From: Verrucomicrobiia bacterium
Lineage (GTDB): Bacteria; Verrucomicrobiota; Verrucomicrobiia; Verrucomicrobiales; Akkermansiaceae
Assembly (NCBI GenBank): GCA_947462875.1
Contig: CANHQJ010000006.1
Location: forward strand, 1-64,000
Reading direction: 5' to 3'
Length of the DNA stretch: 64,000 bases
The notes beneath the pieces are model-generated. The model was not told the DNA's origin, made no database searches, and saw only the letters and a list, made by a program, of their open reading frames with translations. The stretch's first letter is position 1. Each line of letters starts with the position of its first letter. Both the position numbers and the translations under genes were made by a program. Positions 1 to 64,000 of this stretch are shown one piece after another.

Positions 1-99
1 ATCAGCGCGGACGGCGCTTGAGTTTGAGCTGGGCCATCGATTTGGCGATGAGGGCCTGCAGGTGAGCCACTTCCTCGGCATCGACGCTGTGGTCGATAG

Positions 100-168
100 G
101 GAGAAGGGGTTTGCAACCCCTTTCACAAGCTCAGTGCCTTGAAAAAGGGGGTGCAAACCCCTTCTCCT
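100..168. repeat. REPIN-like inverted pair of palindromes, copy 1
   Basis: The left half carries GAGAAGGGGTTTGCAACCCC (101-120) and the right half (about 147-168) is its near reverse complement, ending CCCCTTCTCC. Each half contains its own small palindrome (GGGG..CCCC) and the two halves are inverted to each other, as in REP doublets. It lies just downstream of atpC and could act as a bidirectional stem-loop. Confidence 0.75.
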
Positions 169-288
169 TATAGGCCATGGCGATCTACGATCAGCGCGGA
201 CGGCGCTTGAGTTTGAGCTGGGCCATCGATTTGGCGATGAGGGCCTGCAGGTGAGCCACTTCCTCGGCATCGACGCTGTGGTCGATAG

Positions 289-357
289 GGAGAAGGGGTT
301 TGCAACCCCTTTCACAAGCCCAGTGCCTTGAAAAAGGGGTTGCAAACCCCTTCTCCT
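289..357. repeat. REPIN-like inverted pair of palindromes, copy 2
   Basis: Same element as at 100-168, shifted by exactly 189 bp with a few substitutions in the loop and right arm. It sits between the atpC stop codon and the next atpC-end copy, so on the minus strand it is the first strong hairpin after the ATP synthase operon and a plausible transcript end or mRNA-stabilising structure. Confidence 0.75.
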
Positions 358-379
358 TATGGGCCATGGCGATCTACGA

Positions 380-790
380 TCAGCGCGGACGGCGCTTGAG
401 TTTGAGCTGGGCCATCGATTTGGCGATGAGGGCTTGCAGGTGGGCCACTTCCTCGGCATCGACGCTGTGATCCATGCTGAGAAGTTGTTTCTCGGCGCGC
501 AGCATCGCTTCTTCCGCCATCGTCTCATCGATCTGGGCATCGCCCAAGGCCATGTCGGTGAGGATGTTCACTTTCTCTTGCGTGACCTCGGCAAAGCCGC
601 TGCCAATCGCGAGAGAGGTGATCGTTCCATCCTTTTCATAGCGCAGCTCGCCGGGAGCCAAGGCCGTGACCAGGGCTCCGTGAGCAGGCAAAATGCCCAA
701 CTCTCCATCGGCACCGGGCAGATAGACGTTCGCAACGGTGTCCGAAAAGACTTTTTTCTCCGGAGTAACGATTTCTAGGTGAAGAGGCAT
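380..790 (-). CDS. atpC: ATP synthase F1 subunit epsilon
   Basis: This 136-residue protein is the epsilon subunit of the F1 central stalk, which links gamma to the c-ring and can inhibit ATP hydrolysis. It starts MPLHLEIVTPEKKVFSD and has the usual beta-sandwich signature (LPGADGELGILPAHGALVTAL, split here by position: about residues 24-45), followed by a helical C-terminal part. It is the last gene of the atp operon, 48 bp after atpD. Its last ~35 codons are copied twice downstream in the 189-bp tandem array. The native C-terminus is basic (KLKRRPR). The identification rests on family pattern and operon position. Confidence 0.96.
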   Translation of the reverse strand: MPLHLEIVTPEKKVFSDTVANVYLPGADGELGILPAHGALVTALAPGELRYEKDGTITSLAIGSGFAEVTQEKVNILTDMALGDAQIDETMAEEAMLRAEKQLLSMDHSVDAEEVAHLQALIAKSMAQLKLKRRPR

Positions 791-838
791 TATGACGAAA
801 AGCTGAAATTTTGAAAAGCTGAAACGCTGAAATTTGGA

Positions 839-2405
<1,567 letters not shown>

Positions 2406-2421
2406 GCCCACTTGGCACTTT

Positions 2422-3315
2422 CTATTCCATCGCTTTCATCGCGGTGGTGATTTCGAGTAGTTCGGAGGTGATCGCGGCCTGACGGGCTTTGTTGTATTCG
2501 AGGGTGAGCTCTTTGATGAACTTCTTGGCGTTGTCGGTGGCGGCTTTCATCGCCACCATACGGGCGCTGTGCTCGGAAGCGCGGGCTTCGACGAGGGTTT
2601 GATAGACCTGGAAGTTGATGTAGAGGGGTAGCAAGGTGTCGAGCACCTGCAGGGGCGTTGGCTCGAAGAGGTAGTCCTTGCTCAAGGCCGCCGCTTTGTC
2701 GGTCTCTGTGGCTTTGAGGTTGGCGCCTTCGTAGTCCTGCTTTTCGCCGACTTTTTCGCTGCTGAGAGGCAGGAGCTGGATGATGGTCGGCTCCTGGTTC
2801 ATCACGGTCACGAAGTTGTTGAACGCGATGGAAATCTTATCGTAGTGACCATCGAGAAACTGCTTCGTGAGGAAACGCGAGATCGGGCGGGCTTCCGAGA
2901 AAGGAACGGGGTCCTTGACTTCGAAGTCGGCGAGCATTTCCTTGCCCATTTTGCCAAGGATGGTGCGAAGCTTGCGACCGACGGTGACGTAGTGGGTTTC
3001 GGTGCCGCTCTCGGCACGGACTTTTTTGAACAAGTTCGTGTTGAGAGCGCCGCAGAGGCCTTTGTCGGTGGAGACCACCAGCATCAGCTCGCGATTGCCT
3101 TCGCGGCTTTGCAGCAGGGGATGGCTTTCCTCTTCGACGTTCTCCTTGAGGTTGACCAGAACCTGGTTGAGCTGGTTGGCGTAGTCGCGTCCGGCCACAG
3201 CCTGGTCCTGCGCTTTTTTCATCTTTGCGGCAGCTACGAGCTGCATCGCGCGGGTGATTTGAGCGGTGTTCTTGACCGATTTGATGCGTCGGCGAATGTC
3301 GCGAAGGTTGGCCAT
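2422..3315 (-). CDS. atpG: ATP synthase F1 subunit gamma
   Basis: The gamma subunit (297 residues) is the rotating shaft inside the alpha3beta3 hexamer. The N-terminus MANLRDIRRRIKSVKNTAQITRAMQLVAAAKM is the typical coiled-coil start (residues 1-32), and the C-terminal helix contains ASEHSARMVAMKAATDNA, which is strongly conserved in this family. A family-typical nucleotide-like fold with STDKGLCGALN sits near residue 84. It lies between atpA and atpD, with TGATCA-repeat-bearing spacers on both sides. Length is normal. Confidence 0.98.
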   Translation of the reverse strand: MANLRDIRRRIKSVKNTAQITRAMQLVAAAKMKKAQDQAVAGRDYANQLNQVLVNLKENVEEESHPLLQSREGNRELMLVVSTDKGLCGALNTNLFKKVRAESGTETHYVTVGRKLRTILGKMGKEMLADFEVKDPVPFSEARPISRFLTKQFLDGHYDKISIAFNNFVTVMNQEPTIIQLLPLSSEKVGEKQDYEGANLKATETDKAAALSKDYLFEPTPLQVLDTLLPLYINFQVYQTLVEARASEHSARMVAMKAATDNAKKFIKELTLEYNKARQAAITSELLEITTAMKAME

Positions 3316-3331
3316 GGGTAGGTAAGTTGTT

Positions 3332-3357
3332 AGTGATCAGTGAGCAGTGATCAGTGG
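3332..3357. repeat. TGATCA-type intergenic repeat between atpA and atpG
   Basis: The spacer holds AGTGATCAGTG followed by a second GTGATCAGTGG unit, overlapping the inverted repeat seen before atpD in motif and spacing. The unit is self-complementary (CACTGATCACTG-like), so it can form short hairpins in the operon mRNA. Confidence 0.7.
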
Positions 3358-3361
3358 GAAA

Positions 3362-4903
<1,542 letters not shown>

Positions 4904-4915
4904 AGTAAGTGGGAA

Positions 4916-4940
4916 GTGGTGAGTGTGAAGTGATCAGTGG
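4916..4940. repeat. TGATCA-type intergenic repeat between atpH and atpA
   Basis: This spacer segment is nearly identical to 2310-2335 before atpD: both read GGTGAGTGTGAAGTGATCAG after a GAAGT lead-in. Two separate gene spacers carrying the same block points to a copied mobile or recombined repeat rather than a start-region signal. Confidence 0.7.
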
Positions 4941-4947
4941 ATTTGAA

Positions 4948-5340
4948 TTAAAATGCGTTGGAGAGGCGGTTGATGCGGCCTTGGACGGAGCCATCGAGCA
5001 CGTCGTTGCCGACTTGGATGCGCAGGCCGCCGAGGAGTTCGGGGGTGACTTTGTAGGTGAAAGTCAGGTCCTTGCCATACTGGGCGATGACAAAATCGGC
5101 CGCGCGGCCGCGCTCTTCGAGATCGAGCGTGGTGGCGCTTTCGATGGTGACCTGTTTGCGTTCCATTTCCAAACGCACCAGACGTTTCAGCGAAACGAGG
5201 ATGCCTTGGTAGTCGCGTGGCTTGGTGGCGACCAATTTCTGGATCGCGCTGCGCATGAGGTTCTCATTGAGCGAGCCAGTGGCCATGCACAAGCGGAAGA
5301 TGCGGTTGGCGGAAGTTTTGGCGACTTTGGAAACTTTCAT
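4948..5340 (-). CDS. atpH: ATP synthase F1 subunit delta, short form
   Basis: Delta connects F1 to the b-subunit peripheral stalk. The protein is only 130 residues, against about 175-180 usually. The conserved C-terminal segment is intact: LTFTYKVTPELLGGLRIQVG followed by NDVLDGSVQGRINRL (about residues 92-127). The region before it is shortened, so part of the N-terminal helical domain appears missing or compact. Position between atpF and atpA supports the call. There is no upstream in-frame start that would restore the length, since atpF ends only 14 bp away. Confidence 0.9.
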   Translation of the reverse strand: MKVSKVAKTSANRIFRLCMATGSLNENLMRSAIQKLVATKPRDYQGILVSLKRLVRLEMERKQVTIESATTLDLEERGRAADFVIAQYGKDLTFTYKVTPELLGGLRIQVGNDVLDGSVQGRINRLSNAF

Positions 5341-5354
5341 GGATCAGGGAAAGG

Positions 5355-5927
5355 TTAGGCTTGAACGCGGGCGAGCGATTCCTCGTTGATGGCGCGCTGT
5401 TGATCGGCCGTGAGCTTGCCGCCGGTGGCTTGTTGAGCGGTGGTGGCGACTAGGCGACCGAACTCGCGCTTGAGGTCCGCGGCGATTTGCGCGCGCTCGG
5501 CCTGGGCGGCGGCTTCGGCTTTGGCGATGATGTTTTGTGCGGTAGCGATGGCTTCCTGGGCTTTTTGCTCCGTCAGTGATGAAGCGCTGGCCTTGGCTTC
5601 CTCGATCATGCGTTTCGCATCGGCATTGGCCTTGGCGATCACCTCGGCGGTGTGCTGGGCGGATTCGGCGAGTTGTTTTTCGATCTGCTTCAGCTTCGCC
5701 TCGCCGTCAGCGATGCGCTGCTTGCGTTGCTCCAGCATCGTCTGGATCGGGCCGAAAGCGAACTTTTTCAGCAAGAATGCCACGAGCAAGAAGCTGATGA
5801 CCTGCGGGATGAAGAGTTCAGGCAGGATTTTGAAATTCGTAGCGATGTCCTTGACAGTGCCGGCGATGCCTGCGTCCTGAGCCGGGGCGGCAGTGGTGGT
5901 GGCGAGTAGGGTCAGTTGCGTGAACAT
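5355..5927 (-). CDS. atpF: ATP synthase F0 subunit b
   Basis: The b subunit forms the peripheral stalk that holds F1 still. The chosen start (ATG at 5925-5927) gives 190 residues: a short N-terminus, one membrane helix around residues 35-55 (LFIPQVISFLLVAFLLKKFA), then a long Ala/Glu/Lys-rich coiled coil with EQRKQRIADGEAKLKQIEKQ. A longer frame reaches 6059, but it would overlap the end of atpE and add an unlikely Pro/Ser-rich leader, so the shorter start is preferred. Only one b-type gene is present, with no b' partner. Confidence 0.93.
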   Translation of the reverse strand: MFTQLTLLATTTAAPAQDAGIAGTVKDIATNFKILPELFIPQVISFLLVAFLLKKFAFGPIQTMLEQRKQRIADGEAKLKQIEKQLAESAQHTAEVIAKANADAKRMIEEAKASASSLTEQKAQEAIATAQNIIAKAEAAAQAERAQIAADLKREFGRLVATTAQQATGGKLTADQQRAINEESLARVQA

Positions 5928-6048
5928 AAGAGATGGGTGAGACGATGTGAAGGAAAGTAGAGACAAACAACGAGAGAGAAAGGGTTTCGCCTGAGCGAAA
6001 AAGGGAGAGAATGGGAGCACCCCGAAGGATGCTCCCTGAGAAGGCAAA

Positions 6049-6264
6049 TTACTTGGCAAGGAAGATCGCGAAGAACACGATACCTTCGATCAGAGCGGCC
6101 AAAATGATCGACAGCGTCAGGATGTTACCAGCGGCACCTGGGTTGCGACCGGTGGCTTCAGCGGCTTTGGAGCCCAGAAGGCCGATGCCGACTGCAGCGC
6201 CGATGGCAGCAAGAGCAACGTGGAAGTTGCCGGACAATTCAGCGAGGATAGGAAGTGTGGACAT
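6049..6264 (-). CDS. atpE: ATP synthase F0 subunit c
   Basis: This 71-residue two-helix hairpin protein forms the rotor ring. Helix 1 carries the glycine-rich AAIGAAVGIGLLGSKAAE segment and the loop has GRNPGA. The ion-binding acid is Glu60, in AALIEGIVFF. The residues that mark sodium-binding rings (Pro and Gln in helix 1, Ser after the Glu) are replaced by Ala, Ile and Gly, so proton coupling is expected. The start at 6262-6264 is preferred over an upstream one in the same frame because it gives the normal length. Confidence 0.97.
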   Translation of the reverse strand: MSTLPILAELSGNFHVALAAIGAAVGIGLLGSKAAEATGRNPGAAGNILTLSIILAALIEGIVFFAIFLAK

Positions 6265-6333
6265 AATATATGGTGTGTGTGTTGTTGGTTTTCCGTTTCC
6301 CACGGTTCAGTCCATGGTCAAAACGGGAAAGGG

Positions 6334-7224
6334 TTAGTGGTGTTCGTGACCTTCTTCGTCCGAATGCTCGCAGATGAGCTTCAGGAAAACGGCGGTGAGC
6401 AGCATGAAAACGAGAGCTTGAATGAGGCCGACGAGCAGCTCCATGAAGTAGAAGGGAAGGGGAGGCAGCCAAGCGGTGTACCATTTGCCGGTGATGGCGG
6501 TCATCGTTTCCAGGGTCGTTTCACCGGCGAAGATGTTACCAAACAAACGGAAGGAGAGGGCCACGGGGCGGAAAATGATGGAAACCAGCTCCAGCAGGCC
6601 GACGAAACCGAATACCACCAGCATCATCACGGCCATGATGCCGGAGAACTTGCCCTTGGGTGCGAAGATGTGTTTGAAAAAGCCCACCAGGCCATTTTCG
6701 CTGATCGCCCAATAGAACCAGAGCAGCGCGAAGGAGATCGACATCGCCAGGGTCATGTTCAGGTCGGCATTGCCACCGCGCAGGAAGGGACGGAAGGTAT
6801 CGTGGCTGTCGCCATCGAACCCTGCAGGATCGAACTGGCCGATCGTGCCCACGCCGGGAATGAGACCGAACCAGTTCGTGAAAAGGATCAGCACGAAGAT
6901 GGTGCCGAAAAACCAGAACGTCTTTTTGACAAGGTGTGTGCCGAGAATTCCTTCGAGGAAGTTGTAGAGACTCTCGACCAGCCACTCGACGAAATTTTGC
7001 AGACCGGAAGGAATCAGAGCGATGTTGCGGGTGGCGAGCTGGGCGACCAAAATGATCACCGCGGCCACGATCCAGACCATGAGCATCGAGTTGCTGATGG
7101 CGATGGGGCCCACGCGGAAGAGTTCCTCGGCGTGTACGGGCAGATGGTCATGACCAGCACCAGCCGCCATGGCCGTTGGAGCACTCAGGAGAAACGCAGC
7201 GAGAGAAAAGAAAAGTTTACGCAT
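6334..7224 (-). CDS. atpB: ATP synthase F0 subunit a
   Basis: Membrane subunit a (296 residues) provides the ion half-channels next to the c-ring. The essential arginine is R226 in SFRLFGNIFAGE. The N-terminus looks like a cleavable signal peptide (MRKLFFSLAAFLLSAPTAMA), followed by a His-bearing segment and at least five hydrophobic helices. It is the first gene of the atp operon; no atpI or atpZ precedes it. A candidate promoter lies about 27-54 bp upstream. Confidence 0.98.
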   Translation of the reverse strand: MRKLFFSLAAFLLSAPTAMAAGAGHDHLPVHAEELFRVGPIAISNSMLMVWIVAAVIILVAQLATRNIALIPSGLQNFVEWLVESLYNFLEGILGTHLVKKTFWFFGTIFVLILFTNWFGLIPGVGTIGQFDPAGFDGDSHDTFRPFLRGGNADLNMTLAMSISFALLWFYWAISENGLVGFFKHIFAPKGKFSGIMAVMMLVVFGFVGLLELVSIIFRPVALSFRLFGNIFAGETTLETMTAITGKWYTAWLPPLPFYFMELLVGLIQALVFMLLTAVFLKLICEHSDEEGHEHH

Positions 7225-7250
7225 CGGGAAATGGGTAGCGGGCGCGGATG

Positions 7251-7278
7251 TTTATTCGATTTCCCGTAAAATTGACAA
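7251..7278 (-). promoter_or_regulatory. Candidate sigma-70 promoter for the atp operon
   Basis: Read on the minus strand there is TTGTCA (7273-7278), a 16-bp spacer and AATAAA (7251-7256), placed shortly before the atpB start at 7224. The -35 is a five-of-six match, the -10 is weaker. A TTGACA box on the opposite strand (7272-7277) overlaps it, so the region could fire both ways. Confidence 0.4.
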
Positions 7279-7286
7279 GTTTTATT

Positions 7287-7302
7287 TGTGAAAAATTTCA
7301 CA
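7287..7302. promoter_or_regulatory. Perfect CRP/FNR-type palindrome TGTGA-N6-TCACA
   Basis: The sequence TGTGAAAAATTTCACA matches the consensus binding site of CRP-family regulators at every defined position. It lies between the divergent atp operon and the MFS transporter gene, 63 bp upstream of the atpB start and 172 bp upstream of the transporter start. Which regulator uses it cannot be told from the window. Confidence 0.5.
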
Positions 7303-7474
7303 AGCTCGACAAGCTGTTGATAATCAATGATTAGTTTTATTGTTCATGAGCGAAAAAAAGGCTCCAGACGGGCGTGTCGCAAAATTCCCCGAATCTGACG
7401 CAATGAATTCTTGTCAACTGTTTAAGAATTCCATAGAAGTTGCGCCCTCCCCAGTTAAAAACACACGAACCTAC

Positions 7475-9058
7475 ATGAGTAACTCACTAGATACAACGAC
7501 GGCGCCCAATGCAAAGCGATTGCTTTGGGCGGGATTCATGGCGATTCTCGCCGCAGGTGTTGGATTCGCCATTCGAGGCGGTATTTTCGACAACTGGGGC
7601 AAGGAATACGGCTTCACCGCGACCCAATTGGGAGCCATCGGTGGTGCGGGATTCTCGGGATTCTGTTTCGGTATCATTCTCGGTGGTCTGATTGTTGACA
7701 AAATCGGCTACGGCAAATTGGTGGCACTGGCGCTCTTGGCCCACGTGTTGTCAGCTTTCGTGACCTTTGGCGCGAGTTCTCCGGACAATGCCTACAACTT
7801 CCTTTTCTGGGGCATGTTCCTTTTCGCGTTTGCCAACGGCACGCTGGAAGCTGTGGCGAATCCGCTGGTGGCGACGCTGTTCCCTCAGAACCGCACGCAT
7901 TATCTTAACATTCTCCACGCCAGCTGGCCTGCCGGTATGATCATCGGTGCGGTGATCGGCTGGGTGCTGGACGACAAGTTCGCACTGAACTGGAAACTGC
8001 AATTGGCTCTCTACCTGGTGCCTACCGTGCTCTACGGTTTGATGTTCATGGGTCAAAAATTCCCTCAATCGGAAGCTGCCGAAAAAGGCACGAGCTTCGT
8101 CTCGATGTTCAAGGCTGTCGGTATCCTCGGCGCGATCGTCGCCTGCTACCTGTTGTCGCTGTTCTTCGGTGACATCATCAAAGCCAAACTCCCCGATAAC
8201 GCGGCCACGATCGGCTATGCGATTGGCGGCGTTTTGTTGCTCACCATTTCCGTGATCACCCGTTTTTCGATCGGTTCGATCATCCTGTTCGTCTTGTTTG
8301 TCACTCACGCCCTCGTGGGTGCTGTGGAGCTTGGCACCGATGGCTGGATCCAAAACATCACCGGTAACCTGTTCACTTCCGAGCAAGGGAAATTCCTCTT
8401 CATCTGGACCTCCCTGATCATGTTCGGCCTGCGTTTCTGCGCGCATTTCATCGAGACGAAACTGAAACTTTCGCCCATCGGACTGCTGCTCGTCTGCTCG
8501 GTCATCGCCTGGATCGGTCTGAATCTTGCCAGCGGCATGCAAACCTTCGGCATGGCTCTTGTGGCCCTCGGTATCTACGCCATCGGCAAAACCTTCTTCT
8601 GGCCCACGATGTTGGCCGTGGTGGGCGACCGCTACCCGCAAACGGGCGCTGTGGCGATGTCCATCATGGGTGGCATCGGCATGCTCTCCGCTGGTCTGAT
8701 CGGTGGCCCTGGTCTTGGCTACGGCAAAGACCGTTTCGCTGGTGAGGCATTGAAAGAAAAAGACGCCGCTCTTTATGCTGAATACAAAGCGGAAAAACCC
8801 TCGACGTTCCTCAACCTGAAAGCCACCGAGGCATATGGTCTGGATGGCACGAAACTTGCCGCTGCCAAAGAAGCTAAGGAAAAAACCGAAGCGCAAAAAG
8901 TGGTGGTGGAAGCCGACCAACAAGGTGACCGTCGCACGCTGAAAGCTGACTCGTTCATTCCTTTGACAATGGCCGCGATTTACCTGCTCCTGATGATCTA
9001 CTTCAAGACCATCGGCGGCTATCGCCCTCTCACGGTGGAGGAAGCTTCCAAAGCCTGA
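7475..9058 (+). CDS. MFS transporter with a large loop before the last membrane helix
   Basis: A 527-residue membrane protein of the major facilitator type with about twelve hydrophobic segments. [19 protein letters not shown] near residue 72 is the classical loop 2-3 MFS motif, and the fold resembles sugar/proton symporters of the FucP-like branch. Residues ~412-490 form a charged insertion (Lys/Glu/Ala-rich, about 78 residues) before the final helix. The start at 7475 ([10 protein letters not shown]) is preferred because the in-frame upstream part lacks helices. The substrate is unknown; a perfect CRP-like site upstream fits a carbohydrate role. Confidence 0.85.
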
Positions 9059-9076
9059 TCAGCTCGATTTTCTCCC

Positions 9077-9105
9077 AGGGCGGCCCGCAGGGGTCGCCCT
9101 TTTTT
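9077..9105 (+). terminator. Rho-independent terminator after the MFS gene
   Basis: The stem AGGGCGGCC / GGTCGCCCT with a short GCAG-type loop is followed by a run of six T. It lies 18 bp after the transporter stop codon. Confidence 0.85.
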
Positions 9106-9165
9106 GTGTCCACTTCCGGCTTGCATTCGGCGCGCTTCGTGCAAGCGTAACGTCCTCTCCGTCCC

Positions 9166-9852
9166 ATGCCTGACACCACACCATTGCTTGCCTCGTTTTT
9201 TTCGCCCCAGAGTTGTTCCTTGAAGATTTGTGGGGTCACGTCCGCGGCGGATGCGCAGGGGTTGGTCGAGTGCGGCGTGGCGGCCCTGGGCGTGAATTTC
9301 TGGCCGCTGTCGAAACGTTACATTTCTCCCGATGACGCCGCGCCGTGGCTGAGGGCCGTACGTGGATCGATCCTGCGGGTCGGTGTTTTTGTCAATGCGG
9401 CGGTGGATTTCATCGCCGAACTTCACGCGCAGGGATTGATCGACGTGGCGCAGCTGCACGGCGATGAGAGTCCGGAAGATTTGCAACAACTGTTGGAGCG
9501 CGGCATTCCCTGCATCAAGGCGATCGGCATCCGCGATGAGGATGATCTCGCACAGCTTGCGAGCTATTCCGCTGCGAATGCTCTGCTGCTCGATACCGCC
9601 GCGCCCGGCGTCTATGGCGGCACGGGAGCGACTTTTGACTGGTCCCTGGCGATCGAGGCCATGCTGCGCCATCCTGAGATGCCGATCCTGTTAGCGGGTG
9701 GCATCACGCCCAGCAATGCTGCCGAGGCCATCGCCAAAGTGCATCCCGCCGCGATCGACATCGCTTCGGGAGCCGAGAGCGCGCCGGGCGTGAAGGATTT
9801 CCACAAGGTCAAGGCCTTGCAGTCGGCAATCCTTCTCCGAAGTGAGAAGTGA
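9166..9852 (+). CDS. trpF: Phosphoribosylanthranilate isomerase
   Basis: Catalyses the Amadori rearrangement of N-(5-phosphoribosyl)anthranilate in tryptophan synthesis. The family start motif KICG is at residues 20-23 (Cys22 is the general base), the acid Asp lies in LLLDTAAPGVYGGTG near residue 143, and the phosphate-binding AGGITPSN segment follows. The 228-residue length is slightly long because of an extra ~18-residue N-terminus. No other trp gene is adjacent. It converges on the DUF5069 gene, with 16 bp between the two stops. Confidence 0.96.
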   Translation: MPDTTPLLASFFSPQSCSLKICGVTSAADAQGLVECGVAALGVNFWPLSKRYISPDDAAPWLRAVRGSILRVGVFVNAAVDFIAELHAQGLIDVAQLHGDESPEDLQQLLERGIPCIKAIGIRDEDDLAQLASYSAANALLLDTAAPGVYGGTGATFDWSLAIEAMLRHPEMPILLAGGITPSNAAEAIAKVHPAAIDIASGAESAPGVKDFHKVKALQSAILLRSEK

Positions 9853-9868
9853 GTCGTGCGCGATAGCC

Positions 9869-10372
9869 TCAACTTTTCACGTAGGCCACGATTTTCGACA
9901 CATCATCGCCTGCGGCCCAGGTGTGGCGGAGGAAATCGGCGAGGTGCTTATTGCCGTGGGTTTGCAGGAAATGGCGGTCGCCGCCGCAGCCATACATCAG
10001 ATCGGGATCCAGTTCGCCGCGCAGCTTGGCGCGGGCCTTCGCGATGATGCGGGGCAGGTAGGCGATGCCTTCCAGTGTGTCGCCGAATGTCGGCAGGTCA
10101 TCGCGCTTGAGAATTTTTTCCGAGCGTTGGCCTTTTTGCACGGTGAGGAAATAATCGCGACGCACCGCCGCGACCAACAACGCCGTGCTGGCGACCGGTG
10201 CCTGCTCGTTGTTCAGGTCTTCCACGAAATCATAGAACTCGCGTTCCTGGTAGCCGATCGATGCGAGGAAGTCGCGATCGTTCTGGTCGTAGAAGTTGGC
10301 GAAATCGCGGCGTCCCTCCGAGTGGAGCTTGAGGCAGCGGTCAAAGAGTTGCTGAAACGTGATGTCCCACAT
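9869..10372 (-). CDS. DUF5069-like protein
   Basis: A 167-residue soluble protein. The C-terminal region has GIAYLPRIIAKARAKLRGEL and then YGCGGDRHFLQTHG, which I recognise as the pattern of the DUF5069 family found in Verrucomicrobiota. No catalytic motif of known function is visible. Its first 32 bp overlap the 3' end of the aminomutase-like gene upstream, so the two are probably translationally coupled. Function unknown; the family call is from memory. Confidence 0.75.
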   Translation of the reverse strand: MWDITFQQLFDRCLKLHSEGRRDFANFYDQNDRDFLASIGYQEREFYDFVEDLNNEQAPVASTALLVAAVRRDYFLTVQKGQRSEKILKRDDLPTFGDTLEGIAYLPRIIAKARAKLRGELDPDLMYGCGGDRHFLQTHGNKHLADFLRHTWAAGDDVSKIVAYVKS

Positions 10373-11579
10373 GTTCGGTGTCGGTTGGTTGTTCGGATTG
10401 TTGGAAGAGTTCTAACAGAACGCTGTCGGGGATCTGCGGCGGATCGGGATACTCGAACACTTCGTTTTCGTAATTCCGCAGCATCACGCGCCCGGGTTGG
10501 CGGTTGAGGATGTATTCGGGGTTGAGCGGGATTTTTCCGCCACCGCCCGGGCCATCGATGACATACTGGGGGATGCCGTAGCCGGTGGTGTGACCGCGCA
10601 GTTGCTCGATGATGGAGAGCCCCGTGGCGACGGTGGTGCGCAGGTGCGAGGAGCCGTTGATCAGGTCGCACTGGTAAAGATAGTAAGGGCGCACGCGGCA
10701 CATCAGCAACTTGTGCACCAATGCGCGCTGGACGATGGGGGAGTCATTCACGCCGCGAAGCAGCACCGATTGATTGCCTAACGGAATTCCGGCATTCGCC
10801 AGTCGCTCCAGCCCCGCGCGCACTTCGGTGGTGAGTTCCTTCGGATGATTGGTGTGGATGGAGAGGAAGAGTGGATGATGCTTTTGCAAAATGGCACACA
10901 GTTCCGGCGTGATGCGCTGTGGCAGGAAAATGGGAATGCGCGAACCGATGCGCAAAAACTGGATGTGCGGAATCGCGCGCAGGCGCGTGAGGATGCGGTC
11001 GAGCTTTTCATCCGAGAGCAACAGCGGATCGCCGCCGGAAAGCAACACATCGCGCACTTCGTGGTGTTGTTCGAGATAGCGGAAGGCGGCTTCCCACTGG
11101 ATTTCCAGTTGCTGATCGCCCACGCCCGAAACCACGCGCGAGCGGGTGCAGTAGCGGCAGTAAGAGGCGCAGCGGTCGGTGACGAGGAAAAGCACGCGGT
11201 CGGGGTAGCGGTGCACGAGTCCCGGCACGGGCATGTGGCTGTCTTCGCCACAGGGGTCGGCCATTTCGTCAGGTGCGGTCCAGCCCTCTTCGATGCGCGG
11301 AATCACCTGACGGCGAATCGGGCAATCCGGATCATCGCGATCGATCAGTTGGAAAAAATGCGGTGTGATCGACATCGCGAGTTTATGCCCCGCGAGCAAC
11401 ACGCCCGCGCGTTCCTCGGCAGTGAGTGACATTTTTTCCTCCAAGGCGGCGAGTAAGGAAACCCGGTGCTTGAGCTGCCAGCGGTGGTCGTTCCATTGCT
11501 CTGCGGTGGCATCCGGCCATAGGTTGCGACCGGTGCTGTGAAACACCGTCAATGGTTCGTAGAGTTCCTCGTCAGTCAT
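10341..11579 (-). CDS. kamA: Lysine 2,3-aminomutase family radical SAM enzyme
   Basis: A radical-SAM, PLP-dependent protein of 412 residues from the ATG at 11577-11579 (an upstream TTG would add 14). The 4Fe-4S cysteines form CASYCRYC at about residues 137-144. The segment CDLINGSSHLRT and the later IDGPGGGGK place the two lysine-binding aspartates and the PLP lysine where lysine 2,3-aminomutase has them. It may make beta-lysine, or act on elongation factor P like EpmB; neither EpmA nor EF-P is in the window. It overlaps the downstream DUF5069 gene by 32 bp. Confidence 0.88.
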   Translation of the reverse strand: MTDEELYEPLTVFHSTGRNLWPDATAEQWNDHRWQLKHRVSLLAALEEKMSLTAEERAGVLLAGHKLAMSITPHFFQLIDRDDPDCPIRRQVIPRIEEGWTAPDEMADPCGEDSHMPVPGLVHRYPDRVLFLVTDRCASYCRYCTRSRVVSGVGDQQLEIQWEAAFRYLEQHHEVRDVLLSGGDPLLLSDEKLDRILTRLRAIPHIQFLRIGSRIPIFLPQRITPELCAILQKHHPLFLSIHTNHPKELTTEVRAGLERLANAGIPLGNQSVLLRGVNDSPIVQRALVHKLLMCRVRPYYLYQCDLINGSSHLRTTVATGLSIIEQLRGHTTGYGIPQYVIDGPGGGGKIPLNPEYILNRQPGRVMLRNYENEVFEYPDPPQIPDSVLLELFQQSEQPTDTEHVGHHVSATL

Positions 11580-11682
11580 TCGTCTAGGCAGCGACTGTAA
11601 ACGGGTTTGAATCCGTGTCAAATCTCCGCTGCGTCAGGCTTCGGTTGTCAATCCGCCGGGTTGGTGCTATGCTCCGTCACAG

Positions 11683-12264
11683 ATGAGACAAAGTGCGTGG
11701 CAGATGGCATTTTCCTGGCTTTCCCAGCCAGCGCAAACTCCATCGCCGCCGCCTGCGAATGGGAACCGCGACGAAGCCAGAACCGCCTGGTGCCGGGAAA
11801 CAGCCGCCTCTTTCGGCCTAACGGAATTGGCGCAGAAGGTCGAGGTCCTATGGAACCCGCGCATGCGCTCCACGGCGGGACGCGCCTGGTGGCCGCAGCG
11901 ATTGATCGAACTGAATCCGAAAATCGACGCGCTCGATGCCCGGCAAACCGAGCGCACCCTGCGCCACGAACTCGCCCACCTGATCGCCTACGAGCGCGCG
12001 GGGCGGCGGAAAATCGCGCCGCATGGCCCGGAGTGGCGGCAAGCCTGTGCCGATCTCGGCATCGGTGGCGAATCCGTGTGTCACCAACTGCCCTTGCCGC
12101 GCCGATCACAGACGATACGTTTCCACTACATCTGCCCGCATTGTCGCGTGGAAATCAAGCGCGTGAGAAAAATCAAACGCGCGCTGGCATGCCTGACCTG
12201 CTGCAACAACCACAGCGGCGGTCGCTACGATGCGCGCTTTCGTTTTGTGGAAAAAAAGCCGTGA
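11683..12264 (+). CDS. SprT-like zinc metalloprotease-type protein
   Basis: A 193-residue protein. HELAH (about residues 94-98) is the zinc-binding HExxH motif, preceded by TERTLR and followed by HGPEWRQAC, typical of SprT/Spartan-like domains. A C-terminal zinc ribbon has CPHC and CLTC pairs about 24 residues apart. Eukaryotic relatives cleave DNA-protein crosslinks; the bacterial role is not established. It is convergent with apt, with only 3 bp between the ends. Confidence 0.85.
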   Translation: MRQSAWQMAFSWLSQPAQTPSPPPANGNRDEARTAWCRETAASFGLTELAQKVEVLWNPRMRSTAGRAWWPQRLIELNPKIDALDARQTERTLRHELAHLIAYERAGRRKIAPHGPEWRQACADLGIGGESVCHQLPLPRRSQTIRFHYICPHCRVEIKRVRKIKRALACLTCCNNHSGGRYDARFRFVEKKP

Positions 12265-12267
12265 GCC

Positions 12268-12792
12268 TTAGTACTGCAAGATCGCGTGGATCGGGATGTC
12301 AGGCATTTTTTCACGACCATTCAGATCGGTGAGCTCGATGAAAAACGAAGCGCCGATGAGATTGGCTCCCAGCGAGGTGATCAGCTCGGCCGCCGCCGCC
12401 GCGGTGCCGCCGGTGGCGAGCAGGTCATCGACCAACAAAATGTTTTCTCCGGGCCGCACCGCATCCTCGTGGAGCTCGATCACGTTTTCGCCATACTCTA
12501 ACGAATAAGCCAGTCCGCGGGTTTTCCACGGCAATTTCCCGGCCTTGCGCACCGGCACGAAGCCCACGCCGAGACGATCCGAGACAGCGGCGGCGAAGAT
12601 GAATCCGCGCGCATCGATGCCCACGACCTTGTCGATGACCTGATCGCCAGCGGTGGCGCAGAGCAGGGTGATGCAGTCGTGAAACAACTTGCCATCAGCG
12701 AGCACGGGGGTGATGTCCTTGAAGAGAATGCCCGGTTTCGGAAAATCCGGAATGTCCCGCACGGCGGCGCTGAGGTGGTGAGAGGAGGCCAT
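12268..12792 (-). CDS. apt: Adenine phosphoribosyltransferase
   Basis: Purine salvage enzyme converting adenine and PRPP to AMP. The N-terminal IPDFPKPGILFKDITPVL segment and the PRPP-binding loop ILLVDDLLATGGTAAAA are diagnostic. The ATG at 12790-12792 gives 174 residues (MASSHHLSAAV), matching the family; an in-frame upstream extension adds seven unneeded residues. Confidence 0.96.
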   Translation of the reverse strand: MASSHHLSAAVRDIPDFPKPGILFKDITPVLADGKLFHDCITLLCATAGDQVIDKVVGIDARGFIFAAAVSDRLGVGFVPVRKAGKLPWKTRGLAYSLEYGENVIELHEDAVRPGENILLVDDLLATGGTAAAAAELITSLGANLIGASFFIELTDLNGREKMPDIPIHAILQY

Positions 12793-12847
12793 GGAGCTAA
12801 GGTAAAAAAACACGGCGGCTTGGCAAGCTCGAATCGCGCCGCGTCAC

Positions 12848-13621
12848 TCAGGTCCCCGCATCGCGATAGAGCTGGCCCATGCGCGAGAGCCCGTCCTCTT
12901 CCTTGCCGTATAGGCTGTGCGGCTTGCCTTTGCCGGGCTCGAAGTAGGCGTAGCGCTCGATGGCTTTGTCGCGCTCCAGAAAACGCAAGGCCTGCTTGAG
13001 GAAATCGTGGTTGTCCCGCTCGGTGCCGCTCCAGCCGTTGAACTCGGTGAGCCACACGGGCATCCGGTGCTCCTTGGCGAGGCCTTTGAGGAAGTTTTCG
13101 AAATCGCCGGCATCCCGACTGCGATACCAATGCACCGCGATGAAATCGACACGCAGTTTTTCCTTTTTGGCGCGGCGCATGAATTCCTCCAGCCATTTCA
13201 CGCCCTTGTCGTCGGATGACGGTGCCGGGCTTCCCAGCGGGATGTTTTTCGCTTCGGCGATGGCCTGGAGCTTCGGCCAGTGCTTGATCGCATCATCGAT
13301 CGTTAGATTTCCCTGATCCCCGCGCTCGGGTTCGTTGTAGCCTAACAGATGTTTCATCCCCTTCATCGCGCGGACACGAGCGAGAGTGTCGCCACCCTCC
13401 ACATCCTTGCGATTCTTGATCATCGGGACAAACTCGATGTCCGCATTGTGATTGCCGCCATACCACCAGGTGTAATACCAATGGGCACCGAAAAGCTGGT
13501 GAGCGGTGCGATCGCCGCCCGCCCAGCCTTTTTTGGTCGTGGCTTTATCGGCACCCAGCGCGGTCACTTGCTGCGCCAGTAGTGCGGGCGCCAGGATGCG
13601 GAGAGCGGTTCTGCGATTCAT
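12848..13621 (-). CDS. Secreted glycoside hydrolase, GH128-like
   Basis: A 257-residue exported protein with a signal-like N-terminus (MNRRTALRILAPALLAQQVTALG). The remainder looks like the small TIM-barrel 'glycosyl hydrolase catalytic core' (GH128, beta-1,3-glucanases): LLGYNEPE gives a candidate acid/base at Glu97 and VWLTEFNG a candidate nucleophile at Glu193, with the aromatic HWYYTWWYG and VHWYRS strands. The two Glu are at the ends of strands 4 and 7 as expected. Substrate beta-1,3-glucan is inferred from the family. Confidence 0.8.
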   Translation of the reverse strand: MNRRTALRILAPALLAQQVTALGADKATTKKGWAGGDRTAHQLFGAHWYYTWWYGGNHNADIEFVPMIKNRKDVEGGDTLARVRAMKGMKHLLGYNEPERGDQGNLTIDDAIKHWPKLQAIAEAKNIPLGSPAPSSDDKGVKWLEEFMRRAKKEKLRVDFIAVHWYRSRDAGDFENFLKGLAKEHRMPVWLTEFNGWSGTERDNHDFLKQALRFLERDKAIERYAYFEPGKGKPHSLYGKEEDGLSRMGQLYRDAGT

Positions 13622-13689
13622 GTGGGAGACGGTAGGCGATACGGCATCTGGCGCAACTGGTCAAAGTGTCATCATGCGACCCTGTCCAT

Positions 13690-14667
13690 TCATTCTGTCG
13701 GGTGAATCGCGTGCGCGGTGCTGGGCTTCAGTTGCAACAGCAGAATTGCCAGTGTGATGAGCGTGCCGCCGCCGATCAGCGATAGAGTGAGCGGCTCATT
13801 CGCGATGGGGCGTCCCATCCACGCACCCATCAGGGCCGGGAGAAACAGCGCGATCAGACTCGTGAACACCGGCTCCGCGCAATAGATCAGCCCCGCCTCC
13901 ACCGAGCTGACAAATCCCTGCCAGCGGTTCATCAGCCCGTAGGCGCCGATGCTGCAAAGCACCGCCATCGACGCGATCAGGCCGAGTGCGGCGGGGGACG
14001 ACAGCGCCGTGACCACATCGCTGGATTTCTCTGCGATCATAAAGGTGCAAGGAGTGGCAAAGAGAGCGATCCCCAGAAACATGATCCACGTGATCGGCAG
14101 GCTGCGATTGCCGCGGAAACGTGGATGTTCCAGGCATAGAATCTGCATCGTGAAGATCAGAGCGGCGAGCAAGGTTTCCCATTCGCCGCGACCGAGCCGG
14201 AGATCGTTGATTTTTACGTTGGAAAGCCACGCCACGCCGATCACCACGAGCACCACCGCGATGATCGTATGGATTCCCGGAAAACGCTTATTGCGCAAGG
14301 TGTGATAGATCGGCAAAAACACGCAGTAGCCTTGCGTGATGAAAGCACAGGTCGAGGCTTTGGTGTAGGCCAGAGCATCCGCCTGCAACCACATGCCGAC
14401 GCCGCCGAAAAGCGCGAGCCACAGGCCCTGTTGCCACTCGAGCCTGGTGTAGGATTTCAACTGCGGCAACACCCACGGAAGGAGCAGCAAAGCCGCCATG
14501 GCGAAGCGGGTGGCCATCAATAGGATCGAGAGAAACAACGTGCTCGCACCGGGTAATAATTCCTGTTGCTCGATGTATAGAATTTTCACAAAAGGAAAAC
14601 TCACCGCCCACAGCAACGTAGCCGTCAGTAGCCAAACGATGGCGCGGTTGTGCAAGGCGTGTTTCAT
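13690..14667 (-). CDS. EamA-family (DMT) transporter
   Basis: A 325-residue integral membrane protein with about ten hydrophobic helices in two EamA-like repeats. The first repeat has LWAVSFPFVKILY and WLQADALAYTKASTCAFITQ, the second has CSIGAYGLMNRWQGFVSSVEAGLIYCAEPVFTSLIALFLPALMG (split by helix), which is the usual end-of-repeat pattern. Likely exports a small metabolite such as an amino acid. It ends 68 bp upstream of the hydrolase gene on the same strand. Confidence 0.85.
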   Translation of the reverse strand: MKHALHNRAIVWLLTATLLWAVSFPFVKILYIEQQELLPGASTLFLSILLMATRFAMAALLLLPWVLPQLKSYTRLEWQQGLWLALFGGVGMWLQADALAYTKASTCAFITQGYCVFLPIYHTLRNKRFPGIHTIIAVVLVVIGVAWLSNVKINDLRLGRGEWETLLAALIFTMQILCLEHPRFRGNRSLPITWIMFLGIALFATPCTFMIAEKSSDVVTALSSPAALGLIASMAVLCSIGAYGLMNRWQGFVSSVEAGLIYCAEPVFTSLIALFLPALMGAWMGRPIANEPLTLSLIGGGTLITLAILLLQLKPSTAHAIHPTE

Positions 14668-14762
14668 CAGCGCGGTGACACTGGCAGTTCACGGCTCTGT
14701 TGGCAAGTGCGCGCCGGACTTTTGATTTGCAGAGAGAAAAACTTCGGCGATACTTCGCTGCC

Positions 14763-15263
14763 ATGCCGCGCGTGCCGACACCACCCAAGCTGATGGAGCA
14801 ATTCGAGAACGGATTGATCGATCGGGCGGAGCTGCATGCGATGATGGCCGTGCATGCGCGCGGTTTGATCGAAGAAATGGAGATCGAGCGCGAGTTTCCG
14901 CTGGAATCGCGATTGGAGCAATGGCGCAACCGTCATCATGCGGCGCGGTTGAGTGCAAGGCATGGCGAGCGCCGTGTGCGTGAGGTGTTTCATGCGCTCA
15001 GCGAGCTGGAAGACTTTTTTCCCGCGGATTTGTTGTGGAATGCCGCGCATTTGCACGTGCCCTTGCATTGCTTCATCCGCAGCAAACGCGCGCCGGTTTT
15101 CCGCGTGAAAAAAATGAACACCAGCGGCGCGAGCGTGACCATCTGGGTGGAATACAACGTGGTCGATGGAGGGGAGATCATCAAAGAAAAAATCCACCTG
15201 CTGCGCAATCGCAAGTGGATCTTGGAAGTGGTGAGCCGTTGCTGTCAGGACTCCATGGGGTAG
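14763..15263 (+). CDS. Hypothetical protein
   Basis: A 166-residue soluble protein I do not recognise. The N-terminal half is helical and charged (MPRVPTPPKLMEQFENG, then ELHAMMAVHARGLIEEMEIE); the C-terminal half looks beta-rich (VFRVKKMNTSGASVTIWVEY). The ATG at 14763 is preferred over one at 14700, which would extend into the divergent promoter region. Its 3' end overlaps the convergent amt gene by 19 bp. Codon use matches the neighbours, so it is probably real. Confidence 0.7.
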   Translation: MPRVPTPPKLMEQFENGLIDRAELHAMMAVHARGLIEEMEIEREFPLESRLEQWRNRHHAARLSARHGERRVREVFHALSELEDFFPADLLWNAAHLHVPLHCFIRSKRAPVFRVKKMNTSGASVTIWVEYNVVDGGEIIKEKIHLLRNRKWILEVVSRCCQDSMG

Positions 15264-16558
15264 GCGTTTTCGCCATGCTCGGCGCGGTCGAGCCCCTCAA
15301 ATTCTTTTTCCTGTGTGACTCGCACGCCTATTGTTTTTTTGACGAGGAAAAACAACAGCATTGTGGCCAGCGCCGACCAGACAATCGTCACGCCCAGACC
15401 CGTGAGTTGGATGAGCAGTTGGGTTCCGATGGGCTTGACAATGCCAAGACCTCCCATGGATTTTTGACCGAAAATGGCTAACAAGATCGTGCCGAGTATT
15501 CCGCCGACGCCATGAACCGCGAATACGTCCAGCGAGTCATCGATGTGCCATTTTTCCCTGATCAAACTCACCGCAAAGTAGCATACCAACGCAGCCAAGG
15601 ATCCAATCGCGATGGCTCCCATCGGTCCGATATCTCCCGAGGCCGGCGTTACCGTGGCCAGTCCGGCCACCAAGCCTGTTACCATGCCCACGACGCCGAT
15701 TTTACCGTTGCGGACTTTTTCCAAGAGCATCCATACCAGTGCAGCGGCGCATGCGGACAGATGCGTCACCATCATCGTCATCGCGGCACCGCCCCCCGCA
15801 CTCAACTGGCTGCCCGCATTGAAGCCGAACCAGCCGACCCATAACATCGCCGCGCCAATGAAAACCATCGCTGGATTGTGTGGCGGATGCGGATGCTGCG
15901 GGAAACCCTCACGTTTTCCCAATAAAATGGCCAACACCAGCGCACTCACGCCTGCCGTGGCATGCACCACGATCCCGCCTGCCAGGTCACGTATGCCCAT
16001 CTCAAACAGCCAACCTCCCCCCCATACCCATTTGGTAACGGGAGTGTATACCACCAGCAACCAGAGCGCCGAGAATAGCAATACCGCAGTAAATTTCATG
16101 CGCTCGACCACTGCGCCAATATACAGCGCGGGGGTGATGATCGCGAAGGTCATCTGAAACATCACGAACAGCAGCTCTGGGATGGTGGTCCCGCTCGCTA
16201 CCGCTTCCGTAGTAACGCCACGCAGAAACACCGCGCTGAGATCGCCGATCCACTTGCCGTCACCTTTGAATGCCAAGCTGTAAAGTCCGGCGACCCACAG
16301 CAGGGATGCCATAAAAGCGATACCAGCGCACTGCCCCAATACGGAAAGGAAATTTTTGCCTCTCACCAATCCTCCATAAAACAACGCCAAGCCAGGCATC
16401 GTCATGAATAGCACCAACGCTGTCGCTGTGAATATCCACGCGCTATTCCCCGAATCAACCGTAGCTGTTGCGGTATCTTGCGCCTGTAAAAAAACACTGC
16501 TCATGCCCCAGATTGCCAATGAAATCAGGGTTTTCTTTCTTGTATTATTTCTATTCAT
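15245..16558 (-). CDS. amt: Ammonium transporter
   Basis: Amt/Rh-family channel of 437 residues, with a cleavable signal peptide (ending LQAQ near residue 27) and about eleven helices. The pore twin histidines are H199 in DLAGGIVVHATAG and H349 in DVFAVHGVGG, and Asp191 matches the conserved recruitment aspartate. The usual PII gene glnK is not adjacent. Its base use is a little AT-richer than nearby genes, and it contains a TTA codon followed by T (15923-15925), unlike most genes here. Two stem-loop arms lie just upstream. Confidence 0.96.
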   Translation of the reverse strand: MNRNNTRKKTLISLAIWGMSSVFLQAQDTATATVDSGNSAWIFTATALVLFMTMPGLALFYGGLVRGKNFLSVLGQCAGIAFMASLLWVAGLYSLAFKGDGKWIGDLSAVFLRGVTTEAVASGTTIPELLFVMFQMTFAIITPALYIGAVVERMKFTAVLLFSALWLLVVYTPVTKWVWGGGWLFEMGIRDLAGGIVVHATAGVSALVLAILLGKREGFPQHPHPPHNPAMVFIGAAMLWVGWFGFNAGSQLSAGGGAAMTMMVTHLSACAAALVWMLLEKVRNGKIGVVGMVTGLVAGLATVTPASGDIGPMGAIAIGSLAALVCYFAVSLIREKWHIDDSLDVFAVHGVGGILGTILLAIFGQKSMGGLGIVKPIGTQLLIQLTGLGVTIVWSALATMLLFFLVKKTIGVRVTQEKEFEGLDRAEHGENAYPMES

Positions 16559-16584
16559 GCGTCACTGGATAAGCAGGTTTAATG

Positions 16585-16611
16585 CCAACTATGAATAAAA
16601 TTCATAGTTGG
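16585..16611. promoter_or_regulatory. Perfect 11-bp inverted repeat upstream of amt
   Basis: CCAACTATGAA (16585-16595) is mirrored exactly by TTCATAGTTGG (16601-16611) around a 5-nt loop, 27 bp before the amt start. It has no following T-run on the amt strand and does not match the NtrC consensus, so it may be an operator or a leader hairpin of unknown partner. Confidence 0.5.
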
Positions 16612-16710
16612 AGCGACTTTATCTCAGTCTAATACGACGAATCTGCGATGTGGAGCAGTTCTTTCTCCGATTGCTGAATTGACCAGCAATCTTGTCATTT
16701 TGGGGAGAAA

Positions 16711-18459
16711 TCACATCCGCTGCGGGACGGAGATGCCTAACAGGGCGAGGCCTTTTTCCAGCGTACGCGCGGTGACATCGCAGAGCGTCAGACGACTGTA
16801 GCGCGTGATGCCCTCGGCTTTCAGCACGGGACAGGCCTCGAAATAACTGTGAAAGGCGCGGGCGACTTCCAACAGATAACTCGTGAGGATGTTCGGGCGG
16901 CAGTCATCCAACACGCTCGGCACCACTTCGGCAAAGCGCGAGAGCAGGCGGGCAAGGTGGATTTCGGCATCTTCGGTGAGCTCGATGGCGGCACCGGGAG
17001 TGAAGGGCTCTTCGAGCTTGCGGAAGATCGAGCGCGAGCGCACGAAGCTGTAGAAAAGATATGGCGCGGTGTCGCCTTCCAGCGCGACCATTTTATCGAG
17101 ATCGAACACGTAGTCGGACAAGCGATGGTGGGCCAGTTCGGTGAATTTCACCGCGCTGATGCCGATGAGCTCGGCGAGCGCGGCGCGTTCTTCATCGGTA
17201 TCGAGGCGGCTGCGCTCTTCCACGGTCTTGCGCGAGGCGGCGACGGCGTCGTCCAACACATCGGCGAGCTGCGGCAGATCACCGGCGCGGGTTTTTAGCG
17301 GCTTGCCATCGGTGCCGAGAATCGTGCCGAAGGCGATGTGGCGCAGGTCCATCGAGTCCAGCCCGAGACGCGCGGCCACGGCGAAGAGTTGCTGGAAGTG
17401 CGAGGACTGACGGTGATCCACCACATACCAGGCGGCATCCGCGTTCCATTCATCGTGGCGGAATTGCAGCGTGGCGATGTCTGTCGTGGCGTAGTTGTAG
17501 CCGCCATCGCTCTTGCGGATCATCATCGGGAAGTCCGTCCAGTCGCCATCGCGACGGATGAGGAAGGGGTCCTTGGTGGGATCGCTCACCGAGCCATCGG
17601 AGAAAATGCACACGGCTCCCTCGCTCTCGCGGGCGAGGTTTTTCTCTAACAATTTTTCGACCAAGGGCGCCAGCGCGCCGTTGTAGGCGCTCTCGCCGAG
17701 CCAGTGATCGAACGCGACATCGAGGCGCGTGTAAATTTGTTGCAGCCCCTGTTTCGAGAGTTCGAGACAACGCGTCCAGATCGCGAAATTTTCGGCATCT
17801 CCCTGCTGGAGTTTCACCAGCTCCAAACGACAGGCCTCGCGGATCGCTTCATCGGCTTTCGAGGCATCGCTGGCATGACGGTAGAGACGCAGCAGTTCCG
17901 CCAAGGGATCGGCGAGCAAGGCCGCTTCATCGAGAATGTTTTTCCACGCCCACGTGACCATGCCGAACTGCGTGCCCCAGTCGCCGATGTGGTTATCGGT
18001 GATGACCTTGTGGCCGAGAAAACGCGCGATGCGCGAGAGGCTATCGCCGAGGATGGTCGAGCGGATGTGACCGATGTGCATGGGCTTGGCGACATTCGGC
18101 GCGGAGAAATCGAGCACGATGGTGCGCGGATCGGCGACAGTCGCGACGGCGAGCCGGTCATCGGTCGCGGCGGCTTGCGTGCGCGCGGCATAGACCTCCG
18201 CCTTGATGCGGAAATTGATAAATCCCGGCCCGGCGATTTCCGTCGTGGCGATGGCATCCGCGGGCCAAGCCGCGATCACTTGCTCCGCCAGCGCGCGCGG
18301 GTTCATCTTGTTCGCCTTGGCCAGCACCATCGCCGCGTTCGATTGGTAATCGCCAAAGCGCAGATCATTCGCCGGCATGACGATGGCAGAAGTGGGCGCG
18401 CCCAAGATCTGCGTGAGAACGGCGGCGAGAGAAGATTCGAGTTGCTGGGAAAGTGTCAT
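16711..18459 (-). CDS. argS: Arginyl-tRNA synthetase
   Basis: Class I synthetase charging tRNA-Arg. The signature HIGH box is HIGH at residues 128-131 in SAPNVAKPMHIGHIRSTILGD (split: motif core only), with the DHRQSSHFQQLF segment and the C-terminal anticodon-binding DALR-type domain with LTLCDVTARTLEKGLALLGI. The N-terminal 'Add' domain binds the tRNA D-loop. The chosen ATG (18457-18459) gives 582 residues, normal for the family. It is divergent from the class IV PLP gene. Confidence 0.97.
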   Translation of the reverse strand: MTLSQQLESSLAAVLTQILGAPTSAIVMPANDLRFGDYQSNAAMVLAKANKMNPRALAEQVIAAWPADAIATTEIAGPGFINFRIKAEVYAARTQAAATDDRLAVATVADPRTIVLDFSAPNVAKPMHIGHIRSTILGDSLSRIARFLGHKVITDNHIGDWGTQFGMVTWAWKNILDEAALLADPLAELLRLYRHASDASKADEAIREACRLELVKLQQGDAENFAIWTRCLELSKQGLQQIYTRLDVAFDHWLGESAYNGALAPLVEKLLEKNLARESEGAVCIFSDGSVSDPTKDPFLIRRDGDWTDFPMMIRKSDGGYNYATTDIATLQFRHDEWNADAAWYVVDHRQSSHFQQLFAVAARLGLDSMDLRHIAFGTILGTDGKPLKTRAGDLPQLADVLDDAVAASRKTVEERSRLDTDEERAALAELIGISAVKFTELAHHRLSDYVFDLDKMVALEGDTAPYLFYSFVRSRSIFRKLEEPFTPGAAIELTEDAEIHLARLLSRFAEVVPSVLDDCRPNILTSYLLEVARAFHSYFEACPVLKAEGITRYSRLTLCDVTARTLEKGLALLGISVPQRM

Positions 18460-18569
18460 GGCGAGAGCGGCGGACGCAGCTTGTAAGCGGAAAAGCCGAA
18501 CATTTCCACTATAAATCCGTGTGGCGGTATTTTCTGGCATGCGCGGGGGTGAGATTGTAGCGTCGCGCC

Positions 18570-19328
18570 ATGGCGATGCTTTGGTCCATGGGCGAGTGGT
18601 GCGAGGAAACGGATTTTTCTGTTTCCTCCCGTGACCGTGGGCTTTTGCACGGGCTGGGGGCCTTTGAGACGATGCTGGCGATCGATGGGGTGATTCAGCA
18701 TGAGGAAAAGCATCGCAGGCGCTTGTTGCGTGCGGTGGAGTGCATGGGCTTGTGTGATGTTACGGGCTATGATTTTTTCCAGATCGGGCATGAGCTTTGT
18801 GAAAAAAATTCCTGCGCGAGCGGTCGGGCGCGGCTGCGGTTGACCGTGACGGCGGGCGAGGGGGCTTTGTTTGACAAAGGACCGGGTGTGGCTGCGACGG
18901 TGTGGATGACGGCCAGTCCGCTCGCTCCGGCGTCGGCGACTTGCACGGTGGTTACCTTGCCGTGGACGCGGAATGAGCGCGGTGCCTTGGCGGGGATGAA
19001 AACGAGTTGCTATGCCGAAAATGTGTTAGGTTTGCAGTGGGCACGATCTCAGGGGGCGGAGGAAGGCATTTTTTTCAACACCCGCGATGAACTCTGCGAG
19101 GCTTGCACCGCGAATGTTTTTGTGAAGCTGAATGGCGCCTGGCACACGCCGACGCTGGACTCAGGCTGCTTGCCCGGGGTGATGCGGGAGGTGATTCTGG
19201 AACGCGATGCCAGCATCCGTGAGTCCGTCATCACCCGCGAGCAATTTGCCATGGCGGAAGAAATGTTTCTCACCTCGGCGATACGCGGGGTGGTGCCGGT
19301 GTCTTCGTGTGATGGGAGAGAATGGTGA
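18570..19328 (+). CDS. Class IV PLP-dependent aminotransferase/lyase
   Basis: A 252-residue member of the fold-type IV PLP family (PabC, IlvE, D-amino acid aminotransferase). RDRGLLHGLGAFETML near residue 22 is the family start signature; KTSCYAENVLGL provides the expected PLP lysine, and EEGIFFNTRDELCEACTANVFV is the typical strand-loop that ends near SNLF in relatives. The short length favours aminodeoxychorismate lyase (PabC), but no folate gene is next to it, so the substrate is open. It shares its promoter region with argS on the other strand. Confidence 0.85.
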   Translation: MAMLWSMGEWCEETDFSVSSRDRGLLHGLGAFETMLAIDGVIQHEEKHRRRLLRAVECMGLCDVTGYDFFQIGHELCEKNSCASGRARLRLTVTAGEGALFDKGPGVAATVWMTASPLAPASATCTVVTLPWTRNERGALAGMKTSCYAENVLGLQWARSQGAEEGIFFNTRDELCEACTANVFVKLNGAWHTPTLDSGCLPGVMREVILERDASIRESVITREQFAMAEEMFLTSAIRGVVPVSSCDGREW

Positions 19329-19352
19329 GGCTCGCCCTATTTTCCCCATCGT

Positions 19353-19389
19353 GACAAAATTTTCAGTAGTCAGGCGGGGGAATTTTGTC
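19353..19389. promoter_or_regulatory. 9-bp inverted repeat upstream of the isomerase gene
   Basis: GACAAAATT (19353-19361) and AATTTTGTC (19381-19389) are perfect inverted repeats separated by 19 nt, ending 28 bp before the isomerase start. The spacing suits a dimeric regulator better than a terminator. Confidence 0.35.
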
Positions 19390-19417
19390 CATGCTGAGCG
19401 CCCAATCAACTCAACCT

Positions 19418-20470
19418 ATGGCTAGACCAGTTACTCTATTTACCGGGCAGTGGGCGGACATCCCACTTGCAGAACTTCTCCCACGTGTGAAACAAATGGG
19501 CTACGACGGTGTGGAGCTCGCCTGCTGGGGCGATCACTTCGATGTGCAAGCCGCGCTGAATGAGCCGGGTTATGTGGAAGGGCGCTGGGAACTGCTGAAA
19601 AAGCACGACCTCGCTTGCTACGCGATTTCCGCTCACCTCGTCGGCCAAGCGGTCTGCGATCTGATCGATGAGCGCCACCAGTGCATTCTTCCTCCGCACG
19701 TGTGGGGCGATGGCGAGGCCGAAGGCGTGCGTCAACGCGCTGCCGCGGAACTCGCCGACACCGCTCGTGCGTGCCGCAAGTTTCTCGATGCCGGAAAATC
19801 CTACATGGCGGGCAAACCCGCTGGCTCCGGCAAAGCCGTTGTCAATGGCTTCACCGGCTCGAGCATCTGGGGCGCGCTGTATGCGTTCCCGCCGACGAAC
19901 CAGGCCTACCTGCAAAAAGGCTACGACGATTTCGCCAAGCGCTTCGGCCCCATCCTCGATGTATTTGAAAAAGAGGACGTCTATTTCGCTCTTGAAGTTC
20001 ACCCGACGGAGATCGCGTTCGATATCGTGTCGGCACAGCGCGCGCTCGATGCGGTGAAAAACCACAAGCGTTTCGGCTTCAATTACGATCCTTCCCACCT
20101 CGGCTATCAAGGCGTGGACTACGTGAAATTCATCCGCAACTTCTCCGCACAAATCCATCACGCGCACATGAAGGACGTGTGGTGGGGCCATGGCGATGGC
20201 AGCGTCGGCGTGTTCGGTGGACACACGGATTTCTGCGATGCGCGTCGATTCTGGGACTTCCGCAGCGTCGGTCGTGGCGACATCCGCTTCGAGGATGTGA
20301 TCGTGGCCCTCAACGACATCGGCTACACCGGTCCGCTCAGCGTCGAGTGGGAGGACGGTCGCATGGATCGTTTCCACGGAGCCACTGAAAGCTGTGCCTA
20401 TGTGCGCAAGCTCGATTTCCCCGTCAACCAGGTGGCCTTCGATGCCGCGTTTGACAAATCCAACCAATAA
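19418..20470 (+). CDS. Sugar phosphate isomerase/epimerase
   Basis: A 350-residue xylose-isomerase-like TIM barrel. [21 protein letters not shown] begins the barrel; metal-ligand candidates are Glu in [13 protein letters not shown], Asp/His in [13 protein letters not shown], His in IHHAHMKD and Glu in [13 protein letters not shown], in the usual order. The ATG at 19418 is chosen over an upstream one because it begins right at the barrel. The next gene, a Gfo/Idh/MocA dehydrogenase, follows by 20 bp, a pairing common in catabolism of uncommon sugars and cyclitols. Confidence 0.88.
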
Positions 20471-20490
20471 ACCTCACCAATCAACTTATT

Positions 20491-21576
20491 ATGGCCATCA
20501 AAGTAGGAGTCATCGGTGCCGGCGGCATGTTGCAGTATCATGCGGCAGGCTTTCGCCAGGCAGGAGCGGAAATCGTCGCCGTCGCGGATGCCGCGCCCGG
20601 TGCCGCAGCGAAAGCCGCGGAGAAGTGGGGTATCCCGCATTCGTATGAGTCGGTGGACGCCATGCTGAAGGAGTGCAAAAAACTCGACGCGGTGAGCATC
20701 ATCGTGCCGAACAAATTCCACAAGCCGCTCGCGATCCAGTGCCTCAAGGCAGGCAAGCATGTTTTCTCGGAAAAACCACCCGCCTTGAACGCGAAGGAAG
20801 TGAAAGAGATCATCGCCGCCGCGAAGAAAGCGCGCAAAAAAGTGCTCTTCAACTTCAACAACCGCGCCCGTCCCGAGTCGCAGGCGATGATGAACTACAT
20901 CAAGAACGGTGACGTCGGCACGATCAATTCCGCGCAAGCGAAATGGATCCGCCGCACTGGCATTCCGGGCTTCGGTGGTTGGTTCACGACCAAAGAACTT
21001 TCCGGCGGTGGTCCGCTCATCGACTTGCTGCACATGGTAGATCTGGCGATGTATTTCATGGGCTACCCCGAGCCGAAACACGTGCTTGGTCAAACGTTTA
21101 ACGACTTCATCCAGGACAAGAGCTTCAAAGGCCCCTGGGGCATTCCCGACCGCGTCGGTGGTGTCACCGATGTGGAGAATGCCGCACATGGCTTTGTTAC
21201 GTTCAAAACGGGTCAGGTGCTGAGCCTGCAAGTTTCGTGGGCGGAAATGATCAAGCGCGAGGAAGTCAGCGTCGTGTTCCAAGGCACCAAAGCCGGTGGC
21301 AAGGTCGAGCGTCTGTTCGGCATCGATGGTCTCGATGAAACGGCCATCGATACCTGCGAGCTCTACGTGCAGGAAAACGGCAACAGCGTCAATCGCAGCA
21401 TCGTCACTCCCGCCTGTGAAGACATGGGCCGCAGCGCCAGTGCCGCGAATTTCATCAACGCCATCAGCGGCAAAGAAGCCCCGCTCAACACTCCTGAGCA
21501 AGCGCTGCGTCTGATGCAGGTGATCGATGCCATCTACGTCTCGGCGAAGTCCGGCAAGCCCGTCACCGTGGCCTAA
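20491..21576 (+). CDS. Gfo/Idh/MocA-family oxidoreductase
   Basis: NAD(P)-dependent sugar dehydrogenase-like protein of 361 residues. The N-terminal Rossmann motif VGVIGAGGMLQYHAAGF is at residues 5-21; the family catalytic lysine lies in HVFSEKPPAL near residue 96 and the GGGPLIDLLHMVDLAMYFMG segment contains the usual D..H pair near 175. It is co-oriented with the isomerase just upstream and likely acts on the same substrate. Substrate not predictable from the sequence. Confidence 0.92.
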   Translation: MAIKVGVIGAGGMLQYHAAGFRQAGAEIVAVADAAPGAAAKAAEKWGIPHSYESVDAMLKECKKLDAVSIIVPNKFHKPLAIQCLKAGKHVFSEKPPALNAKEVKEIIAAAKKARKKVLFNFNNRARPESQAMMNYIKNGDVGTINSAQAKWIRRTGIPGFGGWFTTKELSGGGPLIDLLHMVDLAMYFMGYPEPKHVLGQTFNDFIQDKSFKGPWGIPDRVGGVTDVENAAHGFVTFKTGQVLSLQVSWAEMIKREEVSVVFQGTKAGGKVERLFGIDGLDETAIDTCELYVQENGNSVNRSIVTPACEDMGRSASAANFINAISGKEAPLNTPEQALRLMQVIDAIYVSAKSGKPVTVA

Positions 21577-21616
21577 CGTCACACGGGCAAGCGGCCCTCA
21601 CGCCGTTTTATCTAAG

Positions 21617-21646
21617 AGCGCCAACGTGTCAAACGTTGGCGCTTTT
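21617..21646 (+). terminator. Rho-independent terminator after the oxidoreductase
   Basis: AGCGCCAACG (21617-21626) pairs exactly with CGTTGGCGCT (21634-21643) around a 7-nt loop and is followed by TTTT. It lies 41 bp past the stop codon and just before the next candidate gene. Confidence 0.85.
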
Positions 21647-22258
21647 GTGTGGAAGCGTGCTGTCATCGTGATCATCGTCGCCTGTTTTGTCATGGGCGGC
21701 GATCGAAGTGGACCGAGCCTATCGCATCCCGCGCGAGATCTCAGGGAAAACGTATGGCTCGATCTGAGCAGGGCACGTCAGGCGCACGATGCCATTACCG
21801 AATTTGCCATGGTGCAGAAATTCGTTAGGCAATCGATTCTCCTGCGCCAATGCGAAATCTATGATCCGATCCCCGATCGCCGGAGTCTCTGCCAGTTGCG
21901 CGAGACCAGGCAACGAGCGGACCGGATCATGCGGCTCATGCCGATTTGGCTATCGTCCATCGATGCCTTCGATCAAAGGCTGCGCAAACTTTCCGGCTCC
22001 CTGTATGTGGCGATCCGTGTGGGGGAGCGCCGTTCTCAAGACACGCAGAGCCTCAGAGAGAGCAGACGACTCGTGGCAGAGATGCGGCAGGAGCTGGGGT
22101 TCGCCCGCCACATCATGGAAAATCCCGATCGCTACGTGCCCGCCAGAACGGAAACCCACGAGCCACATTTCACCGCAAACATGAACCTGCTCGTAAACTT
22201 GTTAGAACAATCACCGGGGCGGTCCCATGGATATGCCGTTTCTTCCCAGCGGCGATGA
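21647..22258 (+). CDS. Hypothetical helical exported protein
   Basis: The frame is open from 21527, but a GTG at 21647, directly after the terminator hairpin, gives a sensible 203-residue protein: a short basic start (WKRAVIVIIVACFVMGG) that looks like a signal or anchor, then a long Arg/Leu-rich helical stretch with two Cys (LLRQCEIYDPIPDRRSLCQLRE). I recognise no family. Start choice and even coding status are uncertain; the region ends just before the tRNA genes. Confidence 0.5.
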   Translation: MWKRAVIVIIVACFVMGGDRSGPSLSHPARDLRENVWLDLSRARQAHDAITEFAMVQKFVRQSILLRQCEIYDPIPDRRSLCQLRETRQRADRIMRLMPIWLSSIDAFDQRLRKLSGSLYVAIRVGERRSQDTQSLRESRRLVAEMRQELGFARHIMENPDRYVPARTETHEPHFTANMNLLVNLLEQSPGRSHGYAVSSQRR

Positions 22259-22338
22259 GACATTTGCATTTATTTTTCCTGATGCGTAAAAATTGTCTTG
22301 CCATCCTGTGAAGTTTCGATGAGAGTCGCCGCCCCGTT

Positions 22339-22415
22339 CGGGGCGTAGCTCAGCCTGGTAGAGCGCCTGCTTTGGGAGCAGGAAGTCGTCAGTTCGAATC
22401 TGGCCGCCCCGACCA
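22339..22415 (+). tRNA. tRNA-Pro (anticodon TGG)
   Basis: The acceptor stem CGGGGCG pairs with CGCCCCG, the D arm is GCTCAGCCTGGTAGAGC, and the anticodon stem CCTGC/GCAGG flanks loop TTTGGGA with anticodon TGG. The T arm reads GTCAGTTCGAATCTGGC. The 3' CCA is encoded (22413-22415). Confidence 0.97.
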
Positions 22416-22506
22416 ACATAAATCGTTGCAAAATTTTCTTGCCTTGCGGTGAAAAAATCAGCAACTTCGCCCGCGCCTCGCAGGTCACTGTGAAGCACAT
22501 TGTAAC

Positions 22507-22581
22507 TCCGGTTTAGCTCAGCGGTAGAGCGGATGGCTGTTAACCATTAGGTCCTAGGTTCGAATCCTAGAACCGGAGCCA
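22507..22581 (+). tRNA. tRNA-Asn (anticodon GTT)
   Basis: The acceptor stem TCCGGTT pairs with AACCGGA, the anticodon loop CTGTTAA carries GTT, and the T loop is TTCGAAT. CCA is encoded at 22579-22581. It lies 91 bp after tRNA-Pro and is followed at once by a terminator. Confidence 0.97.
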
Positions 22582-22585
22582 ATAC

Positions 22586-22620
22586 AAAGCCTTGGTCCTG
22601 AAAGGGACCGGGGCTTTTTT
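22586..22620 (+). terminator. Terminator after tRNA-Asn
   Basis: AAAGCC..GGTCC (22586-22598) pairs with GGACC..GGCTTT (22605-22617) and runs into six T. It ends the tRNA transcript before the parC-like gene. Confidence 0.85.
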
Positions 22621-22690
22621 GTTTTCCGAATCGCGCCGCCCCAAGAAAAGGACTTGCGTAGTTGTTTCGGAATGCTTAATCATTTCTCCG

Positions 22691-24670
22691 ATGACTACCG
22701 AAGATGACCTCCCGACCTCCCTGGGGGCGATGTATTCCGATTACTTTCTCGACTACGCCAGCTACGTGATTCTGGAGCGTGCGGTGCCGCACCTGAATGA
22801 TGGTCTCAAGCCGGTGCAGCGGCGCATCATGCACTCGACCAAGGAACTCGATGACGGTCGCTACAACAAGGTCGCGAACATCGTGGGCAATACGATGAAA
22901 TACCATCCGCACGGCGATGCCTCCATCGGCGATGCCATGGTGCAGCTCGGGCAAAAGGATTTGTTGATCGATACCCAGGGCAACTGGGGGAACATCCTCA
23001 CGGGCGATAGCGCGGCGGCCTCCCGTTACATCGAGGCACGCCTGACCAAGTTCGCGCTGGAGGTGATGTTCAACCCCAAGACCACCGACTGGACGCCGAG
23101 TTACGACGGCAGGAACAAGGAGCCGATCACCTTGCCGGTGAAATTTCCGCTCCTTCTCGCACAGGGCGTGGAGGGGATCGCGGTGGGATTGGCCTGCAAG
23201 GTCCTGCCGCACAATTTCAACGAACTCATCGATGCCAGCATCGCCATCCTGCGCAATGAGACATTCACGCTCGTTCCGGATTTTCCCACCGCGGGCATCA
23301 TGGATGCGAGCGAGTATCGCGATGGTCTGCGCGGCGGCAGGTTGCGGGTGAGGGCGCGCATTTCCACCGAGAAAAAAGGCCTGTTGCGCATCACGGAAAT
23401 CCCTTTCGGCACGACCACGGGCAATCTGATGGAGAGCATCGTGGCGGCGGCGGACAAGGGGAAAATCAAGATCCAGAAAATCGAGGACAACACCGCGGAG
23501 CACGTGGACATCCTCGTCCATCTCCCCGCCGGGGCCGATGCCGAAACCACGCGCGACGCGCTGTATGCCTTTACCGATTGTGAGCTATCGATCTCGCCCA
23601 ACGCCTGCGTCATCGCCGATGGCAAGCCGCAGTTTCTCGGGGTCTCGGAAATCCTCCGCCGCAATACCCAGCAGACCAAGGACCTGCTGGGTCTCGAGCT
23701 CCAGATCAAGCTGGGTGAGTTGGCGGAAAAATGGCATTTCAGCTCGCTGGAGAAAATCTTCATCGAGAACCGCATCTATCGCGACATCGAGGAGTGCGAG
23801 ACATGGGAAGCGGTGCTCGACGCGATCGACAAGGGACTCACTCCGTTCAAGAAATTGCTCAAGCGCGAGGTGACGCAGGAGGACATTCTGCGTTTGACGG
23901 AGATCAAAATCAAACGCATCTCGAAGTTCGACTCCTTCAAGGCGGACGAGGAAATCCGCGGGCTGGAGAAGGAAATCGATCAGACCGAAAAGAACCTGAA
24001 ACAGCTCAACAAATACACCATCAAGTGGTATGAGGAGCTGAAGAAAAAATACGGCACCGGGCGCGAGCGGCGCACGGAGATCGCTACCTTTGATCGCGTG
24101 GACCGCACGCAAGTCGTGGCCGCCACCGAGACCTTGTATGTCGATTGGAAAAACGGCTTTGCAGGCTATGGTCTGAAAAAAGACGAGGCGGTGGAGAAAT
24201 GCTCGACCATCGATGACATCATCGCCTTCACCCAGGATGGCAAGATGAAGGTCATGAAGATTGCCGAAAAAGGCTTCATCGGCCACAAACCCATTCACGT
24301 CACCGTTTTCCGCAAAGACGATCCGCTGTATTTCTCGATCATGTATCGTGATGGCAAGGACGGGCCCGTGTATGCGAAGCGATTCCAGGTCGGCGGCGTG
24401 ACGCGCGACAAGGAATACGATCTCACCAAAGGCAAGGCCGGCACGCGCATTCTCTACTTTGCCGTGCACAAGACCGAAGCGGACAGCGCGGCACAGATGC
24501 TCATCGTCCATTTGAAACCGCAATTGCGTCTGCGCAATGTCAGCCGCCCGTTTCACTTCGCCGAAGTGGCCGTCAAGGGTCGCTCGAGCGGTGGCAACAT
24601 GGTGACAAAGCACGCGGTGGAAAAGATCGTGCGCGCGCCCAAAGACTTCGACCCCGAGGTCGGGGCGTGA
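22691..24670 (+). CDS. parC: DNA topoisomerase IV / gyrase subunit A, short form
   Basis: Type IIA topoisomerase A subunit. The catalytic tyrosine is Y113 in AASRYIEARL and the YHPHGD motif is at 71-76. The position equal to the quinolone-determining Ser83 of E. coli GyrA is Ala77 here. The protein is 659 residues, shorter than typical GyrA or ParC (740-880), with a reduced C-terminal domain, as in the ParC-like proteins of Bacteroidota and relatives. A coiled-coil section (DEEIRGLEKEIDQTEKNLKQL) sits near residue 430. No B-subunit gene is in the window. The start at 22691 is preferred; in-frame upstream sequence overlaps the terminator. Confidence 0.9.
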   Translation: MTTEDDLPTSLGAMYSDYFLDYASYVILERAVPHLNDGLKPVQRRIMHSTKELDDGRYNKVANIVGNTMKYHPHGDASIGDAMVQLGQKDLLIDTQGNWGNILTGDSAAASRYIEARLTKFALEVMFNPKTTDWTPSYDGRNKEPITLPVKFPLLLAQGVEGIAVGLACKVLPHNFNELIDASIAILRNETFTLVPDFPTAGIMDASEYRDGLRGGRLRVRARISTEKKGLLRITEIPFGTTTGNLMESIVAAADKGKIKIQKIEDNTAEHVDILVHLPAGADAETTRDALYAFTDCELSISPNACVIADGKPQFLGVSEILRRNTQQTKDLLGLELQIKLGELAEKWHFSSLEKIFIENRIYRDIEECETWEAVLDAIDKGLTPFKKLLKREVTQEDILRLTEIKIKRISKFDSFKADEEIRGLEKEIDQTEKNLKQLNKYTIKWYEELKKKYGTGRERRTEIATFDRVDRTQVVAATETLYVDWKNGFAGYGLKKDEAVEKCSTIDDIIAFTQDGKMKVMKIAEKGFIGHKPIHVTVFRKDDPLYFSIMYRDGKDGPVYAKRFQVGGVTRDKEYDLTKGKAGTRILYFAVHKTEADSAAQMLIVHLKPQLRLRNVSRPFHFAEVAVKGRSSGGNMVTKHAVEKIVRAPKDFDPEVGA

Positions 24671-24695
24671 TTCCGCTACGGGCTCCTATTTTCTA

Positions 24696-24725
24696 CTAGC
24701 ATCTCTAACAATTCGCAGATGCTAG
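24696..24725. repeat. 9-bp inverted repeat between convergent genes
   Basis: CTAGCATCT (24696-24704) and AGATGCTAG (24717-24725) are perfect arms with a 12-nt loop. It lies between the parC-like gene and the convergent secreted-protein gene and lacks a T-run, so it may be a weak factor-independent stop for both. Confidence 0.45.
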
Positions 24726-24773
24726 CATCCTGCTTGCTATCTGGACTGAGTCTTCGCTTCAGGTTTGGGTTCC

Positions 24774-25835
24774 TTATTTGATCATTGCCGGTCTCTTGAG
24801 TAAGACTATTTCTGTCTCCTTGAAGTCAAGATCTGCGCCGACTTGTTCAGCCAGCTCTTCGCATATGGACTTCATACTCTCGTTTTCAGCTTTGTAGTTG
24901 ACCTTCAAATCGTTGAGATTCTTGTCCGCAGAGAATTGGATGCCTTTATAATCTTGAATTTTGCCCCACTTTGCAGATTCGGCGGTCAGTCGTTGGAGCG
25001 CTACTTCAAGGCTTACATTGTCTGCTGAGAATTCGGGTAATATCGCAGTGTTAGCAATCAAGACAGACATCGCAACTGGTATCACCACAGGAGGTTTTTC
25101 AATGGAAATCTTAGCCATTCCCCGAGCTCTGCATTTGGTTGCTATCTTGTAATTCCAGAGTGCGGCCTCGATATGCGACTCGTTTGCCTCTTTTGATGCG
25201 TAATCAATCAGCGCAGCTGCGACTGCGTTCAGAGCACTCGGAATGGTGTCCTCGTTAGGAGAAGACACCGTGCCGGACAGAACACCTTTTCCGCGGACCC
25301 AAGCAGAATAATGCCATCTCACGCCATCCAAGCCAACTTCATTTTCCTGCGCGTGCGTGGAGTGTATGAGAGCATCTTCCCATGCTTCGCGAACCGTTTT
25401 CAAAAGCTCAGGCGGTATGGCTCGTGATCTTTTGATCATTCCAATGTCGCCAATCTTCTCAGGAATTCTTTTTACGTCGTCAGACTCCTCATCGGGTGGA
25501 ATCCTTCGACCATTCAGATCCGTAACCTTAATCGATCCTTCACGGACAAGTTCACGATGCTCGTGGCTCCAAACACTCGTCTCCTTAGGCGTAAGAGTCA
25601 CTACGCGGCTATTTTTATCAACAAAAAGTGCGGTTTCGGGAGAAAAGGAAGGGAGTAAAAGTGCCCGTAAGTCCACGTCTTTGCCGTAGGCCTCAGAGAA
25701 CGCTTCGCGAAGTTTGAGATCGTATCGATCGACTTCCGCTAAAGCTCCAGGCTCTGGAGCAAGTTCCGTCTGTGCTAGAACACTTTGCGCAAAAAGAAAG
25801 AGGGAAAGTATCGCGGCTGAGATGCTTGGATTCAT
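24774..25835 (-). CDS. Secreted orphan protein with a possible STN-like C-terminal domain
   Basis: A 353-residue protein with a clear signal peptide (MNPSISAAILSLFLFAQSVLAQ). The middle is charged and unfamiliar. The C-terminal ~70 residues (around VALQRLTAESAKW ... GIQFSADKNLNDLKVNYKAE ... MKSICEELAEQVGADL) resemble the small beta-alpha 'secretin and TonB N-terminus' fold. Composition is AT-richer than its neighbours, and it uses a TTA codon before C (24801-24803), which hints at transfer or relaxed constraint. Function unknown. Confidence 0.75.
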   Translation of the reverse strand: MNPSISAAILSLFLFAQSVLAQTELAPEPGALAEVDRYDLKLREAFSEAYGKDVDLRALLLPSFSPETALFVDKNSRVVTLTPKETSVWSHEHRELVREGSIKVTDLNGRRIPPDEESDDVKRIPEKIGDIGMIKRSRAIPPELLKTVREAWEDALIHSTHAQENEVGLDGVRWHYSAWVRGKGVLSGTVSSPNEDTIPSALNAVAAALIDYASKEANESHIEAALWNYKIATKCRARGMAKISIEKPPVVIPVAMSVLIANTAILPEFSADNVSLEVALQRLTAESAKWGKIQDYKGIQFSADKNLNDLKVNYKAENESMKSICEELAEQVGADLDFKETEIVLLKRPAMIK

Positions 25836-25891
25836 TTCTGATCGAACAGCGAAATGTAAGAGGGCAGGGCAGCGATATTTCGCCGACGCGA

Positions 25892-26293
25892 TTAAAACGG
25901 CACGTCGTCGTCGTCGAAGTCCGACTCATTGCGCAGGTCTGCCGCGGTGGGCTCGCTTTGGCGGGATGGTGCGGCGCTGCGTGCGGCCGGTGCGCCGCGT
26001 TGGGCGGCGCGTGGCTCCGCTCCCTCTTCGCCCTGGCCCTGCAGCTTCCAGCAGGCGAGATTGACGTAGTATTTGCCGTTGTATTCATTGCCGCGGATGT
26101 CGAAAAAGACGGTCACGTCGGAGCCGACGGGAAATTGATCGAGGAGGGGGCACTTGTCCTTGACGATCTCAAACTTGATGTCCTGCGGGTATTTGTCGTG
26201 CTGGGTGGTGATGACGAACTCGCGTTTGGTAAAACCACTGGCGAAGGTTTGCGTATCGCCGATCCATTTCATGCTGCCTTTTGCCTCGTACAT
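25892..26293 (-). CDS. DUF3127 protein with SSB-like acidic C-terminal tip
   Basis: A 133-residue protein. Residues 1-85 match the DUF3127 pattern (TKREFVITTQHDKYPQDIKF, later VGSDVTVFFDIRGNEYNGKYY and ACWKLQG), an OB-fold-like domain. Residues ~86-120 are a low-complexity Ala/Arg/Gln linker, and the very end is SDFDDDDVPF, almost the same as the conserved DFDDDIPF tip by which single-stranded DNA-binding protein recruits repair enzymes. This layout (OB-like core, disordered linker, acidic tip) suggests ssDNA binding and SSB-type partner recruitment; that is an inference. Confidence 0.82.
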   Translation of the reverse strand: MYEAKGSMKWIGDTQTFASGFTKREFVITTQHDKYPQDIKFEIVKDKCPLLDQFPVGSDVTVFFDIRGNEYNGKYYVNLACWKLQGQGEEGAEPRAAQRGAPAARSAAPSRQSEPTAADLRNESDFDDDDVPF

Positions 26294-26355
26294 GGAAAAA
26301 TTCTAAACAGTCGGGCGGCGATGTCAAACTTTGTCGTCGCAAAAGCCGGCGGATC

Positions 26356-27288
26356 CTAGGCCTTTTTATGGCGGATTCGGTCGATGATCACCGCGACCAC
26401 GATGATGGCTCCCGTGATCACTTCCGTCCACGCCGAGGGGATTTGCATCATCGAACAACCGCTGCGGATGGTTGTCATCAGCAGCGCGCCGACGAGAGCC
26501 CCCAGAACCGAGCCGACGCCACCGGACAGACTGGCCCCGCCGATCACCACGGCGGCGATGACATCGAGCTCCATCCCCATCGCGGTGGTGGGGTCGCCTT
26601 GCGAGGATTTTGCCATATTCATCATGGCGGAGAGCCCCGCCATGGCACCGCCGATGGTATAGACGAGAATTTTGATCCGGGACACAGGCAGACCGCAGAG
26701 GATGGCGGTTTGTTCGTTCGATCCCACCGCCACGATGTGCCTGCCGAAACGCGTGTAGCGCAGCATCCAGGAAAAAAATACGACGAGCAGTAGCATCAGC
26801 CACACGCCATGCGGTACGCCGGCACCTTGCATCCACGGCTTCCATGCCGTGATTTGGGGTGGCAGGTTGATAGGCGTGCCCTGCGTCGTGACCTTGGCCA
26901 AACCGCGGAACATCTGCATGGTGCCGAGAGTCACGATGAAGGGCAACAGTTTCAAACCCACCGAGAGGCCGCCATTGCAGGCGCCGCACAGCGCGCTGAA
27001 GGCAATCGTCGCGGCAAAGACCGCCAGCGGGTCGAGCCCCTGCCGGACCAGCCAGGCACAAAACACGCCGCTGAGCGCGACCATCGAACCGACGGAAAGA
27101 TCAATGCCACCGGAGATGATGATCAAGGTCATGCCTATCGCCGCGGTGCCGACGATGACCGTTTGTGTGAGAATGTTCATGGTCACCACCGGCGAAAAAA
27201 AACGCGCGTCCAGCAGGCCGAAGATCGAATACACGATCATCAGTGCCAAAAACGGACCGAGAAGGGTGAGAACAGAGCGTGGATTCAT
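26356..27288 (-). CDS. rbsC: Ribose-type ABC transporter permease
   Basis: Membrane component (310 residues, 8-10 helices) of a carbohydrate ABC importer of the RbsC/XylH family. IGMTLIIISGGIDLSVGSMVAL near residue 55 is the characteristic family signature, and GELDVIAAVVIGGASLSGG-like sequence (here MELDVIAAVVIGGASLSGG) near 245 is the cytoplasmic contact region. It follows the ATPase by 12 bp. No periplasmic binding protein is in the window, so the sugar cannot be inferred beyond the family. Confidence 0.92.
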   Translation of the reverse strand: MNPRSVLTLLGPFLALMIVYSIFGLLDARFFSPVVTMNILTQTVIVGTAAIGMTLIIISGGIDLSVGSMVALSGVFCAWLVRQGLDPLAVFAATIAFSALCGACNGGLSVGLKLLPFIVTLGTMQMFRGLAKVTTQGTPINLPPQITAWKPWMQGAGVPHGVWLMLLLVVFFSWMLRYTRFGRHIVAVGSNEQTAILCGLPVSRIKILVYTIGGAMAGLSAMMNMAKSSQGDPTTAMGMELDVIAAVVIGGASLSGGVGSVLGALVGALLMTTIRSGCSMMQIPSAWTEVITGAIIVVAVIIDRIRHKKA

Positions 27289-27300
27289 ACGATTCAGTAG

Positions 27301-28827
27301 TTAAAAACGAGAGGATTCGACTTTTCCCGTGGCGACGCGCATCACATCTTCCGGCGTGATTTCCGCCACCGGCACCGCACGCGTGAGGCATCCGCGCGAC
27401 ATCACGGCGATGCGGTCACAGATGCCGAAAAGTTCGGGCAGATAGCTGGAAATCACGATCACGGCACGCGGCCTGCGGGCATCGGAAACGATCTCATTGA
27501 TGGCTTCGTAGAGGCGTGCCTTGGCGGCGATATCGATGCCCCGCGTCGGCTCATCGAGCAGAAGCACATCGACATCATGTTCGAGCAACCGCGCGAGCGC
27601 GGCCTTTTGCTGATTGCCGCCCGAGAGCGCTCCGATCACCTGCGTGGGGCCCTGGCACTTGATGCCCAGTGTTTCGATCCAGCGGCGCGCGTGTTCATTC
27701 ATCCGTTTCAGCGAGACCACGCCAGCGCGGCCGAGGCGTGGCAGAGACGAGAGCGTGACATTTTCGGCGATGGTGAGATTGAGCGCCAGGCCCTCTTCCT
27801 TGCGGTTTTCACTCAGGAGTCCCATGCCTTCCTGCCAGCGTTGTGCCGGTGAGCTCTGTGAGGCGGCGCGTCCGTTCATGGTCACCGTGCCGGAGATCAT
27901 CGGATCGAGCCCGAACAAGGTGCGCAAAAATTCACTGCGTCCCGAGCCCACCAGTCCGGCGATGCCGATGACTTCACCACGATGAAGTTCCAGCGATGCC
28001 TGTTGCGGCTTGTGCCGGCCGCCAAGATCCTGAATCGTGAGAATGCGTTCGCCGCTGTGGCGCTGGCGTTTCGGATAGAGTTCCTCGACGGAACGTCCCA
28101 CCATCAGCGAGACGATTTCATTCGCTTCCGTGGTCGCCACATCCCGCGTGGCGACGGCGGAGCCATCGCGCAGGATCGTTAGACGTGTGGCGAGGCGTTT
28201 CACTTCCTCCAGGAAATGCGAGATGTAAATGATCGAAATGCCGCGTTCGCGCAGACGATCGATCAAACCGAACAACTGCTCGATGTCCTTTTGCGCCAGC
28301 GAGGAAGTGGGTTCATCGAACACCAGCAAGCGGCATCCCATCGCCAGCGAGCGGCCGATCTCGACGAGCTGCTGGGCCGAAACCGATAGAGTTCCCGCCA
28401 GGGCTCGCGGATGTAGATCGGGATGATGAAAGTGGGAGAGCGCTTCCTCCGCGCGGGCGCGCATCGTTTTGCGATCGACCATGGGCCCGCGCATCGGCTC
28501 CATCCCCAGCACGATGTTTTCCTCTACCGTCAGATGCGGCACGATGGAGAGTTCCTGGTAAATCATGCCCACGCCCTTGTTGCGGGCATCGAGAGGATGG
28601 CGGGGGCGATAGATCTCACCATCCAGCCGCATCTCGCCCGCATCAGGGCTGTGGGCACCGGAGAGCACTTTCATCAAGGTGCTTTTGCCCGCGCCATTTT
28701 CGCCAACCAAGGCATGCACTTCCCCCGGCCATACTTCCAGATCCACCTGTCCCAGGGCGATCGTGGGGCCGAAGACCTTGCGGATGCCGCGCATGCGCAG
28801 GCGGGGCTCAGGGGTTTTCTCAGGCAT
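27301..28827 (-). CDS. rbsA: Ribose-type ABC transporter ATPase (double domain)
   Basis: A 508-residue ATPase with two nucleotide-binding domains. The first has Walker A GENGAGKST and the signature LSVSAQQLVEIGRSLAMG; the second has the degenerate GLVGSGRSEF P-loop usual in RbsA/MglA and SGGNQQKAALARLLEHDVDVLLLDEPTRGID. It is encoded between the deacetylase and the permease. The ATG at 28825-28827 avoids overlap with the deacetylase end (28844), so it is preferred over an in-frame start at 28881. Confidence 0.92.
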   Translation of the reverse strand: MPEKTPEPRLRMRGIRKVFGPTIALGQVDLEVWPGEVHALVGENGAGKSTLMKVLSGAHSPDAGEMRLDGEIYRPRHPLDARNKGVGMIYQELSIVPHLTVEENIVLGMEPMRGPMVDRKTMRARAEEALSHFHHPDLHPRALAGTLSVSAQQLVEIGRSLAMGCRLLVFDEPTSSLAQKDIEQLFGLIDRLRERGISIIYISHFLEEVKRLATRLTILRDGSAVATRDVATTEANEIVSLMVGRSVEELYPKRQRHSGERILTIQDLGGRHKPQQASLELHRGEVIGIAGLVGSGRSEFLRTLFGLDPMISGTVTMNGRAASQSSPAQRWQEGMGLLSENRKEEGLALNLTIAENVTLSSLPRLGRAGVVSLKRMNEHARRWIETLGIKCQGPTQVIGALSGGNQQKAALARLLEHDVDVLLLDEPTRGIDIAAKARLYEAINEIVSDARRPRAVIVISSYLPELFGICDRIAVMSRGCLTRAVPVAEITPEDVMRVATGKVESSRF

Positions 28828-28843
28828 GGCAAAGGAATCGGAA

Positions 28844-30034
28844 TCAGCCGCCGTTGGGTTGGTAGGCGGCTTCCTTATCAATCGTGAATGTCCAACGAAC
28901 GACGGGAGCCGCCGTTTTTTTATCGAGACCCTTCCAGCTCACCGTGACCTGACAAACCTCGTCGCGCAGGCGGCGGTTGACCTGCCAGTGGAAATGCTTC
29001 GTTTCCGGATCCAGCACGGCCGGTACATCGCCGAAGCCACCGACGCGCATGACGAGGCTTTGCGGATCGATGTCCGTGACGGTGCTCAGGTCGATGGAGA
29101 TGTTAGGCAACCGGGAATTGATGATGGATCCTGCCTCCGGTGTCACGGGGTAGGGGGTGGTTTGTTTGGGCGCGGTTCCCAGGGGAGCCGCCGAGGCATC
29201 GCGGAATTCCGTGGCAAGTTCAAAGATGCGATCGTAGGTGCCGAGGATCACGTAGCGCGGCAAAGTGCGGTCATCCGTGCTGCGTTTGATTTTTCCCGGC
29301 AGCACGGTGAACATGTGATCGTATTGATACTTCTTGCCCATCTCGAACATCTCTTCGGTATGAAATCCGCCGGGGTAGCAGTAGGTGTTGATCTTTTGGC
29401 GGAAGGTTTTTTCGAGGAATTTTTGTGATTCCCCCATCTCGCGATCGAGATATTCCGTGTATGTTTTGGCTCCCTTGCGTTGCTGGTTCTTGATGGTGGC
29501 GGGGTAGGGATGGCTGGCGCTGTGATTGCCGATGGTGGCACCGTGTTTCTGCATTTCCCTGATCATGGCTGCGGACATCGAGCGTCCCTGGACGTCGACA
29601 TACTTGGTATAGAGAAAGATCGTGAACGGATAGCCGAACTCCTTGAGAATCGGAAAGGCATCGGTATAAACCGAGCTCCAGCCATCATCGATGGTGATGA
29701 CCACCGAGCGTGCGGGGATGGCTTTTTTTCCCTGCTTCCACGCGGTGAAATCCGCCATGCTGACGACGCTCAGGCCCTGGTCCTTGAGAAACTGCATTTG
29801 CGCGCGGAACTTTTTGGTGTTGATGCGCATTTCCGTCTCCTTGAGAGTGGGGGAAAAATCATGGTAGCCCAGCACTGCCACGCGCACACCATCGTCGGGG
29901 ATGGTGGGAGTCGTGCTCGGCACGGGTGCCGCCGGCGATGCGGGAGGCACCGGCGGAGCGGCGGGGGCGGGCTGCCCATGGAGTGAGGAAGCCATGCACC
30001 ACACCATGAGAATCAGTGAAGACAAGAAACGCAT
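28844..30034 (-). CDS. Secreted polysaccharide deacetylase (NodB-like)
   Basis: A 396-residue exported protein: signal peptide (ending near residue 20), a Pro/Ala-rich linker to ~48, then a NodB domain. Metal and catalytic motifs are TIDDG (residues 114-118) and HSASH (H171, H175), with CYPGGF later. A ~90-residue C-terminal beta domain follows. It removes acyl groups from a polysaccharide, probably peptidoglycan or an exopolysaccharide. It precedes the sugar ABC genes by 16 bp, which may reflect co-expression rather than a shared substrate. Confidence 0.88.
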   Translation of the reverse strand: MRFLSSLILMVWCMASSLHGQPAPAAPPVPPASPAAPVPSTTPTIPDDGVRVAVLGYHDFSPTLKETEMRINTKKFRAQMQFLKDQGLSVVSMADFTAWKQGKKAIPARSVVITIDDGWSSVYTDAFPILKEFGYPFTIFLYTKYVDVQGRSMSAAMIREMQKHGATIGNHSASHPYPATIKNQQRKGAKTYTEYLDREMGESQKFLEKTFRQKINTYCYPGGFHTEEMFEMGKKYQYDHMFTVLPGKIKRSTDDRTLPRYVILGTYDRIFELATEFRDASAAPLGTAPKQTTPYPVTPEAGSIINSRLPNISIDLSTVTDIDPQSLVMRVGGFGDVPAVLDPETKHFHWQVNRRLRDEVCQVTVSWKGLDKKTAAPVVRWTFTIDKEAAYQPNGG

Positions 30035-30102
30035 GTGCGGATGCTATCATGGCTGTCATCCTGAGAAAAGGCAAAATCTCCTGAATCGTTGATCCGATGG
30101 GA

Positions 30103-30136
30103 TAAAAAAACCGCGTCCCTGTCCAGGGACGCGGTT
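30103..30136 (-). terminator. Terminator of fusA
   Basis: AACCGCGTCCCT (30109-30120) pairs perfectly with AGGGACGCGGTT (30125-30136) around GTCC, and the A-run at 30103-30110 reads as a T-run on the minus strand. It lies 22 bp after the fusA stop codon. Confidence 0.9.
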
Positions 30137-30157
30137 GGGTGATTTGGTTCGAGGCAA

Positions 30158-32248
30158 TTACTTGCGCAGGGCTTCTTCGCGGGCCTTGGCCTTGGCGATC
30201 ACCTCGTCGGAGACGTTGCGCGGTGTTGCGAAGTAGTGGCTGAACTCCATCGAGAACTGGCCGCGACCGGAGGTCATCGTGCGCAGGTCGCCGATGTAGC
30301 CGAACATCGCGCTGAGGGGAGCTTCCGCCTTGATGCGGACGCCGGTCGGGCCGCTCTCCTGGCTCTTGATCATGCCGCGGCGGCGGTTGAGGTCGCCGAT
30401 GACGTCACCCACGTGATTCTCGGGTGTGAACACGTCGATTTTCATGATGGGCTCGAGGATTTGCGGGCCGGCTTTGAGCATCGATTGACGATACGCGGCT
30501 TTGGCGGCGATTTCGAAAGCCAGCGCCGAGGAGTCCACGGCGTGGAATCCACCATCGACGAGCGTGACTTTGAAGTCGAGGCAAGGATAGCCGGCAAGAG
30601 GGCCTTTGTGGATCGAGGTTTTGAAGCCTTTTTCGACAGCGGGGATGTATTCCTTCGGCACGTTGCCGCCGACCACTTTCGATTCGAAGACGAAGCCTTC
30701 ACCGGGCTCAAGCGGCTCGATGATGTAGCTGATTTTCGCGAACTGACCGGAACCACCGGATTGCTTTTTGTGGGTGTATTCGTCCTCGATGCGCTTGGTG
30801 ATGGTTTCGCGGTAGGCGACCTGTGGGGCACCGACGACGACTTCCACCTTGTGCGTGCGCTTCAGGATGTCGATCTTGATGTCGAGGTGAAGCTCGCCCA
30901 TGCCTTTGAGAATCATCTCGTTGGTTTCCTCATCGGTTTCCACGCGGAACGATGGGTCTTCCTGCACCATCTTGCCGATGGCGTTGGCGAGTTTCTCGGC
31001 GTTGGCTTTGTCCTTGGCGGCCACGGCGATGGAGATCACGGGATCGGGGAACACCATCGGCTCGAGAGTCGCAGGGTTTTTCTCATCGCAGAGAGTGTGA
31101 CCGGTCTGCACGTTTTTCATGCCGACGATGGCGACGATGTCACCCGCCTGGGCGATGTCCACTTCGGTGCGGTCGTTGGCGTGCATTTCCACCATGCGGC
31201 TGACGCGCTCGGACTTGCCGGTGAAGGAGTTGAGGATGGTGTCGCCTTTTTTCAAGGTGCCCGAGTAGATACGGGTGAACGTCAGGGCGCCGAACTTGTC
31301 GTCCATGATCTTGAACGCAAGACCGCGGAAAGGAGCGGAGGCATCGACGATGGCGAACTTGCCCGTCTCGTTGCCCTCGAGGTCCACTTCTGGTTGAGGC
31401 TTCACTTCGGTGGGGTTCGGCAGGTAATCGACAACGGCATCGAGCACGAGCTGGAGGCCTTTGTTTTTGAAGGAGGAACCGCAATAGGTCGGGAAGAAGG
31501 ACAGATTGATGGTGCCCTTGCGGATGCACTTTTTGATCTCATCAATGGTAGGTTCCTGACCTTCGAGGAAACGCTCCATGATGTCGTCGTCTTGCTCCAC
31601 AGCGGTCTCGATGAGCTCGGCGCGGTATTCTTCGACTTTATCGACCATGTCGGCGGGGACATCTTCGATTTTGAAGTTTTCCGGCTGGCCGGATTCGTCC
31701 CAGATGTGGGCTTTGCGGGTGAGGAGGTCCACCACGCCGATGAAGTTGCTCTCCGTGCCGATGGGCAGCACCATGACGATGGGCTTGGCACCGAGGATGG
31801 ACTTCACCTGGCCGACGACGCGATAGAAATCAGCGCCGATACGGTCGAGCTTGTTGACGTAGATGATACGGGAAACTTCCGAATCGTTGGCGTAGCGCCA
31901 GTTGGTTTCGGATTGTGGTTCCACACCACCGGAGCCGCAGAACACGCCGATGCCGCCATCGAGCACTTTCAAGGAACGATACACCTCGATGGTGAAGTCC
32001 ACGTGACCGGGGGTGTCGATGATGTTGAACTGATAGCCTTTCCAGAAGCAGGAAGTGGCGGCGGACTGGATGGTGATGCCCCGCTCGGCTTCTTGTTCCA
32101 TGAAGTCCATGGTCGATTCACCGTCGTGCACTTCGCCAAGTTTGTGAATTTTACCAGTGAGCTTGAGAATCCGTTCGGAGGTGGTCGTCTTGCCAGCGTC
32201 CACGTGGGCAAAGATGCCGATGTTGCGATATTTGGTGAGGTCCTTCAT
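30158..32248 (-). CDS. fusA: Elongation factor G
   Basis: GTPase that drives ribosomal translocation. The G1 motif [15 protein letters not shown], switch [12 protein letters not shown]4 [10 protein letters not shown] and the C-terminal domains IV-V ([38 protein letters not shown], split by region) are all present. The ATG at 32246-32248 gives 696 residues, the normal length. It stands alone here rather than in a str operon with rpsL, rpsG and tuf. Expression ends at a strong terminator. Confidence 0.98.
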
Positions 32249-32419
32249 GAAGATGAGAGTCAGTGTTTCGAGTTGTGCGCCGGAAGGCGGGCGCATGTTT
32301 CAGCCTATTTTGAACAAATGATCAATAGAAATACGTCAGTTTTTCGGAATTTTTCCGTTTCAGACTTGCAACAAAGAGATTCTGAGCGATGATGATCGCT
32401 CTTACCAGAATTACCACTT

Positions 32420-33052
32420 ATGGCACAATCGACACTACCCGCACTCGGCTACGACTACAACGCACTGGAACCGCACATCGATGCCCGCACGATGGAAATC
32501 CATCACAGCAAGCATCACCAGGCTTACATCACCAATCTCAACAATGCCGTGGCAGGCAAGGCAGGCGTGGAAGAAAAATCGGCCGCTGAGCTGATCGCCG
32601 ATCTCGCCGCGGTGCCGGAAGACATCCGCATGGCCGTGCGCAACAATGCCGGTGGCCACGTGAACCACAGCCACTTCTGGGAAATCATCGCCCCCGGCGG
32701 TGCGAAGGCTCCTTCCGGCGAACTGGCTGCCGCGATCGACAAGGCCTTTGGCTCGTTTGATGCGTTCAAAGAAGCGTTTGCCAAAGCGGGTGCGACCCGT
32801 TTCGGCTCCGGTTGGGCCTGGTTGGTGGTGAAAGCCGATGGCTCGCTGGCCGTGACCTCGACGCCAAACCAGGACAATCCTCTGATGGGTGCCGCCGCCG
32901 GATGCTGCGGCAGCAAACCGATCCTCGGACTCGATGTCTGGGAGCATGCTTATTACCTGAACTATCAAAACCGTCGCCCTGATTACATCGCCGCTTTCTG
33001 GGCCGTGGTGAACTGGGACAAGGTTGCCGCGAACTACGCCGCAGCGAAATAA
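32420..33052 (+). CDS. sodA: Superoxide dismutase, Mn-type
   Basis: A 210-residue Fe/Mn superoxide dismutase. Metal ligands lie in [12 protein letters not shown] (first His), [13 protein letters not shown], and the signature [15 protein letters not shown] near residue 174. The Gly pair before NHS and Gln in [11 protein letters not shown] are the features that usually mark manganese enzymes. It is divergent from fusA with a 171-bp shared upstream region and ends at a terminator. Confidence 0.95.
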
Positions 33053-33071
33053 TTTTGTCGCTTCATTGCTG

Positions 33072-33107
33072 AACCTCCCGTGGACTTGTTCTGCGGGAGG
33101 TTTTTTT
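33072..33107 (+). terminator. Terminator after sodA
   Basis: AACCTCCCG (33072-33080) pairs with CGGGAGGTT (33094-33102) around a 13-nt loop, followed by seven T (33101-33107). It abuts the REPIN-like element. Confidence 0.85.
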
Positions 33108-33109
33108 AT

Positions 33110-33172
33110 GGAGAAGGGGTTTGAAACCCCTTTTTCTTTATGGATTAAGGGATTTTAAATCCCTACTCCTTA
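33110..33172. repeat. REPIN-like inverted pair of palindromes, copy 3
   Basis: The left half GGAGAAGGGGTTTGAAACCCC is the same element seen near atpC; the right half (about 33145-33172) is the inverted partner TAAGGGATTTTAAATCCCTA. It overlaps the 3' end of the methyltransferase gene: the stop codon of that gene (33163-33165) is part of the element. Confidence 0.75.
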
Positions 33173-33918
33173 CGCGCGATCGTCGAGAGGATTTGGGCCC
33201 GGGCGAGTGACTTGCGCGTGGGTTTGAAATCAGGGATTTGCGTTTCGATGACGAAGCCGGCGGACTTGAGGTGCTTCTTGAGTTGCTCGCGGGTGAACCA
33301 GTGGAGCTGTTGGCTGGATTCGTGGGTGGCGGTCAGCTCGCCCTGGTCGTTGTGGATCTCGTAGCGATGCTGGCGATGGAGAAGTTGTTTTTCTGGATCG
33401 ATCTGATGCATCGTGTGAATGGTCGCGAGTTGACCATCGTCGAGGAGCGTTTGGTGATCGGGATACCACTGATTTTCCGGAAGTTCGCCGAGGATCTCGG
33501 CGAGTGGGGTGAAGGTGCTGATGTAGAGCGCGCCCTGGTCATCGAGCATGGTGGCGAAGTGTTGCAGCGCGGCGATGGGGTCGCGGGAGAGTTGCAGGGT
33601 GAAGGCAGGCACCATCACGCTGGCGTAGGGATGCGGCGCTTGCCAGTCATCCATGTTTCCCTGGTGCAGCATCAGCCCGGTGTCAGCGGATTGCCGGCGG
33701 CAGAGATCCAACATTTCCTGCGAAAGCTCGAGGCCCTCCACGGTGAAACCTTCGTCGAGCAAAGGCAGCAACAACCGACCGGAGCCGCAGCCGATCTCCA
33801 GACTTCTGCCGGGATGCGCTTGCAGGAAATCGCGCAGCAGCGGCAACTCCAACGAAGGTCCCTCGCTGGCCCAGAAGACATCGTGCAGCGTGGCTTCGAG
33901 CGAGCTGTAGGAGTTCAT
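33163..33918 (-). CDS. Class I SAM-dependent methyltransferase
   Basis: A 251-residue soluble methyltransferase. SLEIGCGSGRLLLPLLDEGFTVEGLELSQEML near residue 35 (motif I and the acidic post-I residue) is diagnostic, and YASVMVPAFTLQLSRDP gives the motif-IV position. The substrate is unknown. Its stop codon and last few residues come from a REPIN-like element (33110-33172), so the C-terminus may have been altered by its insertion. It is 6 bp from the upstream DAHP synthase gene. Confidence 0.88.
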   Translation of the reverse strand: MNSYSSLEATLHDVFWASEGPSLELPLLRDFLQAHPGRSLEIGCGSGRLLLPLLDEGFTVEGLELSQEMLDLCRRQSADTGLMLHQGNMDDWQAPHPYASVMVPAFTLQLSRDPIAALQHFATMLDDQGALYISTFTPLAEILGELPENQWYPDHQTLLDDGQLATIHTMHQIDPEKQLLHRQHRYEIHNDQGELTATHESSQQLHWFTREQLKKHLKSAGFVIETQIPDFKPTRKSLARAQILSTIARKE

Positions 33919-33924
33919 GAACGA

Positions 33925-34983
33925 TCAGAGTTCGCGGCGCGTGCGCACGGCTTTGGCGAGACGATCGAGCACTTCGATGGTGTCCTGCCAGTTGATGCAC
34001 TGGTCGGTCACGGATTGGCCGTAGGTGAGTTTTTTCAGGTCGGGCACCAGCTTCTGGGCGCCTTCGACGAGGTTGGACTCGATCATGCAGGCGGCGATGC
34101 AGCGCGAGCCTTCCTCGATTTGTTTGGCGATGGCATTGACCACCAGCGGCTGATTGCGGTAGTCCTTCATCGAATTGCCATGTGAGCAATCGATCATGAT
34201 GTATGGCGGCAGTTTTTGTTCTTCGAGCGAGTGCTGTACGTCTTGCACACTGGCTTCATCGTAGTTCGGCCCCTTGGAGCCGCCGCGCAGGATGACGTGG
34301 CAGGAGTCGTTGCCCTTGGTGGAGACGATGGCGGAAACGCCCTGTTTGGTGACCGAGAGAAAATGGTGCGGACGCGAAGCCGACTGGATGGCATCAAGCG
34401 CTAGCTGGATCGAGCCGCCGGTGCCGTTTTTGAAGCCGACGGGCATGGAGAGGCCGGAGGCGAGTTCGCGGTGGACCTGGGATTCCGTGGTGCGGGCTCC
34501 GATGGCGCCATAGGTGATAAGGTCGGCGATGTATTGCGGGGAGATGGTATCGAGGAACTCGGTGGCCGCCGGCACGCCGCGATTGGCGAGCTCTAACAAA
34601 AGGCCCCGCGCCACGCGCAGGCCGTGGTTGATGTCGAACGAATCATCGAGATGAGGGTCATTGATCAGACCTTTCCAGCCGACGGTGGTGCGCGGTTTTT
34701 CAAAATAGACGCGCATGATGATGAGCAGGTCCTTTTCATGGCGCTGGGCCTCCGCCTTGAGCAGGTCGGCATATTCGAGCGCGGCTTTCGGATCGTGGAT
34801 GGAGCAGGGCCCCACGACCACGAGCATGCGGTCATCTTCGCCTTTGAGAATGCGATCCGCGGCAATGCGGGTGGAGCTCACCAGCTCGGCCGCTTTTTCG
34901 GAAATCGGCAGGTAGTAGGCAAGGATCGAGGGAGAAATCAGGGGATTGATTCCAGCAATGCGGAGGTCGTCGGTGCGCGTCAC
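33925..34983 (-). CDS. aroG: 3-deoxy-7-phosphoheptulonate (DAHP) synthase, class I
   Basis: First enzyme of the shikimate pathway, joining phosphoenolpyruvate and erythrose-4-phosphate. LLVVVGPCSIHDPKAALEYA-type sequence (here MLVVVGPCSIHDP), ARTTESQVHRELASGLSMPVGFKNGT and MIDCSHGNSMKDYRNQ are family hallmarks. A GTG at 34981-34983 gives 352 residues beginning TRTDDLRIAG, matching the family length; an in-frame TTG 12 codons upstream is less likely. Which aromatic amino acid inhibits it cannot be judged, so the symbol is only generic. Confidence 0.93.
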   Translation of the reverse strand: MTRTDDLRIAGINPLISPSILAYYLPISEKAAELVSSTRIAADRILKGEDDRMLVVVGPCSIHDPKAALEYADLLKAEAQRHEKDLLIIMRVYFEKPRTTVGWKGLINDPHLDDSFDINHGLRVARGLLLELANRGVPAATEFLDTISPQYIADLITYGAIGARTTESQVHRELASGLSMPVGFKNGTGGSIQLALDAIQSASRPHHFLSVTKQGVSAIVSTKGNDSCHVILRGGSKGPNYDEASVQDVQHSLEEQKLPPYIMIDCSHGNSMKDYRNQPLVVNAIAKQIEEGSRCIAACMIESNLVEGAQKLVPDLKKLTYGQSVTDQCINWQDTIEVLDRLAKAVRTRREL

Positions 34984-35056
34984 GCGCGGGAGAGTGGGGG
35001 AAGATTTCCTGTTAATCAATGAAGAAATCGGTCATTCCACAAAGGACGGTTATGAA

Positions 35057-35974
35057 TCATGGCGCACCGGAAGCCGCAGGGGGAGCGGCAGGAGCAGGCG
35101 CTTCGGGAGAGCGGCGAAGGGTGACAGTCTGCAGAAAGCCTCCAGTGGCACCATCGGCTGATTTGAAAAACTGATTGTTGCTCTTTAACACAATCATCTG
35201 GGTTTGTTGATTCGCACGTGCCATCATGAAATTGTTCTCATGCATTTTCCATTCACCATTGATATTGTATGCCAATTCATACATGCACTGCTCATTTTGG
35301 ACAGCGATGAGCATGGATTCTCGCGTTTTGAGTTCCTGCGGGTTCTTGCCATTGATTCTCATGGCCACGGGGAAAGTGCAAAGATTGTGGACGCGAACTT
35401 GTCCCATCGGCAATTTCGACGGATCATCATCGATGACGTAAGCGATGTAGGTTCCTCCGTCCGAAGGCGCCAACAAGACGGTGGCGCGCCGGCAGTTGCT
35501 CGGAAGTTGAGCGAGCGCAACCAGGGTTGGTTTTTCCTTGCGGCGATTTTCCAATTCCAACGCCAAACCTGTTTTGGGGCTTGATGCCTTGTTCTCAGCC
35601 GTGGTGGGAGTTTCGGCAACCAATGGCATCAATTGGTGCGATTTATCCTCGGCACTCATCTCTGGTGCCGGAGGGAGGCCGCTATTGCCGGATTTGTAAA
35701 TCTCCATGATTTTCGGTCCGCTGTAACTCACTGCCTTGCTGTATTGGAACGACATCGCGATCAATTCGCCATTGGATTGCGGAGCCTTGAGTGAGAGTCC
35801 ACCGATGGCGTCCCCCCAGGAAACCAGGTCGATTTTCATCGATACCGTTTCCTCCTGGGCTTGCACCGGGATTCCCAGGCAAGCGAAAGAGAAAAATGCA
35901 ATGGCAAAGGCTGCAATATTAGATTTCTTGCGCGGCGAGCCAGCGGAAGGATACGATTTTGTATTGGCGTCCAT
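35057..35974 (-). CDS. Secreted hypothetical partner of the prepilin-signal protein
   Basis: A 305-residue protein starting at ATG 35972-35974, which lies inside the last 56 bp of the neighbouring large gene, so the two are likely translated together. An N-terminal export segment (AAFAIAFFSFACLGIPVQAQ) follows a basic start. The rest is beta-rich, and the C-terminus is Pro/Ala-rich. I recognise no domain. The tight overlap suggests it works with the Verru_Chthon A-like protein. Confidence 0.75.
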   Translation of the reverse strand: MDANTKSYPSAGSPRKKSNIAAFAIAFFSFACLGIPVQAQEETVSMKIDLVSWGDAIGGLSLKAPQSNGELIAMSFQYSKAVSYSGPKIMEIYKSGNSGLPPAPEMSAEDKSHQLMPLVAETPTTAENKASSPKTGLALELENRRKEKPTLVALAQLPSNCRRATVLLAPSDGGTYIAYVIDDDPSKLPMGQVRVHNLCTFPVAMRINGKNPQELKTRESMLIAVQNEQCMYELAYNINGEWKMHENNFMMARANQQTQMIVLKSNNQFFKSADGATGGFLQTVTLRRSPEAPAPAAPPAASGAP

Positions 35975-38900
35975 AGAAGCGATTGAGAGGTGTGAGGGCT
36001 GTGCCACTAACGGTGGGATTGTTCGTGGGATCAACATATTCGGGAGTGCGCTGCACTACCGCCTCGCAATAGGCCTTGGCAATCGAGTTTCCTGCGGTGT
36101 CCAAAGCCTCACCGTAAGCGCGAATGCGGAAGGTGTCCGAGCGGGGAGCGATCGAAGAGCCAATCACTTGCAGCACGTCAGCTTGTGTAAGCCATCCGGG
36201 GATCGCCGTCGAGCGAAATCCTTGTTCATTTCTCAGGGAGTTGAGCATTTCACGATCGGCAATGATACTCGCCACGGCACCGTAGTTGTTGTCAGTTGAT
36301 GTTGTTGCCCAGTCGGGTGCGCTGGAGTCATCATTGGGAAAAGGTAATGACGTGTCTCCTCCATCGAGATCGGCCCGGGGAGCGCCGCTTTTTTCAACCA
36401 GTCTCACTCTATCGAAATTCGCATCGACATTGCGGAAGGATTTTCTGTTACCCGCACTGTTGATGTTGATGCCGCTTTCGTCAATGGCTTGTTGCAGCGC
36501 CCCGCTGCGGGTAAGGGCCGGTTGACGGTTGATATCGCCGATGAAGCGGTTGATGAAATGCGAGTGGGAAAGGAATGGACCGCGCAGGCGCACCTGACGA
36601 ACCATTTCCGTGGCGAGCAGTTCCAGCTCGGCATCCGTGAGACGACGGTATCCCGAAAAAGAATCGGCATCCGATCCTGTGGGAGGATTGGCCGAAGTGG
36701 TGATTTGTTCGAGCGAGCGCGGGAATGCCGCACCCGGATTCGCCACGGTATCGGCGCGGTGGCGGAAGTGTTTCGAACTACCGAGAAAGGCTTTCCACGC
36801 GTTTTTATCGGTCGAATTGACATTGAAAGCACCATCGATGAGCAACTGTGATGCGGATGTCACGGGATCATTGAGGGCGCTTGCGGTTGTCTCCCCTTTG
36901 TAGGCGATAAACGCGGGATTGTCCGAGATGCTGTTGAAGTTGGTGGATGATCCGCTTTGCGGCAGCGCCGAGAGGTAGAATCGATCCCACAGAGATGCAT
37001 TGAGCAGGTAGCAGATATCGTAGTAATTTCTCGGCACGGGTGTTTGGTTGGTCACGGGATCCGGGGCCTTGACTCCGAGAGTGTTGGGGCTGCCATGAAT
37101 GCGATACTCGTTTCGCATTTGTGTTGTCAATGTCCGCTTCACATAAGGATTCGAGTAGGAATTTCCTACGGCGTATCCCGGTTGATGACCGAGCGATCCG
37201 GCGATATCGTCACCAGTCAAATCAGCGTGTTGGAATTGCGCGATTGAGGTGAATTGTTTGGGGGACGAAAAAAGAATCGTCCTGGGACTGCCCGCGCCAA
37301 GCGAGCGAGCCCAGGGAAGCTGGGCGGAAGCCAGATTGCGGCCGAACGCAGGTCCTGTCGTGCCATCGGGTGGCAATTCTGAAAAGCTGCTCGTGCTTTG
37401 CATGAAATAAGGTGCGGGATTGTAGCTGGTAACTGATTTGTAAAAGCGTGTCCCGCGCATGTTGAAATCGTAGAACGTGCGCATCGTCGAGGAGCGTTGA
37501 CCCATTTCATAGCCGTTGGGCATGTAGAGCATATAATCCGTGCCCGGGCGGCTGATTTCGAAATTATAAACCATCAGGCCGACGGGTTGCTCCTGGAGAT
37601 CGGCACATTGCTGCAAGGTGAAGTTGCGCAAGTTCGGAGCAAAGTAGCCGTTGTCCAATTCGAAACGTTCGAGGCGGCAGAGTGATTGGGCGCCGCCTGA
37701 ACCTCCCGCCAGTTTCATGTCAATATCGACTGTGGTGGTCTGCCAACTCTCGCGAAGGTCCAGACCGTTAAAACTGGTATAAACGCCCGGCGCATCGAGC
37801 TCGACGCACAAGCTGGAATTCAGTGGGTTGGCCGAAGTAATCGGCGCCAAATCCACGACGATGCGTTGGGTGCCTGTACCTCGTGGGCGGAAAGTCGCAC
37901 CGGCAATAGTGTAACCACGAGCTTCACCTGGCGCAAGCGTGCTTCTCGCAATGCGGAAGAATACTTGTTGGAAAACCGCTTCCTCGCCGGGATTCCCAAT
38001 AAACACGCTGTTTGTGCCAAGTGCCCAAATACGTGAGCATCTATTTCCAAGGGGCGTGGTGTTGCGCACTTCCACTTCCATATCGTTTGCCCACCGGAGC
38101 GGGGTCGAGTAGGGGTTGGCGATGACGATGGCGATTTTTCCACAAGGATTGGCTTTGTATCCTGCGCCTGAAGCCCTGAATTTCACGCCCATGAACAGTC
38201 GTACGTCAGTGATGATGGGAGCGATCGAAGGGCTGAAATCGTCAGTAGCCGCTCTCACGAGCAATTCTCCCGAGCTGTTGAGGTTTCTGCCGCGGTCGTA
38301 GAATTCTTTGAGAGTATCCCAGCGCGGAGCGCGCATGCTGCGGGCGAAGGCGGAGGGGATGATGTTTTGGCCACGAACCGGATAGTTCGTGAAAGTGGCG
38401 GGGAGGCGGGGATCGCGCACGGTAGGCAGAGCGCCCGAGAGTATGCGGTGAAGATCCACCTTGGTGCCGCCGTTGAGGTTATCGACAATCAATCCGAAGC
38501 TGTCGGTCGTGGCACTGTGGAAGGCGGCTTGCAAGGGGGAAACGCCGCCGGCCTTGTTGCCTGCGGCGGGCATCAGCAGGCTGGACTGGGATACCGTGGC
38601 AAGGCGTGGCAAAGTGCTGTTGCCTGCCGCGGTGGGAGCGGGGTATTCGGCAAATCCGGTAACGGAGTCCCAGCCACGGCGCTGAGCGCTGAGCGAGGCA
38701 TACTGGGTGTTATCGGTAATGCTCTGGGGAATGTTGATTTTGGCTTTCACTCCCTCATCGCCCACCCACCAGGCGTAGCGGCCGGTGATGGCATTGGTGG
38801 CATCCGTTTTGATGTCGACCAGAGGCGCGGAGACATAGTTGCCGAGGGTGGCGGTGCCGGGTTCGCCGACGGTGTTTTTGCCAGCCAAAACGACGGCGCG

Positions 38901-39458
38901 TTTCGGGTCGCCGATGGCACCGCTGCCGTTGACGGCGATGGTGGTATTGCTGGGAAGAATGCCATTGTGAACGCTCGTAGGAGTATTCACAAAACGAGTT
39001 TCATTACCGCTGATCAGCCACTGCACCAAGTAGGGTGATGGAGTGCGTGTGGCGATTTGCGTCGGGTTTTCGCGGTTTTGCCAGACTCCGGTCCAGAAGC
39101 GGGAACCGTTTTGCACGGCGGTGAGGCCTTTGCTGAGGTTGTTGATGGAATTGTTGTTCGCGGGTGCGGCACCGGCGGCGGCGGTGTTTCCTCCGCTTGA
39201 CCCGGCCATATCGGCCGCAGCCGTGACACGCGTGTCGCTGCCCGCATGTTTCTGCAATTGACCCAGTGCGATGAGCAACGCCATTCTGGCGTTGTCCTTG
39301 GCGATGCGCTGGGCATTCGCTTGCGCGCTACCGCGCAACGTGACAGCGGAGAGTGATAGCAATCCGATGCCAACGAGCGTTAGCAGAACCAGGAGGCTGA
39401 TGGTGATGATGAGGGTGAATCCCTTGGGTGCGGAGAGTTTTGGTTTTTTGGCCTTCAT
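35919..39458 (-). CDS. Large prepilin-signal protein, Verru_Chthon cassette protein A-like
   Basis: A 1179-residue protein. The N-terminus (MKAKKPKLSAPKG|FTLIITISLLVLLTL, cleavage expected after Gly13) is a prepilin-type leader and hydrophobic helix, but the usual Glu at +5 is Ile. The rest is a huge, mostly beta-rich passenger with Gly/Ala/Asn-rich parts, such as the AAAGAAPANNN stretch. Size and leader match the Verru_Chthon cassette protein A family of Verrucomicrobium and Chthoniobacter, recalled from memory. It is likely exported to the periplasm or surface and processed by the prepilin peptidase. Start at 39456-39458. Confidence 0.82.
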   Translation of the reverse strand: MKAKKPKLSAPKGFTLIITISLLVLLTLVGIGLLSLSAVTLRGSAQANAQRIAKDNARMALLIALGQLQKHAGSDTRVTAAADMAGSSGGNTAAAGAAPANNNSINNLSKGLTAVQNGSRFWTGVWQNRENPTQIATRTPSPYLVQWLISGNETRFVNTPTSVHNGILPSNTTIAVNGSGAIGDPKRAVVLAGKNTVGEPGTATLGNYVSAPLVDIKTDATNAITGRYAWWVGDEGVKAKINIPQSITDNTQYASLSAQRRGWDSVTGFAEYPAPTAAGNSTLPRLATVSQSSLLMPAAGNKAGGVSPLQAAFHSATTDSFGLIVDNLNGGTKVDLHRILSGALPTVRDPRLPATFTNYPVRGQNIIPSAFARSMRAPRWDTLKEFYDRGRNLNSSGELLVRAATDDFSPSIAPIITDVRLFMGVKFRASGAGYKANPCGKIAIVIANPYSTPLRWANDMEVEVRNTTPLGNRCSRIWALGTNSVFIGNPGEEAVFQQVFFRIARSTLAPGEARGYTIAGATFRPRGTGTQRIVVDLAPITSANPLNSSLCVELDAPGVYTSFNGLDLRESWQTTTVDIDMKLAGGSGGAQSLCRLERFELDNGYFAPNLRNFTLQQCADLQEQPVGLMVYNFEISRPGTDYMLYMPNGYEMGQRSSTMRTFYDFNMRGTRFYKSVTSYNPAPYFMQSTSSFSELPPDGTTGPAFGRNLASAQLPWARSLGAGSPRTILFSSPKQFTSIAQFQHADLTGDDIAGSLGHQPGYAVGNSYSNPYVKRTLTTQMRNEYRIHGSPNTLGVKAPDPVTNQTPVPRNYYDICYLLNASLWDRFYLSALPQSGSSTNFNSISDNPAFIAYKGETTASALNDPVTSASQLLIDGAFNVNSTDKNAWKAFLGSSKHFRHRADTVANPGAAFPRSLEQITTSANPPTGSDADSFSGYRRLTDAELELLATEMVRQVRLRGPFLSHSHFINRFIGDINRQPALTRSGALQQAIDESGININSAGNRKSFRNVDANFDRVRLVEKSGAPRADLDGGDTSLPFPNDDSSAPDWATTSTDNNYGAVASIIADREMLNSLRNEQGFRSTAIPGWLTQADVLQVIGSSIAPRSDTFRIRAYGEALDTAGNSIAKAYCEAVVQRTPEYVDPTNNPTVSGTALTPLNRFYGRQYKIVSFRWLAAQEI

Positions 39459-39599
39459 AGGGTGGGAAAGGTTGTTGAGGCACAATGTATATACTTTGCA
39501 TACAGTGGCAAGGATTTTTTTGGGAATATTGGAATATTTTTGGTTGTCTCCCGATCTTCACAAAATCGCGCCCCGGGGATGGCGCTTGATTGCCAGGAA

Positions 39600-40547
39600 C
39601 TAGATCACATGCCCTGCTTCTTCCAGCGCCAGTGTGGCGGCGCCGACCATACCGGCTTCGGAACCGAAGCGTGCGGGAAGAATGCTGAGGTGGTCCTTGA
39701 ATGGTCCGGAGAGTTGGGCGAAGAGATGTTTTTGCAGAGGGGCAAACAGCAGATCACCCGCTTTGGCCACGCCGCCGCCGATCACGATGGCTTCGGGGTT
39801 GAGCAGCCAGCAGCCATTCATCACGGTGGTGGCGAGTTTCCGGGCGACATCATCCCAGACTTGCATGGCAATGGGGTCTCCATTGGTAGCCGCAGTGGCG
39901 AGCGCCGCCGGGGAACAATCGCTGATGTTTTTGTAAATGCCCTGCGCTTCATACGCGTTACGGGCATCGGCGGCGATTTCGTTGTTGCCCACGTAGTCTT
40001 CCAGCGCGCCGCGATTGCCATAGGCTCCGATTCGACCTTGATAGTCGATGCTGGTTTGCCCGATTTCTCCGGCACCGTAGCGCGCACCGCGCACCATTTG
40101 TCCGTTGACGATCAGACCACCGCCCACACCTGTACCCATCGTGATGGCAATGAGATGCTTCAATCCGCGACCGGCTCCGCGTTTCCACTCGGCATAGGCC
40201 ATGCAGTTCGCGTCGTTTTCCACGACGGTAGGGAGTTGGGTGATTTCAAAAAGCCGTTTTTTCAAAGGGATTTCCACCCAGCCTCTGACATTGGTGAGGT
40301 TGTGGACGATGCCATTTTCGAAATCGACAAAACCGGGCATGCCCACGCCGATGGCTGCGATGCCTGGGTGGCGTTCGCGCAATTCATGGATCACACGTGC
40401 CATGGCTTCGATCAGCGAGTCGGGACCGTCAAAGTCCTGCGTGGCGATCGGCGGCGCGGAATCGATGAGATTGCTGCGGAAAAGAACTCCGATTTTGATG
40501 GTGGTGCCGCCAAAATCAATGCCAATGGCCAAAGGTGTGTCAGTCAT
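39600..40547 (-). CDS. ROK-family sugar kinase without the zinc cysteines
   Basis: A 315-residue ROK protein. AIGIDFGGTTIKIGVL (residues 7-22) is the phosphate-binding loop and VENDANCMAYAEW carries the catalytic Asp; MGTGVGGGLIVNG is the second ATP motif. The Cys-rich zinc site of most ROK kinases (CxCGxxGC) is replaced by RIGAYGNRGALEDYVG, with no Cys. It has no N-terminal DNA-binding domain, so it is a kinase, probably glucokinase or a relative, rather than a NagC-type repressor. Confidence 0.88.
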   Translation of the reverse strand: MTDTPLAIGIDFGGTTIKIGVLFRSNLIDSAPPIATQDFDGPDSLIEAMARVIHELRERHPGIAAIGVGMPGFVDFENGIVHNLTNVRGWVEIPLKKRLFEITQLPTVVENDANCMAYAEWKRGAGRGLKHLIAITMGTGVGGGLIVNGQMVRGARYGAGEIGQTSIDYQGRIGAYGNRGALEDYVGNNEIAADARNAYEAQGIYKNISDCSPAALATAATNGDPIAMQVWDDVARKLATTVMNGCWLLNPEAIVIGGGVAKAGDLLFAPLQKHLFAQLSGPFKDHLSILPARFGSEAGMVGAATLALEEAGHVI

Positions 40548-40608
40548 AGAATGACTTCATCCTAGAAATGCAGGCTGCTTCATCAAGTACAAAGTGACCG
40601 GGGATGGA

Positions 40609-41328
40609 TCAGTGTTCCAAGCAAAATTGTTTGGTGAAACGCGCGAATGCCAGTGCCTGCGGGCTATCGCTGTGAAGACAAAAGGTGTCGCATGCGAGCC
40701 TGAGGAGTTCGCCGTTGTGCGCTTGCAGGACCCGGTGATCGCGCCAGAGTTCCAGGCGATATCGCAGTTCGGACAATTCATGAAGAACGGCATCGGCATG
40801 ATGGCGGGCGCGCAGGGAGCCATCGGCCTCATACGCGCGATCGAGAAAGCACTCGTTTTGGTAAGGCTGACCATTGCAGGCGGCGAGCTGTGAGGTGGCG
40901 GCTCCACTGCGGCAATAGAGGAAACTGTTGCCAATGTTTTCGGCGCACCACTGGAGATATGCATCGGCCAACTCAGGGACCTGATCGGTGGCGTGATAGA
41001 GGGTGCCGTGGAGCTTGATGTGATGCAACGAGGCCCCGTGGGATGCAACCATTTCCTGAAACGGTAGCACCTGTTCTTCCAGCAAGTGCCTGAGCTCCGT
41101 GGCGCTGGGAAAACGTTGGCCGCGTCCGCCGTCGGTCATCAGTCCGGGGTGTGCGCCGATTTTCACGCCGCAGCGCAGGGCGAGTTCGATGCAGCGGTGC
41201 ATCGACTCGGTGGTGCCCGCATGGCCACCGCAGGCGATGTTGGCGGAGCCGATGCACTCCATCAGGGCGGCCGTGGTGGTGATGGCCTCGTGCTCGCCGA
41301 GGTCGCAGTTGAGATCGGGGTGATTCAT
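40609..41328 (-). CDS. pxpA: 5-oxoprolinase subunit A
   Basis: A 239-residue LamB/YcsF-family protein, part of the bacterial 5-oxoprolinase that opens 5-oxoproline to glutamate using ATP. DLNCDLGEHEAITTTAALME near the N-terminus and ANIACGGHAGTTESMHRCIELA and KIGAHPGL are family signatures. The gene overlaps pxpC by 4 bp (ATGA), the usual tight coupling. Operon order is B-C-A here. Confidence 0.95.
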   Translation of the reverse strand: MNHPDLNCDLGEHEAITTTAALMECIGSANIACGGHAGTTESMHRCIELALRCGVKIGAHPGLMTDGGRGQRFPSATELRHLLEEQVLPFQEMVASHGASLHHIKLHGTLYHATDQVPELADAYLQWCAENIGNSFLYCRSGAATSQLAACNGQPYQNECFLDRAYEADGSLRARHHADAVLHELSELRYRLELWRDHRVLQAHNGELLRLACDTFCLHSDSPQALAFARFTKQFCLEH

Positions 41329-42209
41329 GAGACAAGTGAGAAGGTAATGATGCTTCCGGGTGGGGATTGCCGGAATCGGCTGAGATCATCGGGATGAAGC
41401 ACGGCGATTTTCGCGTAGCCGCCGACGGTGGGTCCATCGTTGAGCAGGACAATCGGCTGGCCGTTGGCAGGCACTTGGATGGAGCCCAGTACCGTCGGTT
41501 CGCTGATCAATTGTCCTTGTGGGACGAACAGCGCGGGGCCTTGCAGCCGAAACCCCGCGCGGTTGCTTTGCTGGGAAATGCACCAGGGGGATTGAAAAAA
41601 CAACTCGCGTGAATCCTTGCGAAACTCCAGCCACTGCGGTCCCTGGTAAACGCGGAAGGAGGTGTTTTCCAAGGCATCCTCGCTCCGCAACAAACGCGCG
41701 GATACGCCTTGGGGAAGTTGCCAAATTTCCGTCCCTGCCGCGCAAAGAATATCGCCATCGGTGAGATAGCGCCCCATGCCACCGTCCGGCCACACGGATT
41801 GACTGCCGAACCACCGCGGTCCGTGCCAGCCACCGCCGACAGCGAGGTAGGTCCACAGCGACTGGCCTCGCGCCTGAAAGCGCAACCGATCGCCGCAGCG
41901 GATCAAGATCGTGCGTTCGGCGGGAATGGGGCACTCGTTGACATATCCTTGTGCATCGCCGGCGTAGGCGATCACGCAGTCGCGCAGGCATTCCGCATGC
42001 AGGCTGGCCCAGAGCATTTCCCAAGCAGCGGTGTGTGGGACTTGGTTAAACAATCGATTCAATCGTTCGATTGAATGCAAATCCATGGCTCCACCGGGAG
42101 GGATGCCGAAGGCTTTCCGTCCCGGCCTTCCCCCGTCCTGCAAGCCCGTCATCGCGCCCGCATGGATCACGCGGAAGAGTGCGGTAGAGGAGTGGTCGGG
42201 AGCGGTCAT
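41325..42209 (-). CDS. pxpC: 5-oxoprolinase subunit C
   Basis: A 294-residue KipA/AHS2-type protein, second half of the carboxyltransferase-like pair. GLQDGGRPGRKAFGIPPGGAMD near residue 15 is the diagnostic start, and VGGYAKIAVLHPDDLSRF is near the C-terminus. It overlaps pxpB at TGATG and pxpA at ATGA, so all three subunits are translationally coupled. Confidence 0.94.
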   Translation of the reverse strand: MTAPDHSSTALFRVIHAGAMTGLQDGGRPGRKAFGIPPGGAMDLHSIERLNRLFNQVPHTAAWEMLWASLHAECLRDCVIAYAGDAQGYVNECPIPAERTILIRCGDRLRFQARGQSLWTYLAVGGGWHGPRWFGSQSVWPDGGMGRYLTDGDILCAAGTEIWQLPQGVSARLLRSEDALENTSFRVYQGPQWLEFRKDSRELFFQSPWCISQQSNRAGFRLQGPALFVPQGQLISEPTVLGSIQVPANGQPIVLLNDGPTVGGYAKIAVLHPDDLSRFRQSPPGSIITFSLVS

Positions 42210-42970
42210 CAGGAAAAGGAGGGCACGGCACGGAATTTCAGTTCATCGCCCGCCTGCAGCAGGGTGCACGAGTCAAGTGGGGCGGATGGGTCGAAAAGCG
42301 GAACGCTGATGCGCCCGATGATATTCCAGCCACCAGCCGTGGGCAGCGGGTAAATGCCGGTCTGTCCGCCGCCTATGCCCACGGATCCGGCAGCGATACG
42401 GGTCCGTGGGGAATCGAGCCGCGGCGTGTGGAGGCATGCGGGCAAGCCGCTCAAGTAGGGAAACCCCGGCGCAAATCCGAGAAAGTGGACCCGGTAGAGC
42501 GCGGCGCTGTGCTTTTCGATCACTTCGTCCACCGTGAGCCCGCGGTGCCGGGCCACTCGTTGCAAATCTTCGCCATCGTAGCAGACGTCGATGATCTTGA
42601 TTCTCGCGCTGTCGTTTTGACGTTCCGTTAGGAAAAATTCCGGGGCCAGTGGCGGGCATTGTTCCGGCTCAAACTCCAGCAGCACACGGGTGTAGGCAAA
42701 GATGGCCTCGCGCAAGTGGGGTGGGGGATTTTGTTCCAGCTGCCGCCGTATCATCGCAGCACTGGCAAAGGATTCATCGTCCGCTTCCGTCGCGAACTCG
42801 ACGAGCCACGCGTCCCTGCCATAGCGGATGGCATGGGTGGAAAGTCTGTCAGACGATGAATCGATCACGCCCGCATGTTTCCGCAGCGCCGCAGATTCGG
42901 CAAGGGGAAAAGCTGCGGGTGGGACGGGCTCAACGATGGGTCCACTCGGGCAAGCGGATGAGCTCGCCAC
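42209..42970 (-). CDS. pxpB: 5-oxoprolinase subunit B
   Basis: A KipI/AHS1-type protein with the hallmark VHFLGFAPGFPYLSGLP segment and GIGGGQTGIYPLPTAGGWNI. As listed from a GTG (42968-42970) it is 253 residues and overlaps the upstream oxidoreductase by 41 bp. A second GTG at 42866-42868 would give about 219 residues and start nearer to IRYGRDAWLVEFA, where homologues begin; this start may be the real one. Confidence 0.93.
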   Translation of the reverse strand: MASSSACPSGPIVEPVPPAAFPLAESAALRKHAGVIDSSSDRLSTHAIRYGRDAWLVEFATEADDESFASAAMIRRQLEQNPPPHLREAIFAYTRVLLEFEPEQCPPLAPEFFLTERQNDSARIKIIDVCYDGEDLQRVARHRGLTVDEVIEKHSAALYRVHFLGFAPGFPYLSGLPACLHTPRLDSPRTRIAAGSVGIGGGQTGIYPLPTAGGWNIIGRISVPLFDPSAPLDSCTLLQAGDELKFRAVPSFS

Positions 42971-44054
42971 CTTTCATCGCGGACTCGTGCGAGAGGATGC
43001 CGGTGCAGGTGATGTTGGCGGATTCGATGGCATTCGGGTAGGAATCGACGCCGCTTTGCAGCATCTTCACGAATTGATAAACGAGATGCGGGTGCGAGCC
43101 GCCGTGACCGGCACCTTGGGTGAAAGAAAGATGCTCTTCGCCATGTTCGCCGCCATAAACGCCGCCGGTGGTGAACAAGCGGATTTCCTCGGGCAGGTAG
43201 TGGGCGAAGTCCGGGCAGGTGACTTCCTCGGGGATTTCCGGCTCCGGTTTTTTCGCCGTGTGAATCACCAGCGGACGGTGCTCGATGAGCGGCCACTCGA
43301 CCGACTTTTTCTGACCATACACCTCGAATGATTCGCGGTACTGGCGCGCCACATCGAAGAGCGAGCGATAGACATGAGCCGAGAGATCGCTGTCCTTGAA
43401 CTTGATGTGCGTGGTCTCCACCGCGAAGGGCGAGCCGTAGCACGCGTGCATGGACTCATGGATCGTGCCCGAGCCGAAGCAGGAAACATACTCCGCCTCG
43501 CCGCGCGTGAGGCCGAGAATCGGGCCGACGCAGTGGGTGGCGTAGTGCATGGGCGGCAGCCCCGGCCAGTAGCCCGGCCAGCCTTCCATGTCCTGTTGGT
43601 GGGAAGCTTTGAGAAACTGGATTTTGCCGAGTTCGCCTTTGTCGTAGAGCTCCTTCATGAAAAGGAATTCACGTGCATAGCACACGGTTTCCATCATCAT
43701 GTATTTCAGACCGGTTTGTTTGACGAGATCGACGATCGTTTTGCAATCCTCCACCGAGGTGGCCATCGGCACCGTGCAGGCGACATGTTTTCCGGCCTTC
43801 AGCGCGGCGATCGTTTGCGCGGCGTGATCGGGGATGGGCGAGTTGATGTGCACGGCATGCACGTTCGGATCCTCTAACAATTCCTCGTAACTTTGGTAGC
43901 GGACGGCGATGTTGAACTTGTCTCCCACTTCATCGAGTTTCGAGCGGGTGCGTTGGCAAATGGCATACATGTTGACGCCCTTGAGGCGTTGGTAAATGGG
44001 GATGAACTCGGCACCGAAGCCAAGCCCGACAATCGCGATATTGATGTCTGACAT
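42930..44054 (-). CDS. Gfo/Idh/MocA-family oxidoreductase upstream of pxpBCA
   Basis: A 374-residue dehydrogenase-like protein from ATG 44052-44054. The N-terminal NIAIVGLGFGAEFIPIYQRL is the nucleotide-binding turn, and GKHVACTVPMATSVEDC takes the place of the usual EKP motif: the catalytic Lys is replaced by Thr-Val, so activity is doubtful or altered. A C-terminal His-rich segment (GAGHGGSHPHLVYQF) follows. It overlaps pxpB, so it is likely in the same operon, though a chemical link to 5-oxoproline is not obvious. Confidence 0.85.
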   Translation of the reverse strand: MSDINIAIVGLGFGAEFIPIYQRLKGVNMYAICQRTRSKLDEVGDKFNIAVRYQSYEELLEDPNVHAVHINSPIPDHAAQTIAALKAGKHVACTVPMATSVEDCKTIVDLVKQTGLKYMMMETVCYAREFLFMKELYDKGELGKIQFLKASHQQDMEGWPGYWPGLPPMHYATHCVGPILGLTRGEAEYVSCFGSGTIHESMHACYGSPFAVETTHIKFKDSDLSAHVYRSLFDVARQYRESFEVYGQKKSVEWPLIEHRPLVIHTAKKPEPEIPEEVTCPDFAHYLPEEIRLFTTGGVYGGEHGEEHLSFTQGAGHGGSHPHLVYQFVKMLQSGVDSYPNAIESANITCTGILSHESAMKGGELIRLPEWTHR

Positions 44055-44201
44055 GGATGGAATCATTATCATGTGACACTCAGGCGCTTAAGGGCATTTT
44101 GTGTCATCAGCGGTTTTGCCAACGTGTTGTGTCATGCGTGTGAGTAAATGCGTTAGGAATTGTCACTTGATTTTCCGGCGGCGATTCCCTAGCTAGATGG
44201 C

Positions 44202-45053
44202 GTGAATGTTGATGCCTACGAATGGTTGATAGAAAAGGCTCTGAAGGAGGACATAGGGACGGGCGATCTCACGGCGCAGTATTTCGTGCCAGCGGATCGG
44301 CAAGCCACGGCCTTGTTGGTGGCACGTCAGGCCGGTGTGATCGCCGGCACATCGCTCGCCGAGAGCGTGTTTCGCAAAGTGGACGCGGGTCTGGAAATCA
44401 CCGTGATGATCGAAGACGGCGCGCGCGTGGCACCGGGGGCGATCGTGATGAAAATCGCCGGTGCGGCACGCTCGATTCTCACGGCGGAACGCACGGCGCT
44501 GAATTTCATGCAGCGCCTGAGCGGCATCGCCACGCAAACGTATGAATACGTCAAAGCCGTGGACGGCACCCATGCACGCATACTCGACACCCGCAAGACG
44601 ACCCCCGGCTGGCGGGCTCTGGAAAAGGCGGCCGTGGTCTGCGGTGGCGGCACCAATCACCGCATGGGGCTCTATGACCGGGTCATGGTGAAGGACAACC
44701 ACCTCGTCAGCGAGGGCGGCATGGAGGAATTGCGGCAATCGATCCGGCGCCTGCTAGCCGATCATCCCGAGGTGGAGGTCGAGCTGGAAGCGGATCGCCT
44801 GGAGCAAGTTCGTGCGTTTCTGACGATGGAGGAAGTGGATTATATTCTGTTAGATAACATGTCATTGGACGAACTGCGGCAAGCCGTGGAAATGCGCGGG
44901 ATTCGCACGCGTCCGATGCTGGAAGCCAGCGGCGGGGTCTCGCTGGATACGGTGCGGTCGATTGCGAAGACGGGGGTGGATTTCATTTCGGTAGGCGCGC
45001 TGACGCATTCGGTGAAGGCGATGGACCTGGCTTTGGATTTTGTGACATCATGA
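44202..45053 (+). CDS. nadC: Quinolinate phosphoribosyltransferase
   Basis: NAD biosynthesis enzyme converting quinolinate and PRPP to nicotinate mononucleotide (283 residues). ALKEDIGTGDLTAQYF near the N-terminus, ERTALNFMQRLSGIATQT and ILDTRKTTPGWRALEKAAVVCGGG-type sequence, then LYDRVMVKDNHL, are the family signatures. It starts with GTG (44202-44204), the only start in frame that keeps the normal length. It overlaps birA by ATGA. Confidence 0.96.
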   Translation: MNVDAYEWLIEKALKEDIGTGDLTAQYFVPADRQATALLVARQAGVIAGTSLAESVFRKVDAGLEITVMIEDGARVAPGAIVMKIAGAARSILTAERTALNFMQRLSGIATQTYEYVKAVDGTHARILDTRKTTPGWRALEKAAVVCGGGTNHRMGLYDRVMVKDNHLVSEGGMEELRQSIRRLLADHPEVEVELEADRLEQVRAFLTMEEVDYILLDNMSLDELRQAVEMRGIRTRPMLEASGGVSLDTVRSIAKTGVDFISVGALTHSVKAMDLALDFVTS

Positions 45054-45784
45054 GATCGTGGCATAGCGCGGAGGGGATCGAAGTCCGATGGTATCCTCTC
45101 GTCGATTCCACCAATGACGTCGCCCGCCTCTGGGCGGTCGATGGTGCGGCGGATGGCAGCGTGGTGGTCGCTGATGAGCAAACGGCAGGCCGCGGGCGGC
45201 GCGGCGCGGTGTGGGTTTGCCCGGCGGGGGAAGGTCTGGCATTTTCGCAGATCCTGCGCCCCGGTATGCCGCGAGCGCTGTGGCCGAGATTGGCCCTGAT
45301 CGCGGGGCTGGCGGTGGCTAAAACTTTGGAAAAATACGCTATGGCCGCCGAGGTGAAATGGCCGAACGATGTGTTGATCGGTGGGAAAAAAGTGGCGGGC
45401 ATCCTGGTCGAGTCGATCGATGACGCGGTCATCGTGGGCGTGGGTCTGAATGTCAACGTGGCGGATTTTCCCGAGGAGATTGCCGATACGGCGACATCGC
45501 TCCTGCGCGAGACCGGGCTGGAACAGGATAGGCGGATTTTGTTAGAGCAACTCGCACAGTCCATCCGGTCCCACGCCAGCCGCGCCGAGAGGGATTTTCC
45601 CGAGTTGTTGGAGCAACTGCGCGAGCGATGCGCTCTCAGCGGGAAGCGCGTTTCCCTGTGGCTGGGCAACGATGCGGTGATGGCGGATGTGATCGGTATC
45701 GGCGACCGCGGCGAGCTGGTGGTCGAGCGCGATGGACGCACCGAGGCCCTGATGCAGGCGGACCAAATCCGCATCATCCGCTGA
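45050..45784 (+). CDS. birA: Biotin--[acetyl-CoA-carboxylase] ligase
   Basis: A 244-residue biotin-protein ligase. The biotin/ATP-binding GRGRRGAVW motif (about residues 48-56), VKWPNDVLIGGKKVAGILVE and GVGLNVN identify it. There is no N-terminal helix-turn-helix, so it is the simple type without repressor function. Coupled to nadC through a 4-bp overlap; the pairing of NAD and biotin genes occurs in other genomes. Confidence 0.95.
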   Translation: MRSWHSAEGIEVRWYPLVDSTNDVARLWAVDGAADGSVVVADEQTAGRGRRGAVWVCPAGEGLAFSQILRPGMPRALWPRLALIAGLAVAKTLEKYAMAAEVKWPNDVLIGGKKVAGILVESIDDAVIVGVGLNVNVADFPEEIADTATSLLRETGLEQDRRILLEQLAQSIRSHASRAERDFPELLEQLRERCALSGKRVSLWLGNDAVMADVIGIGDRGELVVERDGRTEALMQADQIRIIR

Positions 45785-45788
45785 ACGC

Positions 45789-47207
45789 TCAGCGTTGTTC
45801 GGCTTTGTGTTGCTGGAATACCGCCAAGGTGCGCAGGCGCTCGGCGTTGTGATCGACAATCGGCAGCGGGTAATCTGCCGCGATCGGTCGGCCATCGGCT
45901 GGCGGCGTGAGAAACAACTTCGGCGGGCACTGCGCGAGTTCCGGCACCCAGCGTTTGATGTAGAGGCCCTGCGGGTCGAAGCGCAGCGTTTGCGACCAGG
46001 GATTCTGGATGCGGAAGTAAGGCGCGGCATCGGCCCCGGTTCCCGCGGACCATTGCCAACCGCCGTTGTTCGAGGCGATCTCGCCATCGACCAGGTGCCG
46101 CATGAACCAGCTTTCGCCGAGACGCCAGTCGTAGTGAAGGTCTTTGGTGAGAAACATCGCCACGATCATGCGCACGCGGTTGTGCATGTGGCCGGTGGCT
46201 AACAACTCCCGCATGCCGGCATCGACGATCGGAAATCCCGTGCGTCCCTGTTGCCAGGCGGTGAGTTTTTCATCCGGTTCATCCCAGGGCAGCCCGCGCC
46301 ACTGCGGGGCGAATTCCACCTCCAGCACCTCCGGATAAAAATGCAGGATGGCGAAGTAAAATTCGCGCCAAGCGAGTTCCTTGAGGTAGGTGTGGTGATT
46401 GGTTCGCACGGGGGCGGGGGCCTCCAGCATCGCTTGCTGCGTGGCGGCGTAGATGCTGCGCAGCGAGAGCAGGCCGAAACGCAAATCCTGACTGATGCGA
46501 GTGGTGCCTTCCAGCGCGGGAATGTCGCGTTTCTCCGCATAACCGGCGATCCGTTGTTGCAGGGCATCGCGGAATCGCTGGCGTGCGGCTTTTTCCCCGG
46601 CGGGCAGCAATGTCGCGGTGGAGGCTGGCAGCCCCCAGGTGGCGAGCGTCGGCAGAGGCTCGGAGAAGAGGTGATCGGGCGTGGCCAGCCGCGTGAGTTT
46701 GCCGACCGGCTTTTCCTTGGGTTTCGAGAGCCAGTTTTTCGAGTAGGGCGTGTAAACGCGGTAGGGGAGCTGATCGCCGGTGAGAATTTCCGTGGGGCCG
46801 TGCAGGCTGACATCGTGCATCGCATGCACCTTCACCCCCAGCTCCGCACAGATCCGCTCCACGGCGGACTCCGTCATTTTTCCGAATGGATCCGGATCCC
46901 GTTGGAAATAGAGGGCATCGGCTCCCGATTCGATGATCAACTGCCGCAGCGCCTCCTCCGCTTTGCCGTGTCGGATCAGCAGGCGGCTGCCCAGAGTGCG
47001 CAGGTTCGCATCCAGCGAGCGCAGGCAATCGCAGAGGAACTGCTGCCGGTTCGGCCCCGTCCACGCGTGATGATGTTTCCAAGTGGAAACGACATAACAA
47101 GGCAAAACCGCTTCACATTGCTGCGAAGCGGTCTGGAGAATCTGATGGTCCGCGATGCGCAGATCGCGACGATACCAATGAATGCCTAGTCGGAAAGTGT
47201 TGCTCAT
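45789..47207 (-). CDS. phrB: Deoxyribodipyrimidine photolyase
   Basis: Light-driven repair enzyme for cyclobutane pyrimidine dimers (472 residues). GIHWYRRDLRIADH begins the antenna-binding domain, and the FAD domain has WREFYFAILHFYPEV, MHNRVRMIVAMFLTKDLHYDWRLGE (split by helix) and NNGGWQWSAGTGADAAPYFRI, all class I photolyase signatures. The ATG at 47205-47207 is used. The enzyme stands alone, divergent-adjacent to birA (convergent ends 5 bp apart). Confidence 0.96.
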   Translation of the reverse strand: MSNTFRLGIHWYRRDLRIADHQILQTASQQCEAVLPCYVVSTWKHHHAWTGPNRQQFLCDCLRSLDANLRTLGSRLLIRHGKAEEALRQLIIESGADALYFQRDPDPFGKMTESAVERICAELGVKVHAMHDVSLHGPTEILTGDQLPYRVYTPYSKNWLSKPKEKPVGKLTRLATPDHLFSEPLPTLATWGLPASTATLLPAGEKAARQRFRDALQQRIAGYAEKRDIPALEGTTRISQDLRFGLLSLRSIYAATQQAMLEAPAPVRTNHHTYLKELAWREFYFAILHFYPEVLEVEFAPQWRGLPWDEPDEKLTAWQQGRTGFPIVDAGMRELLATGHMHNRVRMIVAMFLTKDLHYDWRLGESWFMRHLVDGEIASNNGGWQWSAGTGADAAPYFRIQNPWSQTLRFDPQGLYIKRWVPELAQCPPKLFLTPPADGRPIAADYPLPIVDHNAERLRTLAVFQQHKAEQR

Positions 47208-47265
47208 CGGGGGGGCACCAAAGCGATAAAACACCGGTGTGCAAGCAAAACTTCCGTCGCCGGGC

Positions 47266-47538
47266 TCAGTTTTTCGGCTTAAGGATCTTCAGGCCTTTTT
47301 TGACCGTGGTTTCCGAGAATTGTCCGTCCACCAATTTGGCTTTGCCCAGAACGTCTTTCAGTTCGGCGAGCGCGGCTTCGGCAGCAGCAAGGGACTCCTT
47401 GGGACCGCCGTATTGTTTGTCGGAGAAATATTTCACAAACGACTTGCCCTTGCGGGTGATGTACAGACGCCACCCGAGGAAGGCGGAGTTCTCGTATGTG
47501 AAACGTGTTAGATTTTTTCTGGATGTGTAATTACTCAT
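47266..47538 (-). CDS. Small protein with a possible AP2-like DNA-binding fold
   Basis: A 90-residue protein from ATG 47536-47538. The central WRLYITRKGKSFVKYFSDKQ then GGPKESLAAAEAAL has the arrangement of AP2/integrase-arm-type three-strand sheet plus helix: basic aromatic strands followed by an Ala-rich helix. That fold binds DNA in many proteins. The C-terminus is lysine-rich. The domain call is tentative. It is upstream of rpoA on the opposite strand, so its leader shares the rpoA promoter region. Confidence 0.6.
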   Translation of the reverse strand: MSNYTSRKNLTRFTYENSAFLGWRLYITRKGKSFVKYFSDKQYGGPKESLAAAEAALAELKDVLGKAKLVDGQFSETTVKKGLKILKPKN

Positions 47539-47648
47539 GGGATTGCAGGGTTGCGAGAATTGACCTAGCACTTTTTTCCAAAGTATCAACGAATTATTTC
47601 AAAATCTATCCGCTAGATTGTGTCATGATCTTCGTCACAGATGGCAAA

Positions 47649-47672
47649 TTTGGCAAAAAATAAGTTGCCAAA
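47649..47672. promoter_or_regulatory. Perfect 8-bp palindrome overlapping the rpoA -35 region
   Basis: TTTGGCAA (47649-47656) and TTGCCAAA (47665-47672) are exact inverted repeats with an 8-nt spacer. The right arm contains TTGCCA, the proposed -35 box, so a dimeric repressor there could block transcription. Confidence 0.45.
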
Positions 47673-47693
47673 TCCGTGGAAATGCACTTTATT
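47665..47693 (+). promoter_or_regulatory. Candidate sigma-70 promoter for rpoA-rplQ
   Basis: TTGCCA (five of six to the -35 consensus), a 17-bp spacer and TTTATT (four of six to the -10) lie about 107 bp upstream of the rpoA start. The operon has its own promoter here, consistent with its separation from the ribosomal protein cluster. Confidence 0.5.
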
Positions 47694-47799
47694 CGCCGCC
47701 CCGCGAGCTGTTTACCTGCCGTTGGTCCTCTCAATTGCGCTCTTCCGGGGCGCAATCATGCTCGCAAGCAGAGGGTAACCCGGCTCATTAACGAACGAT

Positions 47800-48906
47800 A
47801 TGTCAACCGAAACCGAAGAAGTCAAAAAAGCCACCCAGCTGGGTCGCTTCGAACTGCCGAACCGTCTTGTCAAAAACGAAGACACCGCCACCGATGTATA
47901 CGCGCAATTTGTCGCGGAGCCTTTCGAGCGTGGCTACGGTCACACCCTTGGAAACTCCCTGCGCCGCGTGCTTCTCGGCTCGCTGGAAGGCGCCTCCATC
48001 ACTTCCGTGCGCATCGCCGGTGTGCAACACGAGTTCTCCAGCCTTCCCGGCGTGGTGGAAGATGTGACGGACATCATTCTCAATCTGAAAAAAGTCAAGT
48101 TCCTCCATCACGACAAGGAGCCCCGCGTGCTGAAAATCCAGGTCGAGCGCGATGGTCCTGTCACTGCCGGTGACATCATCGATGACAACATGTATGAGGT
48201 CGTCAACAAGGACCAGCTGATCTGCACCCTCGACCGCAAGGTGAAATTCGATTGCGAATTCGAAGTGCGCGTCGGCCGTGGTTTTGCCACGGGTGAGGAA
48301 AACAAGCGCAAGGACCAGGCGATCGGCGTCATCGCCATCGACTCGATTTTCTCTCCTGTGACCCGCGTCAAGTATGCCGTGGACACCACCCGCGTGGGAC
48401 AAATGACCGATTACGACAAACTCGTGCTCGATATCTGGACCGACGGCCGCATCACTCCGCAGGACGCGCTGCTTCAGGCTTCCGCGATTCTCCGCCATCA
48501 CCTCGATGTGTTCGTCAACTACGACGACAACCTCGTCAACTTCGATGCCGCTCCTGCCGAATCCACGGAGGAAAATGCCGCGCTGAAGAAATTGCTCAGC
48601 ATGAGCGTGAACGAGATCGAGCTTTCGGTCCGCGCCGCCAACTGCCTCAACAACGCCAACATCACCACCGTGGGACAACTGGCGACGAAGACCGAGGCGG
48701 AAATGCTCAAGTATCGCAACTTCGGCAAGAAGTCGCTCAACGAGATCAAGGACAAGCTCGTCGAGCTGGGCCTGTCTCTCGGCATGTCCATCGACCCGTC
48801 GCTCTACTCCGGTCCGTCCGTGGCCTTCCGCGCTCCTCGCCTCGGTGGCGAAGAAGAGTCGCAGGTGGGTCTCGCCGATCTGATCGCACAAAACCTTGAT
48901 GATTAA
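47800..48906 (+). CDS. rpoA: RNA polymerase subunit alpha
   Basis: Scaffold for RNA polymerase assembly and contact point for activators (368 residues). The N-terminal domain has EPFERGYGHTLGNSLRRVLL (about residues 39-58) and IAGVQHEFSSLPGVVEDVTD; the C-terminal domain has ELSVRAANCLNNANITTVGQL and KNFGKKSLNEIKDKL-type sequence (here YRNFGKKSLNEI). The N-terminal extension of ~25 residues and a C-terminal tail of ~35 residues beyond the CTD make it longer than in E. coli (329). Followed 43 bp later by rplQ. Confidence 0.98.
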   Translation: MSTETEEVKKATQLGRFELPNRLVKNEDTATDVYAQFVAEPFERGYGHTLGNSLRRVLLGSLEGASITSVRIAGVQHEFSSLPGVVEDVTDIILNLKKVKFLHHDKEPRVLKIQVERDGPVTAGDIIDDNMYEVVNKDQLICTLDRKVKFDCEFEVRVGRGFATGEENKRKDQAIGVIAIDSIFSPVTRVKYAVDTTRVGQMTDYDKLVLDIWTDGRITPQDALLQASAILRHHLDVFVNYDDNLVNFDAAPAESTEENAALKKLLSMSVNEIELSVRAANCLNNANITTVGQLATKTEAEMLKYRNFGKKSLNEIKDKLVELGLSLGMSIDPSLYSGPSVAFRAPRLGGEEESQVGLADLIAQNLDD

Positions 48907-48949
48907 TCCACCCGTTTCCCTTATCCACTAACCAGAAAGAACATTTCCG

Positions 48950-49360
48950 ATGAGACATCGTAGCAGTAAATCCAAACTCAAGCGCACCGCCGCGCATCGC
49001 CGTTCCTTGCTCGCAAACCTGGCTTGCAGCCTGATCGAGCACGGACGTATCAAAACAACCTTGGGCAAAGCCAAGGCTCTTCGCCCCGTGGCGGAAAAGA
49101 TGGTCACGCTCGGCAAGAGCGGCGACCTTCATGCCCGCCGCCAAGCGATCGCCTTCCTCCGTCAAAAAGAGGTGGTGCAAAAATTGTTCGCAGAAGTCGC
49201 CCCCGCTGCGGCCAGCCGCCCCGGTGGCTATTGCCGTATCACGAAACTGGGTGCCCGTATGACCGATGCCGCGCCGATGGCATACATCGAGTTCTGCGAT
49301 GCTCCCGTGAAGAAGGAAGAAGCGCCAGCCGTGGAAGCGGAAGCGACTGCCGAAGCGTAA
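48950..49360 (+). CDS. rplQ: 50S ribosomal protein L17
   Basis: Large-subunit ribosomal protein bL17 (136 residues). The start [20 protein letters not shown] and [25 protein letters not shown]-like sequence (here [23 protein letters not shown]) are diagnostic. The last ~20 residues are acidic/Ala-rich (VEAEATAEA end). The usual neighbours rpsK and rpsD are missing upstream. A terminator follows. Confidence 0.98.
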
Positions 49361-49383
49361 TTCCCACACCTCTTACCAAAGAC

Positions 49384-49416
49384 AAAAGGCCGGCTGTTCA
49401 CGCAGTCGGCCTTTTT
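49384..49416 (+). terminator. Terminator after rplQ
   Basis: AAAGGCCG..CTG pairs with CAG..TCGGCCTTT and is followed by a T-run (49412-49418). It closes the rpoA-rplQ transcript and overlaps no gene. Confidence 0.85.
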
Positions 49417-49431
49417 TTGTGGATCACGCTC

Positions 49432-50094
49432 TCAAGCGATCACGCCGTCCTTGATCGTGAGGATTCTGTCGCCATGGGTCGCGAGGCCGGGATCGTGCGT
49501 GACCACGATGAGCGTGGTTTGTTTTTCACTGACCAGTTGCAATAACAGTTCCAATATGGCGACGCTGTTGCGCGAGTCGAGATTGCCGGTGGGTTCATCG
49601 GCAAAGAGGATGTCCGGTTCATTGACGATGGCACGTGCGATGGCGACGCGCTGTTGTTCGCCGCCGGAGAGCTCGGCAGGGAGGTGATCGGCGCGGTCGG
49701 CGAGGCCCACTTTGGCCAGTGCGGAGAGTGCCTGATCGCGATGGTTTTTGCCCGCGATGGCGCCGGGGACCATGACATTTTCCAGTGCGGTGAGTTCCGG
49801 TAGCAGGTGATAGTTCTGGAATATGTAGCCGATGCGTTGGTTGCGGAAGCGCGATTGCTGGGCGCGGGAGAGCGAGTAGAGATCGATGCCATCGATGACC
49901 ACCTGACCCGCCTGCGGTGTTTCGAGGCCGGCGAGGGTGTAGAGCAGCGTGGTCTTGCCGGCGCCGCTGGGGCCGCAGAGGAAGATTTTTTCCCCGCGCT
50001 GGATCGAAAGATTGACCCCTTCCAAAACAGTGAGAGTCTTTTTTCCCAAGCGATACGAGCGAGTCAGGTTGGTGGTTTCGATCAAGGCAGGCAC
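49432..50094 (-). CDS. LolD/MacB-type ABC transporter ATPase
   Basis: A 220-residue ATPase of the MacB/LolD family. Walker A is GPSGAGKTTLL, the Q-loop region is YIFQNYHLLPELTALENV, the signature is LSGGEQQRVAIARAIVNEPDILFADEPTGNLD and the H-loop is VVTHDPGLA. The start is a GTG at 50092-50094 (PALIETTNLTRSY); an upstream TTG is unlikely. No permease is adjacent, so whether it serves lipoprotein release or another exporter is unknown. It is divergent from the type II secretion operon. Confidence 0.9.
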   Translation of the reverse strand: MPALIETTNLTRSYRLGKKTLTVLEGVNLSIQRGEKIFLCGPSGAGKTTLLYTLAGLETPQAGQVVIDGIDLYSLSRAQQSRFRNQRIGYIFQNYHLLPELTALENVMVPGAIAGKNHRDQALSALAKVGLADRADHLPAELSGGEQQRVAIARAIVNEPDILFADEPTGNLDSRNSVAILELLLQLVSEKQTTLIVVTHDPGLATHGDRILTIKDGVIA

Positions 50095-50271
50095 GGCGCG
50101 ATCATAGGCAGAACCAGAGAGAGGGGAAAGCAAAACATCGCGCAATCATCCGTGATGCCGGAAGCGGCAGGTTTCAAAAATTACTCAATACTTGCAAATT
50201 ATACTGACAAAATCCGCCTTCTCTGGTGTTACTTCCTATGACGAACATAATTCGCAAACTCACACAAACAC

Positions 50272-50712
50272 ATGAAAACAAACACAGTTAAAAATCGGAT
50301 CAAGAACAGCCGCCGTGGCTTTACCTTGTTGGAAATGGTGATCGTGCTCGGAATCATCGGCCTGATCATCGGTGGTGCCATCGGCGTCATGGGCAAGGTC
50401 GGTGAAGGTGCCGCCATCCAGCGCGTCAAGGGTGACTTCAACTCACTGGGCAGCGTGTTGAAAATGTATAAGATCAACAACGGGTTTTATCCTTCCACGG
50501 CTCAGGGCCTGAAGGCCTTGGTGAACCGCCCGAGCGGCTCGCCGGCACCGAAATCCTGGACCGCTCTGGCCGACCGCGTGCCAACGGATCCATGGGGTCA
50601 GGAATACATCTACCGTTTCCCCGGCAGCAAGGTGGCCACCGAATTCGAGTTGGTGACCAAAGGCAAAGACGGCCAACTGGGCTCGGATGACGACATTTCC
50701 AGCCAGGACTGA
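50272..50712 (+). CDS. gspG: Type II secretion major pseudopilin
   Basis: Major subunit of the periplasmic pseudopilus that pushes substrates through the secretin (146 residues). The prepilin leader ends RRG|FTLLEMVIVL (Gly16; Glu at +5 present), followed by a helix and the GspG hallmark NNGFYPSTAQGLKALVNRP and DPWGQEYIYRFPG. The C-terminus DGQLGSDDDISSQD resembles the calcium-binding loop of GspG. First gene of the operon. Confidence 0.96.
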   Translation: MKTNTVKNRIKNSRRGFTLLEMVIVLGIIGLIIGGAIGVMGKVGEGAAIQRVKGDFNSLGSVLKMYKINNGFYPSTAQGLKALVNRPSGSPAPKSWTALADRVPTDPWGQEYIYRFPGSKVATEFELVTKGKDGQLGSDDDISSQD

Positions 50713-50732
50713 TCCTTTTTGACCATAACGGC

Positions 50733-51317
50733 ATGAACATCATTTCCCATCCTATCGTGAACTCTCGCACTGCGCGTGGATTCACCTTGCTGGAGATGGT
50801 GATCGTGCTGGCTCTCATTGGGCTGGCGTTGGGAGGAGCGATGACATTGTTCATCAGCACCTCCTCCGAGCGCCAGCTCAAATCAGCCGCGGGTGACGTG
50901 GAACTCCTGGCCAAACGGGCCCGGACGGTGGCAATGGTGCAGCAGACGCCCTACGCCATCACGTTTTTCGAGCAGTCGGCACGTCTGAGTCCGCTGGTCG
51001 AAGCCGGCTATACCGATGACCAGCTGAAAGAACGTCAGGAATTCGAAGCGGATGCCCTCAGGGGTGGTGGTCCTGCGCCGAAGTTCAGCCCGGTGCGCGA
51101 GACGCTTTCATTGGACAGCTTCGCGGTGTCGGTGCGGCGTTGGGGTTCGAACAACTGGGTTCCGATGTTGCGCAATGACCCGCAGGTCTGGCGCTTTGAT
51201 CCGAACGGCATTTGCGAGCCGATGGGCGTGCGCATCGATTTCGAGGATGGCTGGATGGAGATGGAATTTCACCCGCTCTCCGCGAGTGTGCGTGATCGCA
51301 GTATGGAAGCACGATAA
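50733..51317 (+). CDS. gspH: Type II secretion minor pseudopilin, GspH-like
   Basis: A 194-residue prepilin-like protein, leader ARG|FTLLEMVIVL (Glu at +5), hydrophobic helix, then a beta-rich domain. Its place directly after gspG and before the GspI-like gene supports GspH. The stop overlaps the next start (TAATG). Identity as H rather than another minor pilin rests mainly on order. Confidence 0.85.
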   Translation: MNIISHPIVNSRTARGFTLLEMVIVLALIGLALGGAMTLFISTSSERQLKSAAGDVELLAKRARTVAMVQQTPYAITFFEQSARLSPLVEAGYTDDQLKERQEFEADALRGGGPAPKFSPVRETLSLDSFAVSVRRWGSNNWVPMLRNDPQVWRFDPNGICEPMGVRIDFEDGWMEMEFHPLSASVRDRSMEAR

Positions 51318-51733
51318 TGAAAGTTACTCCCGCCATGTCCCGACCCGCGCGCGGCTACCTGCTTCTGGAGGTGGTGCTGGCGATGGGGATTTTTGCGCTG
51401 GCGGCGACCGGTTTTACGATCGCCTTGCAGAAAGCGGCGGATGCCTCGGACATGGCCGCACGTGAAATGCAGGTGACGCGCATGTTGCAAAGCTCGCTCG
51501 ATGCCGCGATTTCGATCCCCGTGTTGGAAGAGGGCGAGGCTTCCGAAAAATTCGAGGAGCGCGGGATGGAAATCGTGACGAAGTATGAAAAAATGGAGGA
51601 GATGGAAAACCAGGACGGGCAACTGCTGCAAGAGATGTGGCGCATCACGGTGACGGCCTACTTTCTCCAAGGAAACACCGAACTCAGCCGCACGGCCGTG
51701 ACCTGGCGCTACGGACGACTATATCAACCATGA
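51317..51733 (+). CDS. gspI: Type II secretion minor pseudopilin, GspI-like
   Basis: A 138-residue minor pseudopilin. The cleavage site is ARG|YLLLEVVLAMGIFALA, with Tyr instead of Phe at +1 but Glu at +5. The C-terminal domain is small and acidic in the middle (KYEKMEEMENQDGQ). The next gene begins in the overlapping ATGA at its stop. GspI helps initiate the pseudopilus tip with J and K. Confidence 0.85.
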   Translation: MKVTPAMSRPARGYLLLEVVLAMGIFALAATGFTIALQKAADASDMAAREMQVTRMLQSSLDAAISIPVLEEGEASEKFEERGMEIVTKYEKMEEMENQDGQLLQEMWRITVTAYFLQGNTELSRTAVTWRYGRLYQP

Positions 51734-52566
51734 ACATTTCCCGCAACAAACCCAGATCACAGAAAGGCTTCACGTTGATCGAAGTCGTGATCGCGCTTGG
51801 TTTGATGGCGGCTCTGATCATTTTGTGCGCGCGCCTCGCCACGGCGAACATCCAGTTGGCGAATGGCATCAACAAGCAGCAATCGGAAAATACCCTGCGC
51901 GAGAGCTTTTTCGACATGATGAAAATGCAGCTTACCTCGCTGCCGGGCAATACCCGCATGGAGCTGATCTACACCAAGGGCATGCAGCCGTATGAATACA
52001 CCTTGGTCTTGCAGAACGTGCCGATGGCCTTCACCTGGGGCGGCGTGGAGCGCATCGCCAAGGCGGTGGAAATCGCCGGGGTCAAACGCCGCGACGGCTT
52101 TATCAACGTGGTCATGCGTTACTACGAAAACCCGATTCTGTCCGATACGGAAAATATCGCGGATGCGCGCAAGGAAGAGCCGTTTGCGGAAGTGATTCTG
52201 ATGGAAGACCTGCGGTTCTTCGAGTGGCGTGCGCTGGATGGCAGGTCCATGGAGTGGCAGCTCGACTGGGATTTGCAAGGCCGCCTGCCGTTGCAGCTGG
52301 AGCTGGTGACGGCCCAGGGGGCGTATGGCGATGAGATGAAACAAATTTTCTGGATCGTGCCGAAAGTCAGCCCGAACACGGTTATTCGCGGCACCGGGCA
52401 GAATCAACAACAAGGCGGCCAAGGTGGTGGCCAGGGCGGACAGGGTGGTGGGTCAGTCACGATCCCCGGTGGCAACATCGGGGGAGGCGGGCAGCCGCCC
52501 GGTGGTGGCGGAGGCGGCGGACGTGGGGGGAACAATGGCGGCGGAGGAGGCCGGGGTGGTCGATGA
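51730..52566 (+). CDS. gspJ: Type II secretion minor pseudopilin, GspJ-like, with Gly-rich tail
   Basis: A 278-residue protein with leader QKG|FTLIEVVIALGLMAAL (Glu at +5), then a beta-rich domain with LFYTKGMQPYEYTL-type strands. From about residue 224 to the end the sequence is a Gly/Gln/Asn-rich tail (GQGGQGGGSVTIPGGNIGGG), 50-plus residues, unusual for GspJ. ATGA overlaps with both neighbours show tight coupling. Confidence 0.85.
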   Translation: MNISRNKPRSQKGFTLIEVVIALGLMAALIILCARLATANIQLANGINKQQSENTLRESFFDMMKMQLTSLPGNTRMELIYTKGMQPYEYTLVLQNVPMAFTWGGVERIAKAVEIAGVKRRDGFINVVMRYYENPILSDTENIADARKEEPFAEVILMEDLRFFEWRALDGRSMEWQLDWDLQGRLPLQLELVTAQGAYGDEMKQIFWIVPKVSPNTVIRGTGQNQQQGGQGGGQGGQGGGSVTIPGGNIGGGGQPPGGGGGGGRGGNNGGGGGRGGR

Positions 52567-53537
52567 ATCGGAATGCCATGAAAGTGACTTTTTCCACTTC
52601 CCGACAACACCCGCGCGGCATGGCGCTTGTCGCCGTGCTGTGGTTGATTGCCGTATTGGCCTTCGCGGCACTCACCGCGATTCAGTTGCTGTCCTTCGAA
52701 CTGGACGTGGCCGACTCGCAGATCAATGGCTTTCGCGCCCGTCAGGCGGCGGAAATGGGCATCGCGGTAGGAGCGAATCCGGTGGTGAAACGCGACGATC
52801 CGATCCTGCAGCTCAGCGGTGAAGACGGTGCCAGCTATCGGGTGGAATTGCGCTCGGAAGGCGAGCGTTTCAACATCAATCACATGCTGCTCAACACCAA
52901 CGATAAAAACTTGCTCAAGGAGATTTTTATTTATTGGGGCATCGATGAGGATGTGGCGCAAGACATTGCCGATGCGATGCTCGATTGGGTGGACTCGAAC
53001 GACGAGGAGCAGCTCAATGGAGCGGAGAAGCCGTACTACGAAGAACTGGGCCGCATCAATCAGCCGTTCAACCGTCCGTTTTATTCGCTCGATGAAATGC
53101 GCCTGGTGCGCGGCATGGATATGGTCGAGCAATTCAAGCCCGACTGGCGCGATTGGTTCACGATCTGGAGTGCGGGCGGGCTGGACATCAATGAAGCGAG
53201 TGCGGAAAAAATTTCCATCGCCGCGGAATGTGATTTGGAGGATGCCAATACCCTGGTGGAGATCGTGCGCGGACCGGACGGCGTGCGCGGCACGGAAGAT
53301 GATGCGCCATTTCAGAGTCTCAATGGTGGACAAGGGGGCAATACTGTGTTTGAAATCTTGCGCGTGCCGGAATTTTACGCCCCGGTGGTGACGCCTCGCC
53401 TTGCGGCGAATGACGGTACCACCCGGATTGAAAGTGTGGGGCAAGCAGGAGATACCAAAAGAAAGATCGTGCTCGTGTTGCGCAACCGCGCGGGTCGGCC
53501 GGCCATTTTAGAAAAAATCGAAGAAGTAGTACCGTGA
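52563..53537 (+). CDS. gspK: Type II secretion minor pseudopilin, GspK
   Basis: A 324-residue minor pseudopilin that caps the tip. The leader PRG|MALVAVLWLIAVLAFAA lacks Glu at +5, as GspK does. The large periplasmic domain has ADAMLDWVDSNDE (alpha-helical saposin-like GspK insert), NQPFNRPFYSLDEMRLVRGM and DINEASAEKISIAA, a helix-hairpin-helix-like region. The stop overlaps the next start as GTGA. Confidence 0.92.
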   Translation: MNRNAMKVTFSTSRQHPRGMALVAVLWLIAVLAFAALTAIQLLSFELDVADSQINGFRARQAAEMGIAVGANPVVKRDDPILQLSGEDGASYRVELRSEGERFNINHMLLNTNDKNLLKEIFIYWGIDEDVAQDIADAMLDWVDSNDEEQLNGAEKPYYEELGRINQPFNRPFYSLDEMRLVRGMDMVEQFKPDWRDWFTIWSAGGLDINEASAEKISIAAECDLEDANTLVEIVRGPDGVRGTEDDAPFQSLNGGQGGNTVFEILRVPEFYAPVVTPRLAANDGTTRIESVGQAGDTKRKIVLVLRNRAGRPAILEKIEEVVP

Positions 53538-54778
53538 GCAACAAGGGAGATATTGTCATTTTGATTCCGGGAGTTTCCGGATGGGAGCTGTGGGAGGGGA
53601 CACCCGCTGCGGGATTCGAGCGCAAGGAAACCACCACAGTCCGGCTTGCCGGGGAAATTGCGACCTTGCCTGCGCTGGACGTGATGTATTTTTTCCCCGT
53701 AAAGGATGCGACGGTGATGCCGTTCAAGACCACCACGGCGGATGAACATCTGTTCGCGGATCTGGCGCAGATGCACAGCGAGCGCATGGGCATCCGCACC
53801 GATCCCGGCGCGGGCCAGTTGATCGATTATTTTGTGATGGAGAAGGGCGAGGAAAGCGCGGTGCTCACCACCGTGGTGCTTCGCGCTCCGGAAGAGGGAG
53901 AGTTGCCCCAGCGCAGCCCGAAAGAGTTTGATTACGCCCCGCGCGCCTTCGCCTATGAGGGCGATGGCATTGCGTTCTGGAAAGAATTGGGCCAGTGGGT
54001 CTTCGCCTTTTATGAACAGGGTAAAATGCTCTATGCGCAATCGACTTCGAATGACGCCGAGCACCCGGACGAGGCCCTGTTGCGCGATGTGCGCTTGGCC
54101 TTGGTGCAGTTGACTTTCCAAGGCATTACCTTCAGTCCCCGCAGTGCCCAGGTCTGGCATCCGGCCGGCGAGTTGGGAGAAGTGGGTGCCTTGCAGGATG
54201 CGTTTGATTTTACGGTGGTGGTCACCAAGCGCCCGGATCCCGCGGTGCCGGAGACGGACTGCAAACTGTTGCCGGCGGACGTTTTTGCCCAACGGCGCGA
54301 GGCCGCGAAACGTCGCCAGATCATCACGGCAGGCTCCATCGCCGCCGCCGCTGTCATTGGATTGCTCGGCTGGGCAGGGTGGACGCTATGGCAGGAAATT
54401 CGCGAGACAAACAATCTGAAACTGGCGGCGAAGGCCATCGAACCGGAGCGCGAGGCGTTCAATGAGCACAAGGCGAAGTGGCGCGAGTTGGGACCCGTCG
54501 TGGACGAAGAGCAATGGCCGGTCGAAACGTTGTACCGCATCACCCGCTGCATGCCGATGCCGAAAGGTGTCGTGCGTCTCTCGGAAGCCACCATCAACGC
54601 GAACGAGATCCGCATCAAAGGGGTCACCAATAAGCCGGAAGCGATCGGCCAGTTCAATTTTGCCATCAATAAAAGCGAGGAATTGACGCGCTTCAAGTTC
54701 GATTCGCCACCGCCGAACAACACCAGCAAGGGCACGGAGTTTGTGATCCAAGGTGCCGTGCCGCAGGAACAACAATAA
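53534..54778 (+). CDS. gspL: Type II secretion inner-membrane protein, GspL-like
   Basis: A 414-residue protein starting with GTG (53534-53536). Residues 1-255 form a cytoplasmic part with a divergent actin-like look, residues ~270-290 (IITAGSIAAAAVIGLLGWAGWTL) are one membrane helix, and the rest is periplasmic with a small alpha/beta ferredoxin-like region (VVRLSEATINANEIRIKGVT). This is the layout of GspL, which ties the ATPase to the pseudopilus. Assignment rests on topology and position. Confidence 0.78.
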   Translation: MSNKGDIVILIPGVSGWELWEGTPAAGFERKETTTVRLAGEIATLPALDVMYFFPVKDATVMPFKTTTADEHLFADLAQMHSERMGIRTDPGAGQLIDYFVMEKGEESAVLTTVVLRAPEEGELPQRSPKEFDYAPRAFAYEGDGIAFWKELGQWVFAFYEQGKMLYAQSTSNDAEHPDEALLRDVRLALVQLTFQGITFSPRSAQVWHPAGELGEVGALQDAFDFTVVVTKRPDPAVPETDCKLLPADVFAQRREAAKRRQIITAGSIAAAAVIGLLGWAGWTLWQEIRETNNLKLAAKAIEPEREAFNEHKAKWRELGPVVDEEQWPVETLYRITRCMPMPKGVVRLSEATINANEIRIKGVTNKPEAIGQFNFAINKSEELTRFKFDSPPPNNTSKGTEFVIQGAVPQEQQ

Positions 54779-54854
54779 GATCTTTTGCGCATTTACACAC
54801 ACAAAACCATGATGGCGGCTTTATTTATCGAGAGAACCCATTTGATTGCCCTCC

Positions 54855-55400
54855 ATGTCTGAACGAGAGAGAAAATTGTTACTGCTGTTTGGCGTTGCCG
54901 GCGTCATCCTGCTGTCGTTGTGGGGCTACAAGTCCTACGAGAACAAGCGCGTGCAAATCGGCATCGACCGCAAAGCGGCGGAAACCGCCCTGCTCGAAGG
55001 GCAGATGTTTTTGGCATCCCGCGATAGCATCATGGATGAGATCGAGTGGCTGGCGGAGCATGAGCCTGAGCCGCAGGCCAGCGAGCTGGTGCCGACAAAA
55101 CTCCAGTCGCTTGCCTCGTCAGAGGCCACGAATTCGGGAATGACGGTCAAAAAAATGGACATCCTGCCCGACCGCATGATCGAATCCGCCGAAGTGCGCC
55201 GCTACAAGGTCGCGCAGGTGAAGTTCACCGTTACGGGCGAGGAGCGCAATTTGTATGCATGGCTCGACCGCATGCATTCGCCGAACGACTTCCGTGTCAT
55301 TTCAGAAATCACTTTGAGTCCCAACCGCGATGACGATTCGAAAATCGATTGCATCGTGACCTTTGATCAATGGTTTGTCCCCGTCAATTCCAACCTGTAA
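54855..55400 (+). CDS. gspM: Type II secretion protein, GspM/PilO-like
   Basis: A 181-residue protein: short cytoplasmic start, one membrane helix (LLLLFGVAGVILLSLWGY), a coiled segment and a ferredoxin-like periplasmic domain (VKFTVTGEERNLYAWLDRMHS), the layout of GspM. The ATG at 54855 is used; the frame opens earlier only through a TTG. It is 76 bp after gspL, the largest gap in the operon. Confidence 0.78.
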   Translation: MSERERKLLLLFGVAGVILLSLWGYKSYENKRVQIGIDRKAAETALLEGQMFLASRDSIMDEIEWLAEHEPEPQASELVPTKLQSLASSEATNSGMTVKKMDILPDRMIESAEVRRYKVAQVKFTVTGEERNLYAWLDRMHSPNDFRVISEITLSPNRDDDSKIDCIVTFDQWFVPVNSNL

Positions 55401-55409
55401 CCTCCCTCT

Positions 55410-55952
55410 ATGAAAACATTCCTGCTGATTTGTCTGTTGCCCTTGCCGCTGTTGGCTGATGCGCCGAAAAAGCCGCTGCCGAGCCGCTATACCTCGCTTC
55501 ACACCAGTTCACCCTTCACGACTCCCGCGCCAATCATTCAAACCACGGCACCCGTGGTCAATCCGCTGGAAGACTGGGTGTTGGGAGGCGTGACCAAGTT
55601 TCCCGATGGCTACTTCGTGATTCTGATGAACAAGAAAAAGCCCGAGGAGAAAACCATCATCCAGCCCGGGATGCACTCGGAATTCGAGGTGCTGGAAGTG
55701 GAAGACGGCGGCATGGATTACACGGCTACCACCGTGAAATTGCGCTACGGCTCCTCGCAAGGGACGGTGTCCTTCGATAAAAAAATGCTTACGGTCAAAA
55801 CTCCGGATCAGGGGCAATCCCAGGAAAACCGCCAACCCGGGCAACCGCCGGGAGTGGGTGGTAACCCCGGCGGACCCAACGGTCCACAGCCCCGTCTCCG
55901 CACCATCGCTCCTCCGACTGGTGGACAGCCACAATTTCCCTCACGCCGCTAA
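55410..55952 (+). CDS. Exported protein, possible GspC-type HR domain
   Basis: A 180-residue exported protein with signal peptide (MKTFLLICLLPLPLLA). Residues ~50-115 (WVLGGVTKFPDGYFVILMNK ... IIQPGMHSEFEVLEVEDGGM) look like the small beta-barrel homology region of GspC that binds the secretin N0 domain. The C-terminal 50 residues are Pro/Gly-rich and disordered. No membrane anchor after the signal is visible, unlike classical GspC. Its location between GspM-like and GspD genes supports the role. Confidence 0.6.
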   Translation: MKTFLLICLLPLPLLADAPKKPLPSRYTSLHTSSPFTTPAPIIQTTAPVVNPLEDWVLGGVTKFPDGYFVILMNKKKPEEKTIIQPGMHSEFEVLEVEDGGMDYTATTVKLRYGSSQGTVSFDKKMLTVKTPDQGQSQENRQPGQPPGVGGNPGGPNGPQPRLRTIAPPTGGQPQFPSRR

Positions 55953-55970
55953 TTTCATCACCTCATTCCT

Positions 55971-58577
55971 ATGTCAAATCGCATTCTTTATTACGCCGGT
56001 CTTGGTTCTCTGCTGCTCGTATGGGTAGTGGGACAAACGCCGAATACCGCGCCGCAACCCGGACAGACCAATGCCACGCCAGCGGTGCCGCCGGTTCCCG
56101 CGCCTCAGCCCGTTCTTCCTCCGGGAGTTCCCGGTGGTCCCGGAGCGCCGGGAACGCCCGCGCCGCCCAAGGCCAATCCCGAAGCCTCGCCAGCGGCCAA
56201 CGGGATCTCTGCCGATGGCAAGCTGCCCACCATCCCGGCCGGGCAAAAAAACACTGCGGTGAAAGCACCGAATCCCAATGACATTTGCGACTTTGCCTTC
56301 AATTTCCCGAAGCTGAATGCCGAGGGATTGGGCTACATCTATCGCCAGTTGACCGGACGCCGCGTGGTGATGACGGCGGAGGTCAAGGACCTGGAAATCT
56401 ACTTCGTGCAACCACCGCCGATCACTTACGGGGAAGCACAGGATCTGCTCAAAGCCGCCTGCCTGATGCACGGTTTCGTATTTGCCCCCGGCGGTGAAGG
56501 CTGGGACAAGCTGACAACGGCGAATCAGGGGCCCAAGCCCGGCACGGGCGACATCCCTCTGGTGACCAGCCCGCTGGCCTTGCCGGAAGGGGACGAAGTG
56601 GTGCGCTACGTGATGACGCTGAAATACATGAAGCCGGATGAAGTTTCCCGCGTGTTTCAGACCGTGGTCACGCAATTCAACAGCTTCGGCTCGGTGGTGG
56701 CTGTGCCGAACGCCTCGGCCCTGATCATCACGGAAAACACCTCGCTGATCCGCTCGCTCATCGAATTGCAGGCGAAAATCGATGTGCCATCTTCGAACAT
56801 CGAGACGAAATTCATCAAAGTGCAGTATGGCGATGTGGAAGAGCTCGCCGCGACCTTGAATGAAATTTTCACGGCACAAAGCTCTGCGGAATCCACGGCA
56901 GGTGTGCAACGTGTATCTCAACCAGCTGCGCCGCAAGCTCCCGGTGGTGCTCCGCAGGCTGCTGGTGCTGCTTCTTCTGGTGCTGGTGAGGCTCCGCCGA
57001 TCCAGATCGTGCCAGATATTCGCACGAATCGTATTTTTGTGATGGCTCGCCCGCTTGACCTGGTCTTCATCGAAAGCCTGGTGAAGGAGTTCGACACTCC
57101 CTCCGATCAGCGGAACTTCCTGCGTCGGAAACTGAAGTTTCTCGCTGTAGGTGATTTCCTCGATGTCGCGAGCGATGCTCTGAGCCGTGCCTTCGGTGGT
57201 GCGGCGTCCACAGGCGGCGCCTCGGGAGCTGCTGGTGGTGGTGGACGTGCCTCGACCAGCACTTCACTGGGCCGTGGTTCCTCTTCCACAGGCGGCGGTG
57301 GCGCTTCCAGTCGCAGCGGCGCTTCCACCAGCCAGTTCGGTGGCAGCAACAGCAGCCAGTTCGGCGGCAACAGCGGCGGTCAATTCGGCGGCGGTGGCGG
57401 TGGTGCCGGCAGCAACAATCTCAGTGATCCCCAAGTGGATACCAAGCCGGTTTCGGTCCTGGTCGGCAGAACCTTGCTAGTGGCCGACAATATCACCAAC
57501 TCGATTGTCGTGCAGGGACCACCCGCAGGCGTGGAGATCATCAACAACCTGTTGGATGAGATTGATGTCAAAGCGGATCAGGTGATGATTTCCACGGTAT
57601 TCGGCCAGTTGACGCTGAGCAACAAGCTGGAATATGGCATCGACTGGTTTCGCAATCTGGATGAAACCGGAAGCGGCGCGGTGGCTGGCAAGATCGGTCG
57701 TCTGCTCCCTGAAATTGACGATGACGGCAACATTGTTGAAAGCATCGCGAGCAATGGACTGGGCGTCTATGGCAAGATCGGTGACCACTTGACAGGTTAT
57801 CTCAAAGCCCTCCAGGAAACGGGCGATTTCAACGTGATTTCCCGTCCTACGATTTTCACCGCCAACAACCAAAAAGGCTACATCTCCAGCGGTCAGCAAA
57901 TCGCCGTACCCTCGAACAGTTTCAACGGTGGCCTGAACGGCGGTGGACAGAGCACGAACATCGAATACCGCGATGTGGTTCTGTCGCTGGAAGTGGTGCC
58001 GCTGGTGAACTCGGAGGACGAAGTCACGCTGCAGATTTCCCTGATCAGCCAAGGGGTGGGGGAAAATCGTGAGATTGGTGCGGGTGTCAATGCCTTCGAG
58101 GTGCCGGACATCATCAGCCGTGAATTGCTCACCACGGTCACGGTGCCCAACAACCAGACGGTGGTGCTCGGTGGTCTGATCACGGAGGAAAACACCAAAC
58201 AAGTCAATGGCGTGCCCATCCTGAGCCAGATTCCGGGCCTGGGTAAATTGTTCTCCTCAACTTCCGATAAAAAGACCCGCAATGAGTTGATCATTTTCAT
58301 CCAGCCGAAAATCATCCGTGACGAGCGCACGATGGATGACGCGAATCGTGACATGGATCGCCGCTACGAGATGTCGGGCAAGATCCGCGACTTCGACGGT
58401 CCCGGTGTGCTGCCGATCAAACCGGTGGAAGAGATTGAAGACAGCAAAGGCTCCGAGCCGGAACCGAAGAAGGTTTCCAATCCGGTTTCGCTCAAAGCAC
58501 CGGACATCGATTACAACAAAGCGCCGAAGGCCAAGCCGGTGGGCGACTCATCCTTCTGGGATCGATTGCGAAAGTGA
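55971..58577 (+). CDS. gspD: Type II secretion outer-membrane secretin
   Basis: The multimeric pore of the type II system (868 residues). After a signal-like start come a Pro-rich linker (~25-95), an N0-like domain (FNFPKLNAEGLGYIYRQLTG), N1 to N3 repeats (YVMTLKYMKPDEVSRVFQTV; TKFIKVQYGDVEELAATLNE), a Gly/Ser-rich insertion (~408-483), and the secretin core ending in VPILSQIPGLGKLFSS and KTRNELIIFIQPKII. The insertion and long linker are unusual. A strong hairpin follows the stop. Confidence 0.95.
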   Translation: MSNRILYYAGLGSLLLVWVVGQTPNTAPQPGQTNATPAVPPVPAPQPVLPPGVPGGPGAPGTPAPPKANPEASPAANGISADGKLPTIPAGQKNTAVKAPNPNDICDFAFNFPKLNAEGLGYIYRQLTGRRVVMTAEVKDLEIYFVQPPPITYGEAQDLLKAACLMHGFVFAPGGEGWDKLTTANQGPKPGTGDIPLVTSPLALPEGDEVVRYVMTLKYMKPDEVSRVFQTVVTQFNSFGSVVAVPNASALIITENTSLIRSLIELQAKIDVPSSNIETKFIKVQYGDVEELAATLNEIFTAQSSAESTAGVQRVSQPAAPQAPGGAPQAAGAASSGAGEAPPIQIVPDIRTNRIFVMARPLDLVFIESLVKEFDTPSDQRNFLRRKLKFLAVGDFLDVASDALSRAFGGAASTGGASGAAGGGGRASTSTSLGRGSSSTGGGGASSRSGASTSQFGGSNSSQFGGNSGGQFGGGGGGAGSNNLSDPQVDTKPVSVLVGRTLLVADNITNSIVVQGPPAGVEIINNLLDEIDVKADQVMISTVFGQLTLSNKLEYGIDWFRNLDETGSGAVAGKIGRLLPEIDDDGNIVESIASNGLGVYGKIGDHLTGYLKALQETGDFNVISRPTIFTANNQKGYISSGQQIAVPSNSFNGGLNGGGQSTNIEYRDVVLSLEVVPLVNSEDEVTLQISLISQGVGENREIGAGVNAFEVPDIISRELLTTVTVPNNQTVVLGGLITEENTKQVNGVPILSQIPGLGKLFSSTSDKKTRNELIIFIQPKIIRDERTMDDANRDMDRRYEMSGKIRDFDGPGVLPIKPVEEIEDSKGSEPEPKKVSNPVSLKAPDIDYNKAPKAKPVGDSSFWDRLRK

Positions 58578-58603
58578 CGGGACGGGTTACTCTGTGATAC
58601 CGC

Positions 58604-58632
58604 AATGCCCGTGTGTTTGGCACACGGGCATT
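58604..58632 (+). terminator. Hairpin terminator candidate after gspD
   Basis: AATGCCCGTGTG (58604-58615) pairs exactly with CACACGGGCATT (58621-58632) around a 5-nt loop, 27 bp after the stop. The following T-run is weak (CGTTTCGG), so termination may be partial. Confidence 0.65.
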
Positions 58633-58744
58633 CGTTTCGGAAGAGGCGATCCACTTTTCCTGCCATCCATAGGGCGATCGTTCGATTTCTCTGATTTTTG
58701 GTTGGTGAAGTTCCCGTTGCCGATGTAACTTCCCGCCACCGCAC

Positions 58745-59602
58745 ATGAGTATACTCGCAGTTGACATCCGTCATTTGGTAAAGGATTTCCGCATTCCGTT
58801 GCGGGGGGCCAAGCCGTTTCGCGCGGTCGATGATGTTTCGCTCCAAATCCAGGCCGGCGAGGTCTATGGCTTGATCGGACCGAATGGCTCGGGGAAATCC
58901 ACGACGATGAAGGCATTGCTGGGCTTGGTCGCGCCCACTTCGGGTTCCTGTTCGATCTTCGGTCAGGATTCTCTCAAGGTCGATTCGCGCAATGACGTCG
59001 GGTTTCTTCCGGAAAATCCGTATTTTTACAAGCACATGACGGGCGCGGAGACGCTGCGTTTTTATGGCAAGCTGTGCGATATACGCGGCAAGGCGCTGGA
59101 TGAGCGGGTGAATGAGTTGTTAGACCTTGTGGATCTGCATCATGCGCGGCATCGCCGCCTCGGCGGTTACTCGAAAGGCATGCTCCAGCGCATCGGTCTC
59201 GCGCAGGCCCTGGTGCAGGATCCGCGTCTGCTGATTTTGGATGAGCCGACCGCGGGCGTGGATCCGATCGGTTCGCGGCAGATCCGTGATTTGATCCTGC
59301 AGTTGCGCGATCGGGGCAAGACGGTTTTTCTGTGTTCCCATTTGTTAGAGCAAGTGCAGGAGGTCTGCGATCACGTGGGCATCATTTTTCAGGGGAAGAT
59401 GGTGAAGGAAGGGCGGCTCGATGACTTGATCGCGGTGGAAAACCAGACCGAGATCATCATGCAGGATGCCAGTCCGGAGTTGGTCGCCGAGATCGCGCGT
59501 TTGATCGGGCAGGATGCGGCGGCGCAACTCGTGCGCAGTGGCAAGCCGCGCACCACGCTGGAGCGATTGTTTTTAGAGGAAACGAAGGGAGGGAAAGCGT
59601 AA
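58745..59602 (+). CDS. ABC transporter ATPase
   Basis: A 285-residue ATPase of the ABC-2/DrrA type. Walker A is GPNGSGKSTTMKALLG, the signature is GGYSKGMLQRIGLAQALVQDPRLLILDEPTAGVDP and the H-loop is CSHLLEQVQEVCDH. It is the first of three co-oriented genes; the permease begins 4 bp after it and a helical-repeat protein follows. The transported substrate is unknown, though the set resembles exporters or NosFY-like membrane-remodelling systems. Confidence 0.92.
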   Translation: MSILAVDIRHLVKDFRIPLRGAKPFRAVDDVSLQIQAGEVYGLIGPNGSGKSTTMKALLGLVAPTSGSCSIFGQDSLKVDSRNDVGFLPENPYFYKHMTGAETLRFYGKLCDIRGKALDERVNELLDLVDLHHARHRRLGGYSKGMLQRIGLAQALVQDPRLLILDEPTAGVDPIGSRQIRDLILQLRDRGKTVFLCSHLLEQVQEVCDHVGIIFQGKMVKEGRLDDLIAVENQTEIIMQDASPELVAEIARLIGQDAAAQLVRSGKPRTTLERLFLEETKGGKA

Positions 59603-59606
59603 TTGT

Positions 59607-60527
59607 ATGGGCAAGGGACGGAGCAATCGATGGCTGCAACCGCGACGCGTGGGCGTGATCGCGATGAACACGTTCACGCAATTGGTGCGGATGAAAGTGT
59701 TTTATTTCCTGATGATCTTCGCGGTCATCGCCTTGGTGGCGCAATTTCTCGACCTGCCCCAGTATAGTGGACCGGAGGCTGTGTATACGGGCGAATTGCA
59801 ATTGCTGAAAGGCTGGTGCATGGGGATCATGAAATTGTTCGCGCTGGTGTTTGCGATCGCCGCCACCGCGCTGCTGCTGCCGAAGGATGTGGAGGATCGC
59901 ACGCTCTATACGATTCTCGCGAAGCCGGTGCCGCGTCTCGATTATCTGGTCGGAAAATTGTTAGGCGTGTTGCTGTTGATTTTTGTGTCGCTGTTTCTGA
60001 TGAATCTTATGATGACGCTGGTGCTGGGATATCGCACGAGCATCCTGCTGGATCAGCAGGTGGAAATGGCGATGGCTCGTGACTGGAGCGCGCAGGCGAT
60101 TGAGTCGATGAAGGCGGACATCCGGGCGCAAGGCGTGACATGGTCGGTGCAGGGAGGGGTGTTCGCGATTTTTTTGCAGGCGTCGATCATTGGCGCGGTA
60201 TCGCTGCTGCTCTCGACGTTTTCCACCAGCACGCTGTTTACGATCATCGTCTCCTTCATGACCTATCTGGCCGGGAGTTTCCAATCGGACGCGGCGGATT
60301 TCTACAAGGCGACCGCCTCCGCGGGGACGACTACCTTTGGCAGCTTGCTGATGAAATGCGTGGCATTGATTTTCCCGAACTATCAGCTCTTCAACATCAC
60401 TGATGCCGCGATCCAGGGGCAGACGATTGCGCTATCGGCGGTGGGGACGCTGACGGGCCTGTCGCTTTTTTATGTGGTGCTCTACACCTTGCTCTCGTGG
60501 TTTGTGTTTTCTGACAAGGAATTTTGA
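59607..60527 (+). CDS. ABC-2-type permease
   Basis: A 306-residue membrane protein with about six helices. The first hydrophobic block (MKVFYFLMIFAVIALVAQFL) and DVEDRTLYTILAKPVPRLDYLVGKLLG (the typical ABC-2 cytoplasmic loop near residue 95) are clear. Partner of the preceding ATPase and followed by the helical-repeat gene after 3 bp. Confidence 0.9.
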   Translation: MGKGRSNRWLQPRRVGVIAMNTFTQLVRMKVFYFLMIFAVIALVAQFLDLPQYSGPEAVYTGELQLLKGWCMGIMKLFALVFAIAATALLLPKDVEDRTLYTILAKPVPRLDYLVGKLLGVLLLIFVSLFLMNLMMTLVLGYRTSILLDQQVEMAMARDWSAQAIESMKADIRAQGVTWSVQGGVFAIFLQASIIGAVSLLLSTFSTSTLFTIIVSFMTYLAGSFQSDAADFYKATASAGTTTFGSLLMKCVALIFPNYQLFNITDAAIQGQTIALSAVGTLTGLSLFYVVLYTLLSWFVFSDKEF

Positions 60528-60530
60528 CCG

Positions 60531-61421
60531 ATGAAACTCGTGCGAAACATCGTGGTGGTGATCGTGACTCTGGTGCTTGCCGGATTCGTGAAGTCACCCT
60601 GGGAGGAGCAAGCGCAGCGGGAATTTGAGGAAAAGGGCCTGCTGTTCCGTCCGCTGGCGGTGGGGGTGAGGGAAAAAATCGGTCAAACGTGTGCGGCGGT
60701 GGCTCTGGGTGGTTTGCGCTCGGTGGTGGCGACGTTCCTGAATTTGGCGGCTTATGGTTCGTTTGAGAATCGCGATTGGATCAAACTCGGGGAGCAGTTC
60801 GAGTTGATCGTCGCCTTGCAGCCGCGCACGTCGTATTACTGGGATGTGGGTGCCTGGCACATGGCCTACAATGCGGCGGTGGATTACAAGGAGAGCGAGG
60901 ACTTGCCAGCGGCGCGGCGGGAGGCCCTGCATCGCGCGTATGTGCTCAAGGGGCGGGCGTTTCTGGAACGGGGGATTGTCAATAATCCGGGCGACTGGAC
61001 GCTGCTGTCCAGCCTGGGCAGGTTCTATGGCACTCCCAGCAAATACCCCGACTACGCGAAATCCGCGGAGGCTTACGAGCGTGCGTGGAAAACGGGCCAG
61101 GCCCGCCACTACGAGTCACGCGCCTGGCTCTACAGTCTGGCGCGTGTGGAGGGAAAGCGCGATGAGGCCCTCGCACTGGCCCGGCAGTTGTTCGCCCGTG
61201 ACGGCAATCGTGTCGATACGCTCTGCTGCCTGCTTTTTGTGCTGGAGTGGATGCAGCCGGACGCGCCGCCGACACCGGAGCTCCTGCAACGCTGCTTTGA
61301 AAGCGAGAAAGACGCCCTGCGCATGCTGACCACCTATCAACAGAACAATGCCGAATTGCTGCCTACCTCCGGTGTGGATCACGCCATCGCCCTGCTGAAG
61401 TCGCGCCAGGCCAAGCCTTAG
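60531..61421 (+). CDS. Membrane-anchored helical-repeat protein
   Basis: A 296-residue protein with an N-terminal hydrophobic segment (MKLVRNIVVVIVTLVLAGFV), then helix pairs suggesting TPR-like repeats (AYVLKGRAFLERGIVNNPGD, then YPDYAKSAEAYERAWKTG). It is the third gene of the ABC operon. Role unknown; a scaffold for the exporter is one possibility. Confidence 0.75.
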   Translation: MKLVRNIVVVIVTLVLAGFVKSPWEEQAQREFEEKGLLFRPLAVGVREKIGQTCAAVALGGLRSVVATFLNLAAYGSFENRDWIKLGEQFELIVALQPRTSYYWDVGAWHMAYNAAVDYKESEDLPAARREALHRAYVLKGRAFLERGIVNNPGDWTLLSSLGRFYGTPSKYPDYAKSAEAYERAWKTGQARHYESRAWLYSLARVEGKRDEALALARQLFARDGNRVDTLCCLLFVLEWMQPDAPPTPELLQRCFESEKDALRMLTTYQQNNAELLPTSGVDHAIALLKSRQAKP

Positions 61422-61512
61422 CTTGGTGCGTTTTTTTTGGCCTTGTGGTATAGTTTGTCTCGACAGACACGGGTGATTTCCTGCATTTTCCCCCGACGAA
61501 TCATTATCTCTC

Positions 61513-62235
61513 ATGCGCGTAGCTCTTTTCGGTGACATCCATGCCAACCTCGAAGCCCTCGAGGTTGTTCTTGCGGATGCGCGCGAGCAAGGCTGCACGG
61601 ACTTCGTTTGTCTGGGCGATGTGGTGGGCTACAATGCGAATCCTTCCGAGTGCTTGGAAATCGTCCGCGCGCTGAATTGTCCGGTGGTGAAAGGGAATCA
61701 CGATGAGGATGCTGCCGGCGATCATTCGCTGGATTCGATGAATCCCACCGCCGCCAGCGCCCTGATCTGGACACGCGAGCAACTCACTGAGGATCAGCGC
61801 GAGTGGTTGCGGAAACTGCGCATGGTGCGCCAGGTTTCGGATTTCACGATCGTTCACAGCACTCTCGATCAACCGGCGAACTGGAATTATGTGACCAATC
61901 GCTTCGATGCGATGTCGAATTTCTCCTACCAGTTCACCCAGGTCTGTTTCCACGGCCACACCCACGTGCCGCGGGTGTATGTCAAGGATTCCAAAGTTCA
62001 TGAGGTGGCGGCCGAGTCCGTGCAGATCGAAGCGGGATCGAAGTATTTTATCAATGCCGGTTCCGTCGGTCAGCCGCGCGATGGTGACTGGAGAGCCTGT
62101 TACGCGATCTATGACATCGACACGCGCCTGGTTGTGTTCCGTCGTCTCGAGTATGACATTGCCAAAACGCAGCAGAAAATCCTCGATGCGGGATTGCCGG
62201 AGATGCTCGCCGCTCGCTTGGCGGATGGCCGGTGA
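61513..62235 (+). CDS. Metallophosphoesterase
   Basis: A 240-residue calcineurin-like phosphoesterase. The five family motifs are present: ALFGDIHANLEALE (DxH), VCLGDVVGYNANP (GDxxxxG), VVKGNHDEDAAG (GNHD), a buried HSTL and FHGHTHVP (GHTH). SVGQPRDGDWRACYAIYD is the YfcE/diadenosine-type end. Substrate unknown. It lies 61 bp upstream of lpxA on the same strand. Confidence 0.92.
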   Translation: MRVALFGDIHANLEALEVVLADAREQGCTDFVCLGDVVGYNANPSECLEIVRALNCPVVKGNHDEDAAGDHSLDSMNPTAASALIWTREQLTEDQREWLRKLRMVRQVSDFTIVHSTLDQPANWNYVTNRFDAMSNFSYQFTQVCFHGHTHVPRVYVKDSKVHEVAAESVQIEAGSKYFINAGSVGQPRDGDWRACYAIYDIDTRLVVFRRLEYDIAKTQQKILDAGLPEMLAARLADGR

Positions 62236-62295
62236 TTCTGCGCTTGACGCTGTGACTCCCTTCGGTCAACAAAGCGGAGCCAATTCCTTGTTGCC

Positions 62296-63069
62296 GTGAT
62301 TCATCCTACTGCCATCATATCTGCCGATGCCGTTTTGGGCGTCGATCTCACGATCGGTCCCTACTGCATCGTCGGCGCCGGTGTGGTTCTCGGCGACCGC
62401 TGCGTGTTGCATTCCCATGTGGTCATCGAGGGCCCCTGTCGCATCGGCTCCGACAATGAATTTTTCCCCTTTGCGGTGATTGGTGGAAAAACGCAGGACC
62501 TCAAGTATATCGGCGAGCCCACGCACCTGGAGATCGGCGATCATAACGTATTCCGCGAAAATGCCACGGTGCATCGCGGCACACATGAGGATATCCCCAC
62601 GCGCATCGGGCATCACAACTTGTTTCTTTGCTACTCGCACGTCGCCCACGACTGCCAACTCGGCAGTCACATCATCATGTCGAACAACGGCACGTTGGCG
62701 GGGCATGTGGAAGTGGGGGACTACGCGATCATTTCGGGACTGACGGCGGTTCATCAGTTTTGCCGGATTGGCGAACATTCGATCACGGGGGGCTGCTCGA
62801 AGATTGTGCAGGACATCGCGCCGTTCATGCTCGTGGATGGCAATCCCGCCACCACACGCGGATTGAACCAGGTAGGGCTTCAGCGCAGGGGATTTTCCGA
62901 GGATGACATCCGCGCCCTGAAGTCGGCCTACAAAAAGCTCTTTCTGAAAAAAGATCTCAACATGGCCATGGCGCTCAGTTCTCTGAAAGCAAGCTCCGCG
63001 GCGAGCAACCCTCATGTGGCGGATTTGATGCAATTCATTGAAACTTCGCAGCGCGGGGTGACGCGTTGA
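62296..63069 (+). CDS. lpxA: UDP-N-acetylglucosamine acyltransferase
   Basis: First step of lipid A synthesis, adding the 3-OH acyl chain to UDP-GlcNAc (257 residues). MIHPTAIISADAVLG begins the left-handed beta-helix of hexapeptide repeats, the catalytic histidine lies in CYSHVAHDCQLG, and NPATTRGLNQVGLQRRGF starts the C-terminal helices. It starts with GTG (62296-62298). Presence of this gene implies a lipid A outer membrane. Other lpx genes are not adjacent. Confidence 0.96.
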   Translation: MIHPTAIISADAVLGVDLTIGPYCIVGAGVVLGDRCVLHSHVVIEGPCRIGSDNEFFPFAVIGGKTQDLKYIGEPTHLEIGDHNVFRENATVHRGTHEDIPTRIGHHNLFLCYSHVAHDCQLGSHIIMSNNGTLAGHVEVGDYAIISGLTAVHQFCRIGEHSITGGCSKIVQDIAPFMLVDGNPATTRGLNQVGLQRRGFSEDDIRALKSAYKKLFLKKDLNMAMALSSLKASSAASNPHVADLMQFIETSQRGVTR

Positions 63070-63110
63070 TCGTGGCAAAACGGTTTTTTTTGTTTTTCTG
63101 TCAATCTTTC

Positions 63111-63139
63111 TTGACAAGTTTTGCCCCGAACCGTAGCTT
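63111..63139 (+). promoter_or_regulatory. Candidate sigma-70 promoter for rpoD
   Basis: A perfect TTGACA (63111-63116), a 17-bp spacer and TAGCTT (63134-63139, three of six) lie about 94 bp before the rpoD start. Another T-rich stretch just upstream could act as an UP-like element. Confidence 0.5.
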
Positions 63140-63232
63140 CCGCCCCGCTCGTCTCACGACAAGCCCCTATCATAGGTGAATTTTGTCCAAATTTTCCCTA
63201 GTTCTTATCGATTGACAGGATCATACAACTTT

Positions 63233-64000
63233 ATGGCAACCAAGAAAGCACCGCTCAAGCCAACGCAATCCGCCAAGAAAACCAGCGCCAAACCAGTTCC
63301 CAAGGGGAAAAGTGCGCCCAAGAAGGTGGCCGCAGCCCCAAGCAAAGCGGTGCCGGCTGGCAAGTCGAAACCCGCCGAAAAGCCTGTGAGCAAAAAGCCT
63401 GCTCCCGCCACTCCGGCCAAAAAGCCAACTCTGCCTGCGAAAACAACTCCGCCTGCGAAAACAACTCCGCCCGCAAAAACAGCCAAGGCTCCGGTGAAAG
63501 CCGAGGTCAAAAAAGCGCCTGTGACCAAATCATCGGCCAAGCCTGTGGCGCCAGCTCCTGCCAAAGGCTCCTCCAAGTCGGCGGCTCCCGCCAGCAAAGC
63601 CACGGAACCGGCGGCCGATGCCAAGAAGTCCGGTAAAAAAGGCGGCAAGGACAAACCAAGGATTCACACGCCGGAAATTCAGGAGAAAATCCGCGAACTC
63701 ATCAAGCTCGCCAAGGAGCAGGAGTATCTGACCTACGACGACATCAACGAGATCCTGCCGAATAACATCGTGGATCCGGACGATGTCGAGGCCATCATGG
63801 AGCAATTGCGCTCCATGGAGTTCGATATCATCGATGCTTCGGAAGTGGACCGTTTCAAAGACCGCCGCGGCGATGAGAGCGAACTGGATGAGGACGACAC
63901 CAAGGGCGAGCAGAAGCTCGATATTCTCGATGACCCGGTGCGCATGTATCTCAAGCAAATGGGTCAGGTGCCCTTGCTCACGCGCGAGCAGGAAGTGGAG
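63233..64000 (+). CDS. rpoD: Primary sigma factor RpoD, 5' part, with long basic N-terminal extension
   Basis: The first 256 codons of an RpoD-type sigma factor; the gene runs off the window in frame. Residues 1-142 are Lys/Ala/Pro-rich (PAKTTPPAKTTPPAKT repeats, like histone H1 tails). Residues ~143-220 (RIHTPEIQEKIRELIKLAKE then YLTYDDINEILPNN and DVEAIMEQL) match the sigma-1.1 region, and DPVRMYLKQMGQVPLLTREQEVE at 234-256 is the start of the sigma-1.2 region. Only the beginning is seen, so regions 2-4 are assumed. Confidence 0.9.
   Translation, partial: MATKKAPLKPTQSAKKTSAKPVPKGKSAPKKVAAAPSKAVPAGKSKPAEKPVSKKPAPATPAKKPTLPAKTTPPAKTTPPAKTAKAPVKAEVKKAPVTKSSAKPVAPAPAKGSSKSAAPASKATEPAADAKKSGKKGGKDKPRIHTPEIQEKIRELIKLAKEQEYLTYDDINEILPNNIVDPDDVEAIMEQLRSMEFDIIDASEVDRFKDRRGDESELDEDDTKGEQKLDILDDPVRMYLKQMGQVPLLTREQEVE

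Follow-up and report, generated by a model that had tools for sequence, protein, structure and literature searches.

We found that the 3′ end of atpC, the gene for the ATP synthase epsilon chain, has been absorbed into a tandem array of REPINs. The array probably (at about 80% by our estimate) arose when a REPIN lying between atpC and a convergent gene was duplicated locally in tandem together with the tail of the gene, its stop codon, and a spacer, through slippage or illegitimate recombination at a CTTCTC match. The analysis documents that a genus of Akkermansiaceae-like bacteria has a REPIN/RAYT family, and that a REPIN cluster specific to one lineage has incorporated the end of an ATP synthase gene.

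Anatomy of the array

Tandem-repeat analysis of the window, i.e., the whole 64,000-nt stretch of DNA under study (G000:C6:1-64000, where G000 is the genome and C6 the contig), recovered a repeat with a 189-nt period, 2.5 copies, and a 98% match over positions 1–469, the first two units of which differ at 3 of 189 positions (Table 1). Read in the direction of atpC, each unit consists of the end of the gene with its stop codon, followed by a 23-nt spacer and a 68-nt palindrome. The product of the gene scores above the Pfam cut-off for ATP-synt_DE_N (91.4 bits) and below it for ATP-synt_DE (20.5 bits; cut-off 24.6), and its named homologs (the best 80 of 206) come mostly from metagenome-assembled genomes classified as Akkermansia, Akkermansiaceae, or Verrucomicrobiaceae; the host probably belongs to the Akkermansiaceae and, judging by how these records are named, presumably lives in a lake. 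As position 1 is the start of contig C6, the window contains only a part of the array; its continuation was recovered from contig C9 of the same genome (143,953 nt), which ends inside the array, is identical to window positions 1–142 over its last 142 nt, and contributes a third palindrome (P0) along with the far unique flank. The smallest join of the two contigs reads flank, P0, tail A, P1, tail B, P2, atpC; stop codons recur along it at 0, 189, and 378, and the convergent open frame in the flank codes for a protein of 1362 aa with YDG domains. Since P0, P1, and P2 each carry different variants, at least three palindromes must exist, and with them two extra copies of roughly the last 90–105 bp of atpC. 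Over window positions 191–295 (105 nt), the copy differs from the gene's own tail by seven mismatches, of which five fall within 9 nt (281–289) beside the junction; two further differences are synonymous (GCC/GCT and CAA/CAG) and common to both extra tails, neither of which is identical to the real one. Being shared, these two differences either predate the second duplication or were homogenized.

This picture retains most of what the initial annotation had read from the window. The 189-bp tandem repeat with the atpC stop codon recurs as it described, and the sequence upstream of position 1, which it had proposed reading, is supplied by C9. Its palindromic piece of about 82 bp is indeed a palindrome, albeit one of 68 nt proper with the post-stop spacer in addition, and its copied gene end of about 107 bp is a genuine copy of 105 nt, though not an identical one. 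The array does extend past position 1 as it had suggested, where C9 adds a single palindrome and then unique sequence.

Table 1. Features of the atpC-REPIN array (window coordinates unless a contig is given).
Feature	Position	Strand	Basis
atpC, ATP synthase epsilon chain, genuine 3′ end (stop 382-380)	380..790	-	ORF + Pfam
CTTCTC within atpC, short match to REPIN edge (290-295)	479..484	-	
REPIN copy P2, two inverted 23-nt REPs	289..356	.	
Tail copy B, atpC end (stop 193-191; odd junction patch 281-288)	191..288	-	
REPIN copy P1	100..167	.	
Tail copy A, atpC end (stop 4-2; also seen at end of C9)	2..99	-	
Contig edge; array continues in C9	1..1	.	
REPIN copy P0, outside window	C9:143722-143789		
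Terminator-like site, outside window	C9:143687-143714		
Convergent ORF end, outside window	C9:143610		

The palindrome and its RAYT-linked family

Each half of the palindrome is a 23-nt REP with a GGAG foot, an 8-bp stem, and a 3-nt loop, the stem-loop reading AAGGGGTT TGC AACCCCTT and, in a variant, having A/T as its fourth stem pair. In inverted orientation, two such REPs fold into one hairpin, i.e., a REPIN, and the repetition of this REPIN in tandem with flanking sequence makes the array an ordered REPIN cluster. All three REPINs of the array have the GGAG foot, as do most of the listed matches, the search pattern itself favoring GGAG; with this foot, the element is not a classical GTAG REP (GTAG or GTGG foot). 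Allowing up to two mismatches, we retrieved 45 REP matches from the genome (26 forward and 19 reverse) versus none for the reversed control pattern, which amount to 28 loci if those lying within 1 kb of each other are pooled and the start of C6 and the end of C9 are counted once.

The same genome codes for a Y1_Tnp transposase (C7:94985-95596) situated between REPs at 94895–94984 and 95571–95626. It scores above the Pfam cut-off for Y1_Tnp, its best NCBIfam match is REP_Tyr_transpos (REP-associated tyrosine transposase) at 75.7 bits, below the cut-off of 80, and it contains the stretch MPNHVHVLF, which we take to be an HUH motif. REP matches are present in six of the 10 genomes of the genus, and matches to the RAYT at 60% identity or more in four (G000, G002, G006, with two stops in the gene, and G007), with REPs adjacent to it in each. 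These four possess 45, 26, 22, and 19 REP matches, as against 10, 5, 0, 0, 0, and 0 in the other six, where the 10 of G003 go with a RAYT match of 35% only and the 5 of G004 with none. On this sequence evidence, we take the palindrome of the array to be a REPIN of a RAYT-linked family, putatively mobilized by the RAYT; the label "REPIN-like" given to it by the initial annotation is thus borne out, and the family is now tied to a RAYT gene.

A second REPIN of this family lies at window positions 33110–33169, as a single copy after a T-rich terminator-like hairpin, with unduplicated flanks. Elsewhere in the genome, another Y1_Tnp gene (loci L096/L233, around G000:C15:51646-51990) is accompanied by local repeats, some with a spacing of 72–73 nt, and is perhaps a second RAYT with another type of REP.

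Local, lineage-specific origin

The three palindromes are 94–97% alike, and their likeness to the nine other REPINs used for comparison is no more than 79%, which argues for local duplication rather than separate insertions. In the nearest relative, G004 (atpC protein 96%), the syntenic locus comprises atpC and a single REP, together with a similar terminator stem and a neighbor that is collinear (78.7% over 2355 nt), with neither an array nor tail copies. Extra matches confined to the C-terminus of atpC were found in G000 only among the 57 genomes searched (55 with a match), and the tail is repeated downstream in none of 120 fetched atpC loci, an overlapping set in which several places appear under two ids and five loci have less than 250 nt downstream. 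Taken together, the likeness of the REPINs, the G004 locus, and these two surveys indicate that the array is a local duplication specific to this lineage.

We also considered whether the tail copies derive from an allele acquired from a relative; among 260 genomes of the family (62 with a match), this was not supported, the best match outside the array being the host atpC (96%), followed by that of G004 (93%). A megablast search of the E. coli collection gave no match, and Rfam, applied at its gathering threshold, recovered two tRNAs in the window and nothing else. Further along, between atpD and the next open frame (window 2309–2420), there is a GATCA-rich 33-nt inverted repeat, 85% complementary, with its arms 46 nt apart.

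How the array may have formed

The starting state would have been a non-autonomous REPIN of the RAYT-linked family seated between atpC and the convergent gene. At least two tandem duplications in the lineage would then have copied a segment made up of the last ~100 bp of atpC, the stop codon, the 23-nt spacer, and the REPIN, giving rise to a cluster of REPINs in which each 189-bp unit carries the gene's 3′ end. The CTTCTC at the REPIN edge (window 290–295) and that at the atpC-internal edge coincide at the joint, which could have been created by slipped replication or illegitimate recombination at this match, assisted by the hairpin, with the later unit added by unequal exchange. Slippage or illegitimate recombination at CTTCTC would be the simplest mechanism, and the initial annotation's proposal of such an event with the palindrome as a joint is supported as far as a local duplication joined at the palindrome goes. 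Two observations fit it imperfectly: the joint is not clean, as five of the nine adjoining bases differ from atpC in a way that simple slippage does not predict, and the pre-duplication state is not exactly seen, as G004 has a single REP and not a full REPIN. An origin of the odd bases at the junction by snap-back copying of the mirrored left flank was not supported, as three of the five changed bases agree with the mirror, with a probability of about 0.2 by chance.

The segment might instead have been captured by the RAYT. The transposase would have cut at CT next to the REPIN and at the CTTCTC (GAGAAG) in atpC, which resembles a REP foot, and the tail and the REPIN would have travelled together in single-stranded form and inserted again next to the REPIN. 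The genome has an apparently intact RAYT gene, the atpC-side boundary matches six bases of the REP edge, and in the excerpted account of PMC8266576, TnpAREP cuts and joins single-stranded REPs at a CT 5′ or 3′ of the hairpin. The same six bases are expected under slippage, however; the atpC tail occurs in its own genome at the place of the array only; and two other gene-end duplications near REPs, described below, do not end at a REP-foot-like site. We accordingly regard this capture as improbable, and it is equally doubtful that the RAYT of the genus mobilizes REPINs along with an adjacent gene end holding a REP-foot-like CTTCTC, so that arrays come to carry host coding sequence. If true, this would be the REPIN counterpart of one-ended gene capture and would cast REPINs as movers of host sequence.

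RNA structure and the end of the atp transcript

As RNA, P2 and its flanks fold at −58.7 kcal/mol (z −7.9), with none of 200 shuffled sequences as stable. A terminator scan of window positions 1–800 found no site at the full hairpin and one weak match inside P1 (161–148; 0.6 expected), and the array hairpins lack a T-run. In C9, a terminator-like site was found on the atpC-sense strand, two sites being recovered in that stretch versus 0.9 expected; in the smallest join, 478 nt separate the real atpC stop from its stem. The predicted terminator is likely this C9 site beyond the hairpins. Of the initial annotation's suggestion that the copies form a strong RNA structure ending the transcript, the stability holds; at the full hairpin the scan gave no terminator.

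The hairpins of REPs protect the 3′ ends of mRNAs in enterobacteria, and very stable hairpins placed directly after atpC invite the proposal that they were kept by selection for stabilizing or ending the atp operon mRNA. There is only a slight chance that this accounts for the array, given that the full hairpin has no terminator-like site, that such a site is already present further on in C9, and that the syntenic relative G004 has no array. The array, as a local tandem duplication, would be mostly a by-product that at most stabilizes the 3′ end of the atp mRNA.

Contig break and copy number

That the assembler multiplied or misjoined a single unit is improbable: the array does coincide with a contig break at which C9 and C6 share 142 bases, in a draft genome of 39 contigs, but P0, P1, and P2 carry distinct variants, both extra tails differ from the real one, and P0 is joined to unique flank collinear with G004. 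The real number of copies may be higher than three palindromes, and additional units could have been collapsed at the break; as contigs break at REPIN arrays, copy numbers from draft genomes are lower bounds.

Relation to known REP clusters and duplications

Tandem duplications mediated by REPs in enterobacteria, attributed to Shyamala and colleagues in 1990, are reportedly large, extend between two distant REPs, and have REP sequence at the joint; in the present array, one of the ends lies within a gene, at a match of six bases. A close likeness is to the ordered REPIN clusters of Pseudomonas fluorescens SBW25, which, in the relevant passages of their description (Bertels and Rainey, 2011; PMC3116915), are likewise made of units of flank, REPIN, and short flank in a genome with a RAYT. 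Compared with those passages, the flank here consists of a coding gene's 3′-terminal stretch, stop codon included, the REP sequence is another, and the array does not lie beside the RAYT. The excerpted text of Di Nocera and colleagues (2013; PMC3733652) states that most large REP clusters are tandemly reiterated together with flanking DNA, and names the verrucomicrobial O. terrae as rich in GTAG REPs, from which the present family differs by its GGAG foot. Of the Stenotrophomonas maltophilia REPs, as excerpts of PMC8266576 present them, ours share the 23-nt length, the four-base foot, the perfect 8-bp stem, the 3-nt loop, and a cognate Y1-type transposase, and they differ in foot and stem sequences.

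Our literature search on atpC with tandem, palindromic intergenic repeats found nothing relevant, and that on REPINs in verrucomicrobia found PMC3733652 alone to treat REPs. By the passages of PMC3116915 and PMC3733652 cited above, tandem REPIN clusters with flanking DNA are already in print, and the array is one more instance of this known form of local repeat growth and no new genetic system. Its one special feature is that an ATP synthase gene end serves as the flank.

Gene-end duplications near other REPs

REPs as hot spots of local duplication were not established. With thresholds of at least 60 nt, at least 85% identity, and a distance within 3 kb (flanks of ~0.5–1.5 kb, shorter at contig ends), two of the 28 REP loci of G000 have a direct repeat versus none in 463 kb of background (p=0.023); without the atpC array that prompted the test, p=0.15. 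In the relatives, one of 68 fetched, partly overlapping stretches has such a repeat, versus two in 400 kb.

Individual cases were nevertheless recovered. The last 329 bp of accA (identified by Pfam ACCA), including the stop codon, occur twice, 99.1% identical and 1328 nt apart (L232 4298–4626 and 5626–5954; G000:C5 223297–223625 and 224625–224953). The second copy stops 8 nt before a REP, and between the two lie a 228-aa open frame with no Pfam match and a possible attC-like end. In the relative G007 (C37; L270 1518–1687 and 3230–3400), the end of a lactate/malate dehydrogenase gene is repeated at 92% identity 1.7 kb away, the repeated stretch also covering the hairpin that follows the gene and a REP half; the two copies enclose a Fic-domain gene. 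G006:C33 (L234 1582–1722 and 4964–5106) has two REPIN-containing stretches of ~144 nt, 83% alike and 3.4 kb apart, which fall below the thresholds given above.
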